The notes under the pieces were generated by a model. The model saw only the letters and a list, made by a program, of their open reading frames with translations. It had not been told where the DNA came from and did no database searches. Positions 1 through 64,000 of a DNA stretch of 64,000 nt are shown here, in pieces. Numbering within the stretch: the stretch's first letter is position 1; the number at the start of each line of letters is the position of its first letter. Source of the stretch: Desulfobulbaceae bacterium (GTDB lineage Bacteria > Desulfobacterota > Desulfobulbia > Desulfobulbales > Desulfocapsaceae). The DNA is taken from contig WSXV01000001.1 of the NCBI GenBank assembly GCA_009773475.1, forward strand, positions 124,001-188,000, given 5' to 3'. Position numbers and translations under genes: made by a program.

Positions 1-193
1 ACACAAAAAATGTGACCAGGATATTATTTTATATAGTCCTGAATGACGTGATCGAGCAGATATCGCCAGCCTGCCTCAGGGGGGCCTGAACCATCGGGTA
101 CGAATAAATTATTGCGTTAAAATGAAAAAATGGGAATAGTACAGATAGAAGGATGAGGCGTCGAATGCCCCACCCTTCTGTTTCACAACCAGG

Positions 194-222
194 GCGCAGA
201 AATAATTTATTTATTTCTGCGC
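194..222 (-). terminator. Possible terminator hairpin after the exported protein
   Basis: Perfect 12-bp inverted repeat (GCGCAGAAATAA at 194-205, its complement at 211-222, 5-nt loop) directly after the stop codon of the minus-strand gene. There is no clear T-run on the minus strand, so termination is an inference; the AT-rich upper stem may compensate. Confidence 0.4.
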
Positions 223-228
223 TCTACC

Positions 229-1071
229 TTATTGAGCAGTAACATGGGTGCCATACATCCAGGTGCCAACGATACCGATGTACTTGACGGTAATGCTGTC
301 AGCCCCGTAGCGGATATCAGCTGTGTTGTTTCCAGGAACATAGATATCAACACTGATCATATCGCCTTGTTTCAGGTTGTACATTCTTTGGTTAACAGTG
401 TTCGTGGTACCTGTTTCAGGCATAACAACAACAATGTCGTCCGTCCAGAGGCATTTTGAGGTATAAACCGCATCGTCCAAGGTGACCTTTCCCAGTCCTG
501 GAATGGTTCTGGCATCCAGAGTGACTGGACTCGTGAAACCTGGAGTTGCGTACTTACCCGGAATAGCCTGTACAGTTATCTGTGGGTTAGCGCTGGGGAC
601 GAACATCAGCTGGCCCCATGGCGCCCTGTACCTGCCTGTTTGCTCAGCATAGCCCCAAGGACTGAACTCATTGTGTTTCAACACGCTGTCATAGATGTTG
701 ATATTAAGGTCGCTCTCGGGTTTCATCTGCAGAACGATATTCCAGTGGTAGGTTCCCTCGTTATACACATCGGTCAGTGCTGACAACATCCCTGGGAATA
801 CCGGGTCGTCATACAGCTCACCAGCTGTAGTGGTGAACTCTTCGTATGCTAACTGGTTAGGTGTCCGCACCCAGCAGCTTCTCAAGTTCAGCGGGCCGCT
901 GGGGCCGACGTTGTTGACGATGACCTGGCCATACTGAGCGCTGTTTGAAATTGCAAAATAGTTCTCTTCGTCGTTGCAAACAGCGTCGAACTCAGGAATG
1001 TTACCGGCCTGCGCTACTACTGCACCCATGAGCACAGAAAAAGCCAATGACGTTACTATTGTTTTTTTCAT
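229..1071 (-). CDS. Exported protein of unknown function
   Basis: I do not recognise this 280-residue protein. It has a clear Sec signal peptide: MKK, a hydrophobic run, and a probable cleavage site after AQA near residue 22. The mature part has no membrane segment. It is rich in Tyr, Asn, Pro and short beta-prone stretches and has three cysteines, so a periplasmic or extracellular location is likely. Of two in-frame ATGs the inner one (1071) is preferred, because AGGGAG lies about seven nucleotides before it and inside the extension that the outer ATG (1086) would add. It shares its strand and low GC content with the PEP-CTERM gene upstream, but a 340-bp gap with a terminator suggests a separate transcript. 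Confidence 0.75.
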   Translation of the reverse strand: MKKTIVTSLAFSVLMGAVVAQAGNIPEFDAVCNDEENYFAISNSAQYGQVIVNNVGPSGPLNLRSCWVRTPNQLAYEEFTTTAGELYDDPVFPGMLSALTDVYNEGTYHWNIVLQMKPESDLNINIYDSVLKHNEFSPWGYAEQTGRYRAPWGQLMFVPSANPQITVQAIPGKYATPGFTSPVTLDARTIPGLGKVTLDDAVYTSKCLWTDDIVVVMPETGTTNTVNQRMYNLKQGDMISVDIYVPGNNTADIRYGADSITVKYIGIVGTWMYGTHVTAQ

Positions 1072-1380
1072 TTTTTTCTCCCTCATTTTTTATGGTTGAT
1101 GCATTTCCTCAGGATAGGCTGCAAACTGCTACCCCCCAAGGCGTTTGGTTACTGTTTTTATTGCTGTAAGATGGCTCGTTAAAAGATTTTTTCACCTCCT
1201 TTATGAGTTTGCGCAGCCACAGGGGAAAAGAATGGTGGTTCAATTTATTTTGTCTCTCCTCCCTTCAAACCGCTTAAATTGTTATTAACAGCCTTTTATC
1301 CTTGCTTCATTTCCAGCCTGAAAGGCCGGAAATCACTCTTTTCTGTGTTTGTATATTCCCTTCGGAAGAAGCGTTTGCCG

Positions 1381-1412
1381 AAAAAAAAAGGGCTCTCCGG
1401 CTCTCAGCCGGC
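1381..1412 (-). terminator. Rho-independent terminator of the PEP-CTERM gene
   Basis: Stem CCGGCT/AGCCGG with a 3-nt loop (1397-1411) immediately after the stop codon at 1413-1415. On the minus strand it is followed by a run of nine T (the A-run at 1381-1389). Confidence 0.75.
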
Positions 1413-2378
1413 CTATGCTTTTGCCTTTCGTCTGAAAAAGGCAAGGCTGCTCAGTCCTGAAAAAAGCAGAAGGGCTGCGCCCGGCAAAGGCGTAGGAATT
1501 GCTGGCGCAGCAGGAGTCAGTGCGCAGGTAAGTTTCAGCGGATCAGTTTCGGTGCCGATGTATATATGGCCGTTGCCATCTTCATCAAGGAAATCGATAG
1601 GAGTAGCTGTGCCCTCAAGCCAGTTAAGATTGCTGAAATTGGTATTAAAATAAATGCCAATGCCCATCTGGTAGAAAATAGGTTTTCCTGAGTCGGTCTG
1701 CGACTGGAGGTATACGTCTGCATTTTGACTCGGGTCTCCTCCAATCAAATCGAAATCAAGGGTCGTGTCGTCAGTTAATGACGTGAGCTCACTGCCTGGG
1801 CCATTGTAGATGAATCCGCTAAATGAAGCCGTGATTCTAATGTCGGATACCAAATATTCATCCGGGTAATTAATGTGTCCGAGAAGGTTTGCTGAGAAAT
1901 TGTAGAAGCCAGCGGTATCGACGGTTAATCTTCTGAGTGCGTTGGTGGTCGCCTGCTGCTGTGCGCTTATAATTGCGAGCGTTGAATCATCGAATCCAGA
2001 AAAAGTCATCTCGGCAAAGGACTGGATGGAAAGACCGTCAGGTGGGCTTGCGGAAGTCCCTGTTCCCTGAGAGCCGGCGTTCATGGAGAGCACTGAGCCC
2101 AAAGGGGCTGTGTTAGGAGAAGTCTTGACTATATCTGCATATGAGCTGGCGCTGTTTGATGTGGAAGATTCACCAAAGACGTAACCTTCCGTATTTAAAA
2201 ATTGCCCGCCATTCTGCTGGACTTCAAAATTGTAACTTACGTATTCACTTTGCAAGCTGTACGGAAAAGTATCCCAGTTTATACTTGCCTGGCTATTTCC
2301 GGCCGCCAGGAGCAGAGCGGATGCGGATGCTGCTACGACGAATTTTCCTGTTTTTGTCATCTGTCTTGTCATGTGCAT
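1413..2378 (-). CDS. PEP-CTERM sorting-domain surface protein
   Basis: A 321-residue exported protein. The N-terminus is a signal peptide (basic start, then AASASALLLAAGNSQAS). The C-terminus is a typical PEP-CTERM signal of the VPLPxA subtype: TPLPGAALLLFSGLSSLAFF followed by RRKAKA. Such proteins are handled by an exosortase and usually end up at the cell surface or in extracellular matrix. The central 270 residues are Ser/Thr/Asn-rich with no fold I recognise. The ATG at 2378 is supported by AGGAGG seven nucleotides upstream. No exosortase is encoded in this window, so the processing enzyme must lie elsewhere. The gene is single, ends at its own terminator and has lower GC than the hydrogenase region. 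Confidence 0.85.
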   Translation of the reverse strand: MHMTRQMTKTGKFVVAASASALLLAAGNSQASINWDTFPYSLQSEYVSYNFEVQQNGGQFLNTEGYVFGESSTSNSASSYADIVKTSPNTAPLGSVLSMNAGSQGTGTSASPPDGLSIQSFAEMTFSGFDDSTLAIISAQQQATTNALRRLTVDTAGFYNFSANLLGHINYPDEYLVSDIRITASFSGFIYNGPGSELTSLTDDTTLDFDLIGGDPSQNADVYLQSQTDSGKPIFYQMGIGIYFNTNFSNLNWLEGTATPIDFLDEDGNGHIYIGTETDPLKLTCALTPAAPAIPTPLPGAALLLFSGLSSLAFFRRKAKA

Positions 2379-3949
2379 TGAATTACCTCCTGATGATTTG
2401 TGTTGGTCTAGAACATCTTAGGAATTAACTCGTTGTGAAAGACATAGTTCCATTGTTTAAGGCTGATTTGAAAACTACCTCCTTCCAGGCGTACACTTTT
2501 TTCACCATCTACGCCGGGCGGTTCGTCCTTCACACCAGGGACTTACCAGCTATTGTTATCGTCCCCACGACAACCAAGGTCTACATTGTTATAAATATTT
2601 TCAGTTCTCATTTTTTCTGCTTGACAACAAATGCCCGTATTGATATGAGTATTAATTGTTCTTTAGTTTTATCCTCCTTTGATTTATTGTTGTACTCTTA
2701 TGAGGCACCCCCTATTTCAGCTCCCTTTTTACGTACATTTTTCGTGCCAGAATTTAAATTCCATTAAACACTTAAAAATGTCTATGCTTTCAATATTTTA
2801 AGTGATAACTGGAAAATTCGACCTTGCCGTCAGCTGTAAAAAATAACTTGCAAGTTTCTACAATTTGCCTGAAGAAAAAAAATGAATTCCCATTTTCAGG
2901 AATTTAGAATGCCCAGCAAGTCCTTTCTACACTAAGATTTAATAGATTTTAGTCCGGAAATCGGGACTATTTTTTCCGGTTTCCGGAATCTTCATGCCCA
3001 ATTTAAAGTGGGCCCTTCTTTAAATGACTTTTCCCCCCTGCAAAAGCTCTCGCCATACCCCAAAGTTTGCCAGTAGCGAACTTTTCTTGTTCTTCCAGCG
3101 CCCGTTATTTTAAGAAAAAAGTTGACACCCATAAAAAAAGAAGGGGTGGTTTGTTAGTGTGACCTGTGATTGCAACTAGTTGCGTCACCATATCATTGAC
3201 ACAGCCAGTTATAATCACAGGTGGGTATTATCCGATTCCCTTCTCCTTCATAATATTTTTCTGTGAGCCCGCTGTAAGACTGAATATGTCGGACCTGAAT
3301 CCGTGGCACAAAATATGCAGCCAACCTTGTATGAAAAATAACTGATAATTCGCCATCCGACGACCAGTTGATCCGTTTGATTTACCGAGCCTCCCGTAAA
3401 CAATGAGGCACGGAATGCTTCGGTAAATAAAAAAATTTATTATGGGCATGAGATTTAAAGGGGAACCTTTTCGCTGCCTTATAAAAAGTAAATTTAAAAA
3501 TCAATAATATATCCGTTGAGGTCGTAGTCTCCATGGAATCGGTGCCAACTCTCCCTTTTGTTTACCCAGGCACAGCAAGCCAATCATGGCTTTAACAATA
3601 TCACTGTGGGAAATCTTGGGCTCGCGGTAACCTGGTCAGGGGCGTGACATCAAGCCCTCCTCCGAGTTTTCGTCCAATTCAACATTATCCCGATCAAGGC
3701 CTGCCCCGAATGGCTGGTCAAAAGTTCATCGCCCTCTTTGATGATAAATTCTACAGGTCGAATATTCACCTCCCAGGTATTATCTTCTGGAAGGAATTGT
3801 GCCATGAATATTTAATAATATTAGCAGATTAAAGGAATAAATAGCAAATATTGCGCCACGGATTCAGGTCATATTTTAATTACAGTTCAGCTCTTACCCC
3901 TGCGGAAAGATCTTAGGAAGTTAATTGAGTCTGGTCGGGAGGATAAAAA
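2379..3949. other. 1.57 kb AT-rich gap without a confident gene
   Basis: The only open frames are short (110 residues or fewer), with no Shine-Dalgarno support and no recognisable similarity. Structure that can be seen: two small stems at 2488-2541 upstream of the PEP-CTERM gene, an inverted TCCGGAAA/TTTCCGGA pair near 2953-2989, and a nested palindrome at 3163-3221. A decayed gene between 3228 and 3832 is possible but I cannot identify one. Confidence 0.5.
3163..3221. repeat. Nested inverted repeat, possible operator
   Basis: The arms CCTGTGATT (3163-3171) and AATCACAGG (3213-3221) are exact inverted copies. Next to the left arm is a perfect 12-bp palindrome GCAACTAGTTGC (3172-3183). It lies about 730 bp upstream of the protease start, in non-coding sequence. 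A regulator-binding role is only a guess. Confidence 0.4.
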
Positions 3950-6565
3950 GTGGATACTCGGAATTCTGTAAATAATTATCTTTTTTTGCTGGCTGCCGGT
4001 AAGCGAAACAAAAGGTTTTATTTTTCAAAATCTCTTTGTCTAAAACTCACGGTTGCTCTCCTTGTTCTGCTTTTTACTCACAGTATCCTGATCCATCTGA
4101 GCCTTGCGGCTCAATCGTCCCCCGTTCAAGAAGGGCTTCGTTATAATACAGGAAAAGTATCGCAGGAACTTTCCGGTTTTATGAAGGAGAAGGACAGGGA
4201 GCAACGGATAAGAGTCCTTGTCAAGTTCAAGCCATCGCTTATAGAAGAGCAGGCAACCACTCATTCCAATGAGAAGCGCTTTGCAAAACAAAGAGGTCGT
4301 GATGGCGCTGCCCGATATCGGCGCGCGACATCGTCAAATCTCAGTCATTTGCATTCACTTCTTGAAAATCGGCAAAAAGCAGGGAGAGATAACAGGTATG
4401 ACGAAAAGGGATCCTGGCTTACCAATAGCATTGCCGTATCTCTCACTCCTGAAGAAATAGCTGTGCTTTCCAATGATCCAGCAATTGAAAAAATTGTCAA
4501 AAAAAGACCTGTTATTCTGACGATACCCCAAACTTCAGCTCTGCAAGGAGAGAGCTCACCTCCAGAAAATTTATGGAGCTTCAATGCAATCGGCATGCAG
4601 GACATTCCATTCCAAGGTCTTAACGGCAATGGAATACGGATTGGGCACCTTGATACAGGGATCAGTGCTTCCGCCTATAACGTTGCCTCGAAAGTCATCG
4701 ATTGGGCCGAGTTCAATAACACGGGTGCGAGGATCGATAGTGTCCCTCATGAAACAAACGCTTCCGCGCATGGGACTTTTACCGCAAGCATTCTAGCCGG
4801 AGACACAACCGGTATCGCCCCAGGGGCTCATCTGTTATCCGCACTGGTACTCCCTGAGGGATATGGAACGGAAGAACAGATTTTGGCCGGATTGGAGTGG
4901 GTCATTGATCCTAATGGCGACGGAAATCTTGATGACGGTGCTCAGATTATCAATATGTCCTTCGGGATGCCAAGGTCATCCCAAATTCTGGATGAAGCCA
5001 TCAAGAGAATAGTTTCCCTGGGGATTTTGCCGGTCTGCGCTATTGGTAATCAGGGCTTATTTGCAGTTTATTTCCCGGGCACTATGCCGGAGGTCATTGG
5101 GGTGGGCGCCACTGACCAGTTTGATAAGGTTATCCCGCAAAGTTCTGGCGCAACTATACAAAACGGCGAGACCACGATTATCAAACCGGATATCACGGCT
5201 CCCGGATATCTGATCATTGGCTTGGACCAGAACGGTGGCTATCAAGCCCTTTCCGGTACTTCCGTTGCCGCCCCCCAAGTTGCGGGTGCCGCGGCACTTC
5301 TCCTGCAGCAAATGCCTGAACAGGGTCTTGATGATTTGAAGAAATTCCTGTTGTACAGCTCCCGCAAAGTAAAAGAGTCGCAGAAAAAAGATATGCGTTA
5401 TGGCATGGGAATCTTGAATGTTGCGGCGGCATCACAATTTCTTGACAGGTATGAGCCAAGGAAAAATACTGCAGATCTTATCCTGAAAGATCCTAGCATG
5501 CCCAATGCCTTCGTTAACAGGTTTTCAGCCTATTATTCCGACGGCAGTGACCAGTTCCTTGAAGAGGAGCGCCTCGATTCGAACCTTTTTTATGGGTTCG
5601 GCGCGATTGAAGCGCAACCCATCGACATGGCTGATGTTGACGGTGATGGCCTTGCCGACGTCATTGTCAGGAAAAAAACCATTATCGATGCTGCCACCTC
5701 GAAGATATCCTATGTCGTGCATACTATGGCCATTGATTCTGGTTTCTCCAGGATGGGCCAAATCTGGTATTCCTCCATTCAGCCGAATGACAAAGAGCCG
5801 GAATACCTTGGCATGGCTGATGTGAATGGCGACGGACGGGAAGACCTGCTCATAAGAGAACGTCGGGAAGGCAGGGCCACATACCAGGTCATTGTGCATG
5901 CTTGCCTGTCCAATGGCCGTAACAGTTTTGAGAAAAATGAGTCTCCATGGGCGGAATTTTCTGTCTCCAATTACGATAACTTTAGCGTTGATTTTGGCGA
6001 TGTTAATGGAGATGGCAAGGCCGATATGGCGTATTGGTTGACAAGAGCAGGTTACTTTAGTTCTATTCCCACCTACTATTACACTTGTCTGTCCGACGGC
6101 TCACGCTTCCTTTATCCGGTGTTTGCCAGGAGCATTTATTATTACAACAATATAATGTCAGAGCACCTTGCTTTGCGAGATGTTAACGGCGATGGCGCCG
6201 CAGACCTCATTATGAAAGAATTCAGTGAATACAGCTCAAATGATAAGCTCTATATTCATGTCTATTTTTCCGACCGTACCGGAAAATTTAAGGCTAAACA
6301 GCTCTGGGGGCTGTTGGATTGGGATGAAAACGCAACAATTGCCGGAATTGAAGATGTCAATAACGATAATTCAGCTGATCTTATCATCAAGCGATTTAAC
6401 CAAGTATCAGGTATTTGTACGTTCAGTGCTGCAAAAAGTAACAGCCGGGACAAATTTACTGAGGACATGGAACCATGGCTGGTAGTGCCTTGTGATTCGG
6501 AATCTGATGTTCCCGAAGTTGTTGGTGTAAGAGAGGTCGGTCTGGGAGACTGGGTTTTTCGTTAA
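3950..6565 (+). CDS. Secreted subtilisin-like serine protease (S8) with FG-GAP/VCBS repeats
   Basis: An 871-residue exported protease. Order: basic N-terminus and one hydrophobic signal segment (about 31-53), an I9-like propeptide region (about 86-190, with RIRVLVKFKPSLIEE), then an S8 catalytic domain with Asp235 (HLDTG), His274 (SAHGT), oxyanion Asn367 (IGNQG) and Ser438 (SGTSVAAP). The C-terminal 310 residues hold at least five calcium-binding-type FG-GAP/VCBS units of the form DVNGDGxAD near 560, 625, 680, 745 and 800. All catalytic residues are present, so an active extracellular protease is likely. The start is GTG at 3950, with GGGAGGA six nucleotides upstream. Neighbours give no hint of a dedicated substrate; the FG-GAP part probably mediates surface or glycan binding. 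Confidence 0.92.
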   Translation: MDTRNSVNNYLFLLAAGKRNKRFYFSKSLCLKLTVALLVLLFTHSILIHLSLAAQSSPVQEGLRYNTGKVSQELSGFMKEKDREQRIRVLVKFKPSLIEEQATTHSNEKRFAKQRGRDGAARYRRATSSNLSHLHSLLENRQKAGRDNRYDEKGSWLTNSIAVSLTPEEIAVLSNDPAIEKIVKKRPVILTIPQTSALQGESSPPENLWSFNAIGMQDIPFQGLNGNGIRIGHLDTGISASAYNVASKVIDWAEFNNTGARIDSVPHETNASAHGTFTASILAGDTTGIAPGAHLLSALVLPEGYGTEEQILAGLEWVIDPNGDGNLDDGAQIINMSFGMPRSSQILDEAIKRIVSLGILPVCAIGNQGLFAVYFPGTMPEVIGVGATDQFDKVIPQSSGATIQNGETTIIKPDITAPGYLIIGLDQNGGYQALSGTSVAAPQVAGAAALLLQQMPEQGLDDLKKFLLYSSRKVKESQKKDMRYGMGILNVAAASQFLDRYEPRKNTADLILKDPSMPNAFVNRFSAYYSDGSDQFLEEERLDSNLFYGFGAIEAQPIDMADVDGDGLADVIVRKKTIIDAATSKISYVVHTMAIDSGFSRMGQIWYSSIQPNDKEPEYLGMADVNGDGREDLLIRERREGRATYQVIVHACLSNGRNSFEKNESPWAEFSVSNYDNFSVDFGDVNGDGKADMAYWLTRAGYFSSIPTYYYTCLSDGSRFLYPVFARSIYYYNNIMSEHLALRDVNGDGAADLIMKEFSEYSSNDKLYIHVYFSDRTGKFKAKQLWGLLDWDENATIAGIEDVNNDNSADLIIKRFNQVSGICTFSAAKSNSRDKFTEDMEPWLVVPCDSESDVPEVVGVREVGLGDWVFR

Positions 6566-6723
6566 ACCTTGATAGCTGTGGAAATCAGGGATGCTTCCCA
6601 ATTTCAGAGGTCCAATATGCAAATCGGCGCGAACGCTTCTAAGTGTAGAGCAACTTCGGTCGCTGCCGGCAGTTTTCCGTGCTGATAACACAGGCGCTAC
6701 AAATACTTAGCTATCAATAGAAT

Positions 6724-7476
6724 ATGCTTACGATCAAAAACGCACGGATTCAATCCACCAGCTTTCGACCGCGCACCGAAAAGGTTGACACCTTGGTGCT
6801 GCACTTCACTGCCCTGGATCTGGAGTCATCACTGCGGATACTCCGATACGGAGACGTAAGTTCACATTATGTGCTGGCCGAGGACGGAAGCGTTTGGAAG
6901 ATCCTTGAGGATAACGAGGTCGCTTGGCACGCCGGGCTGTCGATGTGGCATGGCAGGCCCAACGTCAACGGGCGATCCATTGGCGTCGAGATCGTCAACC
7001 TCGACGCCAACACCAGGGACTACCCGGCGACGCAGATCGCAGCGCTGATCGAACTCTGTACGACAATCATTACCCGGAATCCCGGCATCTCACCCCGCAA
7101 TATTGTCGGACATTCCGACATCGCGCCCAAGCGCAAGGACGACCCCGGCCGCAAGTTTCCCTGGAAAGAGCTGGCCGAGGCGGGGATTGGCCTCTGGCCT
7201 ACCACCATGCAGGATGAGCCGGTTGGCACCCAGCAGCAGATCCAGTCTCTTCTTGAGGCCTGCGGATATCCGCAAGAACACGCCTACGGAATCAAGGGTG
7301 GTGGCTATGTCTCAATTTCCGATCCAGCAAACCCGCCAGATGGCGTCAGCAATGTGGTGATGGTCACAACAGCGGACATCCTGCGGGCGTTTCAGCTCCG
7401 GTTTCAACCGGAGAGTGTTACCGGTATTGCCACGCCGGCAACCATGGGGATATTGCGAAGACTGTCCACCATGTGA
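6724..7476 (+). CDS. N-acetylmuramoyl-L-alanine amidase (amidase_2 / AmpD-AmiD type)
   Basis: A 250-residue zinc amidase that cleaves the bond between N-acetylmuramic acid and the stem peptide. The amidase_2 fold spans about residues 20-150. Zinc ligands are visible as His27 (LVLHFTA), His130 (VGHSDIAP) and Asp140 (KDDPG), and WHAG plus GRSIGVEI are typical. The remaining 80 residues resemble a small C-terminal helical domain (QSLLEACGYP...VTTADILRAFQLRFQP) like the wall-binding part of AmiD. There is no signal peptide or lipobox, so it may act on cytoplasmic anhydro-muropeptides like AmpD, unless a start further upstream was missed. The ATG at 6724 has no good Shine-Dalgarno. It converges on the hydrogenase operon across a shared palindrome. 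Confidence 0.88.
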   Translation: MLTIKNARIQSTSFRPRTEKVDTLVLHFTALDLESSLRILRYGDVSSHYVLAEDGSVWKILEDNEVAWHAGLSMWHGRPNVNGRSIGVEIVNLDANTRDYPATQIAALIELCTTIITRNPGISPRNIVGHSDIAPKRKDDPGRKFPWKELAEAGIGLWPTTMQDEPVGTQQQIQSLLEACGYPQEHAYGIKGGGYVSISDPANPPDGVSNVVMVTTADILRAFQLRFQPESVTGIATPATMGILRRLSTM

Positions 7477-7577
7477 GACTGAACTTCCACGTGACGGCTG
7501 ATTTCTCTGTGGGTTGCGGATATGAGGGAGGAAGGGGCTTGAAAAAATAATACGGCTCAACGAAAGGCGAGAAAGAC

Positions 7578-7622
7578 CTGAGGGGTCCATCAAAAAATAT
7601 TATTTTTTGATGGACCCCTCAG
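7578..7622. terminator. Bidirectional terminator (45-bp perfect palindrome)
   Basis: Two exact 22-nt arms (starting CTGAGGGGTCCATC) around a single central base. It lies between the convergent amidase (+) and hypB (-). The inner part of the stem is a run of A then T, so a T-rich tract follows the GC-rich base in both directions. It is the natural end point of the hydrogenase operon. Confidence 0.8.
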
Positions 7623-7747
7623 CCGTTTAAGCAAAAGCCAGGGGAGGGTTGCTCCAAGTGAGGACGAACGGCGCTCCCTACCCAGATTTTCCAATCGGCC
7701 AGGATTTGGCAAAGGGATAATCAGAAGGGGGAGGAGCGGGTTGGTAA

Positions 7748-8518
7748 TCAAGCCCCTGTTGATTGATTCTTACTATGCAGGGATGTGAGATACTCGATCC
7801 ATGCGTCAAATCCTTCGCCTGTGGTGGAGGAGAGATCCATCACCTGTAACCTTGGGTTGAGGTGCAGGGCGTCGGCCTTGGCCTCGGCCACGGGAAAGTC
7901 AAAGTAGGGCAGCAGATCCGTCTTGCTGATCACAAAGACCTGAGAGCTGATAAAGGCCTTGGGATATTTGGAGGGTTTATCCGGGCCTTCCGGGACTGAA
8001 ACGAGGACGACTCTCTGGTGTTCGCCAAGATCAAAGGTGGCCGGACAGACCAGATTTCCGACATTCTCGATGAAGAGGATGTCGAGCTTGTCTCCGCCCG
8101 GTTCATGCTCCAGCAGATGAAATCCTTTGTGGATCTGGGCGGCATCGAGATGACAGGCACCACCGGTGGTCAACTGGATGACCGGCACTCCTTTGGCGCG
8201 GATTCTCTGGGCGTCTCGATCGGTCTCAATATCGCCTTCGATAACACCGATTCTGATAGTCCCCTTGAGCCGTTCGATGGTCTTTTCCAGCAAAGTGGTC
8301 TTGCCGGATCCGGGGCTTGAGATCAGATTGATGGCCACGATCCCCTTGGCCTCAAAGTGGGCCTTGTTGCCGGAGGCGATGGCGTCGTTGGCAGCCAGCA
8401 GGTTTTGATGGACTTCTATCACCTGGGAATTATGGGTATGTTTATGATCGTGATCGTGATCGTGATCGTGGTCGTGGGTATGGGTGTGGGTAAGGTCACA
8501 TCCGCAGGCATCACACAT
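7748..8518 (-). CDS. hypB: Hydrogenase nickel incorporation GTPase HypB
   Basis: A 256-residue GTPase that delivers nickel to the hydrogenase large subunit together with HypA. It begins with the high-affinity nickel motif MCDACGC, followed by a His/Asp stretch (residues 11-29), then the G-domain with P-loop SSPGSGKTT (67-75), ENVGNLVCPA and a guanine-specificity SKTD. The start at 8518 is chosen because the CxxCxC motif must be N-terminal; a longer frame reaching 8650 would overlap hypA and add unrelated sequence. The His-Asp tract is encoded by tandem GATCGT hexamers (8446-8475). It is the last gene of the operon, 53 bp after hypA and 125 bp before the palindromic terminator. Confidence 0.96.
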   Translation of the reverse strand: MCDACGCDLTHTHTHDHDHDHDHDHKHTHNSQVIEVHQNLLAANDAIASGNKAHFEAKGIVAINLISSPGSGKTTLLEKTIERLKGTIRIGVIEGDIETDRDAQRIRAKGVPVIQLTTGGACHLDAAQIHKGFHLLEHEPGGDKLDILFIENVGNLVCPATFDLGEHQRVVLVSVPEGPDKPSKYPKAFISSQVFVISKTDLLPYFDFPVAEAKADALHLNPRLQVMDLSSTTGEGFDAWIEYLTSLHSKNQSTGA

Positions 8519-8571
8519 AAGGGCACCTTTTTTTTGAGAAAATGAACGAAGCCGGGGAGCTGCAAAGGCAG

Positions 8572-8916
8572 CTATTCCAGCTCCACTTGATTGAGGGTGA
8601 TGGCATCGCCTCCTTCTGGGATAAGGAGGCTTTCTTGACATTTCGAACATTGATCGGGGCGAACCGCTGCGGACTCTTCATGTCCGCATTGTACACATCG
8701 AAAGGTTGCCGGCGAATTGATAATGGTCAGGCTGGCCTCGTTGGTCAGGTTGTTTTCTTTGGAGAGGATGTCAAAGGCAAACTGGAACGAGTCAATGGCC
8801 ACACCGGAGAGCGGCCCAATGTCCACAGTGACGGTAAGAATCCGTTGCTTGTCATGTTCGGCGGCAAGGGCGACAAGTTGTTCGATCAACCCTTGAACCA
8901 GTGACATCTCATGCAT
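8572..8916 (-). CDS. hypA: Hydrogenase nickel metallochaperone HypA
   Basis: 114 residues, the usual length. The N-terminal MHEMSL binds nickel through His2. A structural zinc site is formed by CVQC and CSKC in the second half (about residues 74-93). It hands nickel to the hydrogenase precursor with HypB. The start overlaps the end of the upstream maturation protease by 8 bp, which suggests translational coupling. Confidence 0.96.
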   Translation of the reverse strand: MHEMSLVQGLIEQLVALAAEHDKQRILTVTVDIGPLSGVAIDSFQFAFDILSKENNLTNEASLTIINSPATFRCVQCGHEESAAVRPDQCSKCQESLLIPEGGDAITLNQVELE

Positions 8917-9442
8917 TGAACATTCCTTTCTCTGTTACATTGATCTTTTCCGTAATGGTGTGACCGGCCTCACGCAACCAGGCGACGATCCGCTCGGCCA
9001 TCTCTTTGACCCTTGCCTTGATCTGTGGAGAAAGGTCCATGGAGGTGCTCAGGTCAACGGGCACAACGCAGAAAAATTCCACGGTCTCCGGACAGGATTC
9101 ACGTAGGGTGCAGACTTCCAGCAACTCAAGGAGTCCAAGCTGGTGCGGCGACATTTTTCGGGGGATAGTGCCCTTGCCGATGTCTTTACTGCTGAAACAA
9201 TGGATTGAGCCGGGTGCTGCGTCGATGGCCACCACATCAATAACCAGAATGGGGTCATGTTCTTCCAGAAAGGGCGCCATGTATATGCCGGCCGTGCCGG
9301 CGTCAGTAGTCTCGACGGTTTCCGGGAAGGTAAAATGCTGTTCCAGATAGTGAACGGTATGAACCCCGAACCCTTCATCTGAAAGGAGAACATTGCCGAT
9401 GCCGAGAATCCCGGTCTTTTTTTGGAGAGATTTTTCTTTCAT
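8909..9442 (-). CDS. hyaD: Hydrogenase maturation endopeptidase (HyaD/HybD family)
   Basis: A 177-residue nickel-dependent protease that removes the C-terminal tail of the hydrogenase large subunit after NiFe insertion. It carries the family start GIGNVLLSDEGFGVH, with the metal-binding Glu/Asp region, then TTDAGTAG and VIDVVAIDAAPGS. Its substrate is surely the large subunit of this operon, which keeps a 15-residue tail after DPCxxCxxH. It sits between hypE (4-bp gap) and hypA (8-bp overlap), a less common place than next to the structural genes. Confidence 0.93.
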   Translation of the reverse strand: MKEKSLQKKTGILGIGNVLLSDEGFGVHTVHYLEQHFTFPETVETTDAGTAGIYMAPFLEEHDPILVIDVVAIDAAPGSIHCFSSKDIGKGTIPRKMSPHQLGLLELLEVCTLRESCPETVEFFCVVPVDLSTSMDLSPQIKARVKEMAERIVAWLREAGHTITEKINVTEKGMFNA

Positions 9443-9446
9443 AAAC

Positions 9447-10514
9447 TTAACAGATCCTCGGGAGTGGGGCGCCGTGCAGGGGTGTTATCACCCTTGTTCC
9501 GCCAATGGTGGTTTTAAGTGTGACCCGACGGGACGCACCGGACAGGGATGTCTTTATGTCGTTTGACCCGGAGGAGAGGGTGCCGATAATAGCGGCTTCG
9601 GCGCCTTCCGGGCAGGAATGGAAAAGTGCCAGGGCCTGGTCGGCATATTCAGGGGCAACCATTGCCAGGCATTTGCCTTCATTGGCCAGATAGAGCGGGT
9701 CTAGCCCCAGGATTTCACAGGCTGCCCGTACCTCTGCTCGTACAGGAATGCGGTCCTCTTCAATTTCAATGTGCAGGCCGCAGCTGTTGGCGATCTCACA
9801 GAGGGTTGTAGCGACCCCGCCTCTTGTGGGATCCCGGAGGGTATGGACAGTGCCTGCAGGGAGACCGGTGAGCAGCTTTTGGACCAGCGTGTGCAAGGCC
9901 ATGGAGTCGCTGCGCAGGTTTCCGTCCAGGGCTATTCCTGCCCGACGGGTCATAATCGTGATGCCGTGATCGCCCATGGAGCCGGAGAGAATAATCTTGT
10001 CGCCGGCTCTGGCGTTTAAGGAAGTGATATTCACGTCTTCTGCCACCAGGCCTATGCCGGAGGTGTTGATAAAGATCTTGTCGGCCTTGCCCCGGGGCAC
10101 GACCTTGGTATCCCCGGTGAGAATGGGCACTCCGCTGGCCAGTGTGGCGTCTCTGATGGAGAGAATGATGCGCTCCAGATCATCGAGGGGCAAGCCTTCC
10201 TCCAGGATTAAGCCTAAACTTAAACCGATTGGTCTGGCCCCACGCATGGCCAAGTCATTGATGGTGCCGTGGACGGCAAGGGTCCCGATATCTCCTCCAG
10301 GAAAAAAGATCGGGTCAACCACATAGCTGTCGGTGGTGAAGGCGATCCGGCCTGGCTGATTGTCAATGACGGCGGAATCTTCCATGGCTGACAGGATTTT
10401 GTTATCGAGGTGACGGATGAACAGGTTGCTGATCAGCTCCTGGCTGGCCAGGCCGCCGCTGCCGTGGTCCAGGAGAATGGTTTTTGGTAATTTTTGAGTC
10501 AAATCCATGAGCAT
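9447..10514 (-). CDS. hypE: Hydrogenase expression/formation protein HypE
   Basis: 355 residues. HypE dehydrates the carbamoyl group received from HypF to a thiocyanate, giving the cyanide ligands of the Fe(CN)2CO centre. The PurM-like ATP-binding N-terminus (LLDHGSGGLASQEL) and the invariant C-terminal PRIC with the carbamoyl-accepting cysteine are both visible. Two ATGs, at 10514 and 10508, are possible; neither has a strong Shine-Dalgarno. A 172-bp gap separates it from hypD, the widest gap inside the hyp part. Confidence 0.96.
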   Translation of the reverse strand: MLMDLTQKLPKTILLDHGSGGLASQELISNLFIRHLDNKILSAMEDSAVIDNQPGRIAFTTDSYVVDPIFFPGGDIGTLAVHGTINDLAMRGARPIGLSLGLILEEGLPLDDLERIILSIRDATLASGVPILTGDTKVVPRGKADKIFINTSGIGLVAEDVNITSLNARAGDKIILSGSMGDHGITIMTRRAGIALDGNLRSDSMALHTLVQKLLTGLPAGTVHTLRDPTRGGVATTLCEIANSCGLHIEIEEDRIPVRAEVRAACEILGLDPLYLANEGKCLAMVAPEYADQALALFHSCPEGAEAAIIGTLSSGSNDIKTSLSGASRRVTLKTTIGGTRVITPLHGAPLPRIC

Positions 10515-10686
10515 GGTATATCAGTGTCTGAAGAAGCTGTTGAAATGAAAAAAATATCGTTGTGCAAACATGGGGAGATAACATAACTACCTGATCCCCA
10601 TGCTCTTTCTGGGAATCCACGAGTAACACCGGCACGGTCCAGATGTTCTTGTCTACCAATACAGAGAGGGGAAATTGCCCCGATTC

Positions 10687-11805
10687 TTAACTATCCTGAG
10701 TGCCCCTTGATTCATTTCCGTAGGCAAACCAGGCGCTGCAGGTTCCTTCACTGGAGACCATGCAGGGACCGATGGGGCCGGCTGGAGTGCATCGCCTGCC
10801 AAAGAGCGGGCAATGGGGCGGAGTGGTGATACCCTTGAGGATCTGTCCACAGAGACACCCTGCCGGCTCTTTGGTGTTGGGCACGACCAGTGACAGGCGG
10901 GGCTGTGCGTCAAAGCGGGCAAACCTTTCTTTGATGGCGAGTCCACTACCGGGAATGACCCCTAATCCTCGCCATTCCATGTCTGCCGGCTCAAAGATGG
11001 TGTCCACCATGGCCTTTGCTCGCGCGTTGCCCTCCCAGTTGACGGCCCGGGTGTAGGCGTTTTCCACCTCCGCCCGGTTTTCCTTGATCTGTCGAGCCAT
11101 GAGGATCAAGGCCTGGAGAATGTCGGTTGGTTCAAAGCCACTTACCACGCAAGCCAGGTGATTTGCACCGGTTAACGGCAGATACGCAGATGCCCCGATA
11201 ATCGTACTCACATGGCCGGGGCAGAGGAGACCGTCAAGGCCTAAGGACGGGTCGCCCAAGAGGGCCATGAGGGGAGGAAGCATGGTTTTGTGGGTGGAAA
11301 AGACCACAAAATTATCGATATTTTGATGACTGGCAGTAAGGATCGTGGCGGCAATGGCGGGGGTGGTGGTCTCAAATCCTATGCCCGGGAAGATCATCAG
11401 TTCGTCGGGATTTTGGCGGGCAAGTTCGAGGGCATCTGTAGGGGAATAAACAACATCAATCTTGGCACCACGGGCACGTGCGTCGGCCAGCGTCCGGCCA
11501 TTACTGCCGGGAACCCGGAAGAGATCGCCAAAAACGGCAAGGCGCGTTCCCGGAAGATCTGCCATATGCAGGAAGGTGTCGATATGGCCTGCAGAGGTGA
11601 CACAAATGGGGCAGCCGGGGCCGGAGATGAGTTCGATTTCTGGTGGAAGCAAAGCCCGCAGGCCGCTCCTGAATATCGCCATGGTGTGGGTGCCGCAGAC
11701 CTCCATGATCCGCAACGGTCTGGCGATGGCGGCAGTGGTTGCGGCAAGCTCACGCAACAAGTGACCCGTCAGGACAGGATCACGAAACTCGTCGACATAT
11801 TTCAT
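10687..11805 (-). CDS. hypD: Hydrogenase formation protein HypD
   Basis: 372 residues. HypD is the [4Fe-4S] scaffold on which, with HypC, the Fe(CN)2CO unit is built. Conserved cysteines are present: Cys37 in EVCGTH, and Cys65 and Cys68 in GPGCPIC. C-terminal Cys motifs for the cluster are also seen (GCLCGQILKG, HCPLFGRRC, GPCMVSSEGTC). It starts three bases after hypC ends, so co-translation is likely. Confidence 0.96.
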   Translation of the reverse strand: MKYVDEFRDPVLTGHLLRELAATTAAIARPLRIMEVCGTHTMAIFRSGLRALLPPEIELISGPGCPICVTSAGHIDTFLHMADLPGTRLAVFGDLFRVPGSNGRTLADARARGAKIDVVYSPTDALELARQNPDELMIFPGIGFETTTPAIAATILTASHQNIDNFVVFSTHKTMLPPLMALLGDPSLGLDGLLCPGHVSTIIGASAYLPLTGANHLACVVSGFEPTDILQALILMARQIKENRAEVENAYTRAVNWEGNARAKAMVDTIFEPADMEWRGLGVIPGSGLAIKERFARFDAQPRLSLVVPNTKEPAGCLCGQILKGITTPPHCPLFGRRCTPAGPIGPCMVSSEGTCSAWFAYGNESRGTQDS

Positions 11806-11808
11806 GCG

Positions 11809-12078
11809 TTAATTCTCAATGGCAACGGGTTGTGGCATCTTGGCAAACATTTCCCGCATCAGCTCCAGGTTTATCGCGGCCTCATGGGGATTCAAAGAAT
11901 GAATAGCAAAGCCGGCGTGGATGATGAGATAATCGCCAACTTCCGGCCAGTGATCAACGACATCAAGGCGGGTTTCCCGGTGGATACCATCGACGTCAAC
12001 CACCGCGATTTGCTCCGTCAGGAAATCATCCGCACTTCCTCTAATTTCAATAACTTTCATGGGTACTGCCAGACACAT
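11809..12078 (-). CDS. hypC: Hydrogenase assembly chaperone HypC
   Basis: 89 residues with the diagnostic MCLAVPMKV start; the cysteine after Met binds the iron unit and the large-subunit precursor. The rest is the OB-like barrel (DVDGIHRETRLDVV, VGDYLIIHAGFAI). Its first 32 bp overlap the end of hypF, so translation is probably coupled. Confidence 0.96.
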   Translation of the reverse strand: MCLAVPMKVIEIRGSADDFLTEQIAVVDVDGIHRETRLDVVDHWPEVGDYLIIHAGFAIHSLNPHEAAINLELMREMFAKMPQPVAIEN

Positions 12079-14515
12079 ACCTTAATCCTCCTATAACCGC
12101 CTGACCCAGCGAGATGCCCCCATCGTTCACTGGGATCTCCTCACCGGTGTAAACCTGGAAACCATTCTGTTCCAGGGCCTGAAAAAGACCTTCCATTATG
12201 ATTCTGTTCTGCAGACAGCCCCCGGCTAAGACGATGGTGCGAATGGGGCTGGTCTCGGCAATGTGTTGCACTGCGCAAGCGAAACTTGCAATCAGCCAGC
12301 GGTGAAAATCCATGGCTAGTTGGACTGCGGCCGTTCCCTTCTGAATTTCATGGAGCATCCAGCGGATGAACGGCTTGTTTTCGATGATAAAAAGTTCATC
12401 CCGATGGCTAATCTCGGCCAACCAGGACTCTGGCCTCTCTACTGCCTTCTCTTCTTTGTCTTCTGTCCAGGCACAGAGGGCTTCCAGTTCCATCGCAGCC
12501 TGTCCTTCAAATTCGGAATCAAGACGGATTCCGAGCAGCGCCGCCACGGCATCAAACAAGCGGCCGCAACTTGAGGTCAGCGGGGTGTTAAGCCGAGTCT
12601 GAATCATGGTGAGGATGGCCGCTCTTTTATCATTGGGTATGCCTTGCATTGAGACAGGCAGGTTGGATTTAAAGAGAGCATCTTCCCCGGCATGATGGAG
12701 AGCTGCAAGGCCCATGCGCCAAGGTTGATGAGCGGCGGCGTCTCCTCCCGGCAATGGCAGAGGATCAAGAAATCCGCGGCGGGTAAAGTCGGTAAGACTG
12801 ACCTCAAGAATTTCGCCACCCCAGATGGTTCCATCGGAGCCAAGGCCTGTGCCATCGAGGACGATGGCAAGAACGGGATCCTTCAGCCCATGCTCAGCCA
12901 TCACTGCCACGGCATGGGCATGATGGTGTTGGACGAGAATCCGGGGGATATTTAATTCGATTGCAAGTCCACGACCATAGGCGCTGCTGAGATAGTCGGG
13001 ATGGAGGTCACAGACGATCAGTTGCGGCGTCAACTTTAGCATAGATTGCACATGATAAATACTTTCCTTGAAAAAATCAAGGGATTCAATATTCACCATA
13101 TCGCCTATATGCTGGCTTACATAGGCTTTGTTTTCCTGGACCAGGCAGAAGGTGTTTTTTTGAGCACTGCCGCAGGCAAGCAAGGGTGGGAGAGCGGCTT
13201 GAAGGTCATGGGAGAGCGCCACGGAGGAGGGGGCAAAACCTCGGGCCCGACGGAGACATCTGGGCCGTTCCTGCATGACACGGATAACGGAGTCATCTAT
13301 CCTGGTTACGATTTCACGATTGTGCAAAAGAAAGAAATCGGCAATGGAACCAAGACGAGAGGTGGCTTCATGATTTCCAGCGCAGAGTGGCTCTCCGTTG
13401 TGGTTGCCACTGGTCATAACGAGGGCCTTCGGGCATCCGGCGGTGGCAAAGAGAAGATGATGCAGGGGGGTATAGGGCAGCATGACCCCAAGCTCTCCCA
13501 TTCCTGGAGCAAGGCTTGGGGCAAGCAGCGACGTCTCTCGCCGGGCCAGCAGAACGATAGGGTGGGCCGGGCTGGTCAAAGTCTTGCTGGCGGCAGGAGT
13601 GAGATGACAAAACGACCCGATCATTTCAAGGTCTGCCATCATCACGGCCAGGGGTTTGCTTTTTCGATGTTTACGCTCGCGAAGTCGTGTAACTGCGGTC
13701 TCAGAACTTGCATCAACCACCAGATGAAACCCGCCGATACCCCGGATGGCGACAATCAACCCATCATTGAGCGCCTTGATGGTTTCGGTGAGCGGATACT
13801 CGTTATCATGCCTTGAATCAGGGGATACAGAGCCATTGGCAGTCTGGGGTTCTGATGATGTCAGTTGTTCGCCGGTGCGGGCGTGCCAGCTAATCTGCGG
13901 CCCGCAGACATGGCAGGCATTGGGCTGGGCATGAAAACGGCGGTTATCAGGGTTGTCGTATTCGGCCTGACATGATGGGCACATGGGAAAGGGGGCCATG
14001 GAGGTGCCGGGACGATCATAGGGGATAGATTCGACGATGGTAAAACGAGGGCCGCAGTTGGTGCAGTTGATAAAAGGATAGCGGTATCTGCGGTCAGCAG
14101 GGTCGAGAAGTTCCTGTCGGCACTCATCACAGAGGGCAATGTCGGCAGGAACCATGGTGCTTGGGGTGTCGGACGCACGACTTTTGAGGATGGTAAAACT
14201 TGCTCTGTCGCGAACGCAATCAGTTTCCTGCTGACTGACAGAGCTGATCCGCGCCAGGGGAGGAGCTTCACTGGTTAAGGCACGGATAAAACGGTCAAGG
14301 TCTGCGGGTGCCCCTTCAGCCAGTATGATGACACCCTGGCCGGTATTGGCAATGCTCCCGCAGACCTTAAATTTTTTTGCTAAGCGATAGACAAAAGGAC
14401 GAAAACCAACTCCTTGTATAATTCCGTGAACAACTAATTCCAGCGCTTTTCTTTCCTGAATTTCCAGTGGCGGGGTTGAATGGGGAAAAGCCTCGCCATA
14501 GGCAAGATCGGTCAT
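12047..14515 (-). CDS. hypF: Carbamoyltransferase HypF
   Basis: 822 residues, full length. It makes a carbamoyl group from carbamoyl phosphate and ATP and passes it to HypE for CN ligand synthesis. Domains: acylphosphatase-like (about 25-112, VHGIIQGVGFRPFV), two zinc fingers with Cys129/132/151/154 and Cys179/182/201/204, a YrdC-like domain, then a Kae1/TobZ-like domain with HHHAHAVAVMAEH near residue 530. The start overlaps the cytochrome b stop (ATGA) and the end overlaps hypC by 32 bp, so it is tightly embedded in the operon. Confidence 0.96.
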   Translation of the reverse strand: MTDLAYGEAFPHSTPPLEIQERKALELVVHGIIQGVGFRPFVYRLAKKFKVCGSIANTGQGVIILAEGAPADLDRFIRALTSEAPPLARISSVSQQETDCVRDRASFTILKSRASDTPSTMVPADIALCDECRQELLDPADRRYRYPFINCTNCGPRFTIVESIPYDRPGTSMAPFPMCPSCQAEYDNPDNRRFHAQPNACHVCGPQISWHARTGEQLTSSEPQTANGSVSPDSRHDNEYPLTETIKALNDGLIVAIRGIGGFHLVVDASSETAVTRLRERKHRKSKPLAVMMADLEMIGSFCHLTPAASKTLTSPAHPIVLLARRETSLLAPSLAPGMGELGVMLPYTPLHHLLFATAGCPKALVMTSGNHNGEPLCAGNHEATSRLGSIADFFLLHNREIVTRIDDSVIRVMQERPRCLRRARGFAPSSVALSHDLQAALPPLLACGSAQKNTFCLVQENKAYVSQHIGDMVNIESLDFFKESIYHVQSMLKLTPQLIVCDLHPDYLSSAYGRGLAIELNIPRILVQHHHAHAVAVMAEHGLKDPVLAIVLDGTGLGSDGTIWGGEILEVSLTDFTRRGFLDPLPLPGGDAAAHQPWRMGLAALHHAGEDALFKSNLPVSMQGIPNDKRAAILTMIQTRLNTPLTSSCGRLFDAVAALLGIRLDSEFEGQAAMELEALCAWTEDKEEKAVERPESWLAEISHRDELFIIENKPFIRWMLHEIQKGTAAVQLAMDFHRWLIASFACAVQHIAETSPIRTIVLAGGCLQNRIIMEGLFQALEQNGFQVYTGEEIPVNDGGISLGQAVIGGLRYVSGSTHESY

Positions 14516-15162
14516 TTAACCTCGCGATGTCTGAATTTGTTGCCGGTAAAGATTGAGGACACAAGGCCGTCGGGATTCTTTAAGTCGTTCCAGATAACCA
14601 GATAGATGTGAATCAGGGCAAAGAGCAAGAAATACCACATCAGGAGATGATGGATATACCGGCCAAATTGCTGAGTCCCGAAAATGATATTGCCAAGCTT
14701 TTGCCAGAATGAGCTTTCAGGCAGCCACAGGTAAAAACCTGCGATAATTTGAATAAATCCAACAAAAATGGTTGTGACATAGGTCATTCCTGCAAGAACA
14801 TTATGACCCAGTCGGTCTTCATCGTGATGATCCGTCAGGTACATATAGGCACCCAGAGTGTCGATGAGATTTTTAATGTTCCGTGGTGTTATTGGTAATA
14901 CATCCCAGACCCTTTCCTGCTTGTTACCGAAAATAAAAAGAAAAAGCCTGGCAACGATGGCGCCTGTGAACAAGTAGGCAGCCAACATATGGATATTCCG
15001 CATGGTCATCATGGGAAACAGCCCTGTTCCTTCCAGATTGGTCAGAGTCCAGGGGTTGAAAATGTAAAAACCTGTAACCGAGAGCGCGACAATGGAGCCT
15101 GCCATAGCCCAGTGGTACAGGCGAAGCAGGATGCTCCAGACATAATGTTTTTCATAGATCAT
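14512..15162 (-). CDS. hyaC: [NiFe] hydrogenase cytochrome b subunit
   Basis: A 216-residue di-haem membrane cytochrome b of the HyaC/HydC family with four predicted membrane helices (about 18-35, 53-75, 125-147, 170-190). Candidate haem ligands are His17 (RLYHWAM), His58 (NIHML), and the histidines in YIHHLLMW and ALIHIYLV. It anchors the hydrogenase and passes electrons to the quinone pool. A strong Shine-Dalgarno (GAGGAGGT) precedes the ATG. It lies 212 bp after the large subunit, a gap that contains a 14-bp hairpin. Confidence 0.93.
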   Translation of the reverse strand: MIYEKHYVWSILLRLYHWAMAGSIVALSVTGFYIFNPWTLTNLEGTGLFPMMTMRNIHMLAAYLFTGAIVARLFLFIFGNKQERVWDVLPITPRNIKNLIDTLGAYMYLTDHHDEDRLGHNVLAGMTYVTTIFVGFIQIIAGFYLWLPESSFWQKLGNIIFGTQQFGRYIHHLLMWYFLLFALIHIYLVIWNDLKNPDGLVSSIFTGNKFRHREVK

Positions 15163-15301
15163 GATTACCTCCTCTCTCCGAATGGTTCCGGGGGGATGAA
15201 TGTTTACCGTCCATTTTGAACACTGAGATTTCTTTCAGGGCTATAACATGAATATCTGATTTTGTTACACGCTTAGAGGCTTCCAGTGTTGCAATCGTCA
15301 T

Positions 15302-15339
15302 GGATAGTGCAAGAAAACGACAATCTTCTTGCACTATCC
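15302..15339. repeat. Stable hairpin between large-subunit and cytochrome b genes
   Basis: Perfect 14-bp arms (GGATAGTGCAAGAA and complement) around a 10-nt loop. It is 36 bp after the large-subunit stop. No T-run follows on the minus strand, so full termination is unlikely. It may be a processing, mRNA-stability or partial attenuation element that separates the catalytic genes from the cytochrome and maturation genes. Confidence 0.6.
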
Positions 15340-15374
15340 TGTCAATTTTAAGCACTTAAAATACTTGTAAGAGC

Positions 15375-17075
15375 TTAAACTGCTTTGACTTTGATTGTTT
15401 CTTTGCCTTCTGTATCAAGCATGTGTACGGCGCAGGCGATACAGGGGTCAAAGGAATGGATGGTGCGCAACACCTCCAGTGGTTGTTTGGCATCGGCGAT
15501 GGGGTTCCCGACAAGGGAGGCCTCATACGGTCCTGGGAGCTCTTCCTTGCCACGTGGGCCGGCATTCCAGGTGGATGGAACAACACACTGGTAGTTTTTG
15601 ATTTTACCATCCTGAATGACGATCCAGTGGGAAAGAGTGCCGCGTGGAGCTTCGTGCATGCCCACGCCTCTTTGCTCTCCTTTGGGGAATACCGGTTTGT
15701 TGAAAATAGTCAGATCGCCCTTGCCGATATTGTCCACCAGCAGTTCCCAGTGTTTCAACGTCAGATCAGTGAGCATGGAGGCCCGAACCGCCCTGGCCAC
15801 ATGACGGCCCAAGGTAGAGTGCAGGACTTCCGGCCCGACAGTTACGCCGGCTACGGTGCTGACCAGATTCAGGGCACCGTTCACATTTTTGATAATCTCT
15901 TTATCTCCTTGAGCGTATCCGACCAACAATTGGGCCAGTGGGCCGACCTGCATGGGCTTGTTCTCAAATCGTGGAGCCTTGAGCCAGGTGTACTTTCCGT
16001 TCTCATTAAAATCCGTATATTCAGGAACGGTTTCTTCTTCGTAGGGATGCTTGGTCCAATCACCCTTGTACCAGGCGTGGGTGATGTTCTCGACCACATT
16101 TTTGTGGAAGTATGGGTCATTAAAATTGCTGATTGGTTTGATTGTTTTCAGATCTCCGCCCATGATAGTTCCGCCGGGCATCTCGAACTTGGTGGCCTTG
16201 GCATCAGTGGGAAATTCTGGAACGGCCATGTAGTTGGTAACCCCGGCGCCATAGGGAAGCCAATCTTTGTAGAGCGCGCCGATGGCGGCGACGTCTGGAA
16301 GATAGACTTGTTGAATAAATGCCTGTACCTCTTGTACCAGTTGTTTGATCCAGTAGAGGCGTTCCATGTTCAGGGCGGAGTCGCTGTCTGGATTGAGGGC
16401 GGTGGTCACGCCACCCACGGAGAGATTCTGAATGTGGGGGTTTTTGCCGGAGATGATGGCCAGGGCCTGGGTGGCCTTGCGCTGATAATCCAAGGCTTCA
16501 AGATAATGGGCGACCGCCATCAGATTTGCCTCGGGTGGCAGCTTCATGGCCGGATGTCCCCAGTAGCCGTTGGCAAAAGGTCCAAGCTGGCCGCTTTCGA
16601 CAAGGGCCTTCACCTTATCTTGCACTGCCTTAAAACGCTTGGCGCTATTGTTTGGCCAAGCGGAAATGCTGTTGGCAAGGGCCGCCGTTTTCACAGGATC
16701 GGCAGACAGGGCTGAAACGACATCTACCCAGTCGAGTGCGGACAGGACATAAAAATGGACGATGTGATCCTGCATGGCATGGATCCCTTGAACGATATTA
16801 CGAATGTACTGGGCGTTCAGGGGGATTTCCAATTGCAGGGCATTTTCAACGGCCCGTACCGAGGCCAAGGCATGAACAGTGGTGCATACACCGCAGATGC
16901 GCTGGACAAAGATCCATGCGTCGCGGGGATCACGGCCTTGAAGAATGACTTCAATGCCGCGCCACATCTGACCTGATGACCAGGCCTTGGTGACTTTGCC
17001 GCCGTCAACTTCGGCATCTATACGTAAATGGCCCTCAATTCTAGTAATGGGGTCTATGGTAATTCGTTCTGCCAT
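15375..17075 (-). CDS. hyaB: [NiFe] hydrogenase large (catalytic) subunit, group 1
   Basis: A 566-residue catalytic subunit of a periplasmic uptake hydrogenase. The NiFe site is bound by Cys61/Cys64 (RICGVC) and Cys545/Cys548 (DPCIACAVH). Fifteen residues follow His551 (MLDTEGKETIKVKAV), the tail to be cut by the maturation protease. MAERITIDPITRIEGHLRID is the classic N-terminus and AAGGAGG stands just upstream; the frame extends to 17162 but without family similarity. It has no signal of its own and should be exported in complex with the Tat-targeted small subunit. It lies 166 bp after the small subunit gene. Confidence 0.97.
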   Translation of the reverse strand: MAERITIDPITRIEGHLRIDAEVDGGKVTKAWSSGQMWRGIEVILQGRDPRDAWIFVQRICGVCTTVHALASVRAVENALQLEIPLNAQYIRNIVQGIHAMQDHIVHFYVLSALDWVDVVSALSADPVKTAALANSISAWPNNSAKRFKAVQDKVKALVESGQLGPFANGYWGHPAMKLPPEANLMAVAHYLEALDYQRKATQALAIISGKNPHIQNLSVGGVTTALNPDSDSALNMERLYWIKQLVQEVQAFIQQVYLPDVAAIGALYKDWLPYGAGVTNYMAVPEFPTDAKATKFEMPGGTIMGGDLKTIKPISNFNDPYFHKNVVENITHAWYKGDWTKHPYEEETVPEYTDFNENGKYTWLKAPRFENKPMQVGPLAQLLVGYAQGDKEIIKNVNGALNLVSTVAGVTVGPEVLHSTLGRHVARAVRASMLTDLTLKHWELLVDNIGKGDLTIFNKPVFPKGEQRGVGMHEAPRGTLSHWIVIQDGKIKNYQCVVPSTWNAGPRGKEELPGPYEASLVGNPIADAKQPLEVLRTIHSFDPCIACAVHMLDTEGKETIKVKAV

Positions 17076-17241
17076 GTGTTCCTCCTTTAAGAAGCAGTAT
17101 GAAAGATTCTCCTGATTGATCAGGTCTTTCTTCCGTTGCTTTCTGCGCCGTTCGAGCGGCACGTTAATAGTATTTTCGTATGACTATTGAACACTCTGCC
17201 GGGTTTGCTCTTCGCTATAGCCGATTGAAGAGCTCTGTCGG

Positions 17242-18330
17242 CTATTTCTTGTCTTTACATCCGCAACCCGTGACCATGGACTTGCCGATCCCGATGGCGG
17301 CGTGAATGCCAACGGCCGCTGCGGCAACACCCAGAATGGTTTTACCGGCCTTGTCGATGTTTGTTATTCCGGCTATTCCTGGAATATTGACATTCGGCAG
17401 TCTTTCATAGAAGGGGGTCATGGTGTCCCAGAAATCGGGCTCGGTGCAGCCGACACAGCCATGGCCGACACTTACCGGCCATACATCGACATCGTTAAAA
17501 CGGGCGGAAGGACAGTTGGAAAAAGTTCCCGGACCTTTACAGCCGACCTTGTACAAGCAGTATCCGTTGCGGTGGCCATAGTCTCCAAACTCTTCTGCGA
17601 AACGACCTTCATCAAAGTGGGCCCGACGTTCGCAATGGTCATGGATTCGGCGACCATAGGCAAAGAGAGGCCGTCCAAGGTTGTCCAATACCGGCAGACG
17701 CTTGAAAGTCAGGTAGTGAAGTACGGTTCCCATAAAAGAAACGGGATTTGGCGGGCAGCCGGGAATGTTGACCACCGGGGTGCCGGAGACCAAGTCTTGG
17801 ACCCCCACAGCTCCGGTGGGATTTGGAGAGGCTGCCTGAATGCCGCCATAGGCAGCACAGGAACCCATGGCAATGATGGCTGCGGCTTTGGGAGCCACTT
17901 CAGCCAGGATATCCATGGCGGTGCGTCCGGCAATCTTGCAATAAATTCCCTTGTCTTTGGTGGGGATGGCGCCTTCGACCACGAGGAGAAATTTACCGGC
18001 GTATTTATCCAGGGTGTCATGGAGGCTCTTTTCTGCCTGGTGTCCGGAGGGGACCATGATGGTCTCATGGTAATCCAGAGAGATGACGTCAAGGATCAGT
18101 CTGGCGATATCGGGATGTGAAGCCCGAAGCAGGCTTTCCGTACAGCCGGTGCATTCCTGGAAATGCAGCCAGATAACCGGTGGGCGTTGCGCCGAGGTGG
18201 CCGCCTCTACCAGTTTAGGGATCATCGCCTCAGAGATACCCAGTGCTGCTGCGACGGCCGTACATCCTTTGAGGAAACTGCGGCGATTGAGTTGTGGATC
18301 TGGAATCGTGCGTTCTGGTGTGTCTGTCAT
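17242..18330 (-). CDS. hyaA: [NiFe] hydrogenase small subunit, Tat-exported and membrane-anchored
   Basis: A 362-residue iron-sulfur subunit. The Tat signal is NRRSFLKG (Arg16-Arg17). Proximal cluster ligands begin with Cys60/Cys63 (ECTGCTE) and continue in GSCAAYGG and PGCPPNP. Medial and distal clusters are formed by HDHC, GYCLYKVGCKG, SNCPS and GCVGC. A C-terminal hydrophobic segment (about 328-350) anchors the complex to the membrane next to cytochrome b. The proximal site has the ordinary four-Cys pattern; the two extra cysteines of oxygen-tolerant enzymes (CTCC, and Cys in place of Gly in AYGG) are absent. AGGAGG precedes the ATG. First gene of the operon. Confidence 0.97.
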   Translation of the reverse strand: MTDTPERTIPDPQLNRRSFLKGCTAVAAALGISEAMIPKLVEAATSAQRPPVIWLHFQECTGCTESLLRASHPDIARLILDVISLDYHETIMVPSGHQAEKSLHDTLDKYAGKFLLVVEGAIPTKDKGIYCKIAGRTAMDILAEVAPKAAAIIAMGSCAAYGGIQAASPNPTGAVGVQDLVSGTPVVNIPGCPPNPVSFMGTVLHYLTFKRLPVLDNLGRPLFAYGRRIHDHCERRAHFDEGRFAEEFGDYGHRNGYCLYKVGCKGPGTFSNCPSARFNDVDVWPVSVGHGCVGCTEPDFWDTMTPFYERLPNVNIPGIAGITNIDKAGKTILGVAAAAVGIHAAIGIGKSMVTGCGCKDKK

Positions 18331-18732
18331 CTCATCCTCCTATGAATGAATTGAAACTTACAGAATAACCCTTCTTTTCTTCCTACGGTTAGCAAAGTCG
18401 AGACCTAAGTTAAAACGATTTCTATTATTAATGACGCTGAATAGCAGGGCTGTGCGGATTGTGCAACACTAATATTTTTCGTATTTGTATTTGTATTTGT
18501 ATGCGTATACTACGTTTCAGTTTGTTGTTTTATCGAATAATAATAGGCATATTCTATGCAGGTAGGTCTTGTCAAGTTGATTTGAGATTTTAATCAATTC
18601 TTTTTTACAGTCGTGTTGACGAATGGTTTGCAGTCAAAGTGTCCGGGCAAAGGGGACAGATGGAAAAACGAAGAGCTCGTTATGAAAATCATACAAAAAG
18701 CCCCTCTTCTAAGAATCTGGCAAAAGTATTAC
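18331..18732. other. Leader region of the hydrogenase operon
   Basis: No gene seen. It must hold the promoter for the minus-strand hydrogenase operon, but I find no convincing sigma-70 or sigma-54 motif. Visible features are an AT-rich tract, three copies of the hexamer GTATTT at 18481-18498, and the near-palindrome GTATGCGTATAC at 18499-18510. Confidence 0.4.
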
Positions 18733-20163
18733 TTATGGCTTCTCTTTTTTTCCTTTGGTGGAAGAAGAGTGTTTTTTGAAGCCAAAGATCCCGCCGGGCT
18801 TCTCTGAGGAAAAGGCCGGTCCGGTAATTCCCGGACGGGACGGACGTTTGCCGTGTGACACGGGGCGGGATTTTTCTGGTGGTGTCGGCAGGGGCGGTAG
18901 ATCGAGCAGATCGTTGCCAATGGCCGTGCCGCCGGTGGATTCCTGATAAAAATGGAAAAAGAGGAGGCTGCGCTTGAAGTAGCTTTTTTTAGTCAGCCAG
19001 TGGGGCCAGGCACCTTTTTTCTCATGTTGGAGAAAAACCGGCATGCTGCCGATGAGGGAGGCTATCTCCTGGCGGGTGGCGCGGGGCAGGTTCAGCTGGA
19101 CGCCGATTTCCAGATCAAGTTCGGCTCGCAACTGCTTGCTGAACTGATAGGCGGCCGTGCCCTGCAGTTCAAGGCGGATGAAATCAAATTTATTGATGGC
19201 CCAGGGCAGCAGGAGCAGGGACAGCAGGAACTCGTTCGGCAGTTGTTGTCCGCGCTGTTCTTCCGACATTGTGGCACTGATACGATCAATGACCGTAAAG
19301 AGACTCGTCAGTTGATTTCTGCACAAGGTGGCAGGATCTTCATCCTTGTCGGTACTGTCCAGGATCCTTTTATATGGGGTCAGCAGGGCACCGAACAGTC
19401 CGGAGTCGGCTGCCAGGTGAAACCAGTTGCACAGTGCGCCGCTGTGCAGGTCTTTGTAAAGCTCGTCGCGCAGACGGGAGGGCGGGCAAAGGGCTAATTC
19501 ATGGTGGTGATCACAGATGGCCTGCCAGCTTCTGGGTTCGATGGTAAAGCCGGTACGTGCTGCATGGCGGATGGCCCGCAGCATCCGCACTGGATCCCTG
19601 GTGATTCGTTTTTCCGGCTCGCCGACGATGCGAATGATGGCATGGTTGAGGTCGTCGATACCGCCGGCATAATCGAGAATGGTGCCCTGTTCGATTTCAT
19701 AGAACAGGGAATTGATGGTCAGATCCCGGCGCTGGGCGTCATCTTCCAGGCTGCCGAAGGTGTTGTTGGGGGCAAGGACGGTTTCAGGGCCATCAATATC
19801 GAATTCGCTGAGGGAGCGCAGGGTGGATACTTCGATGATCTTGCCGTTGCGGAAGAAGACCTGGACCAGCCGGAAGCGGCGGCCAATGGTCATGCTGTTG
19901 CGGAAGATCTTGCGGATCTGGCCGGGATGGGCATTGGTGCTGATATCGAAATCTTTCGGGGTCCGGCCCAGGTAGAGGTCGCGCACCCCGCCGCCCACCA
20001 GATAGCCGGAAAATCCCGCTTCCTGGAGTTTGCGCAGCACAAAAAGGGCGTCGGCATCCATCATCGCTAAGGTGATGGGATGCTCGCCCGCAGCCAGAAC
20101 GACAGGCAGGGAGCGCTCCAGGATTTTTTTGTTCTTTACCGTATTGTTATGGGGAGTGGTCAT
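18733..20163 (-). CDS. pcnB: Poly(A) polymerase / tRNA nucleotidyltransferase family protein
   Basis: A 476-residue class II nucleotidyltransferase. The head domain shows GYLVGGGVRDLYLG and the catalytic DFDIST. FRNSMTIGRRFRLVQVFF is characteristic of bacterial poly(A) polymerase I, and the Lys/Arg-rich C-terminal tail (last 60 residues) also fits PcnB. It would add 3' A tails to RNA, marking it for decay. A CCA-adding role cannot be excluded because the two activities share the fold. It starts 25 bp after the monooxygenase gene, likely one transcript. No Shine-Dalgarno is obvious. Confidence 0.85.
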   Translation of the reverse strand: MTTPHNNTVKNKKILERSLPVVLAAGEHPITLAMMDADALFVLRKLQEAGFSGYLVGGGVRDLYLGRTPKDFDISTNAHPGQIRKIFRNSMTIGRRFRLVQVFFRNGKIIEVSTLRSLSEFDIDGPETVLAPNNTFGSLEDDAQRRDLTINSLFYEIEQGTILDYAGGIDDLNHAIIRIVGEPEKRITRDPVRMLRAIRHAARTGFTIEPRSWQAICDHHHELALCPPSRLRDELYKDLHSGALCNWFHLAADSGLFGALLTPYKRILDSTDKDEDPATLCRNQLTSLFTVIDRISATMSEEQRGQQLPNEFLLSLLLLPWAINKFDFIRLELQGTAAYQFSKQLRAELDLEIGVQLNLPRATRQEIASLIGSMPVFLQHEKKGAWPHWLTKKSYFKRSLLFFHFYQESTGGTAIGNDLLDLPPLPTPPEKSRPVSHGKRPSRPGITGPAFSSEKPGGIFGFKKHSSSTKGKKEKP

Positions 20164-20188
20164 GCGATATTGTATGGCTGAGGCGATA

Positions 20189-21187
20189 CTATATTGAGCT
20201 CTCGGGCTGGGGGGTAAAGCCGTGTCCTTCTTTGTACACGGATTCGGCCTGGGTCACAAACTGTCGGAAGATTTCAGCCACGGGCAGAATCTCTTTCATC
20301 TTGTAGGTGTTGGCCCCGGAGAAGACCAGCCCTTCTTCGACATTGCCATCTCTGGACATGCGGAGCCGTTCGCTGATGCAGTAATGATGGTCGCATTTTT
20401 TCAGGCATTTGTAGTCGCACCGCTTGGCGGAGACGTCTTCACCCCTGGCCATGGCCTGAATAAAGGGGGTGTTAATCGCCCGCCCGGGCATGCCGACGGG
20501 GGAGGAGGTGAGGACGATGTCTTCTTTTTTCGCGTCCAGAAAGGTCTGCTTGAAGCTGTCGGCCACATCGCATTCTTCGCTCAAAACAAAGCGGGAGGCG
20601 ATCTGGATGCCGTCGGCGCCATATTTGTCCATCATTTCGGCCATTTCGTAGCCATCGGTGATGCCGCCGGCGGCAATGAGCGGCACCTTGCTGATTACAT
20701 CGCGGATGGGGGGGAAGATCTCGCGCAAGGGGCGATCGGTGCCCAGATGACCACCTGCTTCAGCGGCCTCAACAACGATGGCGGAGGCGCCCAGCTTTTC
20801 GGCGAGCTTGGCAATCCCCGGCGAGGAGACGATCATGACGATGGGGACATTGTGTTCCTGGCCGATCTTGAAGATATCGCGGGAAAATCCGGCACCGGTG
20901 AAGATCATGTCAATGCCAGCGTCAATGGAGCACATCACCAGGCTGTGGAAATCTTTCATCGCATACATGATGTTGACCGCGATAATCCCTGTGGTGGCGG
21001 CCTTGGCCTTGAGGATATCGGCCCTGAGTTCCTCGGTGGGGAGGCCTGAGCCGCCGATAATGCCTATGCCGCCGCAATTGGCAACCGGCACGGCCAGCGC
21101 TGCGGTGGAGACCCGGATGGACATGCCACCTTGAATCAGAGGGATGCTGGCGGTGAAATTAGCAATCTTTAGTGGGGGTAACTTCAT
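20189..21187 (-). CDS. Nitronate monooxygenase / FabK-like FMN enzyme
   Basis: A 332-residue TIM-barrel flavoprotein of the 2-nitropropane dioxygenase family. Typical segments: PLIQGGMS near the start, ANCGGIGIIGGSG, EAAEAGGHLG with the His used by this family, and IAAGGITDGYEMAEMM with ADGIQIASRF for phosphate/FMN binding. FabK-type enoyl-ACP reductases share the fold, and the substrate cannot be told from sequence. Unusual is a compact cysteine cluster near residues 245-258 (CDYKCLKKCDHHYC), a possible metal or Fe-S site seen in some anaerobe members. First gene of a probable two-gene unit with pcnB. Confidence 0.85.
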   Translation of the reverse strand: MKLPPLKIANFTASIPLIQGGMSIRVSTAALAVPVANCGGIGIIGGSGLPTEELRADILKAKAATTGIIAVNIMYAMKDFHSLVMCSIDAGIDMIFTGAGFSRDIFKIGQEHNVPIVMIVSSPGIAKLAEKLGASAIVVEAAEAGGHLGTDRPLREIFPPIRDVISKVPLIAAGGITDGYEMAEMMDKYGADGIQIASRFVLSEECDVADSFKQTFLDAKKEDIVLTSSPVGMPGRAINTPFIQAMARGEDVSAKRCDYKCLKKCDHHYCISERLRMSRDGNVEEGLVFSGANTYKMKEILPVAEIFRQFVTQAESVYKEGHGFTPQPESSI

Positions 21188-21705
21188 TTGGGTGGAAAAC
21201 TCCTGTAATCAAGAATAAATCGCTCTGAAAGGAAGCCGAAGGGCTCTTCGCAGGATCCAGACGGCATAAGTGTTTGTAATTTATTAGTTATAAAAGAGAA
21301 AATCCTTTGTAACTGTTTCTGAGAATTAGGGGCTGGACATGAAAAAATAATAATGCTCTCCTTACCATGTTTTGTCAAGCGGTGCCGCAGGAAAGTGCAG
21401 AAACCTTTGATTTGAGCAGTGGGAAAATGATTCAGCCAGGATGTTTCCCGCTATCAACGTTGGACGGAGCGGCTTTTCCGCACCATCCTTGACTTTTGCC
21501 CTGATTTATTGTTATTCTTTAATGTTGATTTTTGAAAATTTTAAAGAATCGAGGTTCTTGCGCAATGACCGGGGATGGACTGCAGGATCATTTTACAAGG
21601 GGCTTTATTTATAAGGGTTTGCAGTACAAGATGGACCAGTCGCAATATCGTGTGTTGAGTAAGCTATCAGCGTTACATGTGGGATGATTTCAGGAGGATC
21701 AGCCG
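21188..21705. other. Divergent intergenic region before hisS
   Basis: 518 bp between the minus-strand monooxygenase and hisS. No gene seen. It contains the putative hisS promoter. Confidence 0.4.
21490..21519 (+). promoter_or_regulatory. Putative sigma-70 promoter of hisS
   Basis: TTGACT (21490-21495) and TATTCT (21514-21519) with an 18-bp spacer, about 190 bp upstream of hisS. The sequence match is reasonable; position and activity are inferred. Confidence 0.4.
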
Positions 21706-22989
21706 TTGAATATTAAAGCCTTGAATGGTTTCAAAGATGTCCTTCCCGGTGAGGTGGAGCAGTGGCAGCGGGTGGAGACGGCGGCCCGGGATATCTTTGC
21801 CCGGTTTAATTTTTCCGAGATCAGATTGCCGATCCTTGAAAAGACCGACCTTTTTGCCCGTGCCATCGGTGAGACTACCGATATCGTCGAAAAAGAGATG
21901 TACACCTTTGTCGACAAGCAGGTGACCATGCGCCCCGAGGCCACGGCCTCACTGCTGCGGGCCTATATCGAGCATGGTCTGCATGTCCAGAAACCGGTGC
22001 AGCGGCTGTTCACCATCGGCCCGATGTTTCGCCATGAGCGGCCCCAGAAGGGCAGGCTTCGTCAGTTTCATCAGATGGATGTCGAGGTGCTGGGCTCTGC
22101 CGATCCCCGGGTGGATGCCGAGCTGATGGCAATGGGCGCCCTGCTGTTGCACGAGCTCGGCCTGTCCGTGACTCTCGAGATGAACTCCCTCGGCTGTCCG
22201 GCCTGTCGGCCCGCCTTTCGCACGGCCCTGCTCACCTTTCTTGAGGAGCGCCACGAGTCCCTGTGTGATGACTGCAAGCGCCGCAGCAGTACCAATCCCC
22301 TGCGGGTGCTGGATTGCAAGAATCCCCGATGCCGTGAGCAGGTACTGGAGGCGCCCTCGCTGCTGGACTTTCTTTGTGCAGGTTGTGCGGACCATCTTCG
22401 GTTGGTGCAGGAAGGGCTGGAGCAACTGGGCGTTGTCTACAGCCTCAATAAATTTATGGTGCGCGGACTCGATTATTATACCCGCACCACCTTTGAGTTT
22501 ATCACCGCTGATCTTGGCGCCCAGGCCGCAGTTGGCGCCGGTGGCCGCTATGACGGCCTGGTCGAGCAGCTGGGCGGGCCGAAAGTTTCCGGTATCGGGT
22601 TTGCCCTCGGCATGGAGCGTCTGGTGCTGCTTTTGCAGCAGCAGGAAACGGAGGCGGCATCCGCCAGCCCGGCGCTCTTTGTGGCCGGTATCGGCGAGCA
22701 GGCCTCCGGGTATGCCTTTGGCCTGACCCATGCCCTGCGTAGGGCCGGGATGGCGGTGGCCATGGATCTGGAGGGCCGCAGCCTGAAGAGCCAGATGAAG
22801 CAGGCCGGCAAGCTGAAGGCCGCCAATGTCCTGATCATCGGGGACGATGAGCTGGCCGCAAGCCTGGCCCAGATCAGAAATATGAACACCCAGCAGCAGC
22901 AGAATGTTGAGCTCCAGGAGACAGCAGCAACGGTGCAAGCGCTCCTCCAGTTGACATCTTCTTCACCATTAACATCCACATCTATTTGA
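21706..22989 (+). CDS. hisS: Histidyl-tRNA synthetase
   Basis: A 427-residue class II synthetase that charges tRNA-His. Motif 2 (GPMFRHERPQKGRLRQFHQMD) and the histidine-binding GLDYYTRTTFEF are clear, followed by the C-terminal anticodon-binding domain (about 325-410). It contains a four-cysteine insertion (CPACRP...CDDCKR...CKNPRC...CAGC) in the middle, as in many bacterial HisRS. The start is TTG at 21706, supported by AGGAGG eight nucleotides upstream. aspS follows after 7 bp. Confidence 0.97.
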   Translation: MNIKALNGFKDVLPGEVEQWQRVETAARDIFARFNFSEIRLPILEKTDLFARAIGETTDIVEKEMYTFVDKQVTMRPEATASLLRAYIEHGLHVQKPVQRLFTIGPMFRHERPQKGRLRQFHQMDVEVLGSADPRVDAELMAMGALLLHELGLSVTLEMNSLGCPACRPAFRTALLTFLEERHESLCDDCKRRSSTNPLRVLDCKNPRCREQVLEAPSLLDFLCAGCADHLRLVQEGLEQLGVVYSLNKFMVRGLDYYTRTTFEFITADLGAQAAVGAGGRYDGLVEQLGGPKVSGIGFALGMERLVLLLQQQETEAASASPALFVAGIGEQASGYAFGLTHALRRAGMAVAMDLEGRSLKSQMKQAGKLKAANVLIIGDDELAASLAQIRNMNTQQQQNVELQETAATVQALLQLTSSSPLTSTSI

Positions 22990-22996
22990 GAATCAC

Positions 22997-24781
22997 ATGG
23001 AATCAATGGGAAATTTACGCAGAACCCATTTCTGCAACGATCTAGGCAAGGGCAATATTGGTGAGGACGTGGTCCTTATGGGCTGGGTTTTACGTCGGCG
23101 CGATCATGGCGGCGTCATTTTTATCGACCTGCGTGACCGCCATGGATTGACCCAGGTGGTTTTTAATCCCGAGATGAACCAGGCGGTGCACGCCAAGGCC
23201 CATCAGCTGCGCAGTGAGTGGGTTATCGCCCTGCGCGGCCGGGTGGTGGCGCGGCTTGAGGGGATGGAGAATGCCAAACTGGCCACCGGTGCCATCGAGA
23301 TCATGGTGGATGAATTGCGGATCCTCAACACCAGCGAGACGCCGCCCTTTCCCCTCGATGAGGAGATGGAGATTTCCGACAACCTGCGCCTCCAGTATCG
23401 CTATCTCGATCTGCGTCGCCCGGCCATGGCGGCCAAGCTGATCATGCGCCACAAGGCGGTGCAGGCGATTCGCAATTATCTCAACGACAATGCCTTCCTC
23501 GAGGTCGAGACCCCGATGCTCACCCGCTCCACTCCGGAGGGGGCCCGGGATTATCTGGTGCCGAGCCGGGTCAATGCCGGTAAGTTCTATGCCCTGCCCC
23601 AGTCGCCCCAGCTCTTTAAACAGCTGTTGATGGTGGCGGGCATGGATCGCTACTACCAGATCGTCAAGTGTTTCCGCGATGAAGACCTGCGCGCCGACCG
23701 CCAGCCCGAATTTACCCAGATCGATATGGAGCTCTCCTTTGTCGATGAGGAGCAGATCATTGAAATCACTGAGGGGATGATCGCCAAACTGTTCAAGGAG
23801 ACCCTGGATCTTGACGTGGCCCCGCCCTTTGGCCGGATCACCTATGATGAGTCGGTGAGCCGTTTCGGCACCGATCGGCCCGATACCCGCTTTGGCTTTG
23901 AGCTCACCGATCTCACCGAGATCGCCCGCACCTGTAGCTTCAAGGTCTTCCGGGCCATTGCCGATGAGGGCGGCACCGTCCGCGCCATAAACGCCAAGGG
24001 CTGCGCCACCTTCTCCCGCAAGGATCTCGACGATCTCACCGACTTTGTGGCCCAGTTCGGCGCCAAGGGTCTGGCCTGGGTGAAGATGAAGGCCGATGGC
24101 GAGTGGCAGTCACCCATTGCCAAGTTCTTCAGCGATGAGGAACGGGCGGCCATGGGCAAGGTTTTGGATGCCCAGGAGGGCGATCTGCTCTTTTTCGGCG
24201 CCGATACCAAGGCGGTGGTGCTGCAGGTGCTCTCCGAATTGCGCCTCGAACTGGCCCGTCGTTTGGGGCTGCTCAAGCGCGATGTGTTCAACTTTGTCTG
24301 GGTCACCGATTTTCCCCTGGTGGAGTATGATGCCCGCGAAAAACGCTATCAGGCCCTCCATCATCCCTTCACCGCCCCCAAGGAAGAAGATGTGGACAAG
24401 CTGGAGACCGATCCGGGTGCGGTGTACAGCCGGGCCTATGATCTGGTGCTCAATGGCACCGAGATCGGCGGCGGCTCCATCCGTATCCATCAGCGGGCCA
24501 TGCAGAGCCGGGTGCTCTCTGTCCTCGGCATTGCCGAAGAAGAGGCCATGGACAAGTTCGGCTTTCTCCTCCGTGCCCTTGAGCTCGGGGCCCCGCCCCA
24601 TGGCGGCTTGGCCTTTGGCCTGGATCGACTGATGATGCTGATCACCGGCAGCGACTCCATCCGCGACGTCATTGCCTTCCCCAAGACCCAAAAGGCCACC
24701 TGTCCGCTCACCGAGGCCCCGGCAGCAGTGGCGAGAAAGCAGCTGACTGAACTTCATCTCCGTCCCGACTGGAAGGAATAA
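22997..24781 (+). CDS. aspS: Aspartyl-tRNA synthetase
   Basis: A 594-residue bacterial-type AspRS: N-terminal OB anticodon domain (about 10-115), catalytic core with motif 2 (CFRDEDLRADRQPEFTQID), the bacterial GAD insertion (about 300-410) and motif 3 (GGLAFGLDRLMMLITG). Length and domain order are normal. It starts 7 bp after hisS, so the pair is co-transcribed. A second in-frame ATG three codons in is an alternative start. An A-family repeat follows directly after the stop codon. Confidence 0.97.
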   Translation: MESMGNLRRTHFCNDLGKGNIGEDVVLMGWVLRRRDHGGVIFIDLRDRHGLTQVVFNPEMNQAVHAKAHQLRSEWVIALRGRVVARLEGMENAKLATGAIEIMVDELRILNTSETPPFPLDEEMEISDNLRLQYRYLDLRRPAMAAKLIMRHKAVQAIRNYLNDNAFLEVETPMLTRSTPEGARDYLVPSRVNAGKFYALPQSPQLFKQLLMVAGMDRYYQIVKCFRDEDLRADRQPEFTQIDMELSFVDEEQIIEITEGMIAKLFKETLDLDVAPPFGRITYDESVSRFGTDRPDTRFGFELTDLTEIARTCSFKVFRAIADEGGTVRAINAKGCATFSRKDLDDLTDFVAQFGAKGLAWVKMKADGEWQSPIAKFFSDEERAAMGKVLDAQEGDLLFFGADTKAVVLQVLSELRLELARRLGLLKRDVFNFVWVTDFPLVEYDAREKRYQALHHPFTAPKEEDVDKLETDPGAVYSRAYDLVLNGTEIGGGSIRIHQRAMQSRVLSVLGIAEEEAMDKFGFLLRALELGAPPHGGLAFGLDRLMMLITGSDSIRDVIAFPKTQKATCPLTEAPAAVARKQLTELHLRPDWKE

Positions 24782-24790
24782 TTCGAATTC

Positions 24791-24970
24791 TCAATCAAGT
24801 GTTACATCTCCGGCTCGTTCGGCAGCGAAAACACCCCTCCCTTGATGGGAGGGGTTGGGGGTGGGTGAAGCTGCAATAAGCCGTATCCATACGTGCTTTC
24901 CCACTCTCTGACCCTTGCCATGAACAAGGGAAATTCTGGAAACTCCACGGTTGATATGGAAATGGAGTAA
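24791..24970. repeat. Interspersed repeat family A, copy 1
   Basis: About 180 bp, one of four related copies (others at 30906, 38089 and 42421). Shared blocks: CCGGCTCGTTCGG, a CCCCTCCC/GGGAGGGG hairpin, GGTTGGGGGTGGGTGAAGC, and GGGAAATTCTGGAAAC. This copy has lost most of the second GC-rich hairpin. Confidence 0.85.
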
Positions 24971-25070
24971 GGGCCATGCCTCAGGTGCAGAGTCAAGGGG
25001 AGTCCGCAATGACTCCTCCCGGCTCACCACAGGTCAGTTTTCTTCCCATAAAAATCCCTTTCCTGCCAAT

Positions 25071-25104
25071 TTCTAATCCAATCCTAACAATCCCGTGCTA
25101 TTGT
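25071..25104 (+). promoter_or_regulatory. Putative Pho box and -10 of phoR
   Basis: Two 11-bp direct repeats, TTCTAATCCAA (25071-25081) and TCCTAACAATC (25082-25092), then 6 bp and TATTGT (25099-25104). The same repeat, spacing and hexamer type occur upstream of pstS, which supports PhoB binding. Inferred from this two-gene comparison only. Confidence 0.6.
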
Positions 25105-25148
25105 CGTGAAATATTTTTTTCACTCACAATCAAGAAAAGGGAATCCCC

Positions 25149-26933
25149 ATGCAGCACCGACGTCTTTTCTGGCTTCTCTATCCAAGTCAGCTCCTCATTA
25201 CCCTGGCCGTTCTTCTCGCCTTTACCTGGATCGGAATCTCGGCCATCCACACCTTTCAAGTCAACGAGAAGGCAAATGATCTGGAGGAGCGGGCCCATCT
25301 TGTAGCCGGCAGCATTTATCAGTATCTGGTCAGCGATGACAGGGCCGGTCTGGAACTCTTTACTCGGGTGGCTGGCCAGAGGTCCGGCACCAGGCTGACG
25401 GTGATTGCCCTGGATGGCAAGGTCCTAGCCGATTCAGAAGAAGATCCGGCCCGTATGGAAAATCATCAAGACCGGCCCGAGGTCATCGCCGCCCAAGCCG
25501 GAAAGATTCTTCCCACCCTACGTTTCAGTCAGACCCTGCAGCAGAAACTGATGTATGTCGCCATTGCCTTGCAACATGATGGCCACACCAAAGGCATTCT
25601 GCGCATGGCCGTGCCGCTAGCCGGTATCGATCAGGAACTTGCCGTGGTCTATCGAAAAATGATCTGGGGCTGTCTGCTGGTGCTGCTGGCGGCGGCCCTG
25701 GTTGCCTGGTTTGTGGCTCGTCGGATCAGTCGGCCGCTGGAGCAGATGAAGCTGGGGGTCGAGCGCCTGGCCATGGGCGATTTCGGCATGCGCATCCGGG
25801 TGGAGGGGGCGGAAGAGATGGCCAGTCTGGCCCGCGCCCTCAATGAAATGTCGGCCCAGCTTGATTCCCGGATTCAGACCATCGTCGGCCAGCACAGCCA
25901 GTTGAAGGCGGTCTTTGCCAGTATGGTGGAGGGCGTGATCACCGTGGATATCGAGGAAAGGATCATGGATGTCAACCAGTCCGGCGCGAAGCTGCTTAAT
26001 ATTGATCCTGAAAAAGTCCGGGGGAAGAGTATCCTGCTGGCCGTGCGCAATACCCATCTCCAAAATTTCGTCAAAAATGCCCTGGCCTGCTCCACTCCGC
26101 TGGAAGGTGAGTTCAGCAGTCGGCTTGGTGCGGATGGCCAGGAAAAATATTTTTACGCCCATGGGGCACGATTGCACAACGCTCAGGGACAGACCACCGG
26201 CGCCCTGATTGTTATCAACGATGTGACCAAGCTGCGTCGCCTGGAGTCGATCCGCCGTGATTTTGTGGCCAATGTCTCCCATGAGCTGAAAACGCCGATT
26301 ACCTCCATTGAGGGGTTTTCGGAAACCTTGCTCGATGGCGCCCTTGATGAACCGGAAGATGCCCGCCGATTTGTCGAGATTATCAACAAACAGGCCTCGC
26401 GGCTGCACGCCATCGTCGAGGATCTGCTGGCCCTGTCGCGGGTGGAACAGGGGGCCAAGCAGGAGGAGATTGCCCTGCACAAGCTGCCGGTGCTCGATGT
26501 GTTGCAGTCGGCCATTCAGAGTTGCAACCCAAAGGCGTCGGCGGAAGAGGTGGCGGTCAGTCTGGTCTGTGAACAGGGGATTGTCGCTGAGATTAATCCG
26601 GCCCTGCTGGAACAGGCGGCGATCAATCTTCTCGATAACGCCATTAAATACAGCGGCAAGGGCAGCGTGATCCGGGTGGTGGCGGAAAAGCAGCCAGGCG
26701 AGGTGTTGATCCGGGTCTGTGATAACGGCGTCGGGATTGCCAAACAGGATGTGGAGCGCATCTTTGAGCGATTCTATCGGGTGGATAAGGCCCGCAGCGC
26801 CAAAATGGGCGGCACCGGCTTAGGGCTCTCCATCGTCAAGCATATTGCTGCCGCCCACCATGGCCATGTCTCGGTGGAGAGCAGTCCCGGCAAAGGCAGC
26901 ACCTTCACCCTGCATTTGCCGATGAAGGATTGA
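25149..26933 (+). CDS. phoR: Phosphate-regulon sensor histidine kinase PhoR
   Basis: A 594-residue membrane kinase. Two hydrophobic helices (about 8-31 and 173-195) flank an extracytoplasmic sensor region; then come HAMP, a PAS domain (about 258-365), HisKA with the phospho-accepting His in ANVSHELKTPI, and HATPase_c with DNAIKYS, DNGVGI and GTGLGLSIVKHI. Its domain order matches PhoR of phosphate regulons. The likely partner phoB lies about 17.5 kb away, beside pst and phoU. A Pho-box-like repeat precedes the gene, so autoregulation by PhoB is plausible. Shine-Dalgarno AAGGGA lies eight bases before the ATG. Confidence 0.88.
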   Translation: MQHRRLFWLLYPSQLLITLAVLLAFTWIGISAIHTFQVNEKANDLEERAHLVAGSIYQYLVSDDRAGLELFTRVAGQRSGTRLTVIALDGKVLADSEEDPARMENHQDRPEVIAAQAGKILPTLRFSQTLQQKLMYVAIALQHDGHTKGILRMAVPLAGIDQELAVVYRKMIWGCLLVLLAAALVAWFVARRISRPLEQMKLGVERLAMGDFGMRIRVEGAEEMASLARALNEMSAQLDSRIQTIVGQHSQLKAVFASMVEGVITVDIEERIMDVNQSGAKLLNIDPEKVRGKSILLAVRNTHLQNFVKNALACSTPLEGEFSSRLGADGQEKYFYAHGARLHNAQGQTTGALIVINDVTKLRRLESIRRDFVANVSHELKTPITSIEGFSETLLDGALDEPEDARRFVEIINKQASRLHAIVEDLLALSRVEQGAKQEEIALHKLPVLDVLQSAIQSCNPKASAEEVAVSLVCEQGIVAEINPALLEQAAINLLDNAIKYSGKGSVIRVVAEKQPGEVLIRVCDNGVGIAKQDVERIFERFYRVDKARSAKMGGTGLGLSIVKHIAAAHHGHVSVESSPGKGSTFTLHLPMKD

Positions 26934-27008
26934 TGGAATTGGGAAGAAAAAAACGGTAGGGAAGGCTCTCGGAGTCTGGCACAGTCGCTTCCCTGCAAAA
27001 TATCCCCA

Positions 27009-27091
27009 CCGTCATTCCCGAGAGCTTTTAATCGGGAATCCAGTTTTGTGAATTCAGTACGTTATGGATTCCCGCATGCGCGGGAATGACG
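27009..27091. repeat. Interspersed repeat family E, copy 1
   Basis: Composite element: CGTCATTCCCGAGAGC, ATCGGGAATCC, then GGATTCCCGCATGCGCGGGA followed by ATGACG. Another full copy is at 36203 and fragments at 37588 and 56620. A widely seen type of palindromic intergenic repeat. Confidence 0.8.
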
Positions 27092-27219
27092 AATATTGAG
27101 CTGAGTTCGTTATCTTACAAAGGGCCCAGATGGGAAACCTTTTCCTACCATTATTCACTGCGTTCAAGTCCCCTCCTTGTTGAGGAGGGGGTTGGGGGTG
27201 GTGCAGTTCAGGCGGCAAA

Positions 27220-28455
27220 TCATTCGGCGGTTTGGGGATCCAGCAAGGCCTGGGCAAACTCCAGGGATTGCAGATAGATTTCGTACACATCTTTTCTCGG
27301 CACCGCAATTCTGGTCAGGGCCTCCACACATTCCTGGGCCTTCTTTTTCTCATAGGTGACGACCGCCTGCAGGTACGGCGCGAGGGACCCTTTTGCCTCG
27401 GTCAGCGCATCTTTGATAAGGTCATTGATCGGCAGTTCCTTCATCAAATATTCCATCGATGCGTCCAGCATGACGTCAAGCAGGGAGAAAAGTCCCAGTA
27501 AAAACAGGTCATTCTGTTTGACCAGGGGGGCTGGCGGCGCACTGGCGGCCCCCAGAAGTTCGCAGAATCTGGCGCGCACAAGGGCCAGTCGCACCAGTTC
27601 CTCGGGTTTATTAGAGGCCATCTCGGAGAGAATCATCAGCATCAGGAAACGGCGGAGTTCCTTTTCCCCAAGGTAGGCTATGGCGTGCCGGATGGACTCA
27701 ATCTTTTCCAGCCGGTAAAACCAGGCGGAGTTGAGAAAACGGAGCAGCTTGTAGCTGATGGCCACATCGCGGCTGATAATTTCGTTTAAACGGGAGACCG
27801 AGGTGGCCCCTGAGCTTGCCTCGGCCAGCAGATGGAGGAGGTTGATCTTGGCTGCAGTCAGCTCCTTGATCTTTATTACCTCCGGCTTGCTGAAGAAATA
27901 GCCCTGAAAATAGGTAAAGCCGAGCTTCAGGGCTGCTTCAAACTCGGCGCGGGTCTCCACCTTTTCGGCCAGAAATTTGATCTTGGAATAGTGGGAGAGC
28001 CGGTAGAGGGTCTTCTGGATAGTGTCCAGGGGAGTGGCGATGACATCAATCTTGATGATGTCGGCAATCTCGATGAGCGGCTCCAGCTTGCGCTCATAGA
28101 CAAAATCATCGAGGGCCAGGGTGTATCCCTGTTTTGATAACTCCTGGCAGACGGCAATGACCTCCGGGGTCGGGTCCACATCCTCAAGGATCTCAACGAT
28201 CACCTTGCTGCTGGGAAAGGAGGCGGGAAGGTTCCGGGCCAGCAGTTGGGTGGTGAAGTTAATAAAGCAGGGCTTAAACTTGGAAATCCGGTCAATGCCC
28301 TCGGTGAGAAAGGCGGCCGACAACAGGCTGGTGGTGGCGCGTTCGCCATCGAGGTTGGAATGATCGTGGCCTTGTGTGCCGCGAAAAAGCAGCTCATAGG
28401 CAAAGAGTCGCTGGGCGCGGTCAAGGATAGGTTGCCTGGCGATGAGAATTTCCAT
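27220..28455 (-). CDS. EAL-HDOD domain signalling protein (YuxH family)
   Basis: 411 residues: EAL domain (about 1-200) followed by HDOD (about 205-390). EAL landmarks are largely kept: YELLFR (ExLxR), INFTT, VEILED, ALDDF, IKID, EKVET and FQGYFF. Loop 6 reads DDFVYE and lacks the glycine of DFGxG, so phosphodiesterase activity is uncertain. Such EAL-HDOD proteins often act as c-di-GMP-linked regulators rather than enzymes. It is a single gene between repeat-filled gaps. Confidence 0.88.
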   Translation of the reverse strand: MEILIARQPILDRAQRLFAYELLFRGTQGHDHSNLDGERATTSLLSAAFLTEGIDRISKFKPCFINFTTQLLARNLPASFPSSKVIVEILEDVDPTPEVIAVCQELSKQGYTLALDDFVYERKLEPLIEIADIIKIDVIATPLDTIQKTLYRLSHYSKIKFLAEKVETRAEFEAALKLGFTYFQGYFFSKPEVIKIKELTAAKINLLHLLAEASSGATSVSRLNEIISRDVAISYKLLRFLNSAWFYRLEKIESIRHAIAYLGEKELRRFLMLMILSEMASNKPEELVRLALVRARFCELLGAASAPPAPLVKQNDLFLLGLFSLLDVMLDASMEYLMKELPINDLIKDALTEAKGSLAPYLQAVVTYEKKKAQECVEALTRIAVPRKDVYEIYLQSLEFAQALLDPQTAE

Positions 28456-28915
28456 GCGGGCCTCTCGGTGGGGAACTGTTGATGTGATTGAATTTGAGAA
28501 GTATTTAAGGGGCTTGACTGGTTTGTCCTAAGCGTCCAGATGTACCATGCCGGGCCGTAATCAGCAAGAATGATTCTTTTTTTGTCAACCGATTCACCGT
28601 TGCGGCGTATCCTCCATCTCGTGCATGCCATACACGGGTAACGGCCTGCAACGCAAGCGGGGATGGGTTCCCACGCGACGCATGGGAACCAGAGGATGAG
28701 ATGGTGGGAACAAGCCGTAGGATGGGCAAAGCGCAGCGTGCCCATCAATTTTGAGCAGACATGATGGGCACGCTGCGCTTCGGAGTCTTCGCTTACCTGC
28801 CCATCCTACATCTAAGAGGGGGCTTCAACAATCGTAACAATCAGCACCATTTGGCCATCCAGCCTCAACCTCGTTCCCATCCCCCCATTAATATTTTTCC
28901 ATCCCATCTTCCCCT
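28456..28915. other. Repeat-filled gap
   Basis: No gene. Contains a D-family palindrome (28664-28692) and C-family copy 1. Confidence 0.6.
28717..28809. repeat. Interspersed repeat family C, copy 1
   Basis: Outer arms TAGGATGGGCA / TGCCCATCCTA enclosing inner arms GTGCCCATCA / TGATGGGCAC. Other copies at 33673, 37843 and 61589. Confidence 0.85.
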
Positions 28916-29653
28916 TTAAAACAGATACGGAAACGGCGGCTCGTCAATATACTCCACTTTCTCCGTCTGGATGGAGGGCACCATGATCTGGGCATTTTCA
29001 ATGCGGGAAAAGGCCCCTTTGGCGCGGATCCACTGGTCGCTTTTGATCGACCTGGCCTCCGGGTATTTGACAAAGACAAAGACGGGCAGGGCGTCGGCGG
29101 CACAGCAGCTGATCAGGTAGCGGTAGCACATAAAGAGATCGGCCGGCAAGCGTTCGTCAACGAAGGTCTGGCAGACGATCTCCACCTCCTTGCCTTCATA
29201 GTTCTGCGGCTCCATGGAAAGTCTGGTCAGGGGAGTATCGGTATTTGCTTTTCTGGCTGGCAGGGGCGGCGGATAGCCCTTGTCATCACTCTCCTCGGCC
29301 TCGCTGTTGACAGCTTGCGGGATAAACCCGGCAGTCGTCTGGATGCCGCGTTTCGCAAGGGTTTCCGCGCCGAATCGACTACTCTGGGCGGGGATGAAGT
29401 AGAGCAGGGGGACAAGCAGGATGAGCAGTGCCGGCCATTTAAGCCAGCCGTCACCCTGTTGCGCAGCGGGCAGTTGGCGGCACAGGTTGACCGCCAGAAA
29501 CAGGATCAGGACCACCGTCGCGGCGCCCACCAGCCACCACAGAGAGGGGTGGAGGAGGCGGCCGAGCTGCTGTTGTCCAAAGGTCACCAGCCAGCCGAAA
29601 AAGGCGGCCCAGGCGGCAAGGATGATGATTTTTACGATTTGCAGAACACGCAT
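28916..29653 (-). CDS. TIGR03943 / DUF1980 family membrane protein (YcgQ-like)
   Basis: 245 residues with three hydrophobic helices in the first half (about 5-25, 38-60, 75-92) and a soluble C-terminal domain (EGKEVEIVCQTFVDERLPADLFMCYRYLISCCAAD). This family is almost always paired with the permease encoded 9 bp upstream. In Bacillus the equivalent pair is under zinc (Zur) control; whether that holds here is unknown. The function in the pair is not established. Confidence 0.8.
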   Translation of the reverse strand: MRVLQIVKIIILAAWAAFFGWLVTFGQQQLGRLLHPSLWWLVGAATVVLILFLAVNLCRQLPAAQQGDGWLKWPALLILLVPLLYFIPAQSSRFGAETLAKRGIQTTAGFIPQAVNSEAEESDDKGYPPPLPARKANTDTPLTRLSMEPQNYEGKEVEIVCQTFVDERLPADLFMCYRYLISCCAADALPVFVFVKYPEARSIKSDQWIRAKGAFSRIENAQIMVPSIQTEKVEYIDEPPFPYLF

Positions 29654-29662
29654 TTTAGTTCG

Positions 29663-30718
29663 TTAATGGAGAATGGGGAAAAAGCTGTGCAGGGCGAGCA
29701 TGGCTAGTAAGACCGTCGTCAAAACCGTGCCGATCAGCGCGAGGATGACGCGCTTGCGAAAGACGCTGAAGTACATCAGGATCAGTTTGATGTCGAGCAT
29801 CGGCCCGAGCACCATAAAGGCCATCATCGCCGCATCCGGCATAAGGCCGCGAAAGCTTGCGGCAATAAAGGCGTCGGCCTCGCTGCACAGGTTGAGGAGC
29901 ACCGCCATGGCCATCATCAGAACGATGGCCAGCCAGGGTGAATCCTTCAGGCTGAGGAAGGTGTTCATGTCGATGGTGCTGCGCATCAGGGCGGCGATAA
30001 AGGCGCCGACGATCAGGTAGCGGCCCACATCGAAAAAGTCATCGCCGGCATGTTCGAGGGCATGGCGCAGGCGGAGGAACAGCGGCTGCCCGGAACTGCC
30101 ATGCTCGTGGCCGCAGCCGCAGGTCGGCGCCGCCTTCCAGGCTGGAAGCAGGCCGTTACCCCGGTGGAAGAAAAATCCCAGAAAGAGACCGATAAAGACC
30201 GCGATCGCGTAGCCCATCCCCAGCCGGACAAAAACATAGTTCCAGTCATAGCGATAGGCAATGGCGGTGGAGGCGGCGACGATGCCGTTGACAATGGGCC
30301 CGGCCAGCAAAAAGGTGATGGCGGCGCTGAAGGGAACGCCCTTGCCGAGCAGCCGCCGCACCACCGGCACGATGGCGCATTCGCACACCGGGAAGATAAG
30401 GCCCATGCCGCCGGCCAGAAAGACGGCCATGGTTCGACGCCTACGAAAGAGCCGGTCCACCAGGTCCACCGGGATAAAGACCTCGATCAGGCCCCCGGCC
30501 AGCGAGCCGATAAGCATAAAGGGCAGGGCCTCAACGATGATGGCAAGGAAGTTGATCGACAACTCGCCCAGCAGATTGCCCCAGGCGGGCGTCATCCCCT
30601 GTAAAAAGAAAAGGGTGACGCAGGCGAGAAAGGCATACTCCAGGCCAAAGGCGATGATCTCGGAGCTGCGAGGTTCCTCCGGGGCCGGAGCGGGTTGATA
30701 GCGAGGGAGTTGGATCAT
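29663..30718 (-). CDS. Permease of the DUF318 / ArsP_1 (YraQ-YcgR) family
   Basis: 351 residues and about eight membrane helices. Family signatures: FPVCECAIVPVVRRLL and LLAGPIVNG in the first half, NLCSEADAFIAAS and PMLDIKLI in the second. A cytoplasmic loop holds a possible metal motif, CGCGHEHG. The frame is open to 30814, but its first residues would be translated from a B-family repeat, so the ATG at 30718 is preferred. It forms a two-gene unit with the TIGR03943 protein. Transport substrate is unknown; metal or metalloid export is a family-based guess. Confidence 0.82.
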   Translation of the reverse strand: MIQLPRYQPAPAPEEPRSSEIIAFGLEYAFLACVTLFFLQGMTPAWGNLLGELSINFLAIIVEALPFMLIGSLAGGLIEVFIPVDLVDRLFRRRRTMAVFLAGGMGLIFPVCECAIVPVVRRLLGKGVPFSAAITFLLAGPIVNGIVAASTAIAYRYDWNYVFVRLGMGYAIAVFIGLFLGFFFHRGNGLLPAWKAAPTCGCGHEHGSSGQPLFLRLRHALEHAGDDFFDVGRYLIVGAFIAALMRSTIDMNTFLSLKDSPWLAIVLMMAMAVLLNLCSEADAFIAASFRGLMPDAAMMAFMVLGPMLDIKLILMYFSVFRKRVILALIGTVLTTVLLAMLALHSFFPILH

Positions 30719-30788
30719 GGGGGGATTCGGGCTGATGGTTATAAAAAAATTGAAGTTTAAAAAGAGAATGAGAAAGATTGAAACAGCG

Positions 30789-30857
30789 GTAGGTCGGGTT
30801 TCAACCTGACGCAAGGCTTACAATGTACCCATGTTGTCGGGTTGAAACCCGACCTAC
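30789..30857. repeat. Interspersed repeat family B, copy 1
   Basis: 69-bp inverted repeat with arms GTAGGTCGGGTTTCAACC... and its complement around a variable centre. Copies 2 and 3 are at 35971 and 61866. Confidence 0.9.
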
Positions 30858-30905
30858 TTCCCCTTTTATTAATCTGGTTCCCACGCGCCGCAGGGAACGA
30901 GGCAG

Positions 30906-31076
30906 AATCAAGGGTGACGTTTCCAGAATTTCCCTCCCCCCTTGCGGGGGAGGGTCAGGGAGGGGGGGAATCAACTATAGAAATGGGAAGTTGCAGCTTC
31001 ACCCACCCCCAACCCCTCCCATCAAGGGAGGGGAGTTTTCTTTACCGAACGAGCCGGATATGTAATGCTTGATTGA
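30906..31076. repeat. Interspersed repeat family A, copy 2 (reverse orientation)
   Basis: Complete copy in the opposite orientation to copies 1, 3 and 4, with both GC-rich hairpins, the GCTTCACCCACCCCC block and the GAACGAGCCGG block. It lies downstream of znuA. Confidence 0.9.
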
Positions 31077-31123
31077 CCTGGTTCCCATACAGAGCAGTCA
31101 CTGTATCACCCTCAATACTCCCA

Positions 31124-32107
31124 TCACCGCAGCGCTGCTTTAATCTTTTCAGCCATGATCTCCAGATTCGCCGGCACATCTTCGGCCAGCGAGTCCAGGG
31201 GGACAACTTCGCCGTGGATGGCGGTGGCCACGGTCTGGGCGCTTTTGGCGTCAAACTGGGGTTGGACGAAAATGACCCGGGCCTTGGCGGCCTTGGCCTG
31301 CTCCATAAGGGCGGCCAGTTGTTTGGGGCTGGGAGATTTGCCGCCGGTCTCGATGGCCTTCTGGTGCAGGTGATAGGCCTCGGCGAAATAGCCGAAGGCC
31401 GGGTGGAAGACATAGAAGGAGGCGCCTTTATACGGGGCTAGATCCTGGCTGATCCGGGCGTGCAGCTCATCGAGAACCGTGGAGAGGGCAACCAGATTTT
31501 CGGTGTAGGCGGCACCATTGGTGGGGTCTGCCGCCATCATCGCCTTGGCCATGGTGGCGGCCATGATCTTCAGGTTGAGGGGCGAAAGCCAGACGTGCGG
31601 ATCAAGGCCGTCGTGCTGCTGGTGTTTCCCGGCCTCATGTCCAGGGGAATGGGCGGCCTGTTTCTCTGCGCCGTGGCCGAGTTCTTCTGCATGGTTGTCT
31701 TCGATCATGGGGATTTTGGCGATGGCGTCGGCGGTGTCGATGATTCGGAGGGTGGGTACGGTTTTCTCCAGGCGGGGCACGATCTGGGCTTCAAATTCCA
31801 GATCCAGGGTGAAATAAAGTTGTGCCCGGGACAGGTCGGTGAGCTGCCGGGGGGATGGTTCATAGCTGTGCGGGTCTTGGCCTTTAGCCACCAGCACATG
31901 GGTGGTGACCAGCTTGCCGCCTATCTTGTCATTCAGCCATTTCTGCGGCGGGATGGAGACAAAGACATCCATGGCGCAGGCGGGCGCGGCATGGAGGATA
32001 CTAAACATGGCCAGCAGCCAGAAGAAAGAAAGGGCGAAAAAGGACGGGAAAAGCCGTTGGAGAGCGGCCTGTACGGTGGGCATGGGCCGCTGTGCTGATG
32101 ATTGCAT
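31124..32107 (-). CDS. znuA: Zinc ABC transporter substrate-binding protein ZnuA
   Basis: 327 residues. An N-terminal signal anchor (about 20-45, ending APACA) precedes a cluster-9 solute-binding protein. Metal ligands: His in QDPHSYEPS, His in LDPHVWLS and His in FHPAFGYFA, plus an acidic residue near the end. Between the first two is a His-rich loop (HGAEKQAAHSPGHEAGKHQQH), typical of zinc rather than manganese binders. No ZnuB or ZnuC is encoded in the window, so it is an orphan here. GGAG precedes the ATG. It lies next to the permease pair, which might share zinc control. Confidence 0.9.
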   Translation of the reverse strand: MQSSAQRPMPTVQAALQRLFPSFFALSFFWLLAMFSILHAAPACAMDVFVSIPPQKWLNDKIGGKLVTTHVLVAKGQDPHSYEPSPRQLTDLSRAQLYFTLDLEFEAQIVPRLEKTVPTLRIIDTADAIAKIPMIEDNHAEELGHGAEKQAAHSPGHEAGKHQQHDGLDPHVWLSPLNLKIMAATMAKAMMAADPTNGAAYTENLVALSTVLDELHARISQDLAPYKGASFYVFHPAFGYFAEAYHLHQKAIETGGKSPSPKQLAALMEQAKAAKARVIFVQPQFDAKSAQTVATAIHGEVVPLDSLAEDVPANLEIMAEKIKAALR

Positions 32108-32345
32108 GGGGTCTCCTTCAAGGTGGATTGACGAGGATGGAACAGGGAAAGTCCGACAACGGCGGTGGTGGAAAGCCCTGCTGTCGGACTGAAGTCCGAC
32201 CTACAATACCTGTTTGAAAATGGTAGCTTGGTAATTTCTTCTCCCTGGTTCCCGTGCGCCGCATGGGAACCAGGATAAATTTAAGGTTTCCGCCGATGAG
32301 GTAAATCATGGCGATTAAATTCTTGGTTGTTCTGCGTTGGTTTGG

Positions 32346-32930
32346 CTACGATCTGACAAAGGCCAGCAGCGGCCCGTAATCGTACCGATCGGCGGCGCGC
32401 AGAGCCTCGACATACTGTTTGCGGCAATTTCCGGCATTGACAAGGTTGCCGCTTCCCCAGGTAAAACGAGGCTGTTTGAGCAGGTGTAGCAGAATAATGT
32501 CGGTCATCATTCGGGCATGACGGCCATTTCCGTTGGCAAAGGGATGAATTGCCGTTAGCCGGTGATGGAAGCGTGCGGCGATTTCGTCAAACGGATAGGA
32601 ATCATACTCAATCCAGAACACACAATCATCGCAGAGGGTGCGCAGTTCAGTGGCTATCTGCCAGGCAGGCAGGCCAATATTCTTGCCGGTTTTACGGTAC
32701 AGTCCCGCCCAGCGCCAGACATTGCCAAACATTCGCTTGTGCAACCGCCTGGCAAAACCATCAGTGAGAATGTTAGGATGAGCGCGACGAAAGGCCCAGG
32801 CTTCTGCCTCTGTAATGTTCTCCTGTTCCCACCGATCCAGCTCAGCCCGTGTGGTGATATGGGTGAGCAGAAGTCCGTCAGCTTCATCAGGGTCAAGCGG
32901 TGTTGCCCCATCCTGGGCATCGAATATCAT
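32346..32930 (-). CDS. Fic/DOC family protein, 'mobile mystery protein B' type
   Basis: 194 residues. Fic proteins usually transfer AMP or related groups to target hydroxyls. The Fic motif is HPFANGNGRHAR; the residue that normally binds Mg2+ (Asp/Glu before GNGR) is Asn, so activity may differ from canonical AMPylation. The catalytic His and the phosphate-binding GNGR are present. The start overlaps the upstream HTH gene by 4 bp (ATGA). Presence next to a TIGR02612-type HTH protein is diagnostic of this mobile two-gene module, which resembles toxin-antitoxin systems but whose role is unproven. Confidence 0.9.
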   Translation of the reverse strand: MIFDAQDGATPLDPDEADGLLLTHITTRAELDRWEQENITEAEAWAFRRAHPNILTDGFARRLHKRMFGNVWRWAGLYRKTGKNIGLPAWQIATELRTLCDDCVFWIEYDSYPFDEIAARFHHRLTAIHPFANGNGRHARMMTDIILLHLLKQPRFTWGSGNLVNAGNCRKQYVEALRAADRYDYGPLLAFVRS

Positions 32931-33397
32931 GATTTTATATCCCAGAGATCCTTGGGTGTCTCTCTTGCCAACTCCTCAATGACATCATCCAGAAATGCCT
33001 GTTGTTCCTTCATGGAAAGCCCCTGGGCCTCAAGAAGCATGGTATGGGATACCCGTTGCAACCGCTCGCCAGCCACCACCCTGGCTTGCGTCCTTACGGT
33101 TTCCTCGAGCGTTGAGCGGGGGACAAGAGCGTAAACAAAGACACAATCCAGAGCTTCAGCGACCTGACGCATGGTTTTGAGCGTCAACGCGCCCGATGGT
33201 TCTCCTTGTTCCAGCTTAAAAACACGGGGCTGAGAAACCTGAAGACGTCCAGCCAACTGCTTGCCGGACATGCCTAGCGCCTCGCGTACCGCCCGTATCC
33301 ATCCCTTTGGTGGAGGCTTCATGCTCCTCACCTCGGCTAATTTGTCCAGAGTGATATCAAGTTGTCGTCTCGCAATCTGTTTGTGTTTTGTTTTCAT
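32927..33397 (-). CDS. HTH protein, 'mobile mystery protein A' type
   Basis: 156 residues with an XRE-type helix-turn-helix (about 35-90: GWIRAVREALGMSGKQLAGR, then LQVSQPRVFKLEQGE). The rest is helical, with no known domain. It is the partner of the Fic protein and likely represses the pair from the palindromic site just upstream. AGG is seen before the ATG. Confidence 0.88.
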   Translation of the reverse strand: MKTKHKQIARRQLDITLDKLAEVRSMKPPPKGWIRAVREALGMSGKQLAGRLQVSQPRVFKLEQGEPSGALTLKTMRQVAEALDCVFVYALVPRSTLEETVRTQARVVAGERLQRVSHTMLLEAQGLSMKEQQAFLDDVIEELARETPKDLWDIKS

Positions 33398-33420
33398 AAA
33401 ATAACCTTTTCATTATTTAC

Positions 33421-33460
33421 CATGATTATGAAAGAAACATATATGTTATATAATCATAAA
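33421..33460 (-). promoter_or_regulatory. Putative operator/promoter of the HTH-Fic pair
   Basis: Perfect palindrome AACATATATGTT (33436-33447), flanked by ATGATTAT (33422-33429) and its inverse ATAATCAT (33450-33457). The AT-rich region, right upstream of the HTH gene, is a natural binding site for autoregulation. Inferred. Confidence 0.5.
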
Positions 33461-34166
33461 CAAAAAATAATATCAAAGTTATTTTCAGTACAGATACTCC
33501 CACGAATTGGAAGGCAGATCTCTCATCAACATCCTTGCTGTGACGTGGTGTTGCCTTGAAGAGGGTTTTACGATGATGGAACAGAGCCGTTGTCCCTTTC
33601 CACAAACGTGGATGGATTCGTGATGACCATGGAAGCTGGGACCGAGGGTTATTCCATTCCAAATCAAAAACTGTAGGATGGGTAGGTGTAGGATGGGCAG
33701 GTAAGCGAAACGAAGTGGAGACTCCGAAGCGAAGCGTGCCCATCAATTCCTCGAGCAGACATGATGGGCACGGCCTGTCGGCCTTTGCCCATCCTACATT
33801 TACACCTACACCTTATTGCCGCCCCAACCCCTCCGGTCAAGGAAGTGGCGTTTTCTTCACCGAACGAGCCGGATAGGCACCGTTTGCTTGAAAATGAGCG
33901 TTCAGATTAAAAAGGGAAACCCGGGGAAATGCAAGAAAAATAGACATGATGGTGGTAAGCCCTGGCACGGGCGGCTTCCAACCTACAATACCTCTTCGAA
34001 AATGGTAGGTTGGGAATTTCTTTGTCCCGTGTTTGCAAAGAATACGCAAGCAGAGATCTTGTGTCAAGCTGAGAACGGGCTGAAGAGGGGGTGGTGGGCG
34101 AGGGGGTGCGGGGAAGAGCGGCGCTGGGGGTGAAGGGATTTTCAGGGGAATCGGGTGGGCAATAAA
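33461..34166. other. Repeat-bearing gap between the HTH gene and the porin terminator
   Basis: No convincing gene. Holds C-family copy 2 (33673-33798), a fragment of family A near 33825-33875 (GAACGAGCCGGATAG) and a decayed B/H-like palindrome near 33950-34025. Confidence 0.5.
33673..33798. repeat. Interspersed repeat family C, copy 2
   Basis: Same nested palindrome as copy 1, with a partial extra TAGGATGGG unit at its left end and an insert AAGCGAAACGAAGTGGAG shared with copy 3. Confidence 0.85.
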
Positions 34167-34197
34167 AAACCGGCCTGTCTGTTTCCAGACAGGCCGG
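34161..34197 (-). terminator. Terminator of the porin gene
   Basis: Perfect 12-bp stem CCGGCCTGTCTG / CAGACAGGCCGG with a 4-nt loop (34170-34197), followed on the minus strand by a T-run (A-run at 34164-34169). Confidence 0.9.
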
Positions 34198-34231
34198 TGA
34201 AATGCACCTTAGCAAAAAGAAATGCTTTGGA

Positions 34232-35557
34232 TTAGAACTTGTAGGTTACGTCAAACTGATAGGTCTGAACATCTTCTACAGTAGTGAGTTTTGTAACACC
34301 AGCATCTTCAATATTCTCAAAGTTGTAGTAGGTGAAATCGAGGGCCCAGTTCTTGGTAACATCGTAGCCAACACCGGCCTTGTGACCCTGAACGTTGGTG
34401 GTTCCTGCAACGGCGTTGGCAATGTCTACGTAACCACCATAGATGGAGTCGGCTTCAACAACGGAATAGGAATAGGCAAAGCGAACCTGATCCATTTTAC
34501 CGCTCAGGCCAAGGCTCCAGCCCATATCGTTCCCCTCAGCATCCTCCCCTAAACCCATAATCGCTGATTGGGTAACTCCTTTGTCGCTATCGGCAGCAAA
34601 ATTCAACCATCCCTGACCATAGAGCTTGAGGTCAACCGGTCCGACAGGAAAGCTGACATCACCATAGAGATCGCCAACTTCAACGCTGTAACCACCGAGG
34701 TCAGAAGTTGATCTAGCAATTTCATTCATATAGGCCTGGTCAACCATATGGTAGCCGGCAGCCAAGGTGTATTTCCCTTTTTCGCTGAACTTGTCCTTGT
34801 AGCCGACCTGTCCGATATACGCCAAACCGGTATTCTCACCGTAGACATCATCTACCAAATCTCCTTTGTCTATATTCGTAACTTTTGCGCCATAGGCACC
34901 AGCCACGGCAAAGATGCCGGTTTCTTTACCATAGGCAACGGTTGCACCCTGGGGTCGCAGATCACTATCCCAGAATATCCAAGACCATGTATAAGGGACT
35001 GGGGACTGGCCAAGAATTACCGCATAGTCGCCAAAGGTGTGCTTGGCATAGGCATAATCAAGGTTGATTTCACTGTGGTCAAATTCGTTTACACCACCCC
35101 AGGCATCCTCAGGGCTTCTGTTGGCTGAAGCAATATTGGTGGCAATTCCTGCGCCGATGGTCCAGTTTTCTGCCTTGTTCTGCCATACTCCACCCAGACG
35201 GAATCTGGTACTGAAACCATCCTGGCTAGCATCTGAATCATTGTAGAAGTTGTAGCTTTTAGTCTGGAAACGCTCACGAAGGTCACCGGTGAGGGTTACG
35301 CCATCGATAAAGGCGTTGCCGGCCATAACATAGCCTTTTTTCTTCTCAAGGGCATCAAGACGGGTAGCAAGGGTAGGATCTGATTTCTGACCCTTGAGCA
35401 TATCGATCTCGGCCTGTTGTTTGGCAAGTTGGGCGCGCAGGTCAGACATTTCGCGAGACATATCATCGCTAACTTTCTTTCCGCCACCGGCCAGAACTGC
35501 GCTGGGCAGGTACAGGCAGCAACCAAGAGCTACAACTGTTGATAATACTTTTTTCAT
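34232..35557 (-). CDS. Outer-membrane porin with N-terminal coiled coil
   Basis: 441 residues including the initiator. Signal peptide (MKKVLSTVVALGCCLYLPSAVLA), then a short coiled-coil segment (DMSREMSDLRAQLAKQQAE, about residues 32-57) like those anchoring porins to peptidoglycan. A beta-barrel of alternating aromatic strands follows, ending in the outer-membrane signature YQFDVTYKF. The start at 35557 is supported by AAGGAG; the longer frame to 35629 adds no signal. It is divergent from pstS, so a phosphate or anion channel is tempting, but no Pho box was found before it and the function remains a guess. Confidence 0.82.
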   Translation of the reverse strand: MKKVLSTVVALGCCLYLPSAVLAGGGKKVSDDMSREMSDLRAQLAKQQAEIDMLKGQKSDPTLATRLDALEKKKGYVMAGNAFIDGVTLTGDLRERFQTKSYNFYNDSDASQDGFSTRFRLGGVWQNKAENWTIGAGIATNIASANRSPEDAWGGVNEFDHSEINLDYAYAKHTFGDYAVILGQSPVPYTWSWIFWDSDLRPQGATVAYGKETGIFAVAGAYGAKVTNIDKGDLVDDVYGENTGLAYIGQVGYKDKFSEKGKYTLAAGYHMVDQAYMNEIARSTSDLGGYSVEVGDLYGDVSFPVGPVDLKLYGQGWLNFAADSDKGVTQSAIMGLGEDAEGNDMGWSLGLSGKMDQVRFAYSYSVVEADSIYGGYVDIANAVAGTTNVQGHKAGVGYDVTKNWALDFTYYNFENIEDAGVTKLTTVEDVQTYQFDVTYKF

Positions 35558-35970
35558 TGTGTTCTCCTTTCTCCGTAAGGGGTTGGTACAGTTACTTCTC
35601 AACGATTCATTTCTGCCCACGATGGGCAATTGTCAATCTGTTGATATCCGTTTATACAATTTTTTATACTATTGCAAGGGCGAAATGTTTTTTTTTTTAC
35701 TTTGCCCTCTTTTTTTTTGGTGGTCCATGGGGAAATGGTTGGGGCGCAGGGATTTTTATAGGATTTTTGGATGTGCTGGTTGTGCGTGAAAGGCTTGGAT
35801 TGATTGGGATTTCAGGGGAGGGATGGGGGGGCGTAGGGGCGAGTTTTTGAGTGAGTGAAAATAATCCTGGAAAAGTAAAAAAATTATGTTGTCGAACTTG
35901 AATTTTTAGTGGCTTACCGATTATTGATAGCGTTATGCCACTGTCGGCGGTTGGGAACGAGGTTGAAATG

Positions 35971-36039
35971 GTAGGTTGGGTTTCAACCCGATGGCAGGGG
36001 TAGATTGCAGGCCTTTTGTCGGGTTGAAACCCGACCTAC
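35971..36039. repeat. Interspersed repeat family B, copy 2
   Basis: Inverted repeat with arms GTAGGTTGGGTTTCAACCCG and GTCGGGTTGAAACCCGACC; centre differs from copies 1 and 3. Confidence 0.9.
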
Positions 36040-36087
36040 CGTTGTTGTATACTGGGAAGAGCAGGGTGGTGGGGTTGTTTTTTGGGA

Positions 36088-36140
36088 CTGGATGCGGCGC
36101 ATCCGGGATGCATTCCCATGCGGCGCATGGGAACGAGGTT
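36088..36140. repeat. Family D palindromes (GGATGCGGCGCATCC / TTCCCATGCGGCGCATGGGAA)
   Basis: Two short palindromes side by side. The same pair recurs at 38028-38085 and 54013-54072; single or partial units occur near 28664, 30880, 32245, 37677, 40650, 44282, 61518, 61724 and 61830. They form a high-copy, short REP-like family. Confidence 0.85.
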
Positions 36141-36202
36141 AAGCCGGAGTTTGTTGAGATTCAACGTCTGGCGCGTGGGAGAACGAGGTTGAAATAACCA
36201 TC

Positions 36203-36285
36203 CCGTCATTCCCGAGTGCTTTTATCGGGAATCCAGTTTGGTAAATTCAGGGTGTTCTGGATTCCCGCCTGCACGGGAATGAAGG
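36203..36285. repeat. Interspersed repeat family E, copy 2
   Basis: Same layout as copy 1: CCGTCATTCCCGAGTGC, ATCGGGAATCC and GGATTCCCGCCTGC with its inverse. Confidence 0.8.
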
Positions 36286-36373
36286 CTTGTGGACATAATC
36301 CTCACTTTGCAGCTATGCGGATGTGCGAGACTTCGAGAGGCGGCCTTGGTTAAATATTTAATTCCTGTTCGTC

Positions 36374-36418
36374 TCCTAATCAAATCCTCATCATATCCTA
36401 ACAAAGGGCAGATATGGT
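36374..36418 (+). promoter_or_regulatory. Putative Pho box and -10 of pstS
   Basis: Three contiguous 11-bp direct repeats: TCCTAATCAAA (36374-36384), TCCTCATCATA (36385-36395), TCCTAACAAAG (36396-36406). Six bases later comes TATGGT (36413-36418). The 11-bp period equals that of known PhoB sites, and phoR has the same arrangement with the same 6-bp gap. Confidence 0.65.
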
Positions 36419-36484
36419 GTCGTCAACTACTGGTCATGACCATAACGGTCAGCGCCATGAAATCACTTGTGAAGGAGACTTACC

Positions 36485-37480
36485 ATGAAGATGAATAAAA
36501 GCTTGATCGGAAAGGCAGTGAAGAAGGTAATGCTGGCCGGTTGTCTGGTGACGGTGACCGCTTCCATGGCCATGGCCGCCATTGAAGTTGATCCCAAAAT
36601 TGCTCCCTATCAAAAGGTCAGCGGGGTGTCCGGTAATGTGGACAGTATCGGCTCCGACACCCTGAATAATCTGATGGCCTATTGGGCTGAGGGATTCCGC
36701 AAGGAGTATCCTAATGTCCGCATCCAGATCGAAGGAAAGGGTTCCACCACCGCGCCTCCGGCCCTGATTGCCGGAACCGCCCAGCTTGGACCCATGTCCC
36801 GGCCGATGAAGAAAGATGAAGAAGATGCTTTTGTTGCCAAATATGGCTATAAAGTAACCGGTATCAGTGTGGCCTTTGACTCCCTGGCGGTTTTTGTAAA
36901 CAAGGATAACCCGATCAAGGGCCTGTCCCTTCCACAGGTGGATGCCATCTTCTCCAAGACCCATAAGGGCGGTATTGCTGAAGATATCGCGACCTGGGGA
37001 CAACTTGGGCTCACCGGTGAATGGGAGAAACTGCCGATCAGTCTGTTTGGCCGTAACTCCGCCTCCGGCACCTACGGATTTTTCAAGGAGCATGCCCTGG
37101 CCAAGGGTGACTATAAAGATACGGTAAAAGAACAACCGGGTTCAGCCTCCGTGGTTATGGGTGTGACCGAGGATCGGTCCGCCATCGGTTATTCCGGTAT
37201 CGGCTACAAGACCTCCGGCGTCAAGGCGGTTGCCCTCAGCGCCAAAGAAGGTCAGGAATTTGCCGAGGCCACCTATGAAAATGTACTGGCCGGCAAGTAT
37301 CCCCTGTCACGCAGCCTGCTGATCTATGTTGCCAAAGAGCCCAATAAGCCCCTGCCCGCAGTGACTGCTGAGTTCCTGAAGTTTATCCTCTCCAAGGAAG
37401 GTCAGGAGATCGTGGTGAAAGATGGGTTTATGCCGTTGACCCCTGAGGTTATTGCCAAGGAATTGGCAAAACTGAATTAG
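36485..37480 (+). CDS. pstS: Phosphate ABC transporter substrate-binding protein PstS
   Basis: A 331-residue periplasmic phosphate-binding protein. Signal peptide of about 35 residues (hydrophobic core VMLAGCLVTVTASMAMA). Phosphate-binding signatures: GSDTLNNLM, EGKGSTTAPPALIAG, LGPMSRPM and GRNSASGTYGFF. GGAG precedes the ATG at 36485. It leads the pst cluster but is followed by 800 bp of repeats before pstC, so high pstS and lower downstream expression is likely. Confidence 0.94.
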   Translation: MKMNKSLIGKAVKKVMLAGCLVTVTASMAMAAIEVDPKIAPYQKVSGVSGNVDSIGSDTLNNLMAYWAEGFRKEYPNVRIQIEGKGSTTAPPALIAGTAQLGPMSRPMKKDEEDAFVAKYGYKVTGISVAFDSLAVFVNKDNPIKGLSLPQVDAIFSKTHKGGIAEDIATWGQLGLTGEWEKLPISLFGRNSASGTYGFFKEHALAKGDYKDTVKEQPGSASVVMGVTEDRSAIGYSGIGYKTSGVKAVALSAKEGQEFAEATYENVLAGKYPLSRSLLIYVAKEPNKPLPAVTAEFLKFILSKEGQEIVVKDGFMPLTPEVIAKELAKLN

Positions 37481-37535
37481 TTCTATCGTCGGGTTGAAAC
37501 CTGAGGATGGGGTTACATTTGTTGCTTCGAAAACC

Positions 37536-37583
37536 GGGGACAGAATAATTTTCGCCAACAACCGCAAAAATAATTCTGTCCCC
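37536..37583. repeat. Long hairpin downstream of pstS
   Basis: 17-bp perfect arms starting GGGGACAGAATAATTTT around a 14-nt loop, 55 bp after pstS. The sequence type GGGGACAGAAT is a common REP-like palindrome. It could slow transcription or protect the pstS message end. Confidence 0.75.
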
Positions 37584-37842
37584 TCAGTTCTGGATTCCCG
37601 CCTGCGCGGGAATGACGGCGGGTTGATATAGATGCTTATCTGCCCATCCTACGGCTTATTCCCAACGTCCCATCATCTGGACCCATGCGGCGCTTGGGAA
37701 CCAGATTTAAAGCCCCCTCTTAGGTTAAGAGGGGGTTGGGGGAGTTACGGGTTTACGGCGCTCTGGCCTTTTTTTGCCGGCCCTGCGGTAACCCCTCCCG
37801 ACCTCCCCTTAACCTAAGGGGAGGAGAAAGACAGGACGGAGA

Positions 37843-37999
37843 TGTAGGATGGGCAAAGGCCGATAGGCCGTGCCCATCATGTCTGCTCGAGGAATTGATG
37901 GGCACGCTTCGCTTCGGAGTCTCCACTTCGTTTCGCTTACCTGCCCATCCTACGGTTGCCTACGGTTGCCTACGGTTGCCTACGGTTGCCCATCCTACG
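37843..37999. repeat. Family C, copy 3, ending in a 10-bp tandem repeat
   Basis: Full nested palindrome. Its right end is extended by four tandem copies of TACGGTTGCC (37951-37990) before a last CATCCTACGG, probably slippage inside the element. Confidence 0.85.
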
Positions 38000-38088
38000 G
38001 ATTGTTGCTACATTCCTACATGATCCTCGTTCCCATGCGGGTGCATGGGAATGCAGTCTGGATGCGCCGCATCCAGTCAATCCTCATG

Positions 38089-38252
38089 GCACGAAAAGAA
38101 AGCTCCCCTCCCTTGATGGGAGGGGTTGGGGGTGGGTGAAGCTGCAAAGAGCTTTTTTCATAGTTGCTTTCCCCCCCACCCTGACCCTCCCCCGTCAAGG
38201 GGGAGGGAAATTCTGGAAACGTCACTCTTGACCTGGAAATGGAATTAATCTT
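38089..38252. repeat. Interspersed repeat family A, copy 3
   Basis: Same blocks as copy 1, with both GC-rich hairpins complete; ends 30 bp before pstC. Confidence 0.85.
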
Positions 38253-38281
38253 TAGTATTTGGCTTTTGGCCTAAAAAACCC

Positions 38282-40510
38282 ATGCAGAAACTTGACAGGC
38301 AGTTCATTCAAAAGGTTCGTCGTCAGGATCGGATAGCCACCTGGGTTATTACCATGGGCGGTCTGCTGGTTATTGTCAGCGTCATTGCCATTCTGGTACT
38401 GATTGTGCGGGTGGCGGTGCCGCTTTTCCAGCCTGCCAAATCCAATATCATCCATCAATTTGCCCTGGCCACAAGCCCTGAGTCGGTGCTCGCCATGGGC
38501 GTCGATGAGTATCGGGAAACCGGCTACGTCCTTGATGATCAGGGAATTTTTACCTTTTATCATCTTGCCGACGGGGTGCCCACGTTGCGCCTGGACGGTG
38601 GTGCGGACAAGGATGTCGCGCTTAAATCCATCGAACTGCACCGGAACAACCAGTACACCATGCTGTGGGCTGATAACAGCGTTACCATGACCGAGGTCAA
38701 CTTCCGTTTTCTCTTTGACCAGGCAGGAAAGCGGACGATCAAGCCCGAGATTGTCACCCTGGGTGGCTTTGCCCCGGAGGTGAAAGATACAAAAATAGTT
38801 GCGGTCAATGTCCGTCACTCGGATGACGGACGACTGACCAAGGTTGTGTTGGTGGATGACAACAGTTTCCAGGTGACCCAGCAGCTCGTGACCGTGGATT
38901 TTATCGGTAACGAGAAGAAAGAGTCCTTCGCCTTTGTCATCAAAGATGAGATCCCCGGCAGGATCAAGGCCTTTACGGTGGACGAAAAGGGCAACACCCT
39001 GTTTGTCGGCACCGATACCGGCAGTGTTCTGCGTTGGGATATCAGCGAGACCGGCGAGGCCAAATTGACCGATAATGTCGTGGCTACTACCGGCAATCAG
39101 TCCATTACCGCCATGACCATGGTCTTTGGCGATGTGTCGGTGGCGGTGGGGGATGCCTCCGGCGGCCTTTCCACCTGGAGCCGGGTGTGGAGCGGTGAAG
39201 GGGCCGCTAAGACCCAGAAACTTCGTAAGATTCACCAGTTGACCAGCCATAAAAACGCTGTCTCCCATGTCGTCGCTTCACGCCGTACCAAGACCATCGT
39301 CAGTATCGGGGCCGAAGGCGTGGTCCATTTCGATCACATGACCAGTGAGAATCATCTCCTGGAGATCGAACATGATCTTGCCCTGTTTGCCATAGCCGGC
39401 AACGATAACAGCCTTATCGGCGTTGACCGGAAGAAAAATCTGGTGGTCTGGAATATCGACAACCCCCATCCGGAGGTGAGCCTGAAGACCCTGTTCGGCA
39501 AGGTCTGGTATGAAAGTTATAACCAGCCCGAGTATGTCTGGCAGTCCTCATCCGGCAACGATGATTTCGAGGCGAAATTCAGCCTGGTGCCGCTGCTCTT
39601 CGGCACCATCAAGGGCACCCTGTACGCGATGATTTTCGCCGTTCCGCTATCCATCTTCGGCGCGGTGTACACCAGCCAGTTCACCACTTACGGCTTCAAG
39701 AAAAGGATTAAGCCGATGATTGAGATCATGGCCTCGGTACCCTCCGTGGTCATCGGCTTTCTTATTGCCCTGTGGCTCGGACCGTTGATTGAAAGAAATA
39801 TCCTGGCCCTTATCCTCTTCACCATGCTGCTGCCGCTGATGCTGGCCGCCATGATGATGCTTATCCAGCCCTTTTACAAAACCCCGACCCTGCAGAACCG
39901 ATGCAGCGGCTACGAGTTCCTGCTTCTGGTGCCGGTGGCGCTGCTGTCGGTGTGGTGTTCCGGCTGGCTGTCGCCGGTCGTGGAAGGGGCGTTCTTCAGT
40001 GGCAATTTCCTGCAATGGCTCTACGATGATTTAGGGATTCGCTACGATCAGCGCAATAGTATCATCATTGCCTTTGGTCTCGGGATTGCGGTGATTCCGA
40101 TCATCTTTTCCATCACCGAAGACGCCATCTCCAATATCCCCAACAGTCTCACCGGCGCCTCGCTGGCCCTGGGCGCAAGCCGCTGGCAGACGATCTGGCG
40201 GGTGGTGCTGCCGTCGGCCAGCCCCGGCATCTTTGCTGCGATTATGATCGGATTCGGCCGGGCCGTGGGTGAGACCATGATTGTCCTGATGGCCACCGGC
40301 AATACCCCGATCATGGATTGGTCGATTTTTAACGGCATGCGCACCCTGTCGGCAAATATCGCCGTGGAGATCCCGGAGGCGCCGCTGAACGGAACCCTGT
40401 ACCGGGTCCTGTTCCTCTGCGCCACCCTGCTCTTTGCCCTGACCTTTATCCTCAACACCGGCGCCGAGGTGATCCGCGAACGGCTGAGAAAGAAATATGG
40501 GAGATATTAG
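38282..40510 (+). CDS. pstC: Phosphate ABC transporter permease PstC, extended form
   Basis: 742 residues, over twice the usual 320. After a first helix (about 18-44) comes a 370-residue non-membrane domain with repeated beta-strand/WD-like segments (GVPTLRLDGG, NTLFVGTDTGSVLRWD, GGLSTWSRVW, RTKTIVSIGAEGVVHFD), a probable beta-propeller. The membrane permease domain follows (about 440-735) with the EAA-type loop (SLALGASRWQTIWRVVLPSA). Such enlarged PstC proteins are known in proteobacteria; the extra domain's role is not. No Shine-Dalgarno is obvious. The stop codon abuts an F-family element. Confidence 0.92.
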   Translation: MQKLDRQFIQKVRRQDRIATWVITMGGLLVIVSVIAILVLIVRVAVPLFQPAKSNIIHQFALATSPESVLAMGVDEYRETGYVLDDQGIFTFYHLADGVPTLRLDGGADKDVALKSIELHRNNQYTMLWADNSVTMTEVNFRFLFDQAGKRTIKPEIVTLGGFAPEVKDTKIVAVNVRHSDDGRLTKVVLVDDNSFQVTQQLVTVDFIGNEKKESFAFVIKDEIPGRIKAFTVDEKGNTLFVGTDTGSVLRWDISETGEAKLTDNVVATTGNQSITAMTMVFGDVSVAVGDASGGLSTWSRVWSGEGAAKTQKLRKIHQLTSHKNAVSHVVASRRTKTIVSIGAEGVVHFDHMTSENHLLEIEHDLALFAIAGNDNSLIGVDRKKNLVVWNIDNPHPEVSLKTLFGKVWYESYNQPEYVWQSSSGNDDFEAKFSLVPLLFGTIKGTLYAMIFAVPLSIFGAVYTSQFTTYGFKKRIKPMIEIMASVPSVVIGFLIALWLGPLIERNILALILFTMLLPLMLAAMMMLIQPFYKTPTLQNRCSGYEFLLLVPVALLSVWCSGWLSPVVEGAFFSGNFLQWLYDDLGIRYDQRNSIIIAFGLGIAVIPIIFSITEDAISNIPNSLTGASLALGASRWQTIWRVVLPSASPGIFAAIMIGFGRAVGETMIVLMATGNTPIMDWSIFNGMRTLSANIAVEIPEAPLNGTLYRVLFLCATLLFALTFILNTGAEVIRERLRKKYGRY

Positions 40511-40625
40511 AGGCCGTTATAAAAAGAGCAAAGCTTTTCTTGCTCTTTTTATAACGGCCTATTATGCCGCATCCAGAAAACAGCAATCTTTACCGCTGTT
40601 TCCTGGTGTGGCGAGTGGCAAATCA
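40511..40625 (+). repeat. Family F two-hairpin element, copy 1
   Basis: Starts at the base after the pstC stop. Hairpin 1 is a perfect 21-bp stem (40511-40531 with 40540-40560), loop AGCTTTTC. A linker ATTATGCCGC leads into an imperfect hairpin 2 (AAACAGC/GCTGTTT core, 40569-40611). Related copies are at 53681, 53836 and 59590, with degenerate ones at 59715 and 49147. Confidence 0.75.
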
Positions 40626-40696
40626 AATCTGCCGATGGTTGTCGTTGCATCTGGTTCCCATGCGCCGCAAGGGAACCAGATGAAAATACTCTGCGC

Positions 40697-40731
40697 AAGG
40701 CACTTATCCCGTTTATTGGGGTTAGTGCCTT
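40697..40731. repeat. Family G tail fragment, copy 4
   Basis: AAGGCACTTATCCCGTTTAT followed by TGGGG, matching the constant tail of family G, here closed by its own inverse TTAGTGCCTT. The variable hairpin is missing. Confidence 0.55.
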
Positions 40732-40803
40732 ACAAAATGACTCTGTTCCCCGGTATTGGAAGAACGTGTTGGATAAATCACCTGTTTTTATAATGGATAT
40801 GCA

Positions 40804-42399
40804 ATGGCGAATATAAAATTCTGGCGGCAGGGAGAACCGTATGTTTGGGGCACCGGCCTGGCGCTTTCACTGGTGCTGACCCTGACCTTTACCCTCCTCT
40901 ATGTGGTGATCTCTAACGGGGTGTTGGTTTTCTGGCCCAAGAAGGTGACCCTGGCAACCCTGCATGATGGCCGTCATATGCTTGGCGAGGTGGTTCAGGA
41001 AGAAAACAATCCCAGTACCGGCAAGGCGCGGCAGCAGTTTAAGATCGGGAACCGCGATCTGTATGGCCTTGATTTCAAGTGGGTGGACACCCATGCGGTG
41101 AAGGAGTTCAGCGTGCCGGGCGCGGCCTATGTCCTTGAGCGACAGGAGCATGGAAATTTTTATGGCTTTCTTAAGGAACTGAAAACCCCCGGTCTGGTCC
41201 TTCCTGCAGAGGATAAGGCGAATTTGCAGGCGGCCATGGAGCTCATCGAACCGCAACGCGGTGAGGTGGATAAGATCGACCGGAAAATTGCCGCCATCAA
41301 CGCCACCATGGAGCAGAAAAACCACAAGCTGGCCCGTCTGCGCTATCAGAAGGAAGAAAATACGCCGGAGGCTGTGGCCTTGCAGGACGATGTTCTGAAG
41401 ATCAGGGCCGAGTTTGAGCGGCTGGTGACCCTGCACGGCACCAAGCGCGCCATCGTCTCGGCCAACGAGGCGGTTTTCACCGATGCCGATGGGCGGGAAA
41501 AGAGTATTGTGCTGGCTGATATCGTCCGTTGTTATCAGCCCAATGCCATGTCCTGGGGTGCCAAACTCTGCTATTACGGGACCCGCATCCACGAGCTGCT
41601 CTTTGCCGAGCCGCGTGAGTCCAACACCGAGGGCGGCCTGTTCCCGGCAATCTTCGGGACGATCATGCTGATCTTTCTGATGAGTATCTTCTCCTTTCCC
41701 CTGGGCGTTATCGCCGGCATCTATCTGCGTGAGTATGCCAAGGACGGCTATCTGGTGAAGATGGTGCGCATTGCGGTGAACAATCTGGCCGGCATTCCCT
41801 CCATTGTGTACGGGATCTTCGGCCTTGGCTTCTTTGTCTATGGCATCGGCGGCCAGATCGATCAGTTCTTTTTTGCCGAGAAACTGCCCACCCCCACCTT
41901 TGGTACCGGCGGCATCCTCTGGGCCAGTCTGACCTTGGGGCTGCTCACCGTGCCGGTGGTGATCGTGGCCACGGAAGAGGCCTTGGGCGCCATTCCGCCG
42001 GGAATCCGGGAAGGATCTCAGGCCCTGGCCGCCACCAAGTTTCAGACCCTGACCAGGATTCTTCTGCCCATGGCCTCGCCCGGGATCTTGACCGGCTTTA
42101 TTCTGGCCATGGCCCGCGCCGCCGGAGAGGTTGCGCCGCTGATGATTACCGGGGTGGTCAAGCTGGCGCCGGCCCTGCCCCTGGATGGAACCTTTCCTTT
42201 CCTCCATCTTGATCGCAAGTTCATGCACCTGGGCTTTCATATCTATGACATCGGGTTTCAATCCCCCAATGTCGAGGCGGCAAAACCGATGGTCTATGTG
42301 ACGACCTTTTTGCTGATTTTAATCGTCCTGATCCTGACCAGTACCGCGATTATGCTGCGTAACAGGATGCGCGAGCGCTTTTCCGTGGCCGATTTATAG
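40804..42399 (+). CDS. pstA: Phosphate ABC transporter permease PstA, extended form
   Basis: 531 residues. N-terminal helix (about 18-42), then a 200-residue insert with a charged coiled-coil stretch (about 140-220, EPQRGEVDKIDRKIAAINAT onward), then the PstA permease domain (about 275-525) with the EAA loop EGSQALAATKFQTLTRILLP and a final helix. The insert matches the enlarged partner PstC; both probably pack together outside the membrane. Lies 293 bp after pstC across an F element. Confidence 0.92.
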   Translation: MANIKFWRQGEPYVWGTGLALSLVLTLTFTLLYVVISNGVLVFWPKKVTLATLHDGRHMLGEVVQEENNPSTGKARQQFKIGNRDLYGLDFKWVDTHAVKEFSVPGAAYVLERQEHGNFYGFLKELKTPGLVLPAEDKANLQAAMELIEPQRGEVDKIDRKIAAINATMEQKNHKLARLRYQKEENTPEAVALQDDVLKIRAEFERLVTLHGTKRAIVSANEAVFTDADGREKSIVLADIVRCYQPNAMSWGAKLCYYGTRIHELLFAEPRESNTEGGLFPAIFGTIMLIFLMSIFSFPLGVIAGIYLREYAKDGYLVKMVRIAVNNLAGIPSIVYGIFGLGFFVYGIGGQIDQFFFAEKLPTPTFGTGGILWASLTLGLLTVPVVIVATEEALGAIPPGIREGSQALAATKFQTLTRILLPMASPGILTGFILAMARAAGEVAPLMITGVVKLAPALPLDGTFPFLHLDRKFMHLGFHIYDIGFQSPNVEAAKPMVYVTTFLLILIVLILTSTAIMLRNRMRERFSVADL

Positions 42400-42420
42400 G
42401 AAAGGTCGAAATCTTTCCCA

Positions 42421-42600
42421 AGCGTTCCATGTCCGGCTCGCTTGGGAAAGAAAACGCCCCTCCCTTGACGGGAGGGGTTGGGGGTGGGTGAAGCTGCAAT
42501 AAGCCGTTTTCATGGGCGATCCCCCCCTCCCTGACCCTCCCCCGCCAAGGGGGAGGGAAATTCTATAGAACTCCGCGTTTGATTTGGAAATGCAATAAGG
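42421..42600. repeat. Interspersed repeat family A, copy 4
   Basis: Full copy directly after pstA. It is followed by a 9-bp hairpin GACTGACGG/CCGTCAGTC (42613-42635). Together they fill the 309-bp pstA-pstB gap. Confidence 0.85.
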
Positions 42601-42708
42601 TCGAAGACCGAAGACTGACGGCTAGACCGTCAGTCAGGTTAGCGAAGACCCCGAAAATAACTACTACAATTTCTTTTATTCCCTGGCATTTTAACAAGAG
42701 GAAGCACT

Positions 42709-43497
42709 ATGGCACAATCCGACAAAGCCATCATGTCCATTGAAAACCCGCAGGTCGTGGTTGAACATCTGGACCTTTATTATGGCGAAAGTCAGGCGCT
42801 CAAAGACATGAGCTTTGGCATCCCCAAGAGCCAGGTGACCGCCCTGATCGGTCCTTCCGGCTGCGGCAAGTCCACCTTTCTGCGCTGTATCAACCGGATG
42901 AATGATCTGGTCGAGGGCCTGCGGATCGAAGGGCGGATTGCCATTGACGGCGAGAATATCAATGACCCCTCCTTAGATGTTATTGAGCTGCGGCGAAAGG
43001 TGGGCATGGTGTTCCAGAAGTGGAATCCTTTCCCGAAAACCATCTACGAAAATGTTATCTATGGTCTGCGTATCGCCGGTATCAAGGATCGCGCGATGCT
43101 TGACCAGTCGGTGGAACAGAGTCTGAAGCGGGCAGCCCTGTGGGACGAGGTGAAGGACCGGCTCAATCAGTCGGCCATGGGCCTTTCCGGCGGCCAGATG
43201 CAGCGGCTCTGTATTGCCCGGGCGGTGGCGGTTAATCCTGAAATCATCCTGATGGATGAGCCCTGCTCGGCCCTTGATCCGCGCTCAACCTCCAGGATTG
43301 AAGACCTGATTCGGGAGCTGCGGGGCGAATATACGATTATCATCGTCACCCACAATATGCAGCAGGCGGCCCGGATCTCGGACTTCACCGCCTATATGTA
43401 TCTGGGGGAACTGGTGGAGTACGGCCCGACCCAGAAGTTGTTCACCGTCCCCGAACGCAAAGAAACCGAGGATTACATCACCGGCCGCTTCGGTTGA
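42709..43497 (+). CDS. pstB: Phosphate ABC transporter ATPase PstB
   Basis: A 262-residue ATPase powering phosphate import. Walker [11 protein letters not shown]-loop [10 protein letters not shown], signature [14 protein letters not shown], Walker [13 protein letters not shown] and the H-loop [13 protein letters not shown] are all intact. GAGG precedes the ATG. phoU follows after 51 bp. Confidence 0.97.
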
Positions 43498-43548
43498 TCG
43501 ATTCTTTGAATCTGTAAAAAACTCAGCAAGGTACAAAGGAGTTCCTCG

Positions 43549-44259
43549 ATGGCACGCGACATCCAGACTGAAATTGAAACCCTGAAAGGCCATATTGTGT
43601 TCCTCGGCACCGTTGTTGAGGAGAACATGGAATGCGCCATCAAGGCCCTGATGGAAAAAAACCCTGAACTGGCCCATCAGGTGATGCAGACCGACCGCAT
43701 TGAAATCGATCATATCGAAATCGACATTGAAGAGGAGTGTCTCCATATCATGGCCCTGCTCCAGCCGGTGGCCAGTGATCTGCGCTTTCTGGTCACGGTG
43801 CTCAAGGTCAATAATGACCTGGAACGGATTGGCGATCTGGTGGCGAAAATTGCCGACAAGGTGCTCCTGCTTTACAAGGAGAATCCAACGGTCTTCTTGT
43901 CCAGCGAGATGGAAGTTCCGGATAAACTGCACGGGATGTTTGACAAGGCGCTGTGGATGTTCAAACAGACCATGGAGGCCTTTATCAATGAGGATACCGA
44001 CCTGGCCTATAAGGTTTGTTTGGCCGATCCTGAGGTTGATCTGGCCAAGCGCCTTATCTATCAGGAGCTGGAGGAGATTATCTTGGTTGATCCTTCCAGG
44101 AATGTTTTTTTGGCGAAAATGCTCAGCGTGGCCAGAAGCACGGAACGTATTGCCGATCATTGCACTAATATCTGCGAAGACATTATCTTTATGGCCCAGG
44201 GCAAGATTATTCGTCACTACGGCGGGAAGCACAACTCGAAAGAGCTGAAGCTGACCTGA
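43549..44259 (+). CDS. phoU: Phosphate signalling protein PhoU
   Basis: 236 residues forming two three-helix PhoU repeats. Metal-binding motifs of the form ExxxD are seen (NNDLERIGDLVAKI and ARSTERIADHCTNI). PhoU links PstB activity to PhoR and keeps the kinase off when phosphate is plentiful. AGGAG lies upstream of the ATG. Confidence 0.96.
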   Translation: MARDIQTEIETLKGHIVFLGTVVEENMECAIKALMEKNPELAHQVMQTDRIEIDHIEIDIEEECLHIMALLQPVASDLRFLVTVLKVNNDLERIGDLVAKIADKVLLLYKENPTVFLSSEMEVPDKLHGMFDKALWMFKQTMEAFINEDTDLAYKVCLADPEVDLAKRLIYQELEEIILVDPSRNVFLAKMLSVARSTERIADHCTNICEDIIFMAQGKIIRHYGGKHNSKELKLT

Positions 44260-44430
44260 GATGATTGGTTTGTTTTGCTTCTGTTTCCCCTGCGCCGCAT
44301 GGGAGCCAGGTTGAAATCCAAGGACGTAAGGTGCATTGAAGTTCGGAAGTAATGGCTGTTGTGTTTTGTTTGAATTGACTTGAAGATGAACGGGGTTTTC
44401 TACCTACCAAGCACTATTGTGGAGCAAAGA

Positions 44431-45132
44431 ATGGCAAGAGAGACAATCCTTATCGTTGAAGATGACGAAAATATCCAGCAGCTTGTCGGGTATAACCTGG
44501 CGAAGGCCGGATACAGTGTGATCTATGCGGAAAACGGCGAGCAGGCCCTGGTCAGTGTGAAGCGGGATGCGCCGGATCTGATGGTGCTCGACATCATGCT
44601 GCCCAGTCTGAACGGGTTCGAGGTGTGCAAGATTCTGCGCAAAGACCCGCAGACCAAGACCCTGCCCATTATTATGCTCACTGCCAAGGGTGAGGAGAAT
44701 GATGTGACTGCCGGTCTGGATCTGGGGGCGGACGATTACATCACCAAGCCCTTCAGCCCGAAAATCCTTGTTTCCCGGATTAAGGCGGCCTTGCGTCGTC
44801 GGGAAGAATTGTCGGCCGACGATGGAGCAGGGGCTAAGGACGCGCTGATCAAGATCCATGATATCGCCATCGATCCAAAGCGCTACGAAGTGGAGGTTGG
44901 TGGGGCTCTCGTGGCCCTGACGGTGACCGAGTTCAGTATTCTTGATCTGCTGGCGCGTAGGCCCGGCTGGGTCTTTAGTCGTCAGCAGATTATTGATGGG
45001 GTGCGGGGCTATGACTATGTGATTACCCCGAGGGCGGTGGATGTCCAGGTCTTCGGGCTCAGGAAGAAGCTGGGGGATTCCGGCGAGTGCATCGAAACCG
45101 TGCGCGGTATCGGGTATCGGATGAAGGGATAG
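44431..45132 (+). CDS. phoB: Phosphate response regulator PhoB
   Basis: 233 residues: receiver domain with the acidic pair in VEDDEN, phospho-acceptor in LMVLDIMLP, Thr in MLTAKG and Lys in ITKPF, then an OmpR-type winged helix (about 135-230, RPGWVFSRQQIIDGVRGYDY). The start at 44431 has GGAG seven bases before it; the frame runs back to 44380 without support. It is downstream of phoU, while its likely kinase phoR is at 25149. Confidence 0.93.
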   Translation: MARETILIVEDDENIQQLVGYNLAKAGYSVIYAENGEQALVSVKRDAPDLMVLDIMLPSLNGFEVCKILRKDPQTKTLPIIMLTAKGEENDVTAGLDLGADDYITKPFSPKILVSRIKAALRRREELSADDGAGAKDALIKIHDIAIDPKRYEVEVGGALVALTVTEFSILDLLARRPGWVFSRQQIIDGVRGYDYVITPRAVDVQVFGLRKKLGDSGECIETVRGIGYRMKG

Positions 45133-45165
45133 AGAGGAGATATTTATCCACAGTGGATAGAAAAG

Positions 45166-45206
45166 GGCGGTTGCTTCTGGATTGAGCAACCGCCTTTGTT
45201 GTTTTG
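45166..45206. terminator. Terminator between phoB and the NYN gene
   Basis: 10-bp stem GGCGGTTGCT / AGCAACCGCC with a 9-nt loop, followed on the plus strand by TTTGTTGTTTT and on the minus strand by CTTTTC. Likely serves both convergent genes. Confidence 0.85.
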
Positions 45207-45227
45207 GATTGGGCTGGGAGGGCAGAT

Positions 45228-46004
45228 TTATGATCCGGGTAACGGCTCGTCGAGGGCGCGGATGTCCCAGGCCTCGGTGCGGTTGTTGTCGGTATTGACC
45301 ACAATGCGGAACTCAAAGATGGCCGTCGGATCAAGGAACAGGCCGTCATTGGTGACATTGGAGCGGGAACAGTGAAAAAAGATCGTCTCCGCCTCCAGCC
45401 CTTCCGGTTTTATCACAAAGTACCGCATAAAGCCAAAGCCGCGCTCGGCGTTATAGTTGACCGCCATCCCGCGCTGCCAGTTTTCGCTGTGCCCGCCCTG
45501 GATGGGCAGAAGCCCGGGAACCAGAAAACCGGAGAGATAGGAGTCGGCGATTTCCTTGAGCTGATTGCTGACGTTGTTAAAGCCAATGACCTCCACCCGG
45601 CTGCCATTGTTCTGCAGGGCCACCACCAGGCGGATAAAATCGCCATCGCCGGTGAGGAGAATCACCCGGTCAAGGTTGCGGGCCTGGAGCAGGGCGTCAA
45701 TGGCCAGATCCATGTCGGCGTTGGCCTTGGTGGTGAGAATCCCTTCGTCATCGACAAAGTGCTGCACGTATTTTTTGATGACCTTGAACCCGCACTGGCG
45801 CAGGATGTCGTGGTAGCGGTAGAGTTTCTGGCGGTACTCATGGTCATCCTTGGTGCGGGCCCGATCTTCGGCCAGATAGCAGTTGGCGCGCAGGAGAGCG
45901 GATTTGCCCAGATTGGCCAGATCAACGAGGATGTCGTAGCGCATGCCGTAGCCGCCGCACAGGCGGATATTTTCGGCATCAACATAGATTCCGGTCTTCA
46001 GCAT
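45228..46004 (-). CDS. NYN/LabA-type nuclease-like protein with cold-shock-like C-terminus
   Basis: 258 residues. The N-terminal NYN (PIN-like) domain shows the acidic residues of this nuclease fold: YVDAENIR, ANADMDLAIDAL and LLTGDGDFIRLV. The C-terminal 75 residues contain RGFGFMRYF and IFFHCSRS, resembling the RNA-binding motifs of cold-shock domains. The start at 46004 is 7 bp after the guaA stop; the frame upstream only re-reads guaA. An RNA-processing role is likely but the target is unknown. Confidence 0.85.
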   Translation of the reverse strand: MLKTGIYVDAENIRLCGGYGMRYDILVDLANLGKSALLRANCYLAEDRARTKDDHEYRQKLYRYHDILRQCGFKVIKKYVQHFVDDEGILTTKANADMDLAIDALLQARNLDRVILLTGDGDFIRLVVALQNNGSRVEVIGFNNVSNQLKEIADSYLSGFLVPGLLPIQGGHSENWQRGMAVNYNAERGFGFMRYFVIKPEGLEAETIFFHCSRSNVTNDGLFLDPTAIFEFRIVVNTDNNRTEAWDIRALDEPLPGS

Positions 46005-46011
46005 CGTCACG

Positions 46012-47550
46012 TTACTCCCACTCGATGGTGGCCGGCGGCTTGGAGGAGATGTCAAACACCACCCGGTTGACGCCGCGAACCTCATTGATGATCCGGCTGG
46101 AGATGGAGCCCAGCAGCTCATAGGGAAGTTTTGACCAGTCGGCGGTCATGGCGTCTTTGGAGTCCACGGCGCGCAGGGCGATGACATTCTCGTAGGTCCG
46201 GCCATCGCCCATGACGCCCACCGTCTGGATCGGCAGGAGGACCGCAAAGGACTGCCAGACCTTGCGGTACCAGCCGCTCTTCTTCATCTCTTCGAGGACG
46301 ATGACATCGGCCTGACGGAGGATCTCGAGGCGGCTGAGGGTGACCTCGCCCATGATCCGGATGCCCAGCCCCGGGCCGGGGAAGGGTTGGCGGTAGATAG
46401 CCTCTTCCGGCAGTCCCAGCTCAAGGCCCAGCTCGCGCACCTCATCCTTGAACAGCTCGCGCAGCGGTTCAATCAGCTCCAGCTTCATGATCTCGGGCAG
46501 GCCGCCGACATTGTGATGGGACTTGATCGGGGCCTCGCCGCGAAAGGAGACCGACTCGATGACGTCGGGGTAGAGGGTGCCCTGGGCCAGGTAGTTGACC
46601 TCACCCAGTTTTTTGGCCTCTTCCTCAAAGATCTTGATAAAGCCCAGGCCGATGCGTTTGCGTTTGATCTCCGGGTCGACAACCCCTGCCAGTTCGGCGA
46701 GGAAAAAGTCGGTGGCCTCGACATCGATGAGTTTAAGATGGGTCTTTTCCTTGAAGAAACGGAGGATTGCTTCGGTCTCGCCGATGCGCATCAGGCCGTT
46801 GTTGACATAGATGCAGGTGAGTTGGTCGCCGATGGCTCGATGGATCAGGGCGGCGGTGACCGAGGAGTCAACCCCGCCGGAAAGTGCGCAGATGACCTTG
46901 CTGGTGCCCACGGTGTTGCGGATGGCGGCAACCGTTGATTCGATGAAGGAGTGCATGGTCCAGTCCGGCCGGCAGTCACAGAGGCCGAAGATAAAGTTGC
47001 GCAGGATATCGGTGCCGATGAGGGTATGCGCCACCTCCGGGTGAAACTGGACGGCGACAAAGGGCTTTTCCTTGTGCCGGAGGGCGGCAAAGGGCGAATG
47101 GTTGCTGGTGGCGGTGGCCTCAAAGCCTTGGGGGGCGATTTCCACCCGATCGCCATGGCTCATCCAGACCTGGTGATGGAGGGGGCTGGTCTCAAGGCCG
47201 GCAAAGATGCCGCTGGTATCGTTGATGGAGAGATCCGCCTTGCCGAATTCCCGTTTTTCCGCCTTCTCGACCTTGCCGCCCAGTTGCTGGATCATCAGCT
47301 GGGCCCCATAACAGATGCCCAGGATCGGCAGGCCCAGGGTAAACAGGGCCGGGTCGGACAGGGGCGCGTCACTGTCATAGACCGAGGCCGGTCCGCCGGA
47401 GAGCACAATTCCCGCCGGGGCCAGGGCCTTGATCTTGTCAAGGGGAGTGGAATAGGGATGGATCTCGCAGTACACCTTTTGTTCGCGGATGCGGCGGGCA
47501 ATGAGCTGAGTGGTCTGGGAACCGAAATCAAGGATCAGGATTTTTTTCAT
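46012..47550 (-). CDS. guaA: GMP synthase (glutamine-hydrolysing)
   Basis: 512 residues converting XMP to GMP. Glutaminase domain (about 1-190) with nucleophile Cys in GICYGAQLM and His/Glu in [13 protein letters not shown]-pyrophosphatase domain with SGGVDSSV, and the C-terminal dimer domain ending PPATIEWE. Lies 80 bp after guaB. Confidence 0.97.
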
Positions 47551-47630
47551 GGTGAGAAATTCCGTGTGGTTAAAAAGTTGTTATCCGGGAGCGACTTCCG
47601 GCGGACTGGACTCGGGTGTTATCCTTCCAG

Positions 47631-49094
47631 CTATGCCGTCCGGTAGTTCGGCGCCTCTTTGGTGATGATCACATCATGGACATGGGATTCGCGCAGGCCG
47701 GACGCGGAGATGCGGACGAACCGCGCCTTTTCCCGCAGCTCCTCAATGGTGGCGGCGCCGACGTAGCCCATGCCGGAGCGGAGGCCGCCCAAGAGCTGAT
47801 AGATGACGTCGGACAGGGGACCGCGATAGGGGACTTTGCCCTCGATTCCTTCCGGCACAAGTTTTGACTGGCTGCTGATCTCGGATTGGAAATAACGATC
47901 CGATGAGCCCTTGCGCATGGCGCCGATGGAGCCCATGCCCCGGTAGCCTTTATAAGTCCGGCCTTGATAGAGGAAGGTCTCGCCCGGAGTCTCATCGGTG
48001 CCGGCAAAGAGCGAGCCGATCATGATGGTGTGGGCACCGGCGCCGATGGCCTTGGCGAGATCGCCGGAGTGCTTGATGCCGCCATCGGAAATGATCGGGA
48101 TGCCGTGCTTGGCGGCGGCGGCGACACAGTTTTTCAGGGCCGTCATCTGCGGCACACCGACACCGGCGACGATACGGGTGGTACAGATGGAGCCTGGCCC
48201 CACGCCCACCTTGACTGCATTGGCGCCGGCGGCAATCAGGGCCTCCGTGCCTTCGTAGCTGGCCACATTGCCGGCAATGATCGGCAGGTTGGGAAAGGCG
48301 GACTTGATGGCCGCCACCGCCCGCAAGACTCCACGCGAATGCCCATGGGCGGAATCCATGACCACCACATCGACACCCGCATCCACCAGTCTCTGGGCGC
48401 TGGCCTCGACGGCAGGGCCGACGCCGAGAGCCGCGCCAACAAGGAGACGGCCCAGGTGATCCTTGGCGGCCAGGGGGTATTTACGAATCTTTTCAAGATC
48501 CTTGATGGTGATCAGCCCGGCCAGATTGCCGTTATCATCCACCACCAGCAGCTTTTCGATACGATGCTCGTGGAGCAGGGCCTTGGAGTGCTCCATGCTG
48601 ATACCCACATGGGCGGTCACCAGATTTTTGCTGGTCATCACATCGCCCACCCGCAGGTCGTTGTCCGAGACAAAGCGAAGATCACGGTTGGTCACGATGC
48701 CCACCAGTTTGCCTTCACGCAGGACGGGCAGGCCTGAGATCTTGTATTTTCCCATGATCTTTTCCACATCGGCCACCGATTGATCCTCACGGACGGTCAC
48801 CGGGTCGATGATCATCCCGGATTCGGATTTTTTGACCTGTTCTACCTCAAGGGCCTGTTTGTTGATGCCCATGTTCTTATGGATGATGCCGATTCCTCCT
48901 TCCCGGGCCATGGCGATGGCTGCCCGGTGTTCGGTCACGGTATCCATGGCGGCGCTGACCAGGGGGGAATTGAGGGTGATTGTGTCGGTCAGTCTGGTGA
49001 CCAGGGAGACTTCATTGGGAAGGACCTCTGAGGCTGAAGGGACAAGCAACAGGTCGTCAAAGGTCAAGGCAAGTTCGATGGTATCTGGTAGCAT
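47631..49094 (-). CDS. guaB: IMP dehydrogenase
   Basis: 487 residues converting IMP to XMP. Catalytic loop [18 protein letters not shown] with the active Cys, the RYFQ flap motif, and two CBS domains (about 95-205) between barrel strands. Upstream of guaA in the same direction, so a guaBA operon. Confidence 0.97.
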
Positions 49095-49146
49095 GGCAGG
49101 TTCCTCTCACCTGGTTCAGGTGAACAGAAGAGTTGGAGTGGTTATG

Positions 49147-49215
49147 GGCTGTTATAAAAGAGGCAAGGTTCTTTTCTTGCCTCTTTTAATTATTCCAGAC
49201 CCTTATGCTGTTGTT
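49147..49215 (+). repeat. Family F, degenerate copy (hairpin 1 only)
   Basis: GGCTGTTATAAAAGAGGCAA runs into the conserved loop TTCTTTT, then CTTGCCTCTTTTA. Linker CTTATGC is recognisable, but hairpin 2 and the lower stem are lost. It sits 53 bp upstream of the guaB start. Confidence 0.5.
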
Positions 49216-49317
49216 GAAGAAAAAAAGTCCAAGTTATATCTTGACGAGGGCTTGGCAAATGGGGCTGGGCGTTCGATTTTCAGTTTTCAGATTCGGCTTT
49301 TCAGTGTTAATATATAA

Positions 49318-49394
49318 ACCCCGATCAACGGGATAAGTGTCTTTTGTAGATTATTTTATTGTAAAAAACACAAGGAAATAATTTGTAAGTCATA
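49318..49394 (-). repeat. Family G element, copy 3
   Basis: Reverse orientation. Tail AAAGACACTTATCCCGTTGA then TCGGGG matches copies 1 and 2; the hairpin (TTACAAATTATTTCC...) is eroded. Confidence 0.65.
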
Positions 49395-49496
49395 AGAGGC
49401 GGAGCGGGAAGGAAGAGAGAAAACGTCCCTTCGGGCAGGGCGGAACCCCGTCGCCTCAAATTTTTCAGGGCATAGACCACGCGGAGTACGACGAAG

Positions 49497-50108
49497 ATGC
49501 TTGTAGAAATCAATCCGGAGAATCCCCAGTTGCGTTTGATTCAGCCGCTTATCGAGCGGCTGAGGGATGGCGCGATCATCTGTTATCCCACCGACACCGG
49601 ATATGGAGTGGGCTGTGATCTGTTTCATCAGAAGGCGATCAAGCGCTTGATGCAGATCAAGAAACGACCCGAGGGCAAGCCTTTTTCCTTCATGTGTTCC
49701 AGCCTGAAGGATATCAGCGAGTATGCCCATGTGTCAAACAGGGCTTACCGGCTGATGAAAAAAAATCTGCCGGGCGCCTACACCTTTGTGTTACCGGGCA
49801 GCAAACTGGTGCCAAAAATCATGGCCACCAAGCAGAAAACGGTGGGTATCCGGGTTCCGGCCCATCCCATCTGTCAGCTGCTCCTGGAGACCTTGGGCAA
49901 TCCCCTGGTCAACACCAGTATCCCGGTGGACAGTGATCATCCTGTCCCCGCCGAGGCCTATGAAATTGAGATGCTGCTGGGCAACCGGGTGGATGTCATT
50001 ATCGACGGCGGAGCAATCTACCCCGATCCTTCCACCCTGATTGATCTGACCGGCGATGAGCCGGTGATACTCCGTCAGGGCAAGGGCGATATCGCCCCCT
50101 TTCTTTAG
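49497..50108 (+). CDS. YrdC/YciO family, threonylcarbamoyl-AMP synthase-like
   Basis: 203 residues of the YrdC/Sua5 fold. ATP/nucleotide-binding features: YPTDTGYGVGCD, KKRPEGKPFSFMC, GAYTFVLPGS, KTVGIRVPAHP, LVNTSIP. It could make threonylcarbamoyl-AMP for the t6A37 modification of ANN-decoding tRNAs. Similarity looks closer to the YciO branch, whose function is less certain than that of TsaC. GGAG lies about 10 bases before the ATG. A G element begins exactly at its stop codon. Confidence 0.88.
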   Translation: MLVEINPENPQLRLIQPLIERLRDGAIICYPTDTGYGVGCDLFHQKAIKRLMQIKKRPEGKPFSFMCSSLKDISEYAHVSNRAYRLMKKNLPGAYTFVLPGSKLVPKIMATKQKTVGIRVPAHPICQLLLETLGNPLVNTSIPVDSDHPVPAEAYEIEMLLGNRVDVIIDGGAIYPDPSTLIDLTGDEPVILRQGKGDIAPFL

Positions 50109-50190
50109 TGACTAAAAGAATATTATCTTGTTTTTTACAAGAAAATATTCTGTAAAAGGCACTTGTCCCGTTCATCGGGGCTAGACCCCT
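50105..50190 (+). repeat. Family G element, copy 1
   Basis: Begins TTTAGTGACT with the upstream stop codon inside. Hairpin AGAATATTATCTTG / AAGAAAATATTCT (one mismatch) with a T-rich loop, then the constant tail AAAGGCACTTGTCCCGTTCA followed by TCGGGG. Confidence 0.7.
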
Positions 50191-50285
50191 TCCCGCCACT
50201 TTAAGCCCACCAGATAGTTCCGATACATGGCGTACCTTCCAATAAAACTGTCTCAATGGCTGGAGAGCCCACGAGACAGTAGACT

Positions 50286-50567
50286 TCATTCTGCCTTGAT
50301 CAACGGCTCCTTGAGCGACCTGCTCATGGTAAAGTGCACCGTTTTCCTCTCGGGGATATTCATGATGGCCCCGGTTTTAGGATTTTTGGTGCTTCGTTCT
50401 TTGCGGCTGCGAATGGAAAAACTGCCAAAGCCGCGCAACTCGATTCTTCTTTTGTCTGTCAGGGCATCGCGCATGGTCGTCAGCATAATCTCGAGGGCGG
50501 TGCCCACATCCTGCTTGGGGAGAGAAAGCTCTGCGCTGACCTGATCGATAAGTTCTTTTTTTAACAT
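50286..50567 (-). CDS. ihfB: HU/IHF family DNA-binding protein, probable IHF beta
   Basis: 93 residues. The DNA-bending arm and core are typical: RIELRGFGSFSIRSR and KNPKTGAIMNIPERKTVHF. GFGSF and the neighbouring rpsA (the rpsA-ihfB order is widespread in proteobacteria) favour IHF beta over HU. The start at 50567 (MLKKELID) is set by family length; the frame continues to 50720 without support. The gene is split from rpsA by a terminator and a G element. Confidence 0.88.
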   Translation of the reverse strand: MLKKELIDQVSAELSLPKQDVGTALEIMLTTMRDALTDKRRIELRGFGSFSIRSRKERSTKNPKTGAIMNIPERKTVHFTMSRSLKEPLIKAE

Positions 50568-50672
50568 TTGAAATAGTTGAGTATTGAGTTTACCCCGGAG
50601 CAAAGCCGGTGACTCCATGCAAGCGGATGTCTGCAGGCCTTGGGCGAGATTGTCAAATTCGTTGGGAGTTAT

Positions 50673-50717
50673 AAAAAAAGTTGTTTTGCCGGCAAGACTG
50701 TTCGCCGGCAAAACAAC
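50673..50717 (-). terminator. Terminator after rpsA and G element, before ihfB
   Basis: Perfect 14-bp stem GTTGTTTTGCCGGC / GCCGGCAAAACAAC with a 10-nt loop (50680-50717), followed on the minus strand by seven T (A-run at 50673-50679). Confidence 0.88.
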
Positions 50718-50735
50718 CATTAATTGCAGAAGCCC

Positions 50736-50817
50736 TTTAGTGACTCACAGATTATTTTCTTGTTTTTTTACCAAGAAAATAATCTGTGAAAGACACCTAT
50801 CCCGTTCATCGGGGTGA
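50736..50817 (+). repeat. Family G element, copy 2
   Basis: TTTAGTGACT, then a perfect 17-bp hairpin CACAGATTATTTTCTTG / complement (50746-50762 with 50772-50788) with loop TTTTTTTAC, then AAAGACACCTATCCCGTTCA and TCGGGG. Compared with copy 1 the stem sequence differs but pairing is kept. Confidence 0.75.
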
Positions 50818-50884
50818 CAACATACCCTGATCTTTCCTGAGTAGTTTGCGCAGGCTCCTTCTGCCGTTTGCACCAGGCAAAGGA

Positions 50885-52660
50885 TCAGCTTTTATCGGAT
50901 CCCTCATCTGCCTGTCCATTGGCGGCAGCCTTCAGAAGATCTCCGAAGGTCGAAGGGGCGGCGGCTGCGGCTGCAGCTGCAGCGGAGGCCACGGCGCTTG
51001 CTGACTCTTCTTTCTTGGGCGCAGGAGCAGTGGTTCCTTCCTCGGCCGGTGTACTGCCATCGTCATCGAGTGTCTTGATGGAGAGGCCGATTTTCCGGTC
51101 TTTGGCTGAAACGTTAATGACAATGGCCTTCAGGGTGTCGCCAATCTGATAAACGCCAACGGGGGTTTTGATCTTCTCTTTGCTGAGCTCAGAGATATGA
51201 ACCAGCCCTTCGATGCCCTCTTCAAGCTGCAAAAAGACGCCAAAGTCAGTGACGTTGGTGATGGTGCCCTCGATGATGGTGCCGGAGGGATACTTATTGT
51301 AGGCAGCCTGCCATGGATCTGGCTCAAGCTGCTTGATACCAAGGGAGAAACGCTCGTTTTCCTTGTCGATCTTGAGAACAACGGCCTGGATGGTCTGGCC
51401 CTTGGCATATTTTTCAGAAGGATGCTTGATCCGCTCAGTCCAGGAAAGGTCGGAGACATGGATGAGGCCGTCAATACCGTCTTCGATGCCGATGAAGACA
51501 CCAAAATCAGTGATATTCTTGACTTTTCCTTCAATGATGGAACCAACCGGATAGGATTCGGTGACCAGATCCCAAGGGTTTGGCTGCATCTGTTTCATGC
51601 CCAGAGAGATGCGCTTGGTCTCGGGTTCGATATTGAGAACCATGACCTCAACCTCATCGCCCACGGCCACGATCTTGGAAGGATGACGGGGTTTCTTGGA
51701 CCAGGACATCTCTGAAACGTGGATCAGGCCCTCAACGCCTTCTTCCAGCTCAATAAAGACGCCGTAATCGGTGATGGAAACCACCTTGCCGTTGGTCTTT
51801 TCACCAATGGGGTAGCGAGTGGTGACCGTGGCCCATGGGTCTTCTTTCAGCTGCTTGACACCTAAAGAGACGCGATCGTTGTCCTTGTCATACTTGAGAA
51901 CCTTGACTTCCAGCTCTTCGCCGACCTTGTAGAGCTTGCCGGGATGGGAAACCCGACCCCAGGAGAGATCGGTGATATGGCAGAGGCCGTCCATGCCGCC
52001 CATGTCGATGAACAGACCATAGTCGGTGATGTTGGTGATGGCGCCTTTAATGATCTGGCCTTCCTGAAGGATGGAGCGCATCCGCTCACGCAGTTTGTTG
52101 CGATCGTCTTCAAGGATGGCACGCCGTGAAATGACGACGTTATTGCGTTTACGATTAAATTTAAGGACCTTGAAAGAAAAGGTCTCGCCGATGAGGGCAT
52201 CCAGATCTTTCACTGGACGGAGGTCAATCTGCGAATAGGGAAGGAAGGCCGGGACGCCGACATTGACGGCCATGCCGCCCTTGACCCTGCTCTCCACCTT
52301 GCCTTCAATGGTGCCGTTCTCTTCCTGAATCTTGGCGATATCATCCCAGACCTTGATGGCGATGGCTTTTTCCCGTGACAACAGGAGTCCGCCCTCTTCC
52401 TTGCGACGCTCAATAAAGACATCAAAGGTGTCGCCTATTTGAATCTCTTTGCCTTTTTCAAGCTGGAATTCGGCTTTGGAAATATAGCTCTCCGCCTTAT
52501 CGCCTACGTCAACCAGGACGTAGCCATCAACGACGCCGATAATGGTGCCGGTGGTGACATCGCCGACGTTAACGACGCTTGAGTTTTCTTCCATCTCAAA
52601 GAGCTCGGCAAAGCTTAACTCTTCATCATTGCTTGTTGTTTGATTGAGTGCCTCGGTCAT
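50885..52660 (-). CDS. rpsA: 30S ribosomal protein S1
   Basis: 591 residues with six S1 RNA-binding domains: two divergent N-terminal ones (about 30-190) that contact the ribosome and four regular ones, each with the pattern G-x-I-x-G-x-V/I-x-x-I-T-D-Y/F-G-V/L-F-I. It recruits mRNA to the 30S subunit. The last 60 residues are an Ala-rich, low-complexity tail. The ATG at 52660 (MTEALNQ, as in S1 proteins) is preferred to a TTG at 52696. Confidence 0.95.
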   Translation of the reverse strand: MTEALNQTTSNDEELSFAELFEMEENSSVVNVGDVTTGTIIGVVDGYVLVDVGDKAESYISKAEFQLEKGKEIQIGDTFDVFIERRKEEGGLLLSREKAIAIKVWDDIAKIQEENGTIEGKVESRVKGGMAVNVGVPAFLPYSQIDLRPVKDLDALIGETFSFKVLKFNRKRNNVVISRRAILEDDRNKLRERMRSILQEGQIIKGAITNITDYGLFIDMGGMDGLCHITDLSWGRVSHPGKLYKVGEELEVKVLKYDKDNDRVSLGVKQLKEDPWATVTTRYPIGEKTNGKVVSITDYGVFIELEEGVEGLIHVSEMSWSKKPRHPSKIVAVGDEVEVMVLNIEPETKRISLGMKQMQPNPWDLVTESYPVGSIIEGKVKNITDFGVFIGIEDGIDGLIHVSDLSWTERIKHPSEKYAKGQTIQAVVLKIDKENERFSLGIKQLEPDPWQAAYNKYPSGTIIEGTITNVTDFGVFLQLEEGIEGLVHISELSKEKIKTPVGVYQIGDTLKAIVINVSAKDRKIGLSIKTLDDDGSTPAEEGTTAPAPKKEESASAVASAAAAAAAAAPSTFGDLLKAAANGQADEGSDKS

Positions 52661-53096
52661 GGGTTTTCGCTCGTGCGGCCCAAGGGAATGGGCCAAATTG
52701 TAAGAGGTTAATCTTTATCGTCCGGCTGGACTATCCAGCAGACGACGCTGCGCAAAGAATACAAAGAAGAATCGACGCGCCTTGAATGGCGCATCAAAAA
52801 ATTTTAAAGAGCATTACCATATAGCAAAAGAAAACTGGAAAGACAAGCACTTCTTGGGTTTTCTAAGAGAAAAATGAGGATCAAAAGGATTGACGTAGCC
52901 GGGCAGCTAATTTATTCTTTACGGCTGACTCTCTCCTGGAGTAAAGATGAATACGTTTAAAGTATGTCAGGAGGAAGTCGGAAGCATCTTGGCGCTTTCC
53001 TACTGGCTGTGGCGATGGCCTGGTGGTCAGTAGCATGAATATTTAAGTATTTCAACGAGTTGTAATGTTAAACTTTCACATCAACGGCACAAAACA
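52661..53096. other. Divergent rpsA promoter region
   Basis: 436 bp, no gene and no member of the repeat families seen. It should hold the rpsA promoter and that of the divergent hypothetical. Confidence 0.4.
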
Positions 53097-53681
53097 ATGG
53101 CAGAAATAAAAAGTACCATGGATATGGTAATGGAGCGGGCTGCCCGAATGGCTGCCCGGTCGGCGGACAAGCCTGATTCCGAAGAGTCCGAGCGAACCGG
53201 CATGCGGTTGGCCGCTGAGTATATCGGTCTTTCTCTGGAGGATCTTGGTCAGGTCCTGGCCGGGCAGCCTCCGGCGGAACAGATGGCGGTGCGCAGAGGG
53301 ATGGCCCGGGCCCTGTTGCGCAACATTGTTCTGCCTCGTGATGAGATGTTGATGGCCACCAGCGTTCGGGCCATGCAGGGACTGCTCGAGATGGAGCGTT
53401 CGGCCGGCGATATGGTTGCCATCTGTGCTGAGCTTAAACAGATTCTCGAGCAGTACAATCAGCATAAAGAGCAGATCAGAAAGCAGCTGGAGGACGCAGT
53501 GCGCGCCCAGCTGGAGCAGAAGGTCGGGCCACAGGGGGCTGCCCCGGTTAGCAGGATGGCAATGGATCCGGCGATGCATCCCATATTTCAGAAAGAGTGG
53601 ACACGGATGAAAGGTGACCTGAACCAGCAGTACAATCAGGCCCTCGATGATCGGAAGGAGTTGCTGCAGCAGAGGTTTTAG
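53097..53681 (+). CDS. Conserved-type hypothetical, helical cytoplasmic protein
   Basis: Not recognised. 194 residues, no signal peptide, no membrane helix, no cysteine except one. Almost wholly helical by composition (many Met, Ala, Gln, Glu, Arg), with a likely coiled coil at about 115-145 (AELKQILEQYNQHKEQIRKQ onward). The codon use matches the neighbours and the frame is long, so it is likely real. Its stop codon lies on the first base of an F element. Divergent from rpsA. Confidence 0.65.
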   Translation: MAEIKSTMDMVMERAARMAARSADKPDSEESERTGMRLAAEYIGLSLEDLGQVLAGQPPAEQMAVRRGMARALLRNIVLPRDEMLMATSVRAMQGLLEMERSAGDMVAICAELKQILEQYNQHKEQIRKQLEDAVRAQLEQKVGPQGAAPVSRMAMDPAMHPIFQKEWTRMKGDLNQQYNQALDDRKELLQQRF

Positions 53682-53810
53682 AGGCCGTCGCCCTGCAAGC
53701 AAGGTCTTTTCCTTGCTTGCAGGGCCTACGGCCTCTTATGCCGCGTCCATACAACAGCAATTAGTTCAGCTGTTGTATGGCGTGGCGTCCGGCAAACGAT
53801 ATCTCCTTAA
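53681..53810 (+). repeat. Family F two-hairpin element, copy 2
   Basis: Hairpin 1: GAGGCCGT/ACGGCCTC base, then a perfect 15-bp stem GCCCTGCAAGCAAGG (53690-53704 with 53711-53725), loop TCTTTT. Linker CTTATGCC, hairpin 2 GCCGCGTCCATACAACAGC with a right arm shortened by a small deletion, then GCGTCCGGCAAACGATATC. Confidence 0.85.
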
Positions 53811-53835
53811 ATATGATCCACAAGGCTGATATAGA

Positions 53836-53960
53836 TCCAGCAAGGCCTTTTCCTTGCTGGCAGGGCGACGGCCTCTTATGCCGCGTCCATACAACAGCAA
53901 TTAGTTCAGCTGTTGTATGGACGCGGCGTCCGGCAAACGATATCTCCTTAAATAAGATCC
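53836..53960 (+). repeat. Family F two-hairpin element, copy 3 (tandem with copy 2)
   Basis: A second copy 155 bp downstream. Hairpin 2 is a perfect 19-bp stem (53880-53898 with 53909-53927) and the tail GCGTCCGGCAAACGATATC is identical to copy 2. Hairpin 1 has lost its left base arm GAGGCCGT but keeps CCAGCAAGG/CCTTGCTGG. Confidence 0.85.
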
Positions 53961-54012
53961 ACGAATAAGATCCACGAGACTGATATACACCAAGCAAGGT
54001 CTTCATCTCGGG

Positions 54013-54072
54013 GGTTGGAACTGGATGCGGCGCATCCAGACTGCGTTCTCCTGCGGCGCATGGGAACGAGGT
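54013..54072. repeat. Family D double palindrome
   Basis: GGATGCGGCGCATCC followed by TTCTCCTGCGGCGCATGGGA, the same pair as at 36088 and 38028. With F copies 2 and 3 it fills the 477-bp gap before the peptidase. Confidence 0.8.
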
Positions 54073-54158
54073 GGTCAGCGTGAAGTTCATCCGCGAGGCC
54101 GTTATCAAACAAACAACATTTTTTTACTGCGGTGTAATGTGACTTCCATGGTGCTTTA

Positions 54159-55259
54159 ATGCCGTATCTTCAACGAATATCCAAAATTCAGGCGGTGCTG
54201 CGCCGTAAAAAGCTCGACGCCCTGTTGGTCAGTCAGCCCTGCAACCGGCGCTACCTGAGCGGCTATTCGGCCCTTGATCATGGGATTGAGGAGAGTGCGG
54301 GGCTTTTACTGATTCCGGCCAAAGGGGATGCCCGCCTGCTCACCGATTTTCGATTCAAGCTCCAGGCCGAGGCCGAGGCCGCTTTTCTGACGGTCATCCT
54401 TTACACCAAAGGGGTGCCGGCCCTGCTCCAGGAGCTCTTGCCGGAGCTTTCCATCCGTACCCTTGCCTTTGAAAGTCACTACACCCTCCACTCCTTTGCC
54501 GAAAAGCTCAGTGCCCTTGGTCAAAAGATCGGCGTGCAGATGGTGCCGGTTATGGAGTGTGTGGAGGCGTTCCGGGTCATCAAGGAAGAGGTGGAGATTG
54601 AAGCGATGCAGGCCGCAGTGGCCCTCAACGAAAAGGTCTTCGAAGAGGTGTTTCCCACCATTGCCAGCGGCCGAACGGAAGGTGAGATTGCCCGTCAGCT
54701 GGAGTCCACCATGTACAGCCTGGGGGCCCAGTCGCCAAGTTTCAGTACGATTGTGGCCACCGGCCCGAACAGCGCCTTGCCGCATGCGGTGCCCGGCGTG
54801 ACAAAGGTGGAGGCCGGTCAGCCGGTGATGGTTGATATGGGGCTGATCCTGAATGGCTACTGCTCGGACATGACCCGCACCTTTGTCGTGGGTGAGCCAG
54901 ACAGCCGCTATCTGGCCATTCACCGCCTCGTGCGCCGGGCCCAGCTGGCTGCCATGGCCGAGATCCGGGAGGGCGTGGAGGCGGCCCATGTCGATAAGAT
55001 TGCCCGGGATATTATTGCAGAGGCTGGCTACGGACCGGCCTTCGGCCATTCCCTCGGGCATGGTGTGGGGCTCGCCGTGCACGAAGAGCCCCGCCTGTCC
55101 TCGCGTAATGGGAAGAAACTGCGAGCCGGGATGGTGGTGACCGTGGAGCCCGGCATCTATATTCCCGGCTGGGGGGGAGTCCGTCTGGAAAACATGGTGG
55201 TCGTCCGTGCCGACGGCTGTGAGCTACTCAATAAAAATTCAACCTGGCTGGACTTATGA
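54159..55259 (+). CDS. M24 family Xaa-Pro aminopeptidase
   Basis: 366 residues: creatinase-like N-terminal domain (about 1-125) and pita-bread catalytic domain. Metal ligands of M24 peptidases are seen: the Asp residues in VDMGLILNGYCSDMTRT, His in FGHSLGHGVGLAVHE, Glu in VEPGIYIPGWGGVR and Glu in RLENMVVV. It removes N-terminal residues before proline. Its last four bases overlap the start of the PIN-PhoH gene. Confidence 0.92.
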   Translation: MPYLQRISKIQAVLRRKKLDALLVSQPCNRRYLSGYSALDHGIEESAGLLLIPAKGDARLLTDFRFKLQAEAEAAFLTVILYTKGVPALLQELLPELSIRTLAFESHYTLHSFAEKLSALGQKIGVQMVPVMECVEAFRVIKEEVEIEAMQAAVALNEKVFEEVFPTIASGRTEGEIARQLESTMYSLGAQSPSFSTIVATGPNSALPHAVPGVTKVEAGQPVMVDMGLILNGYCSDMTRTFVVGEPDSRYLAIHRLVRRAQLAAMAEIREGVEAAHVDKIARDIIAEAGYGPAFGHSLGHGVGLAVHEEPRLSSRNGKKLRAGMVVTVEPGIYIPGWGGVRLENMVVVRADGCELLNKNSTWLDL

Positions 55260-56578
55260 TCGCAAAGGGCGTACGTAAATATTTTGTTCTCGACACCAAT
55301 GTTCTCCTTCACAATGCTGAATCCCTCACCTCCTTTGACGACAACTATGTCATCCTGCCGATGACCGTCATTGAGGAGCTGGACAGCTTCAAGCGGCATA
55401 ACGATGAACTGGGACGCAGCGCCCGGCACGTGATCCGTGAGATTGACAAACTGCGCTCGCAGGGATCGCTCAAGGATGGCGTGTCCATGGAAAACAACGG
55501 CATTCTTCAGATTATTGTGGAACGCAAGGATATCCCCGGGATCTGTATTGACATGTCGGTGCCGGATAACCGGATTCTGGCGGTGGCCAATTCCCTGCAC
55601 GAGGAAGGGAAAAAGGTGATCTTTGTCTCCAAGGATATCAATGCCCGCCTCAAGGCCGACGCCCTGGGCATTGACGTCATGGATTTTGAGAAGCAGAAAT
55701 GTAATTTTGACGAACTCTACACCGGCTGGACCGAGGAACGGGTGGCAACCGAGCTGGTGAATCGCTTCCATGAGCAGAAGGGACTGGAGATGGACGACGT
55801 TGATTTCCTGGTTAACCAGTTTGTCCACCTGCTGGATGTCTCCAACCCCAAGCACACCGGGCTTGGTCGGGCGGTGGGGCCAAAAAATATTGTTCCCCTC
55901 AATCCCAGCTTTGACAGTGCCTGGAATGTCCATGCCCGTTCCAAGGAACAGCGGATGGCCCTGGAGCTGTTGATGGACCCAAAGATCAGTCTGGTGACCA
56001 TGATCGGTCAGGCCGGAACCGGCAAGACCCTGCTTGCCCTGGCCGCCGGACTGGAATGTGTTCTGCAGCAGGAGAGCTTCGAGAAACTGCTCGTCTCCCG
56101 GCCGGTGATTCCCATGGGCAAGGACATCGGCTATCTGCCCGGAACCAAGGATGAAAAGCTCTCTTTGTGGATGCAGCCCATTTTTGATAATCTGGTCTTT
56201 TTGATGCAGAAGAATCATCGGGTGGAGGAAGGCACGGTGCAGAACAAAGTCAATATGCTGTTCAAGGAGCAGCGGGTGGAGTTGGAGGCCCTGACCTATA
56301 TCCGGGGGCGTTCTATCCCCCGGCAGTTTGTCATTGTTGATGAGGCCCAGAACCTGACCCCCCATGAGGTGAAGACGATCATCTCCCGCGCCGGGGAAGG
56401 GACGAAGATGGTGCTCACCGGTGATCCCGAGCAGATTGACAATCCCTATCTCGATTCCTCATCCAACGGCCTGTCGTACGCTGTGGAAAAGTTGAAGGGA
56501 CAGTCGCTGTATGGCCATGTGACCCTGAGCAAGAGCGAGCGAAGTCCGCTGTCGGCCATTGCCGCTCAGTTGTTGTAA
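55256..56578 (+). CDS. PIN domain - PhoH ATPase fusion (PhoH2 type)
   Basis: 440 residues. N-terminal PIN nuclease domain (about 8-140; acidic VLDTNVLL, VIEELD, SVPDNRIL), then a PhoH P-loop ATPase with Walker A GQAGTGKTLLAL and Walker B FVIVDEAQN plus LTGDPEQID. PhoH2 proteins unwind and cut RNA. An ATGA overlap couples it to the M24 peptidase gene. The PhoH name comes from a homology family and does not imply phosphate control; no Pho box is seen. Confidence 0.93.
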   Translation: MIAKGVRKYFVLDTNVLLHNAESLTSFDDNYVILPMTVIEELDSFKRHNDELGRSARHVIREIDKLRSQGSLKDGVSMENNGILQIIVERKDIPGICIDMSVPDNRILAVANSLHEEGKKVIFVSKDINARLKADALGIDVMDFEKQKCNFDELYTGWTEERVATELVNRFHEQKGLEMDDVDFLVNQFVHLLDVSNPKHTGLGRAVGPKNIVPLNPSFDSAWNVHARSKEQRMALELLMDPKISLVTMIGQAGTGKTLLALAAGLECVLQQESFEKLLVSRPVIPMGKDIGYLPGTKDEKLSLWMQPIFDNLVFLMQKNHRVEEGTVQNKVNMLFKEQRVELEALTYIRGRSIPRQFVIVDEAQNLTPHEVKTIISRAGEGTKMVLTGDPEQIDNPYLDSSSNGLSYAVEKLKGQSLYGHVTLSKSERSPLSAIAAQLL

Positions 56579-56836
56579 AAAACGAGTTCCCTGCATAATG
56601 ACGAATTACGTTGTGTTCCACCACCGTCATTCCTGTGTAGGCGGGAATCCCTCCCGACCTCCCCTTAACCTAAGGGGAGGAGACAGAAAGGACCGGAGGA
56701 GCCAGGGGGGAAACACTCGGGAATGACGACCTGGTCATGTTGCAAGATCCACAAACAGAAGACAAGAACTCAAGGACTCAGGTATTTTATTACTCTGGCC
56801 TTGTATTACAACCGACCTCTTTACCATTAAAACATT
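56579..56836. other. Gap with repeat fragments
   Basis: 258 bp. E-family fragment (CCGTCATTCCTGTGTAGGCG, 56625-56650) and a CTTAACCTAAG palindrome segment (56650-56683) identical to one at 37794-37826. Confidence 0.6.
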
Positions 56837-57172
56837 ATGCGCCAATACCTTATAGATGATCTGTCCCCCATGGAGCGGGATAATATTGACTCTTATCTGA
56901 AACGGACCTTCCAGCGAGGGCCGATGATTGGCCTGTACTGGATTGTCCTTCCTGCCGAGATGCTGTCGGAGCTCCAGCGTGAGCATGAGGAAAAGTGTGG
57001 CCCCTACTATTGCGGGGTGGAGGTGGAGAAATACGCAGTTCGTTTTGAGATGTTGGTGCGCAGTCACGCCAACCTCCATTGTGACTGCATCGCCCATGCA
57101 ACCCAGGAGCAGCGTCAGTATATCCTGGATCTGGCCGACAAGATGCTCACGGAAGAGCTGATCCGTTCCTGA
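56837..57172 (+). CDS. Small Cys-containing hypothetical protein
   Basis: 111 residues, not recognised. Soluble, with no signal peptide. Four cysteines in two pairs (CGPYYC near residue 55-60 and CDC near 83-85) beside histidines (SHANLHCDCIAHA) could bind a metal, but this is only a pattern. The C-terminal half is a likely helix. It has an ATG start and neighbour-like base composition; no clear Shine-Dalgarno. Confidence 0.65.
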   Translation: MRQYLIDDLSPMERDNIDSYLKRTFQRGPMIGLYWIVLPAEMLSELQREHEEKCGPYYCGVEVEKYAVRFEMLVRSHANLHCDCIAHATQEQRQYILDLADKMLTEELIRS

Positions 57173-57322
57173 TTTTACAGGGGCAGTTGCTATTTGAGTG
57201 GTTTGTTTTTCCAAACGTTTCCCTTTGCAATGGGGGAGGTTGGGAAGTAGGATTTTGGGAGTCATGGAAATGGTCCGTTTCATGATTCCCATTGGTTATT
57301 TATTTATCAGGTTGGAGAGTAT

Positions 57323-59602
57323 ATGAGCAGTTCAGTTGATTCTACCCCTCAGTTTATTGAAAAGGTCTATCAGAAAATGGAGGCCAATCTGGCCGTGGTC
57401 CGAAAACGACTGGGTCGCCCCCTCAGCAGTGCTGAGAAGATCCTCTATGGTCATCTTGATGAGCCCATGGAGACCGAGCTGGTCCCCGGTGTTTCCTATG
57501 TCAAGACCCGGCCCGACCGTATTGCTCTGCAGGATGCCACTGCCCAGATGGCCATTCTTCAATTTATGCTGGCGGGCAAAAATGAGGCGGCGGTGCCGGT
57601 GACGGTGCACTGTGATCATCTGGTCCGGGCGGTGCGCGGGGCGGCGGCGGATATCGACACGGCGCGCATGGAAAACCGCGAGGTGTATGACTTCCTTGCC
57701 TCAGCATCCCAGCGCTATGGTTTTGGCTGCTGGCTGCCGGGGGCCGGGATTATTCATCAGGTGGTGATTGAGCAGTATGGCTTTCCCGGCCTGATGATGC
57801 TTGGCACCGACTCGCACACCCCTAATGCCGGCGGCATTGGCGCCTTTGCCTCGGGTGTGGGCGGGGCCGACGCCGTGGATGTTATGGTCGGCATGCCCTG
57901 GGAAGTGCTGCTGCCGAAATTTGTCGGGGTGCGCCTCACCGGACAGTTGCAGGGATGGGCCGCGCCCAAGGATGTCATCCTCAAACTCCTGGGAATGCTT
58001 ACCTGTTCAGGCGGCACCAATCGGGTGTTTGAATATTTTGGCCCCGGCGCCGCCACCCTTTCCTGCACCGGCAAGGCGACCATCTGTAATATGGGTGCCG
58101 AGCTCGGCGCCACCACCTCGGTTTTCCCCTATGATGAGCACATGGCCACCTATCTTCAGGCCTGCGGTCGCGGCGAGGCGGCAGCCCTGGCGACGAAGTA
58201 CGCGCATCTGCTCCAGGCCGATGCGGAGGTTCTGGCCGAGCCTGAAAAATATTTTGATCAGGTCATCGAGATTGATCTGGACACTCTAGAGCCCCATCTG
58301 GTCGGTCCCCATTCGCCGGATCTGGCGTTGACGGTGTCCGGGATGAAGGAATACGTTGAAAAAGGCGGCTATCCGGCCAACGTGACCTATGCCCTGGTGG
58401 GTTCCTGCACCAACTCCTCCTATGAGGATATGGGGCGCGTCGCGGCCATGGCCGAGCAGATCGCAGGCAAGGGCCTGAAGCTGAAGATTCCTCTGCTCTT
58501 GACTCCCGGCTCCGAGCAGGTTCGCGCCACCATGGAGCGAGACGGACAGCTTGCCAAGCTGGCGGCCATCGGGGTGACGGTGCTTGCCAACGCCTGCGGC
58601 CCCTGTATTGGCCAGTGGACAAGATCTGGGATTGAGTCGGGTTTCAAAAATTCCATTGTCACCTCCTATAACCGTAATTTTCCCAAGCGCAACGACGGCA
58701 ATAGCGGGACCTGCGGCTTTATCGGCAGTCCCGAGACCTGTCTGGCCTATGCCATGGTCGGTGATTTTAATGTGAATCCCTTCACTGAGCCGCTCCAGGC
58801 AGCGGACGGCACTTCTTTTGTCTTGACCCCGCCGGGGAAGGTCCCGGAGGTTCCAGCGCAAGGTTTGGTTCGGGATGAAGAGGGATTCCTGGCCCCGGTG
58901 GAGTCCATGGACGAGCGCATGGCGGTGACGGTGCGGGTGGCCCCGGATTCTGAGCGGCTGGCCCTTCTTTCTCCCTTTCCGGCCTGGGAAGGGAAGGCTT
59001 TCCGAGGCTTACGGCTGTTGATGAAGGCCAAGGGTAAATGCACCACCGATCATATCTCCCCGGCCGGGCCATGGCTGCGGTTTCGCGGCCATCTGGATGC
59101 CATCTCCGGCAATATGTTCAGCGGCGCCACCAATGCCTTTACCGCTGAGATCGGCACCGGCCTCAATCAGTTGACCGGCGCACGACAGCCCTATAACGAG
59201 ATCGCCCGGGCCTATACGGCGGCTGGAGATAAATGGCTGGCGGTGGGTGACACCAACTACGGCGAAGGCTCATCCCGTGAGCATGCGGCCATGAGCCCCC
59301 GTCACATGGGCGGTCGGGTGGTGATAACCCGCTCCTTTGCCCGGATCCATGAGACCAACCTGAAAAAACAGGGGGTTCTGCCGTTGACTTTTATCAGCAG
59401 TGGAGATTATGATCTTATTCAAGAGACTGATCTGGTGGATATTCTCGGCCTGCGTGAACTTGCCCCCGGCTCCATCGTGACGGCGGTATTGCATCACCGG
59501 GATGGATCAGAGGAGTCGGTGTCTCTGCGCCATTCGCTCAATGCTGAACAGATTGAGTGGTTTAAGGCAGGATCGGCGTTGAATTACTTAGGTGCCGTTT
59601 AA
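57323..59602 (+). CDS. Aconitate hydratase
   Basis: 759 residues, interconverting citrate and isocitrate. The [4Fe-4S] ligands are seen as Cys near 361 (GSCTNS) and the pair near 424/427 (ACGPCIG). DSHTPNAGGIG, the AcnA-type swivel domain and GEGSSREHAA near the end are present. Length and layout resemble the mitochondrial-type enzyme. GGAG lies upstream of the ATG. The last codons (encoding LGAV) form the left arm of an F element. Confidence 0.95.
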   Translation: MSSSVDSTPQFIEKVYQKMEANLAVVRKRLGRPLSSAEKILYGHLDEPMETELVPGVSYVKTRPDRIALQDATAQMAILQFMLAGKNEAAVPVTVHCDHLVRAVRGAAADIDTARMENREVYDFLASASQRYGFGCWLPGAGIIHQVVIEQYGFPGLMMLGTDSHTPNAGGIGAFASGVGGADAVDVMVGMPWEVLLPKFVGVRLTGQLQGWAAPKDVILKLLGMLTCSGGTNRVFEYFGPGAATLSCTGKATICNMGAELGATTSVFPYDEHMATYLQACGRGEAAALATKYAHLLQADAEVLAEPEKYFDQVIEIDLDTLEPHLVGPHSPDLALTVSGMKEYVEKGGYPANVTYALVGSCTNSSYEDMGRVAAMAEQIAGKGLKLKIPLLLTPGSEQVRATMERDGQLAKLAAIGVTVLANACGPCIGQWTRSGIESGFKNSIVTSYNRNFPKRNDGNSGTCGFIGSPETCLAYAMVGDFNVNPFTEPLQAADGTSFVLTPPGKVPEVPAQGLVRDEEGFLAPVESMDERMAVTVRVAPDSERLALLSPFPAWEGKAFRGLRLLMKAKGKCTTDHISPAGPWLRFRGHLDAISGNMFSGATNAFTAEIGTGLNQLTGARQPYNEIARAYTAAGDKWLAVGDTNYGEGSSREHAAMSPRHMGGRVVITRSFARIHETNLKKQGVLPLTFISSGDYDLIQETDLVDILGLRELAPGSIVTAVLHHRDGSEESVSLRHSLNAEQIEWFKAGSALNYLGAV

Positions 59603-59710
59603 AAGAAGCAGCGCTTTTCTGCTTCTTTTACTACGGCACCTTATGCCACGCGAGAAACAGCCAATCCCTTCCGGCTGTTTCTCGCGTAGCGTCCGACTGC
59701 TAAACGGGAG
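59590..59710 (+). repeat. Family F two-hairpin element, copy 4, overlapping aconitase 3' end
   Basis: Hairpin 1: AGGTGCCGT (59590-59598, inside the gene) pairs with ACGGCACCT (59633-59641); then AAAAGAAGCAG/CTGCTTCTTTT, loop CGCTTTT. Linker TATGCC, hairpin 2 GCCACGCGAGAAACAGCC with one mismatch (59645-59690), tail GCGTCCGACTGC. Stem sequences differ from copies 1-3. Confidence 0.85.
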
Positions 59711-59714
59711 TAAC

Positions 59715-59835
59715 CAAAGAATCAAGCAGTGCTCTTCTGCTTGTTTTATTACGAAGGCCAGGTAAGCGAAGACTCCGAGTGTCGCTCGCTCCATGGATGG
59801 ATAAAGAGCGACCGGCACCTTCTACCGCGTCGAAG
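59715..59835 (+). repeat. Family F, degenerate copy 5
   Basis: CAAGCAGTGCTCTTCTGCTTG gives a hairpin with the family loop; later CGGCACCTTCTACCGCGTCG and AACCAGC echo the linker and hairpin 2. About 45 bp of foreign sequence splits it. Confidence 0.45.
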
Positions 59836-59972
59836 AACCAGCAACCACAACCCCCAACCCCCTCCTTAAAACAAGGCCGGGGCTTTTCGCAGTTTTGTGA
59901 GTGGTGTCTGGCTGACAGTGTGCAAACGTTGTTACGAAAAGAACCGCTTATTATTGACTGTTGAGAATCATT

Positions 59973-61478
59973 ATGCCGATATTAGTCACCAAAGATCTTA
60001 AACTTCCCTCCCCGCCGGCCATTGCCCTGCGGATTCTGGAGGCGGTGAAAAAGAATGACGCCTCCTTTTCAGATCTGGCCAGGATCATTGAGGTTGATCC
60101 CGCTCTGACAGCCAAGATTCTCAAGGTTGCTAATTCCTCTTTCTACAGTATGGCTAGTCAGGTCAATACCATAGAAAAGGCCCTCTCCGTCCTTGGCCTG
60201 AATGTTACCAAGAACATTGCCCTTTCCTTCGTCATTGCTAAAGAATTGGTCGTCCCGGTTGATGGCGGTTTTGACTTTAACTCTTTCTGGAAACGGGCGG
60301 TGACCAGTGCGGTGAGCGCGGAACTCCTGGCTGCCAGGCTGTCGTATCGGAATGATGATCTTTTTGTTTCCGCCTTGCTCCAGGACATCGGGGTGTTGAT
60401 TCTCTATCTGTGCCGGTCGGACGAGTATCGTCAGGTTCTGGATGAAAAGAGGGTGTCGGGGCGCCCGATTCTAGATATTGAGCAGCGCATTTTTGGCTTT
60501 GATCATCAGGAGGTCGGGGCCGAGCTTCTCCTGGAATGGGGGCTTCCAACAACCTTCGCGGATACGATCCGCCATCATCATGACAGTGAGGGGTGCCCGG
60601 AAAAGCTCAGGATGCAGGTTGATCTGCTCCACTGGTCTTCCATGCTGACCTCTATCTATTTTGGTTCGCGAAGTGTGGAAATGGGGCTGCAGCTCAAGGC
60701 GGAAATCTGTCCCCGTTTTAAGATTAAAGAAGAGGCCATCGACCTGTTGATCGATATGGTGGCGGAAAAAAGTGTCGAGATCCTGTCTTTTTTTGAGATC
60801 GATTCGGGTGACATGAAGCCTTTTTCCCTTCTTCTCCAGGATGCCAATGAGGAGTTGCGGCGGATTAATCTCTCCTATGAGCAGCTGGTTATGCAGGCCA
60901 AACAGGCTCGAAAGAAGGCGGAGGAGCTGGCCACCGAGCTGCTCGAGGCCAATGTCAAGCTGAGGGAGATGGCCTTTCGTGACGGTCTGACCGGTCTCTA
61001 CAATTATCGATATTTTCAGGAATTAATGGACAGGGAGGTGAGCCGGTCGAAGCGGCATCATTTGGGGCTCTCCCTTATGCTGTTTGATATTGACCACTTT
61101 AAAGACGTCAATGATACCTATGGCCATCCTGCCGGCGATCAGGTTTTGCGGAATCTGGCGGAGCTGGTTCAGTCAACCATGCGTATCTCCGATATCGTGG
61201 TTCGCTATGGCGGCGAAGAGTTTGCAGTCATTTTGCCCTCCACTGATCTGCCTGGTTGCAAGGTCTTTGCCACACGATTACGGCGGCGGGTGGAAGAGAT
61301 GGAAACGGTGGTGAGCGGCATGAGTATCCGTGTCACCATCAGTATCGGGGTGACCGGCTACGATACCGCGCAGAACTCGCTTGAGAAAGCAGTGATGATC
61401 AAAACCGCTGATTCCGCCCTGTATGCCGCTAAAAACAGGGGTCGCAACCGGGTAGAGGTAGAGCTGTTGCCGGCTTAG
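59973..61478 (+). CDS. HDOD-GGDEF signalling protein
   Basis: 501 residues. HDOD domain (about 10-210), a helical linker with a coiled coil (about 285-335), and a C-terminal GGDEF domain whose active site is GGEEF near residue 413. RISD five residues before it matches the inhibitory I-site (RxxD), so it is probably an active, product-inhibited c-di-GMP synthase. The ATG at 59973 is used rather than a TTG four codons upstream. No membrane segment. Confidence 0.9.
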   Translation: MPILVTKDLKLPSPPAIALRILEAVKKNDASFSDLARIIEVDPALTAKILKVANSSFYSMASQVNTIEKALSVLGLNVTKNIALSFVIAKELVVPVDGGFDFNSFWKRAVTSAVSAELLAARLSYRNDDLFVSALLQDIGVLILYLCRSDEYRQVLDEKRVSGRPILDIEQRIFGFDHQEVGAELLLEWGLPTTFADTIRHHHDSEGCPEKLRMQVDLLHWSSMLTSIYFGSRSVEMGLQLKAEICPRFKIKEEAIDLLIDMVAEKSVEILSFFEIDSGDMKPFSLLLQDANEELRRINLSYEQLVMQAKQARKKAEELATELLEANVKLREMAFRDGLTGLYNYRYFQELMDREVSRSKRHHLGLSLMLFDIDHFKDVNDTYGHPAGDQVLRNLAELVQSTMRISDIVVRYGGEEFAVILPSTDLPGCKVFATRLRRRVEEMETVVSGMSIRVTISIGVTGYDTAQNSLEKAVMIKTADSALYAAKNRGRNRVEVELLPA

Positions 61479-61588
61479 AAGCCCAAGCTGCCGCCATCAG
61501 TATAATAAGGGTCCTTCTGGTTTCCATGCTCCGCCCGGGAACCAGGTTGTCTGGCCGGTAGGAACTTCGAAGAGGGAAAGAGGAAAAT

Positions 61589-61666
61589 GTAGGATGGGCA
61601 AAGCGCAGCGTGCCCATCATGTTTGTTCAAGGAATTGATGGGCACGCTGCGCTTTGCCCATCCTAC
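61589..61666. repeat. Interspersed repeat family C, copy 4
   Basis: Shortest and most symmetric copy: TAGGATGGGCAAAGCGCAGC and its full inverse around a GTGCCCATCA/TGATGGGCAC core. Confidence 0.88.
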
Positions 61667-61865
61667 GGTTCCGATCTTCCTCTTTCGTCCTTTATAGTTT
61701 CATCCACCCCAACCATATTATTCTCGTTTCCATGCGCCGCATGGGAATGCATCTCGGATGCGTCGCATCCCCGTACATCTCCTGCCCGTCCTGCATATTG
61801 ATAACGGCCTGCAACGCAGGCAGGGATGGGGTTCCCAAGCGCCGCATGGGAGCCAGATGCATGTG

Positions 61866-61934
61866 GTAGGTCGGGTTTCAACCCGACAGCGTGGGTGCAT
61901 TGTAAGCCTTGCGTCGGGTTGAAACCCGACCTAC
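61866..61934. repeat. Interspersed repeat family B, copy 3
   Basis: Perfect 22-bp outer arms (GTAGGTCGGGTTTCAACC...) with a 25-bp centre. Confidence 0.92.
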
Positions 61935-61991
61935 CGCCATTGCCATTTTCCTCTTTCGTTCTTCGGAGTTCCTGCAACCCCAACCATCAGG

Positions 61992-62735
61992 CTAAAGCGA
62001 TATAATACTGCCGTTTCTTCCGGTGATGCCGTCGCCTCGGCGTCTGGCTCGGCGGTAGGAATAATAGTCGGGGGTGCAGGAGGTGCAGATGGCTGCGATC
62101 TTGATATTTCCCGGCAGCAGCCCGGCTTCCATAAGTTGTGCCTTGGAGATCTGCCAGAAATCAAAATAATTGTCCCGGGTCTGAAAGGCGAGAAAGGTTG
62201 CCGGCAGTTCCTGGCGATGGTTGACAAATTCCGCGCAGCAGGGGCCAAGGGACGGGCTGATGGCGGCGGTGATATCCCGTGGTTGGGAGCCATAGCAGGA
62301 GCGCATTTGCTGGATGGTTTTTCCGAGAATCCCGATCACACTGCCCTGCCAGCCGCAATGGATGGCCGCGATCACTGATCGTACCGGGTCATGGAGCAGG
62401 ACGGCCTGACAGTCGGCGTGCTGGATCATCAGGCCCACCCCTTGTTTGTCGGTCATCAGCCCATCCACCCCGTCGATTTCCTCATCCCTTTCCGGAATGA
62501 TCTCCACCCTGAAAACCTGATCCCCATGGACCTGTCTGGCCGAAACCAGGCGGTCTATTTGCAGATGCTCTTTTATCAGGGCACGGTTGGCCTGGACATT
62601 TTCTGTTGTATCGCCCACCCCGAAACTACAGTTAAGGGAGGTGAAACGAGCGTTGCTCGCCCCTTGATGGCGGTCAAAGGTGGCGCGGATAAGCCCGGCG
62701 GAGGAGGGGACGGCAAAGGTGTATGGTGTAAGCAT
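61992..62735 (-). CDS. pgeF: Peptidoglycan editing factor PgeF (YfiH / multicopper-oxidase-like DUF152)
   Basis: 247 residues. Family motifs: QVHGDQVFRV, IQHADCQAVLLHD, AAIHCGWQGSV and GPCCAEF, with the Cys and His residues of the purine-nucleosidase/editing active site. The protein is known to prevent misincorporation of serine in place of L-alanine in muropeptides, and older annotation calls it polyphenol oxidase. Downstream of the right-edge porin on the same strand, separated by a terminator. Confidence 0.92.
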   Translation of the reverse strand: MLTPYTFAVPSSAGLIRATFDRHQGASNARFTSLNCSFGVGDTTENVQANRALIKEHLQIDRLVSARQVHGDQVFRVEIIPERDEEIDGVDGLMTDKQGVGLMIQHADCQAVLLHDPVRSVIAAIHCGWQGSVIGILGKTIQQMRSCYGSQPRDITAAISPSLGPCCAEFVNHRQELPATFLAFQTRDNYFDFWQISKAQLMEAGLLPGNIKIAAICTSCTPDYYSYRRARRRGDGITGRNGSIISL

Positions 62736-62761
62736 GGCAACCGGAGTCAGCAGAGGGGAAT

Positions 62762-62798
62762 AAAAAAGGGGAAGACTTCTTGAGACGAAGTCTTCCCC
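62762..62798 (-). terminator. Terminator of the right-edge porin
   Basis: Perfect 12-bp stem GGGGAAGACTTC / GAAGTCTTCCCC with a 7-nt loop, followed on the minus strand by six T (62762-62767). Confidence 0.85.
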
Positions 62799-62821
62799 GG
62801 TACCTCAGGTAATGATGGAGC

Positions 62822-62879
62822 AGGGCTGCACTCCAGAGTGAACGGTCTCGCGTTCACTCTGGAGTGATTGCCCTTTTTC
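62822..62879. repeat. Second strong hairpin after the porin
   Basis: Perfect 16-bp stem CACTCCAGAGTGAACG / complement (62829-62844 with 62851-62866), extended by AGGGC/GCCCT, then TTTTTCT on the plus strand. It may protect the porin message 3' end or stop antisense transcription. Confidence 0.65.
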
Positions 62880-62890
62880 TGGACTCTCCC

Positions 62891-64000
62891 TTAGAAGGCG
62901 ACTTCCAGAGTTACATAAATCTGCTCAGCACTTTCGATGGGATCCATACCGAGGAAATCCATTTTGGCTAGATCGGCGGCGGAGTTCAGGTCGTAGGGCA
63001 TCACGTTCCAGTCGTTGGAACCAGAATAATCGTACTCGTAATGCTGATAGCCGATACGCATAAAGGTCTTGGCATATTTAGAGATAGCTGGGCCGGTGGG
63101 CAGGTCGTAGATGCCATAGACCTCATAGACATTACCACGTGCAGCGATCTTGGATTGATAGAGATCATCATGGCCGGGGGTCATGCCGACCCAGTACTGG
63201 GACCCGTAGTTCCATTCAGCACCGAGTTTGAGGCCAACGGGATCGATATCGTAGCGGATACCAAGGTGCACATGGTAGCCGTTTTCGCTGTCTGTGTTAG
63301 TCATTGCTGTTCCTTGTAGCATGCTGGCAACGTCATTGAGCATTCCGTTTTCATTGGGATCGGTACGGCTCCAGCCACCAGTCAGGAAGTAGTTGAAGTT
63401 GGCGACCTTATCCATGTACATAAGGCCGCTGTGCTGGATATTACCCACATTTTTTCTGGGGCCATATGGAAATGGATCTCTCTCTGTGCCAGCGTCAACT
63501 GCAAAAGTATCGTCAGGAAGCATGAAGCCAGGAGTAGTTGCCATCATCGAGTTAATAATAGGATCTTGGAAGTTGGGGTAATTAATGACATTCATGGCCA
63601 TGTAGGACTGGGCATAGAGGAAGCGGTCACCCTTCTGCAGGATATCCCAGCTTACCCCTGCAAAATCCATATCTTCCATGCCGTCGCCATCGACCTGGAG
63701 ACCATCTTCAAAGCCACGTCCGTAGCAGAAGCGAACGCGACCGGCTCCCAGATCCTGACCCCATTTATAGGCATAGCCCAGGGAAATTCCGTCGAAGGGA
63801 TAGTCCATGATCAACGGGGTGCCACTGCGTTCACTGAGATTCATCCGCATATTGGCGGGATTGCCATCGGTGGTGGGGCGACGGCCAATGGAGAACCAGA
63901 CAGGAGCGCCGCCGATGTTGTTGAAGTTGACGTAGGCGCGGTCGACACGCAAGGCATTATCCGAAGGGGTGCGGGTGGTGTTGCCGTCAAATTGAGGCCA
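62891..64000 (-). CDS. Outer-membrane porin (DUF3373-like), 5' end outside the window
   Basis: 370 residues are visible and the frame stays open to the right edge, so the N-terminus and any signal peptide are missing. Beta-barrel composition with alternating aromatic strands; the last residues QIYVTLEVAF end in Phe as outer-membrane proteins do. Segments such as RVDRAYVNFNNIGGAPVWFS and GRRPTTDGNP resemble the DUF3373 family of putative porins common in Desulfobacterota. It has no close resemblance to the porin at 34232. Function beyond a channel is not indicated. Confidence 0.8.
   Translation of the reverse strand, partial: WPQFDGNTTRTPSDNALRVDRAYVNFNNIGGAPVWFSIGRRPTTDGNPANMRMNLSERSGTPLIMDYPFDGISLGYAYKWGQDLGAGRVRFCYGRGFEDGLQVDGDGMEDMDFAGVSWDILQKGDRFLYAQSYMAMNVINYPNFQDPIINSMMATTPGFMLPDDTFAVDAGTERDPFPYGPRKNVGNIQHSGLMYMDKVANFNYFLTGGWSRTDPNENGMLNDVASMLQGTAMTNTDSENGYHVHLGIRYDIDPVGLKLGAEWNYGSQYWVGMTPGHDDLYQSKIAARGNVYEVYGIYDLPTGPAISKYAKTFMRIGYQHYEYDYSGSNDWNVMPYDLNSAADLAKMDFLGMDPIESAEQIYVTLEVAF

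Follow-up and report, generated by a model that had tools for sequence, protein, structure and literature searches.

The leaders of pstS and phoR in this Desulfobulbaceae bacterium carry tandem arrays of 11-bp direct repeats which, judged from their sequence and setting, most likely (probability about 0.9) represent the operator of a PhoB-type activator that takes the -35 place of both promoters and mediates induction under phosphate starvation. Both arrays lie within the 64,000-nt stretch of DNA analysed here, hereafter called the window (Table 1). Direct reading reveals three contiguous units before pstS (TCCTAATCAAA, TCCTCATCATA and TCCTAACAAAG, in this order) and two before phoR (TTCTAATCCAA and TCCTAACAATC, followed by CCGTGC). 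As an earlier sequence-only reading of this DNA had stated, each array ends exactly 6 bp before a hexamer of the form TATKGT, which is also the distance found at the pstS promoter of Escherichia coli. The consensus TCCTAAYMAAN, which the same reading assigned to both leaders, describes real sites but is idealised, as the three pstS units match it at 11, 9 and 11 of 11 positions and the phoR pair at 19/22. Base 3 is C in every unit of both arrays. The assignment as candidate Pho boxes is supported by the period, the copy number, the fixed distance to the -10-like hexamer and the location in front of pstS and phoR (and of a porin gene next to pst in 10 relatives), as well as by the presence of a PhoB candidate linked to phoU.

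Table 1. Features of the candidate Pho boxes and surrounding genes (positions in the window).
Feature	Position	Strand	Basis or remark
phoR candidate Pho box, two contiguous 11-bp units	25071..25092	+	direct read, conservation, cross-prediction
-10-like hexamer TATTGT, phoR promoter, 6 bp 3' of the phoR box	25099..25104	+	
phoR/pnpS-type sensor histidine kinase	25149..26933	+	NCBIfam PnpS 394.4 bits (cut-off 400); phoR_proteo 300.2 (cut-off 334.2)
porin-like gene, divergent from pstS	34235..35629	-	protein start and position resemble the relatives' porin; itself without Pfam match
pstS candidate Pho box, three contiguous 11-bp direct-repeat units	36374..36406	+	direct read, conservation, cross-prediction
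spacer GGCAGA, 6 bp, last pstS unit to hexamer	36407..36412	+	
-10-like hexamer TATGGT, pstS promoter	36413..36418	+	YAnnnT in 16/16 genus leaders
pstS, phosphate-binding protein	36485..37480	+	TIGR02136 above cut-off
pstC	38282..40510	+	
pstA	40804..42399	+	
pstB	42709..43497	+	
phoU	43549..44259	+	
phoB-type response regulator	44431..45132	+	TIGR02154 236.9 bits, under cut-off 296.2; best PhoB match of the genome

The pstS gene is followed by pstC, pstA, pstB, phoU and the gene for the PhoB-type regulator, and the gene for the PhoR-type kinase starts approximately 11 kb before pstS. The genome offers a cognate PhoB candidate behind phoU; however, both the PhoB and the PhoR match score below the curated NCBIfam cut-offs, which counts against the Pho-box reading. 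The closest named relatives of the window PstS are metagenome-assembled genomes, several of which are labelled Desulfocapsa or Desulfocapsaceae. Several further observations concern the pst cluster itself. The gap between pstS and pstC measures 800 bp, which is long for a pst operon, and four tandem copies of CTACGGTTGC were seen by eye within it (37950–37989). PstC (742 aa) and PstA (531 aa), encoded at 38282–42399, are much longer than their E. coli counterparts, and PstC shows a weak WD40-like match before its permease part (E 5e-5, far below the family cut-off).

The agreement of the two leaders had been described as hard to obtain by chance. Counts of the bare string are unremarkable in this respect: single TCCTAAYMAAN units with up to two mismatches occur 124 times in the window, as opposed to a shuffle mean of 141, and two-unit arrays with up to three mismatches number four in the 3.03-Mb genome, all of them forward, as opposed to five for a backward control (2 forward, 3 reverse). 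Bare-string enrichment, showing no excess over shuffles or backward control, was rejected as an uninformative test. Three of the four two-unit matches correspond to the pstS and phoR sites, and the fourth (C14:42378), where the opposite reading frame resembles ribosomal protein S4 by eye, was set aside as a chance match. The arrays rise above chance through cross-prediction between promoters and across genomes, conservation and the fixed 6-bp spacing. When a weight matrix is trained on pstS leaders from 13 other genomes (12 genus members and one from another family, excluding the own genome and the one closest to it), its top-scoring position among 127,934 on the two strands is pstS itself, and the phoR site comes second at 23.8 bits, versus 11.0 bits for the best unrelated position. 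Conversely, a matrix derived from eight distinct phoR sites (own and two closest genomes left out) finds pstS at 23.8 bits versus 12.0 bits.

Enrichment before phosphate genes throughout the genome, which had been named as a check on the proposed motif, is seen only in weak form. Clear sites in the own genome, based on the two-unit scan and a sequence-model scan of 150 of 669 first-look candidates, are those at pstS and phoR, and no box was found before a second PstS-like gene. Inspection by eye likewise revealed no box in the leaders of pstC, pstB and phoB. The sequence model comprises 26 sites and was scanned over 17 genomes, with 150 first-look candidates scored per genome; as the 26 sites come from pstS and phoR, its strong scores at these two genes are circular, and the pstS site of one genome (G004) scores weakly (E 0.02). 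Among the candidates scored, a single site besides pstS and phoR falls below E 0.003 (G016:C12:123), and the others are weaker, including an own-genome match (C16:40477, E 0.033) before the gene for a 570-aa protein without Pfam match. Arrays of two to three similar units at G005:C87:16295 (L117) and G016:C12:123 (L111) might represent a further PhoB target. The former lies about 300 bp before the gene for a small helix-hairpin-helix protein, and the latter has a contig end nearby.

Conservation was assessed across 17 genomes of the genus, 16 of which contain a close PstS and were scored (the PstS match of G009 is distant). All 16 pstS leaders exhibit the three-unit array, with 28–31 of 33 consensus matches and YAnnnT at +6. 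A phoR gene was found in 15 of the 17 genomes, and two units with YAnnnT at +6 precede it in 13 of these 15. In the remaining leaders, no box was found before phoR of G006, and the phoR box of G014 is split by an inverted-repeat insertion. As judged by eye, this insertion (L048, approximately 1360–1430) interrupts the second Pho unit, is flanked by a short duplication, CTAAC, and resembles a small mobile element by which the box was disrupted.

The porin gene divergent from pstS, identified as Porin_5 (Pfam) in G003, is preceded by an in-register array of as many as five units in 10 of the 15 genus genomes examined, all ten with YAnnnT at +6; the units of these arrays include spellings such as CGGTAAC. 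The array was not found at the porin-like gene of the window genome, whose product has no PDB sequence match, or at that of G004, which was recognised by eye. No porin start was recognised by the script within the region examined for G006, G013 and G014, so that these three genomes say little; in G014, an array followed by a hexamer at +6 is present at a distance of some 900 bp. Two palindromic repeat elements were seen by eye between the porin gene and pstS in the window (35966–36285), at the location of the porin Pho box in ten relatives, and insertions at this place may have removed the box.

On a wider scale, 80 named pstS loci were collected, of which 78 extend far enough upstream; 61 of the 78 contain a strong pair of units, picked blind to base 3 and hexamer. 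YAnnnT occurs at exactly +6 in 39 of the 61 leaders, and no other offset between 0 and 13 occurs more than five times; many of these genomes are closely related, so that the 39 leaders do not correspond to 39 independent events. Among 16 regions before PstS-like genes at family and order level, a box is present in four (G021, G024, G038 and G053), and no convincing box was found in the other 12, probably because many of the matched PstS-like genes sit inside an operon. That the repeats are chance A/T-rich sequences before ordinary sigma-70 promoters would be in line with the bare motif counts (four versus five), but the +6 peak, together with conservation and cross-prediction, speaks strongly against this explanation and renders it hardly credible.

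The repeats would be read as operator half-sites for the PhoB-type regulator of a Desulfocapsa-like bacterium. At low phosphate, the PhoR-type kinase would phosphorylate PhoB, whose monomers are predicted to occupy the array in head-to-tail order, each on a single 11-bp unit, where a -35 element would otherwise stand. Tandem PhoB would then replace the -35 contact and bring sigma-70 polymerase to the hexamer that follows after 6 bp. The expected outcome is that pstS is switched on at low phosphate, probably together with pstCAB-phoU-phoB, provided that a common transcript spans the repeat-bearing gap behind pstS. The phoR gene would be switched on as well, amounting to positive feedback. The spacing of PhoB sites to core promoter elements is described as strict, and PhoB of E. 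coli is also able to repress, depending on the position of its site (PMC10294691). The latter would allow for a repressor operator or a dual-use site instead of an activator site; this is very unlikely, however, with box and hexamer spaced exactly as in the pstS promoter of E. coli.

A real operator might also be read by an OmpR-family regulator other than the one linked to phoU, as the genome encodes three further full-length OmpR-type matches to the PhoB model and the phoB leader lacks a visible box. Such an assignment is unlikely in view of the genes behind the arrays, namely pstS, phoR and, in ten relatives, the porin beside pst, and of the phoU-linked regulator being the best PhoB match. 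Furthermore, the spelling of the box and the recognition helix of the phoU-linked regulator covary over 53 PhoB/leader pairs, though with shared ancestry.

The phoU-linked PhoB has the recognition helix PRAVDVQVFGLRKKL, which may bear on the spelling of the box. In the PhoB-DNA structure of E. coli, Arg201 hydrogen-bonds a guanine, while Thr194 and Val197 touch thymines (PMC3973317; PMC3264566). The window PhoB contains Ala194, Val197 and Gly201 (E. coli numbering), the glycine standing at the place of Arg201. The contacted guanine is inferred to be base 3, because of which G survives in leaders paired with Arg201, and the altered spelling without G at this base would follow from the loss of Arg201. 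Over the 53 pairs, for which base 3 of two units per leader was entered by hand, residue 201 goes with base 3 nearly clade by clade, with exceptions. Arg201 is associated with G,G in 15 of 16 pairs, the exception being E. coli pstS, whose last two units have T and G (three of its four units have G). Gly or Ala201 is paired with C,C in 28 of 34 leaders, with C and T in three and with G in one unit in another three, and Ser, Asn or Pro201 with T,T in 3/3.

Several properties of the 53 pairs define how these counts are to be read. YAnnnT is missing at +6 in six Gly/Ala rows (L138, L152, L173, G184, G255 and G259) and in all three Ser/Asn/Pro rows (G054, G074 and G109), the choice of pair is ambiguous in G021 and G038, and the pair of G255 was read from an array below the usual score. 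In several genomes, phoB is not located beside pstS and the best match was taken instead. The set leaves out G176, which has Arg201 but yielded no site, G237, in which no PhoB match reached the threshold (ATGTAAC/ATTTAAC), the family- and order-level genomes without recognised box (12 regions) and leaders without a paired PhoB. In G255 (G255:C57, L288), pstS is preceded by four in-register units reading nnCTGAC or nnCTTAC, with C at base 3 and G or T at base 5, and the PhoB match of this genome carries Ala201.

On the tree, the 15 Arg201 rows other than E. coli fall into one clade and all Gly/Ala201 rows, together with one Ser201 row, into another with weaker support (83/78). As the residue classes are confined to few clades, the pairing rests on few events, and with an additional long-branch warning on the tree, independence of the covariation was rejected. 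An exact rule linking residue and base was rejected as well, given that G021, G045 and G053 combine Gly201 with G at base 3 of one unit, the latter two with full +6 geometry, and that the porin arrays of the genus include CGGTAAC-like units. A looser proposal, put forward here tentatively and with more doubt than confidence, is that residue 201 acts as a switch setting base 3, with G expected for Arg, mostly C for Gly or Ala, and T for Ser, Asn or Pro, such that this group would have respelled its small Pho regulon in step with one or two recognition-helix residues. Its odds are lowered by the cyanobacterial regulator SphR, in which the contact residues of PhoB are reported to be highly conserved and whose box nevertheless has T at base 3 (PMC1906773); if this conservation covers Arg201, the residue 201 rule fails in cyanobacteria. 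The TCCTAAY spelling may follow a change in the regulator itself.

Pho boxes are known as 11-nt direct-repeat units with a consensus that varies by species (PMC4415409), and the new element is the TCCTAAY variant in Desulfocapsa relatives. Titles and abstract openings in the open-access literature revealed neither a Pho box described for these relatives nor a paper pairing residue 201 with base 3. The arrays provide a usable Pho-box model for Desulfocapsa-like bacteria, whose Pho sites would be missed by scans for CTGTCAT, and a compact example of a regulator and an operator that may have changed jointly, with the geometry preserved.

The departure from the enterobacterial CTGTCAT, noticed in the sequence-only reading, holds for the genus, whose units are TCCTAAY-like. 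The pstS promoter of E. coli K-12 (NC_000913.3, direct read) shares the architecture of the window site, with four tandem 11-bp units, the last being CTGTCACCTGT, followed by TTGTCC and then TATTTT; it differs in the spelling of its units and in the Thr194 and Arg201 of its PhoB, as opposed to Ala and Gly (numbering from PMC3264566 and PMC3973317). The pstS leaders of Geobacteraceae and other Desulfuromonadales, found here as pairs of CTGTAAC, likewise agree in unit length and +6 hexamer but have G at base 3, and the PhoB encoded upstream of pstS carries Arg201 in 13 loci. In Desulfovibrio vulgaris, the source of the only sulfate-reducer PhoB box met with in the open-access literature surveyed, PhoB (DVU1083) recognises direct repeats of (c/t)GT(n)AC, consisting of a 6-bp repeat and a 4-bp spacer, at targets including a pst operon (PMC3333781); in the alignment made here, this box retains G where the window has C. 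A close spelling is that of the cyanobacterial SphR box CTTAACCT, reported to occur in three or more tandem copies separated by 3-bp linkers (PMC1906773). It shares the 11-bp period, the three units and much of the sequence (CCTAAYCA in the window) but belongs to another phylum, and its 7-mer CTTAACC carries T at base 3 in place of the C of the window.
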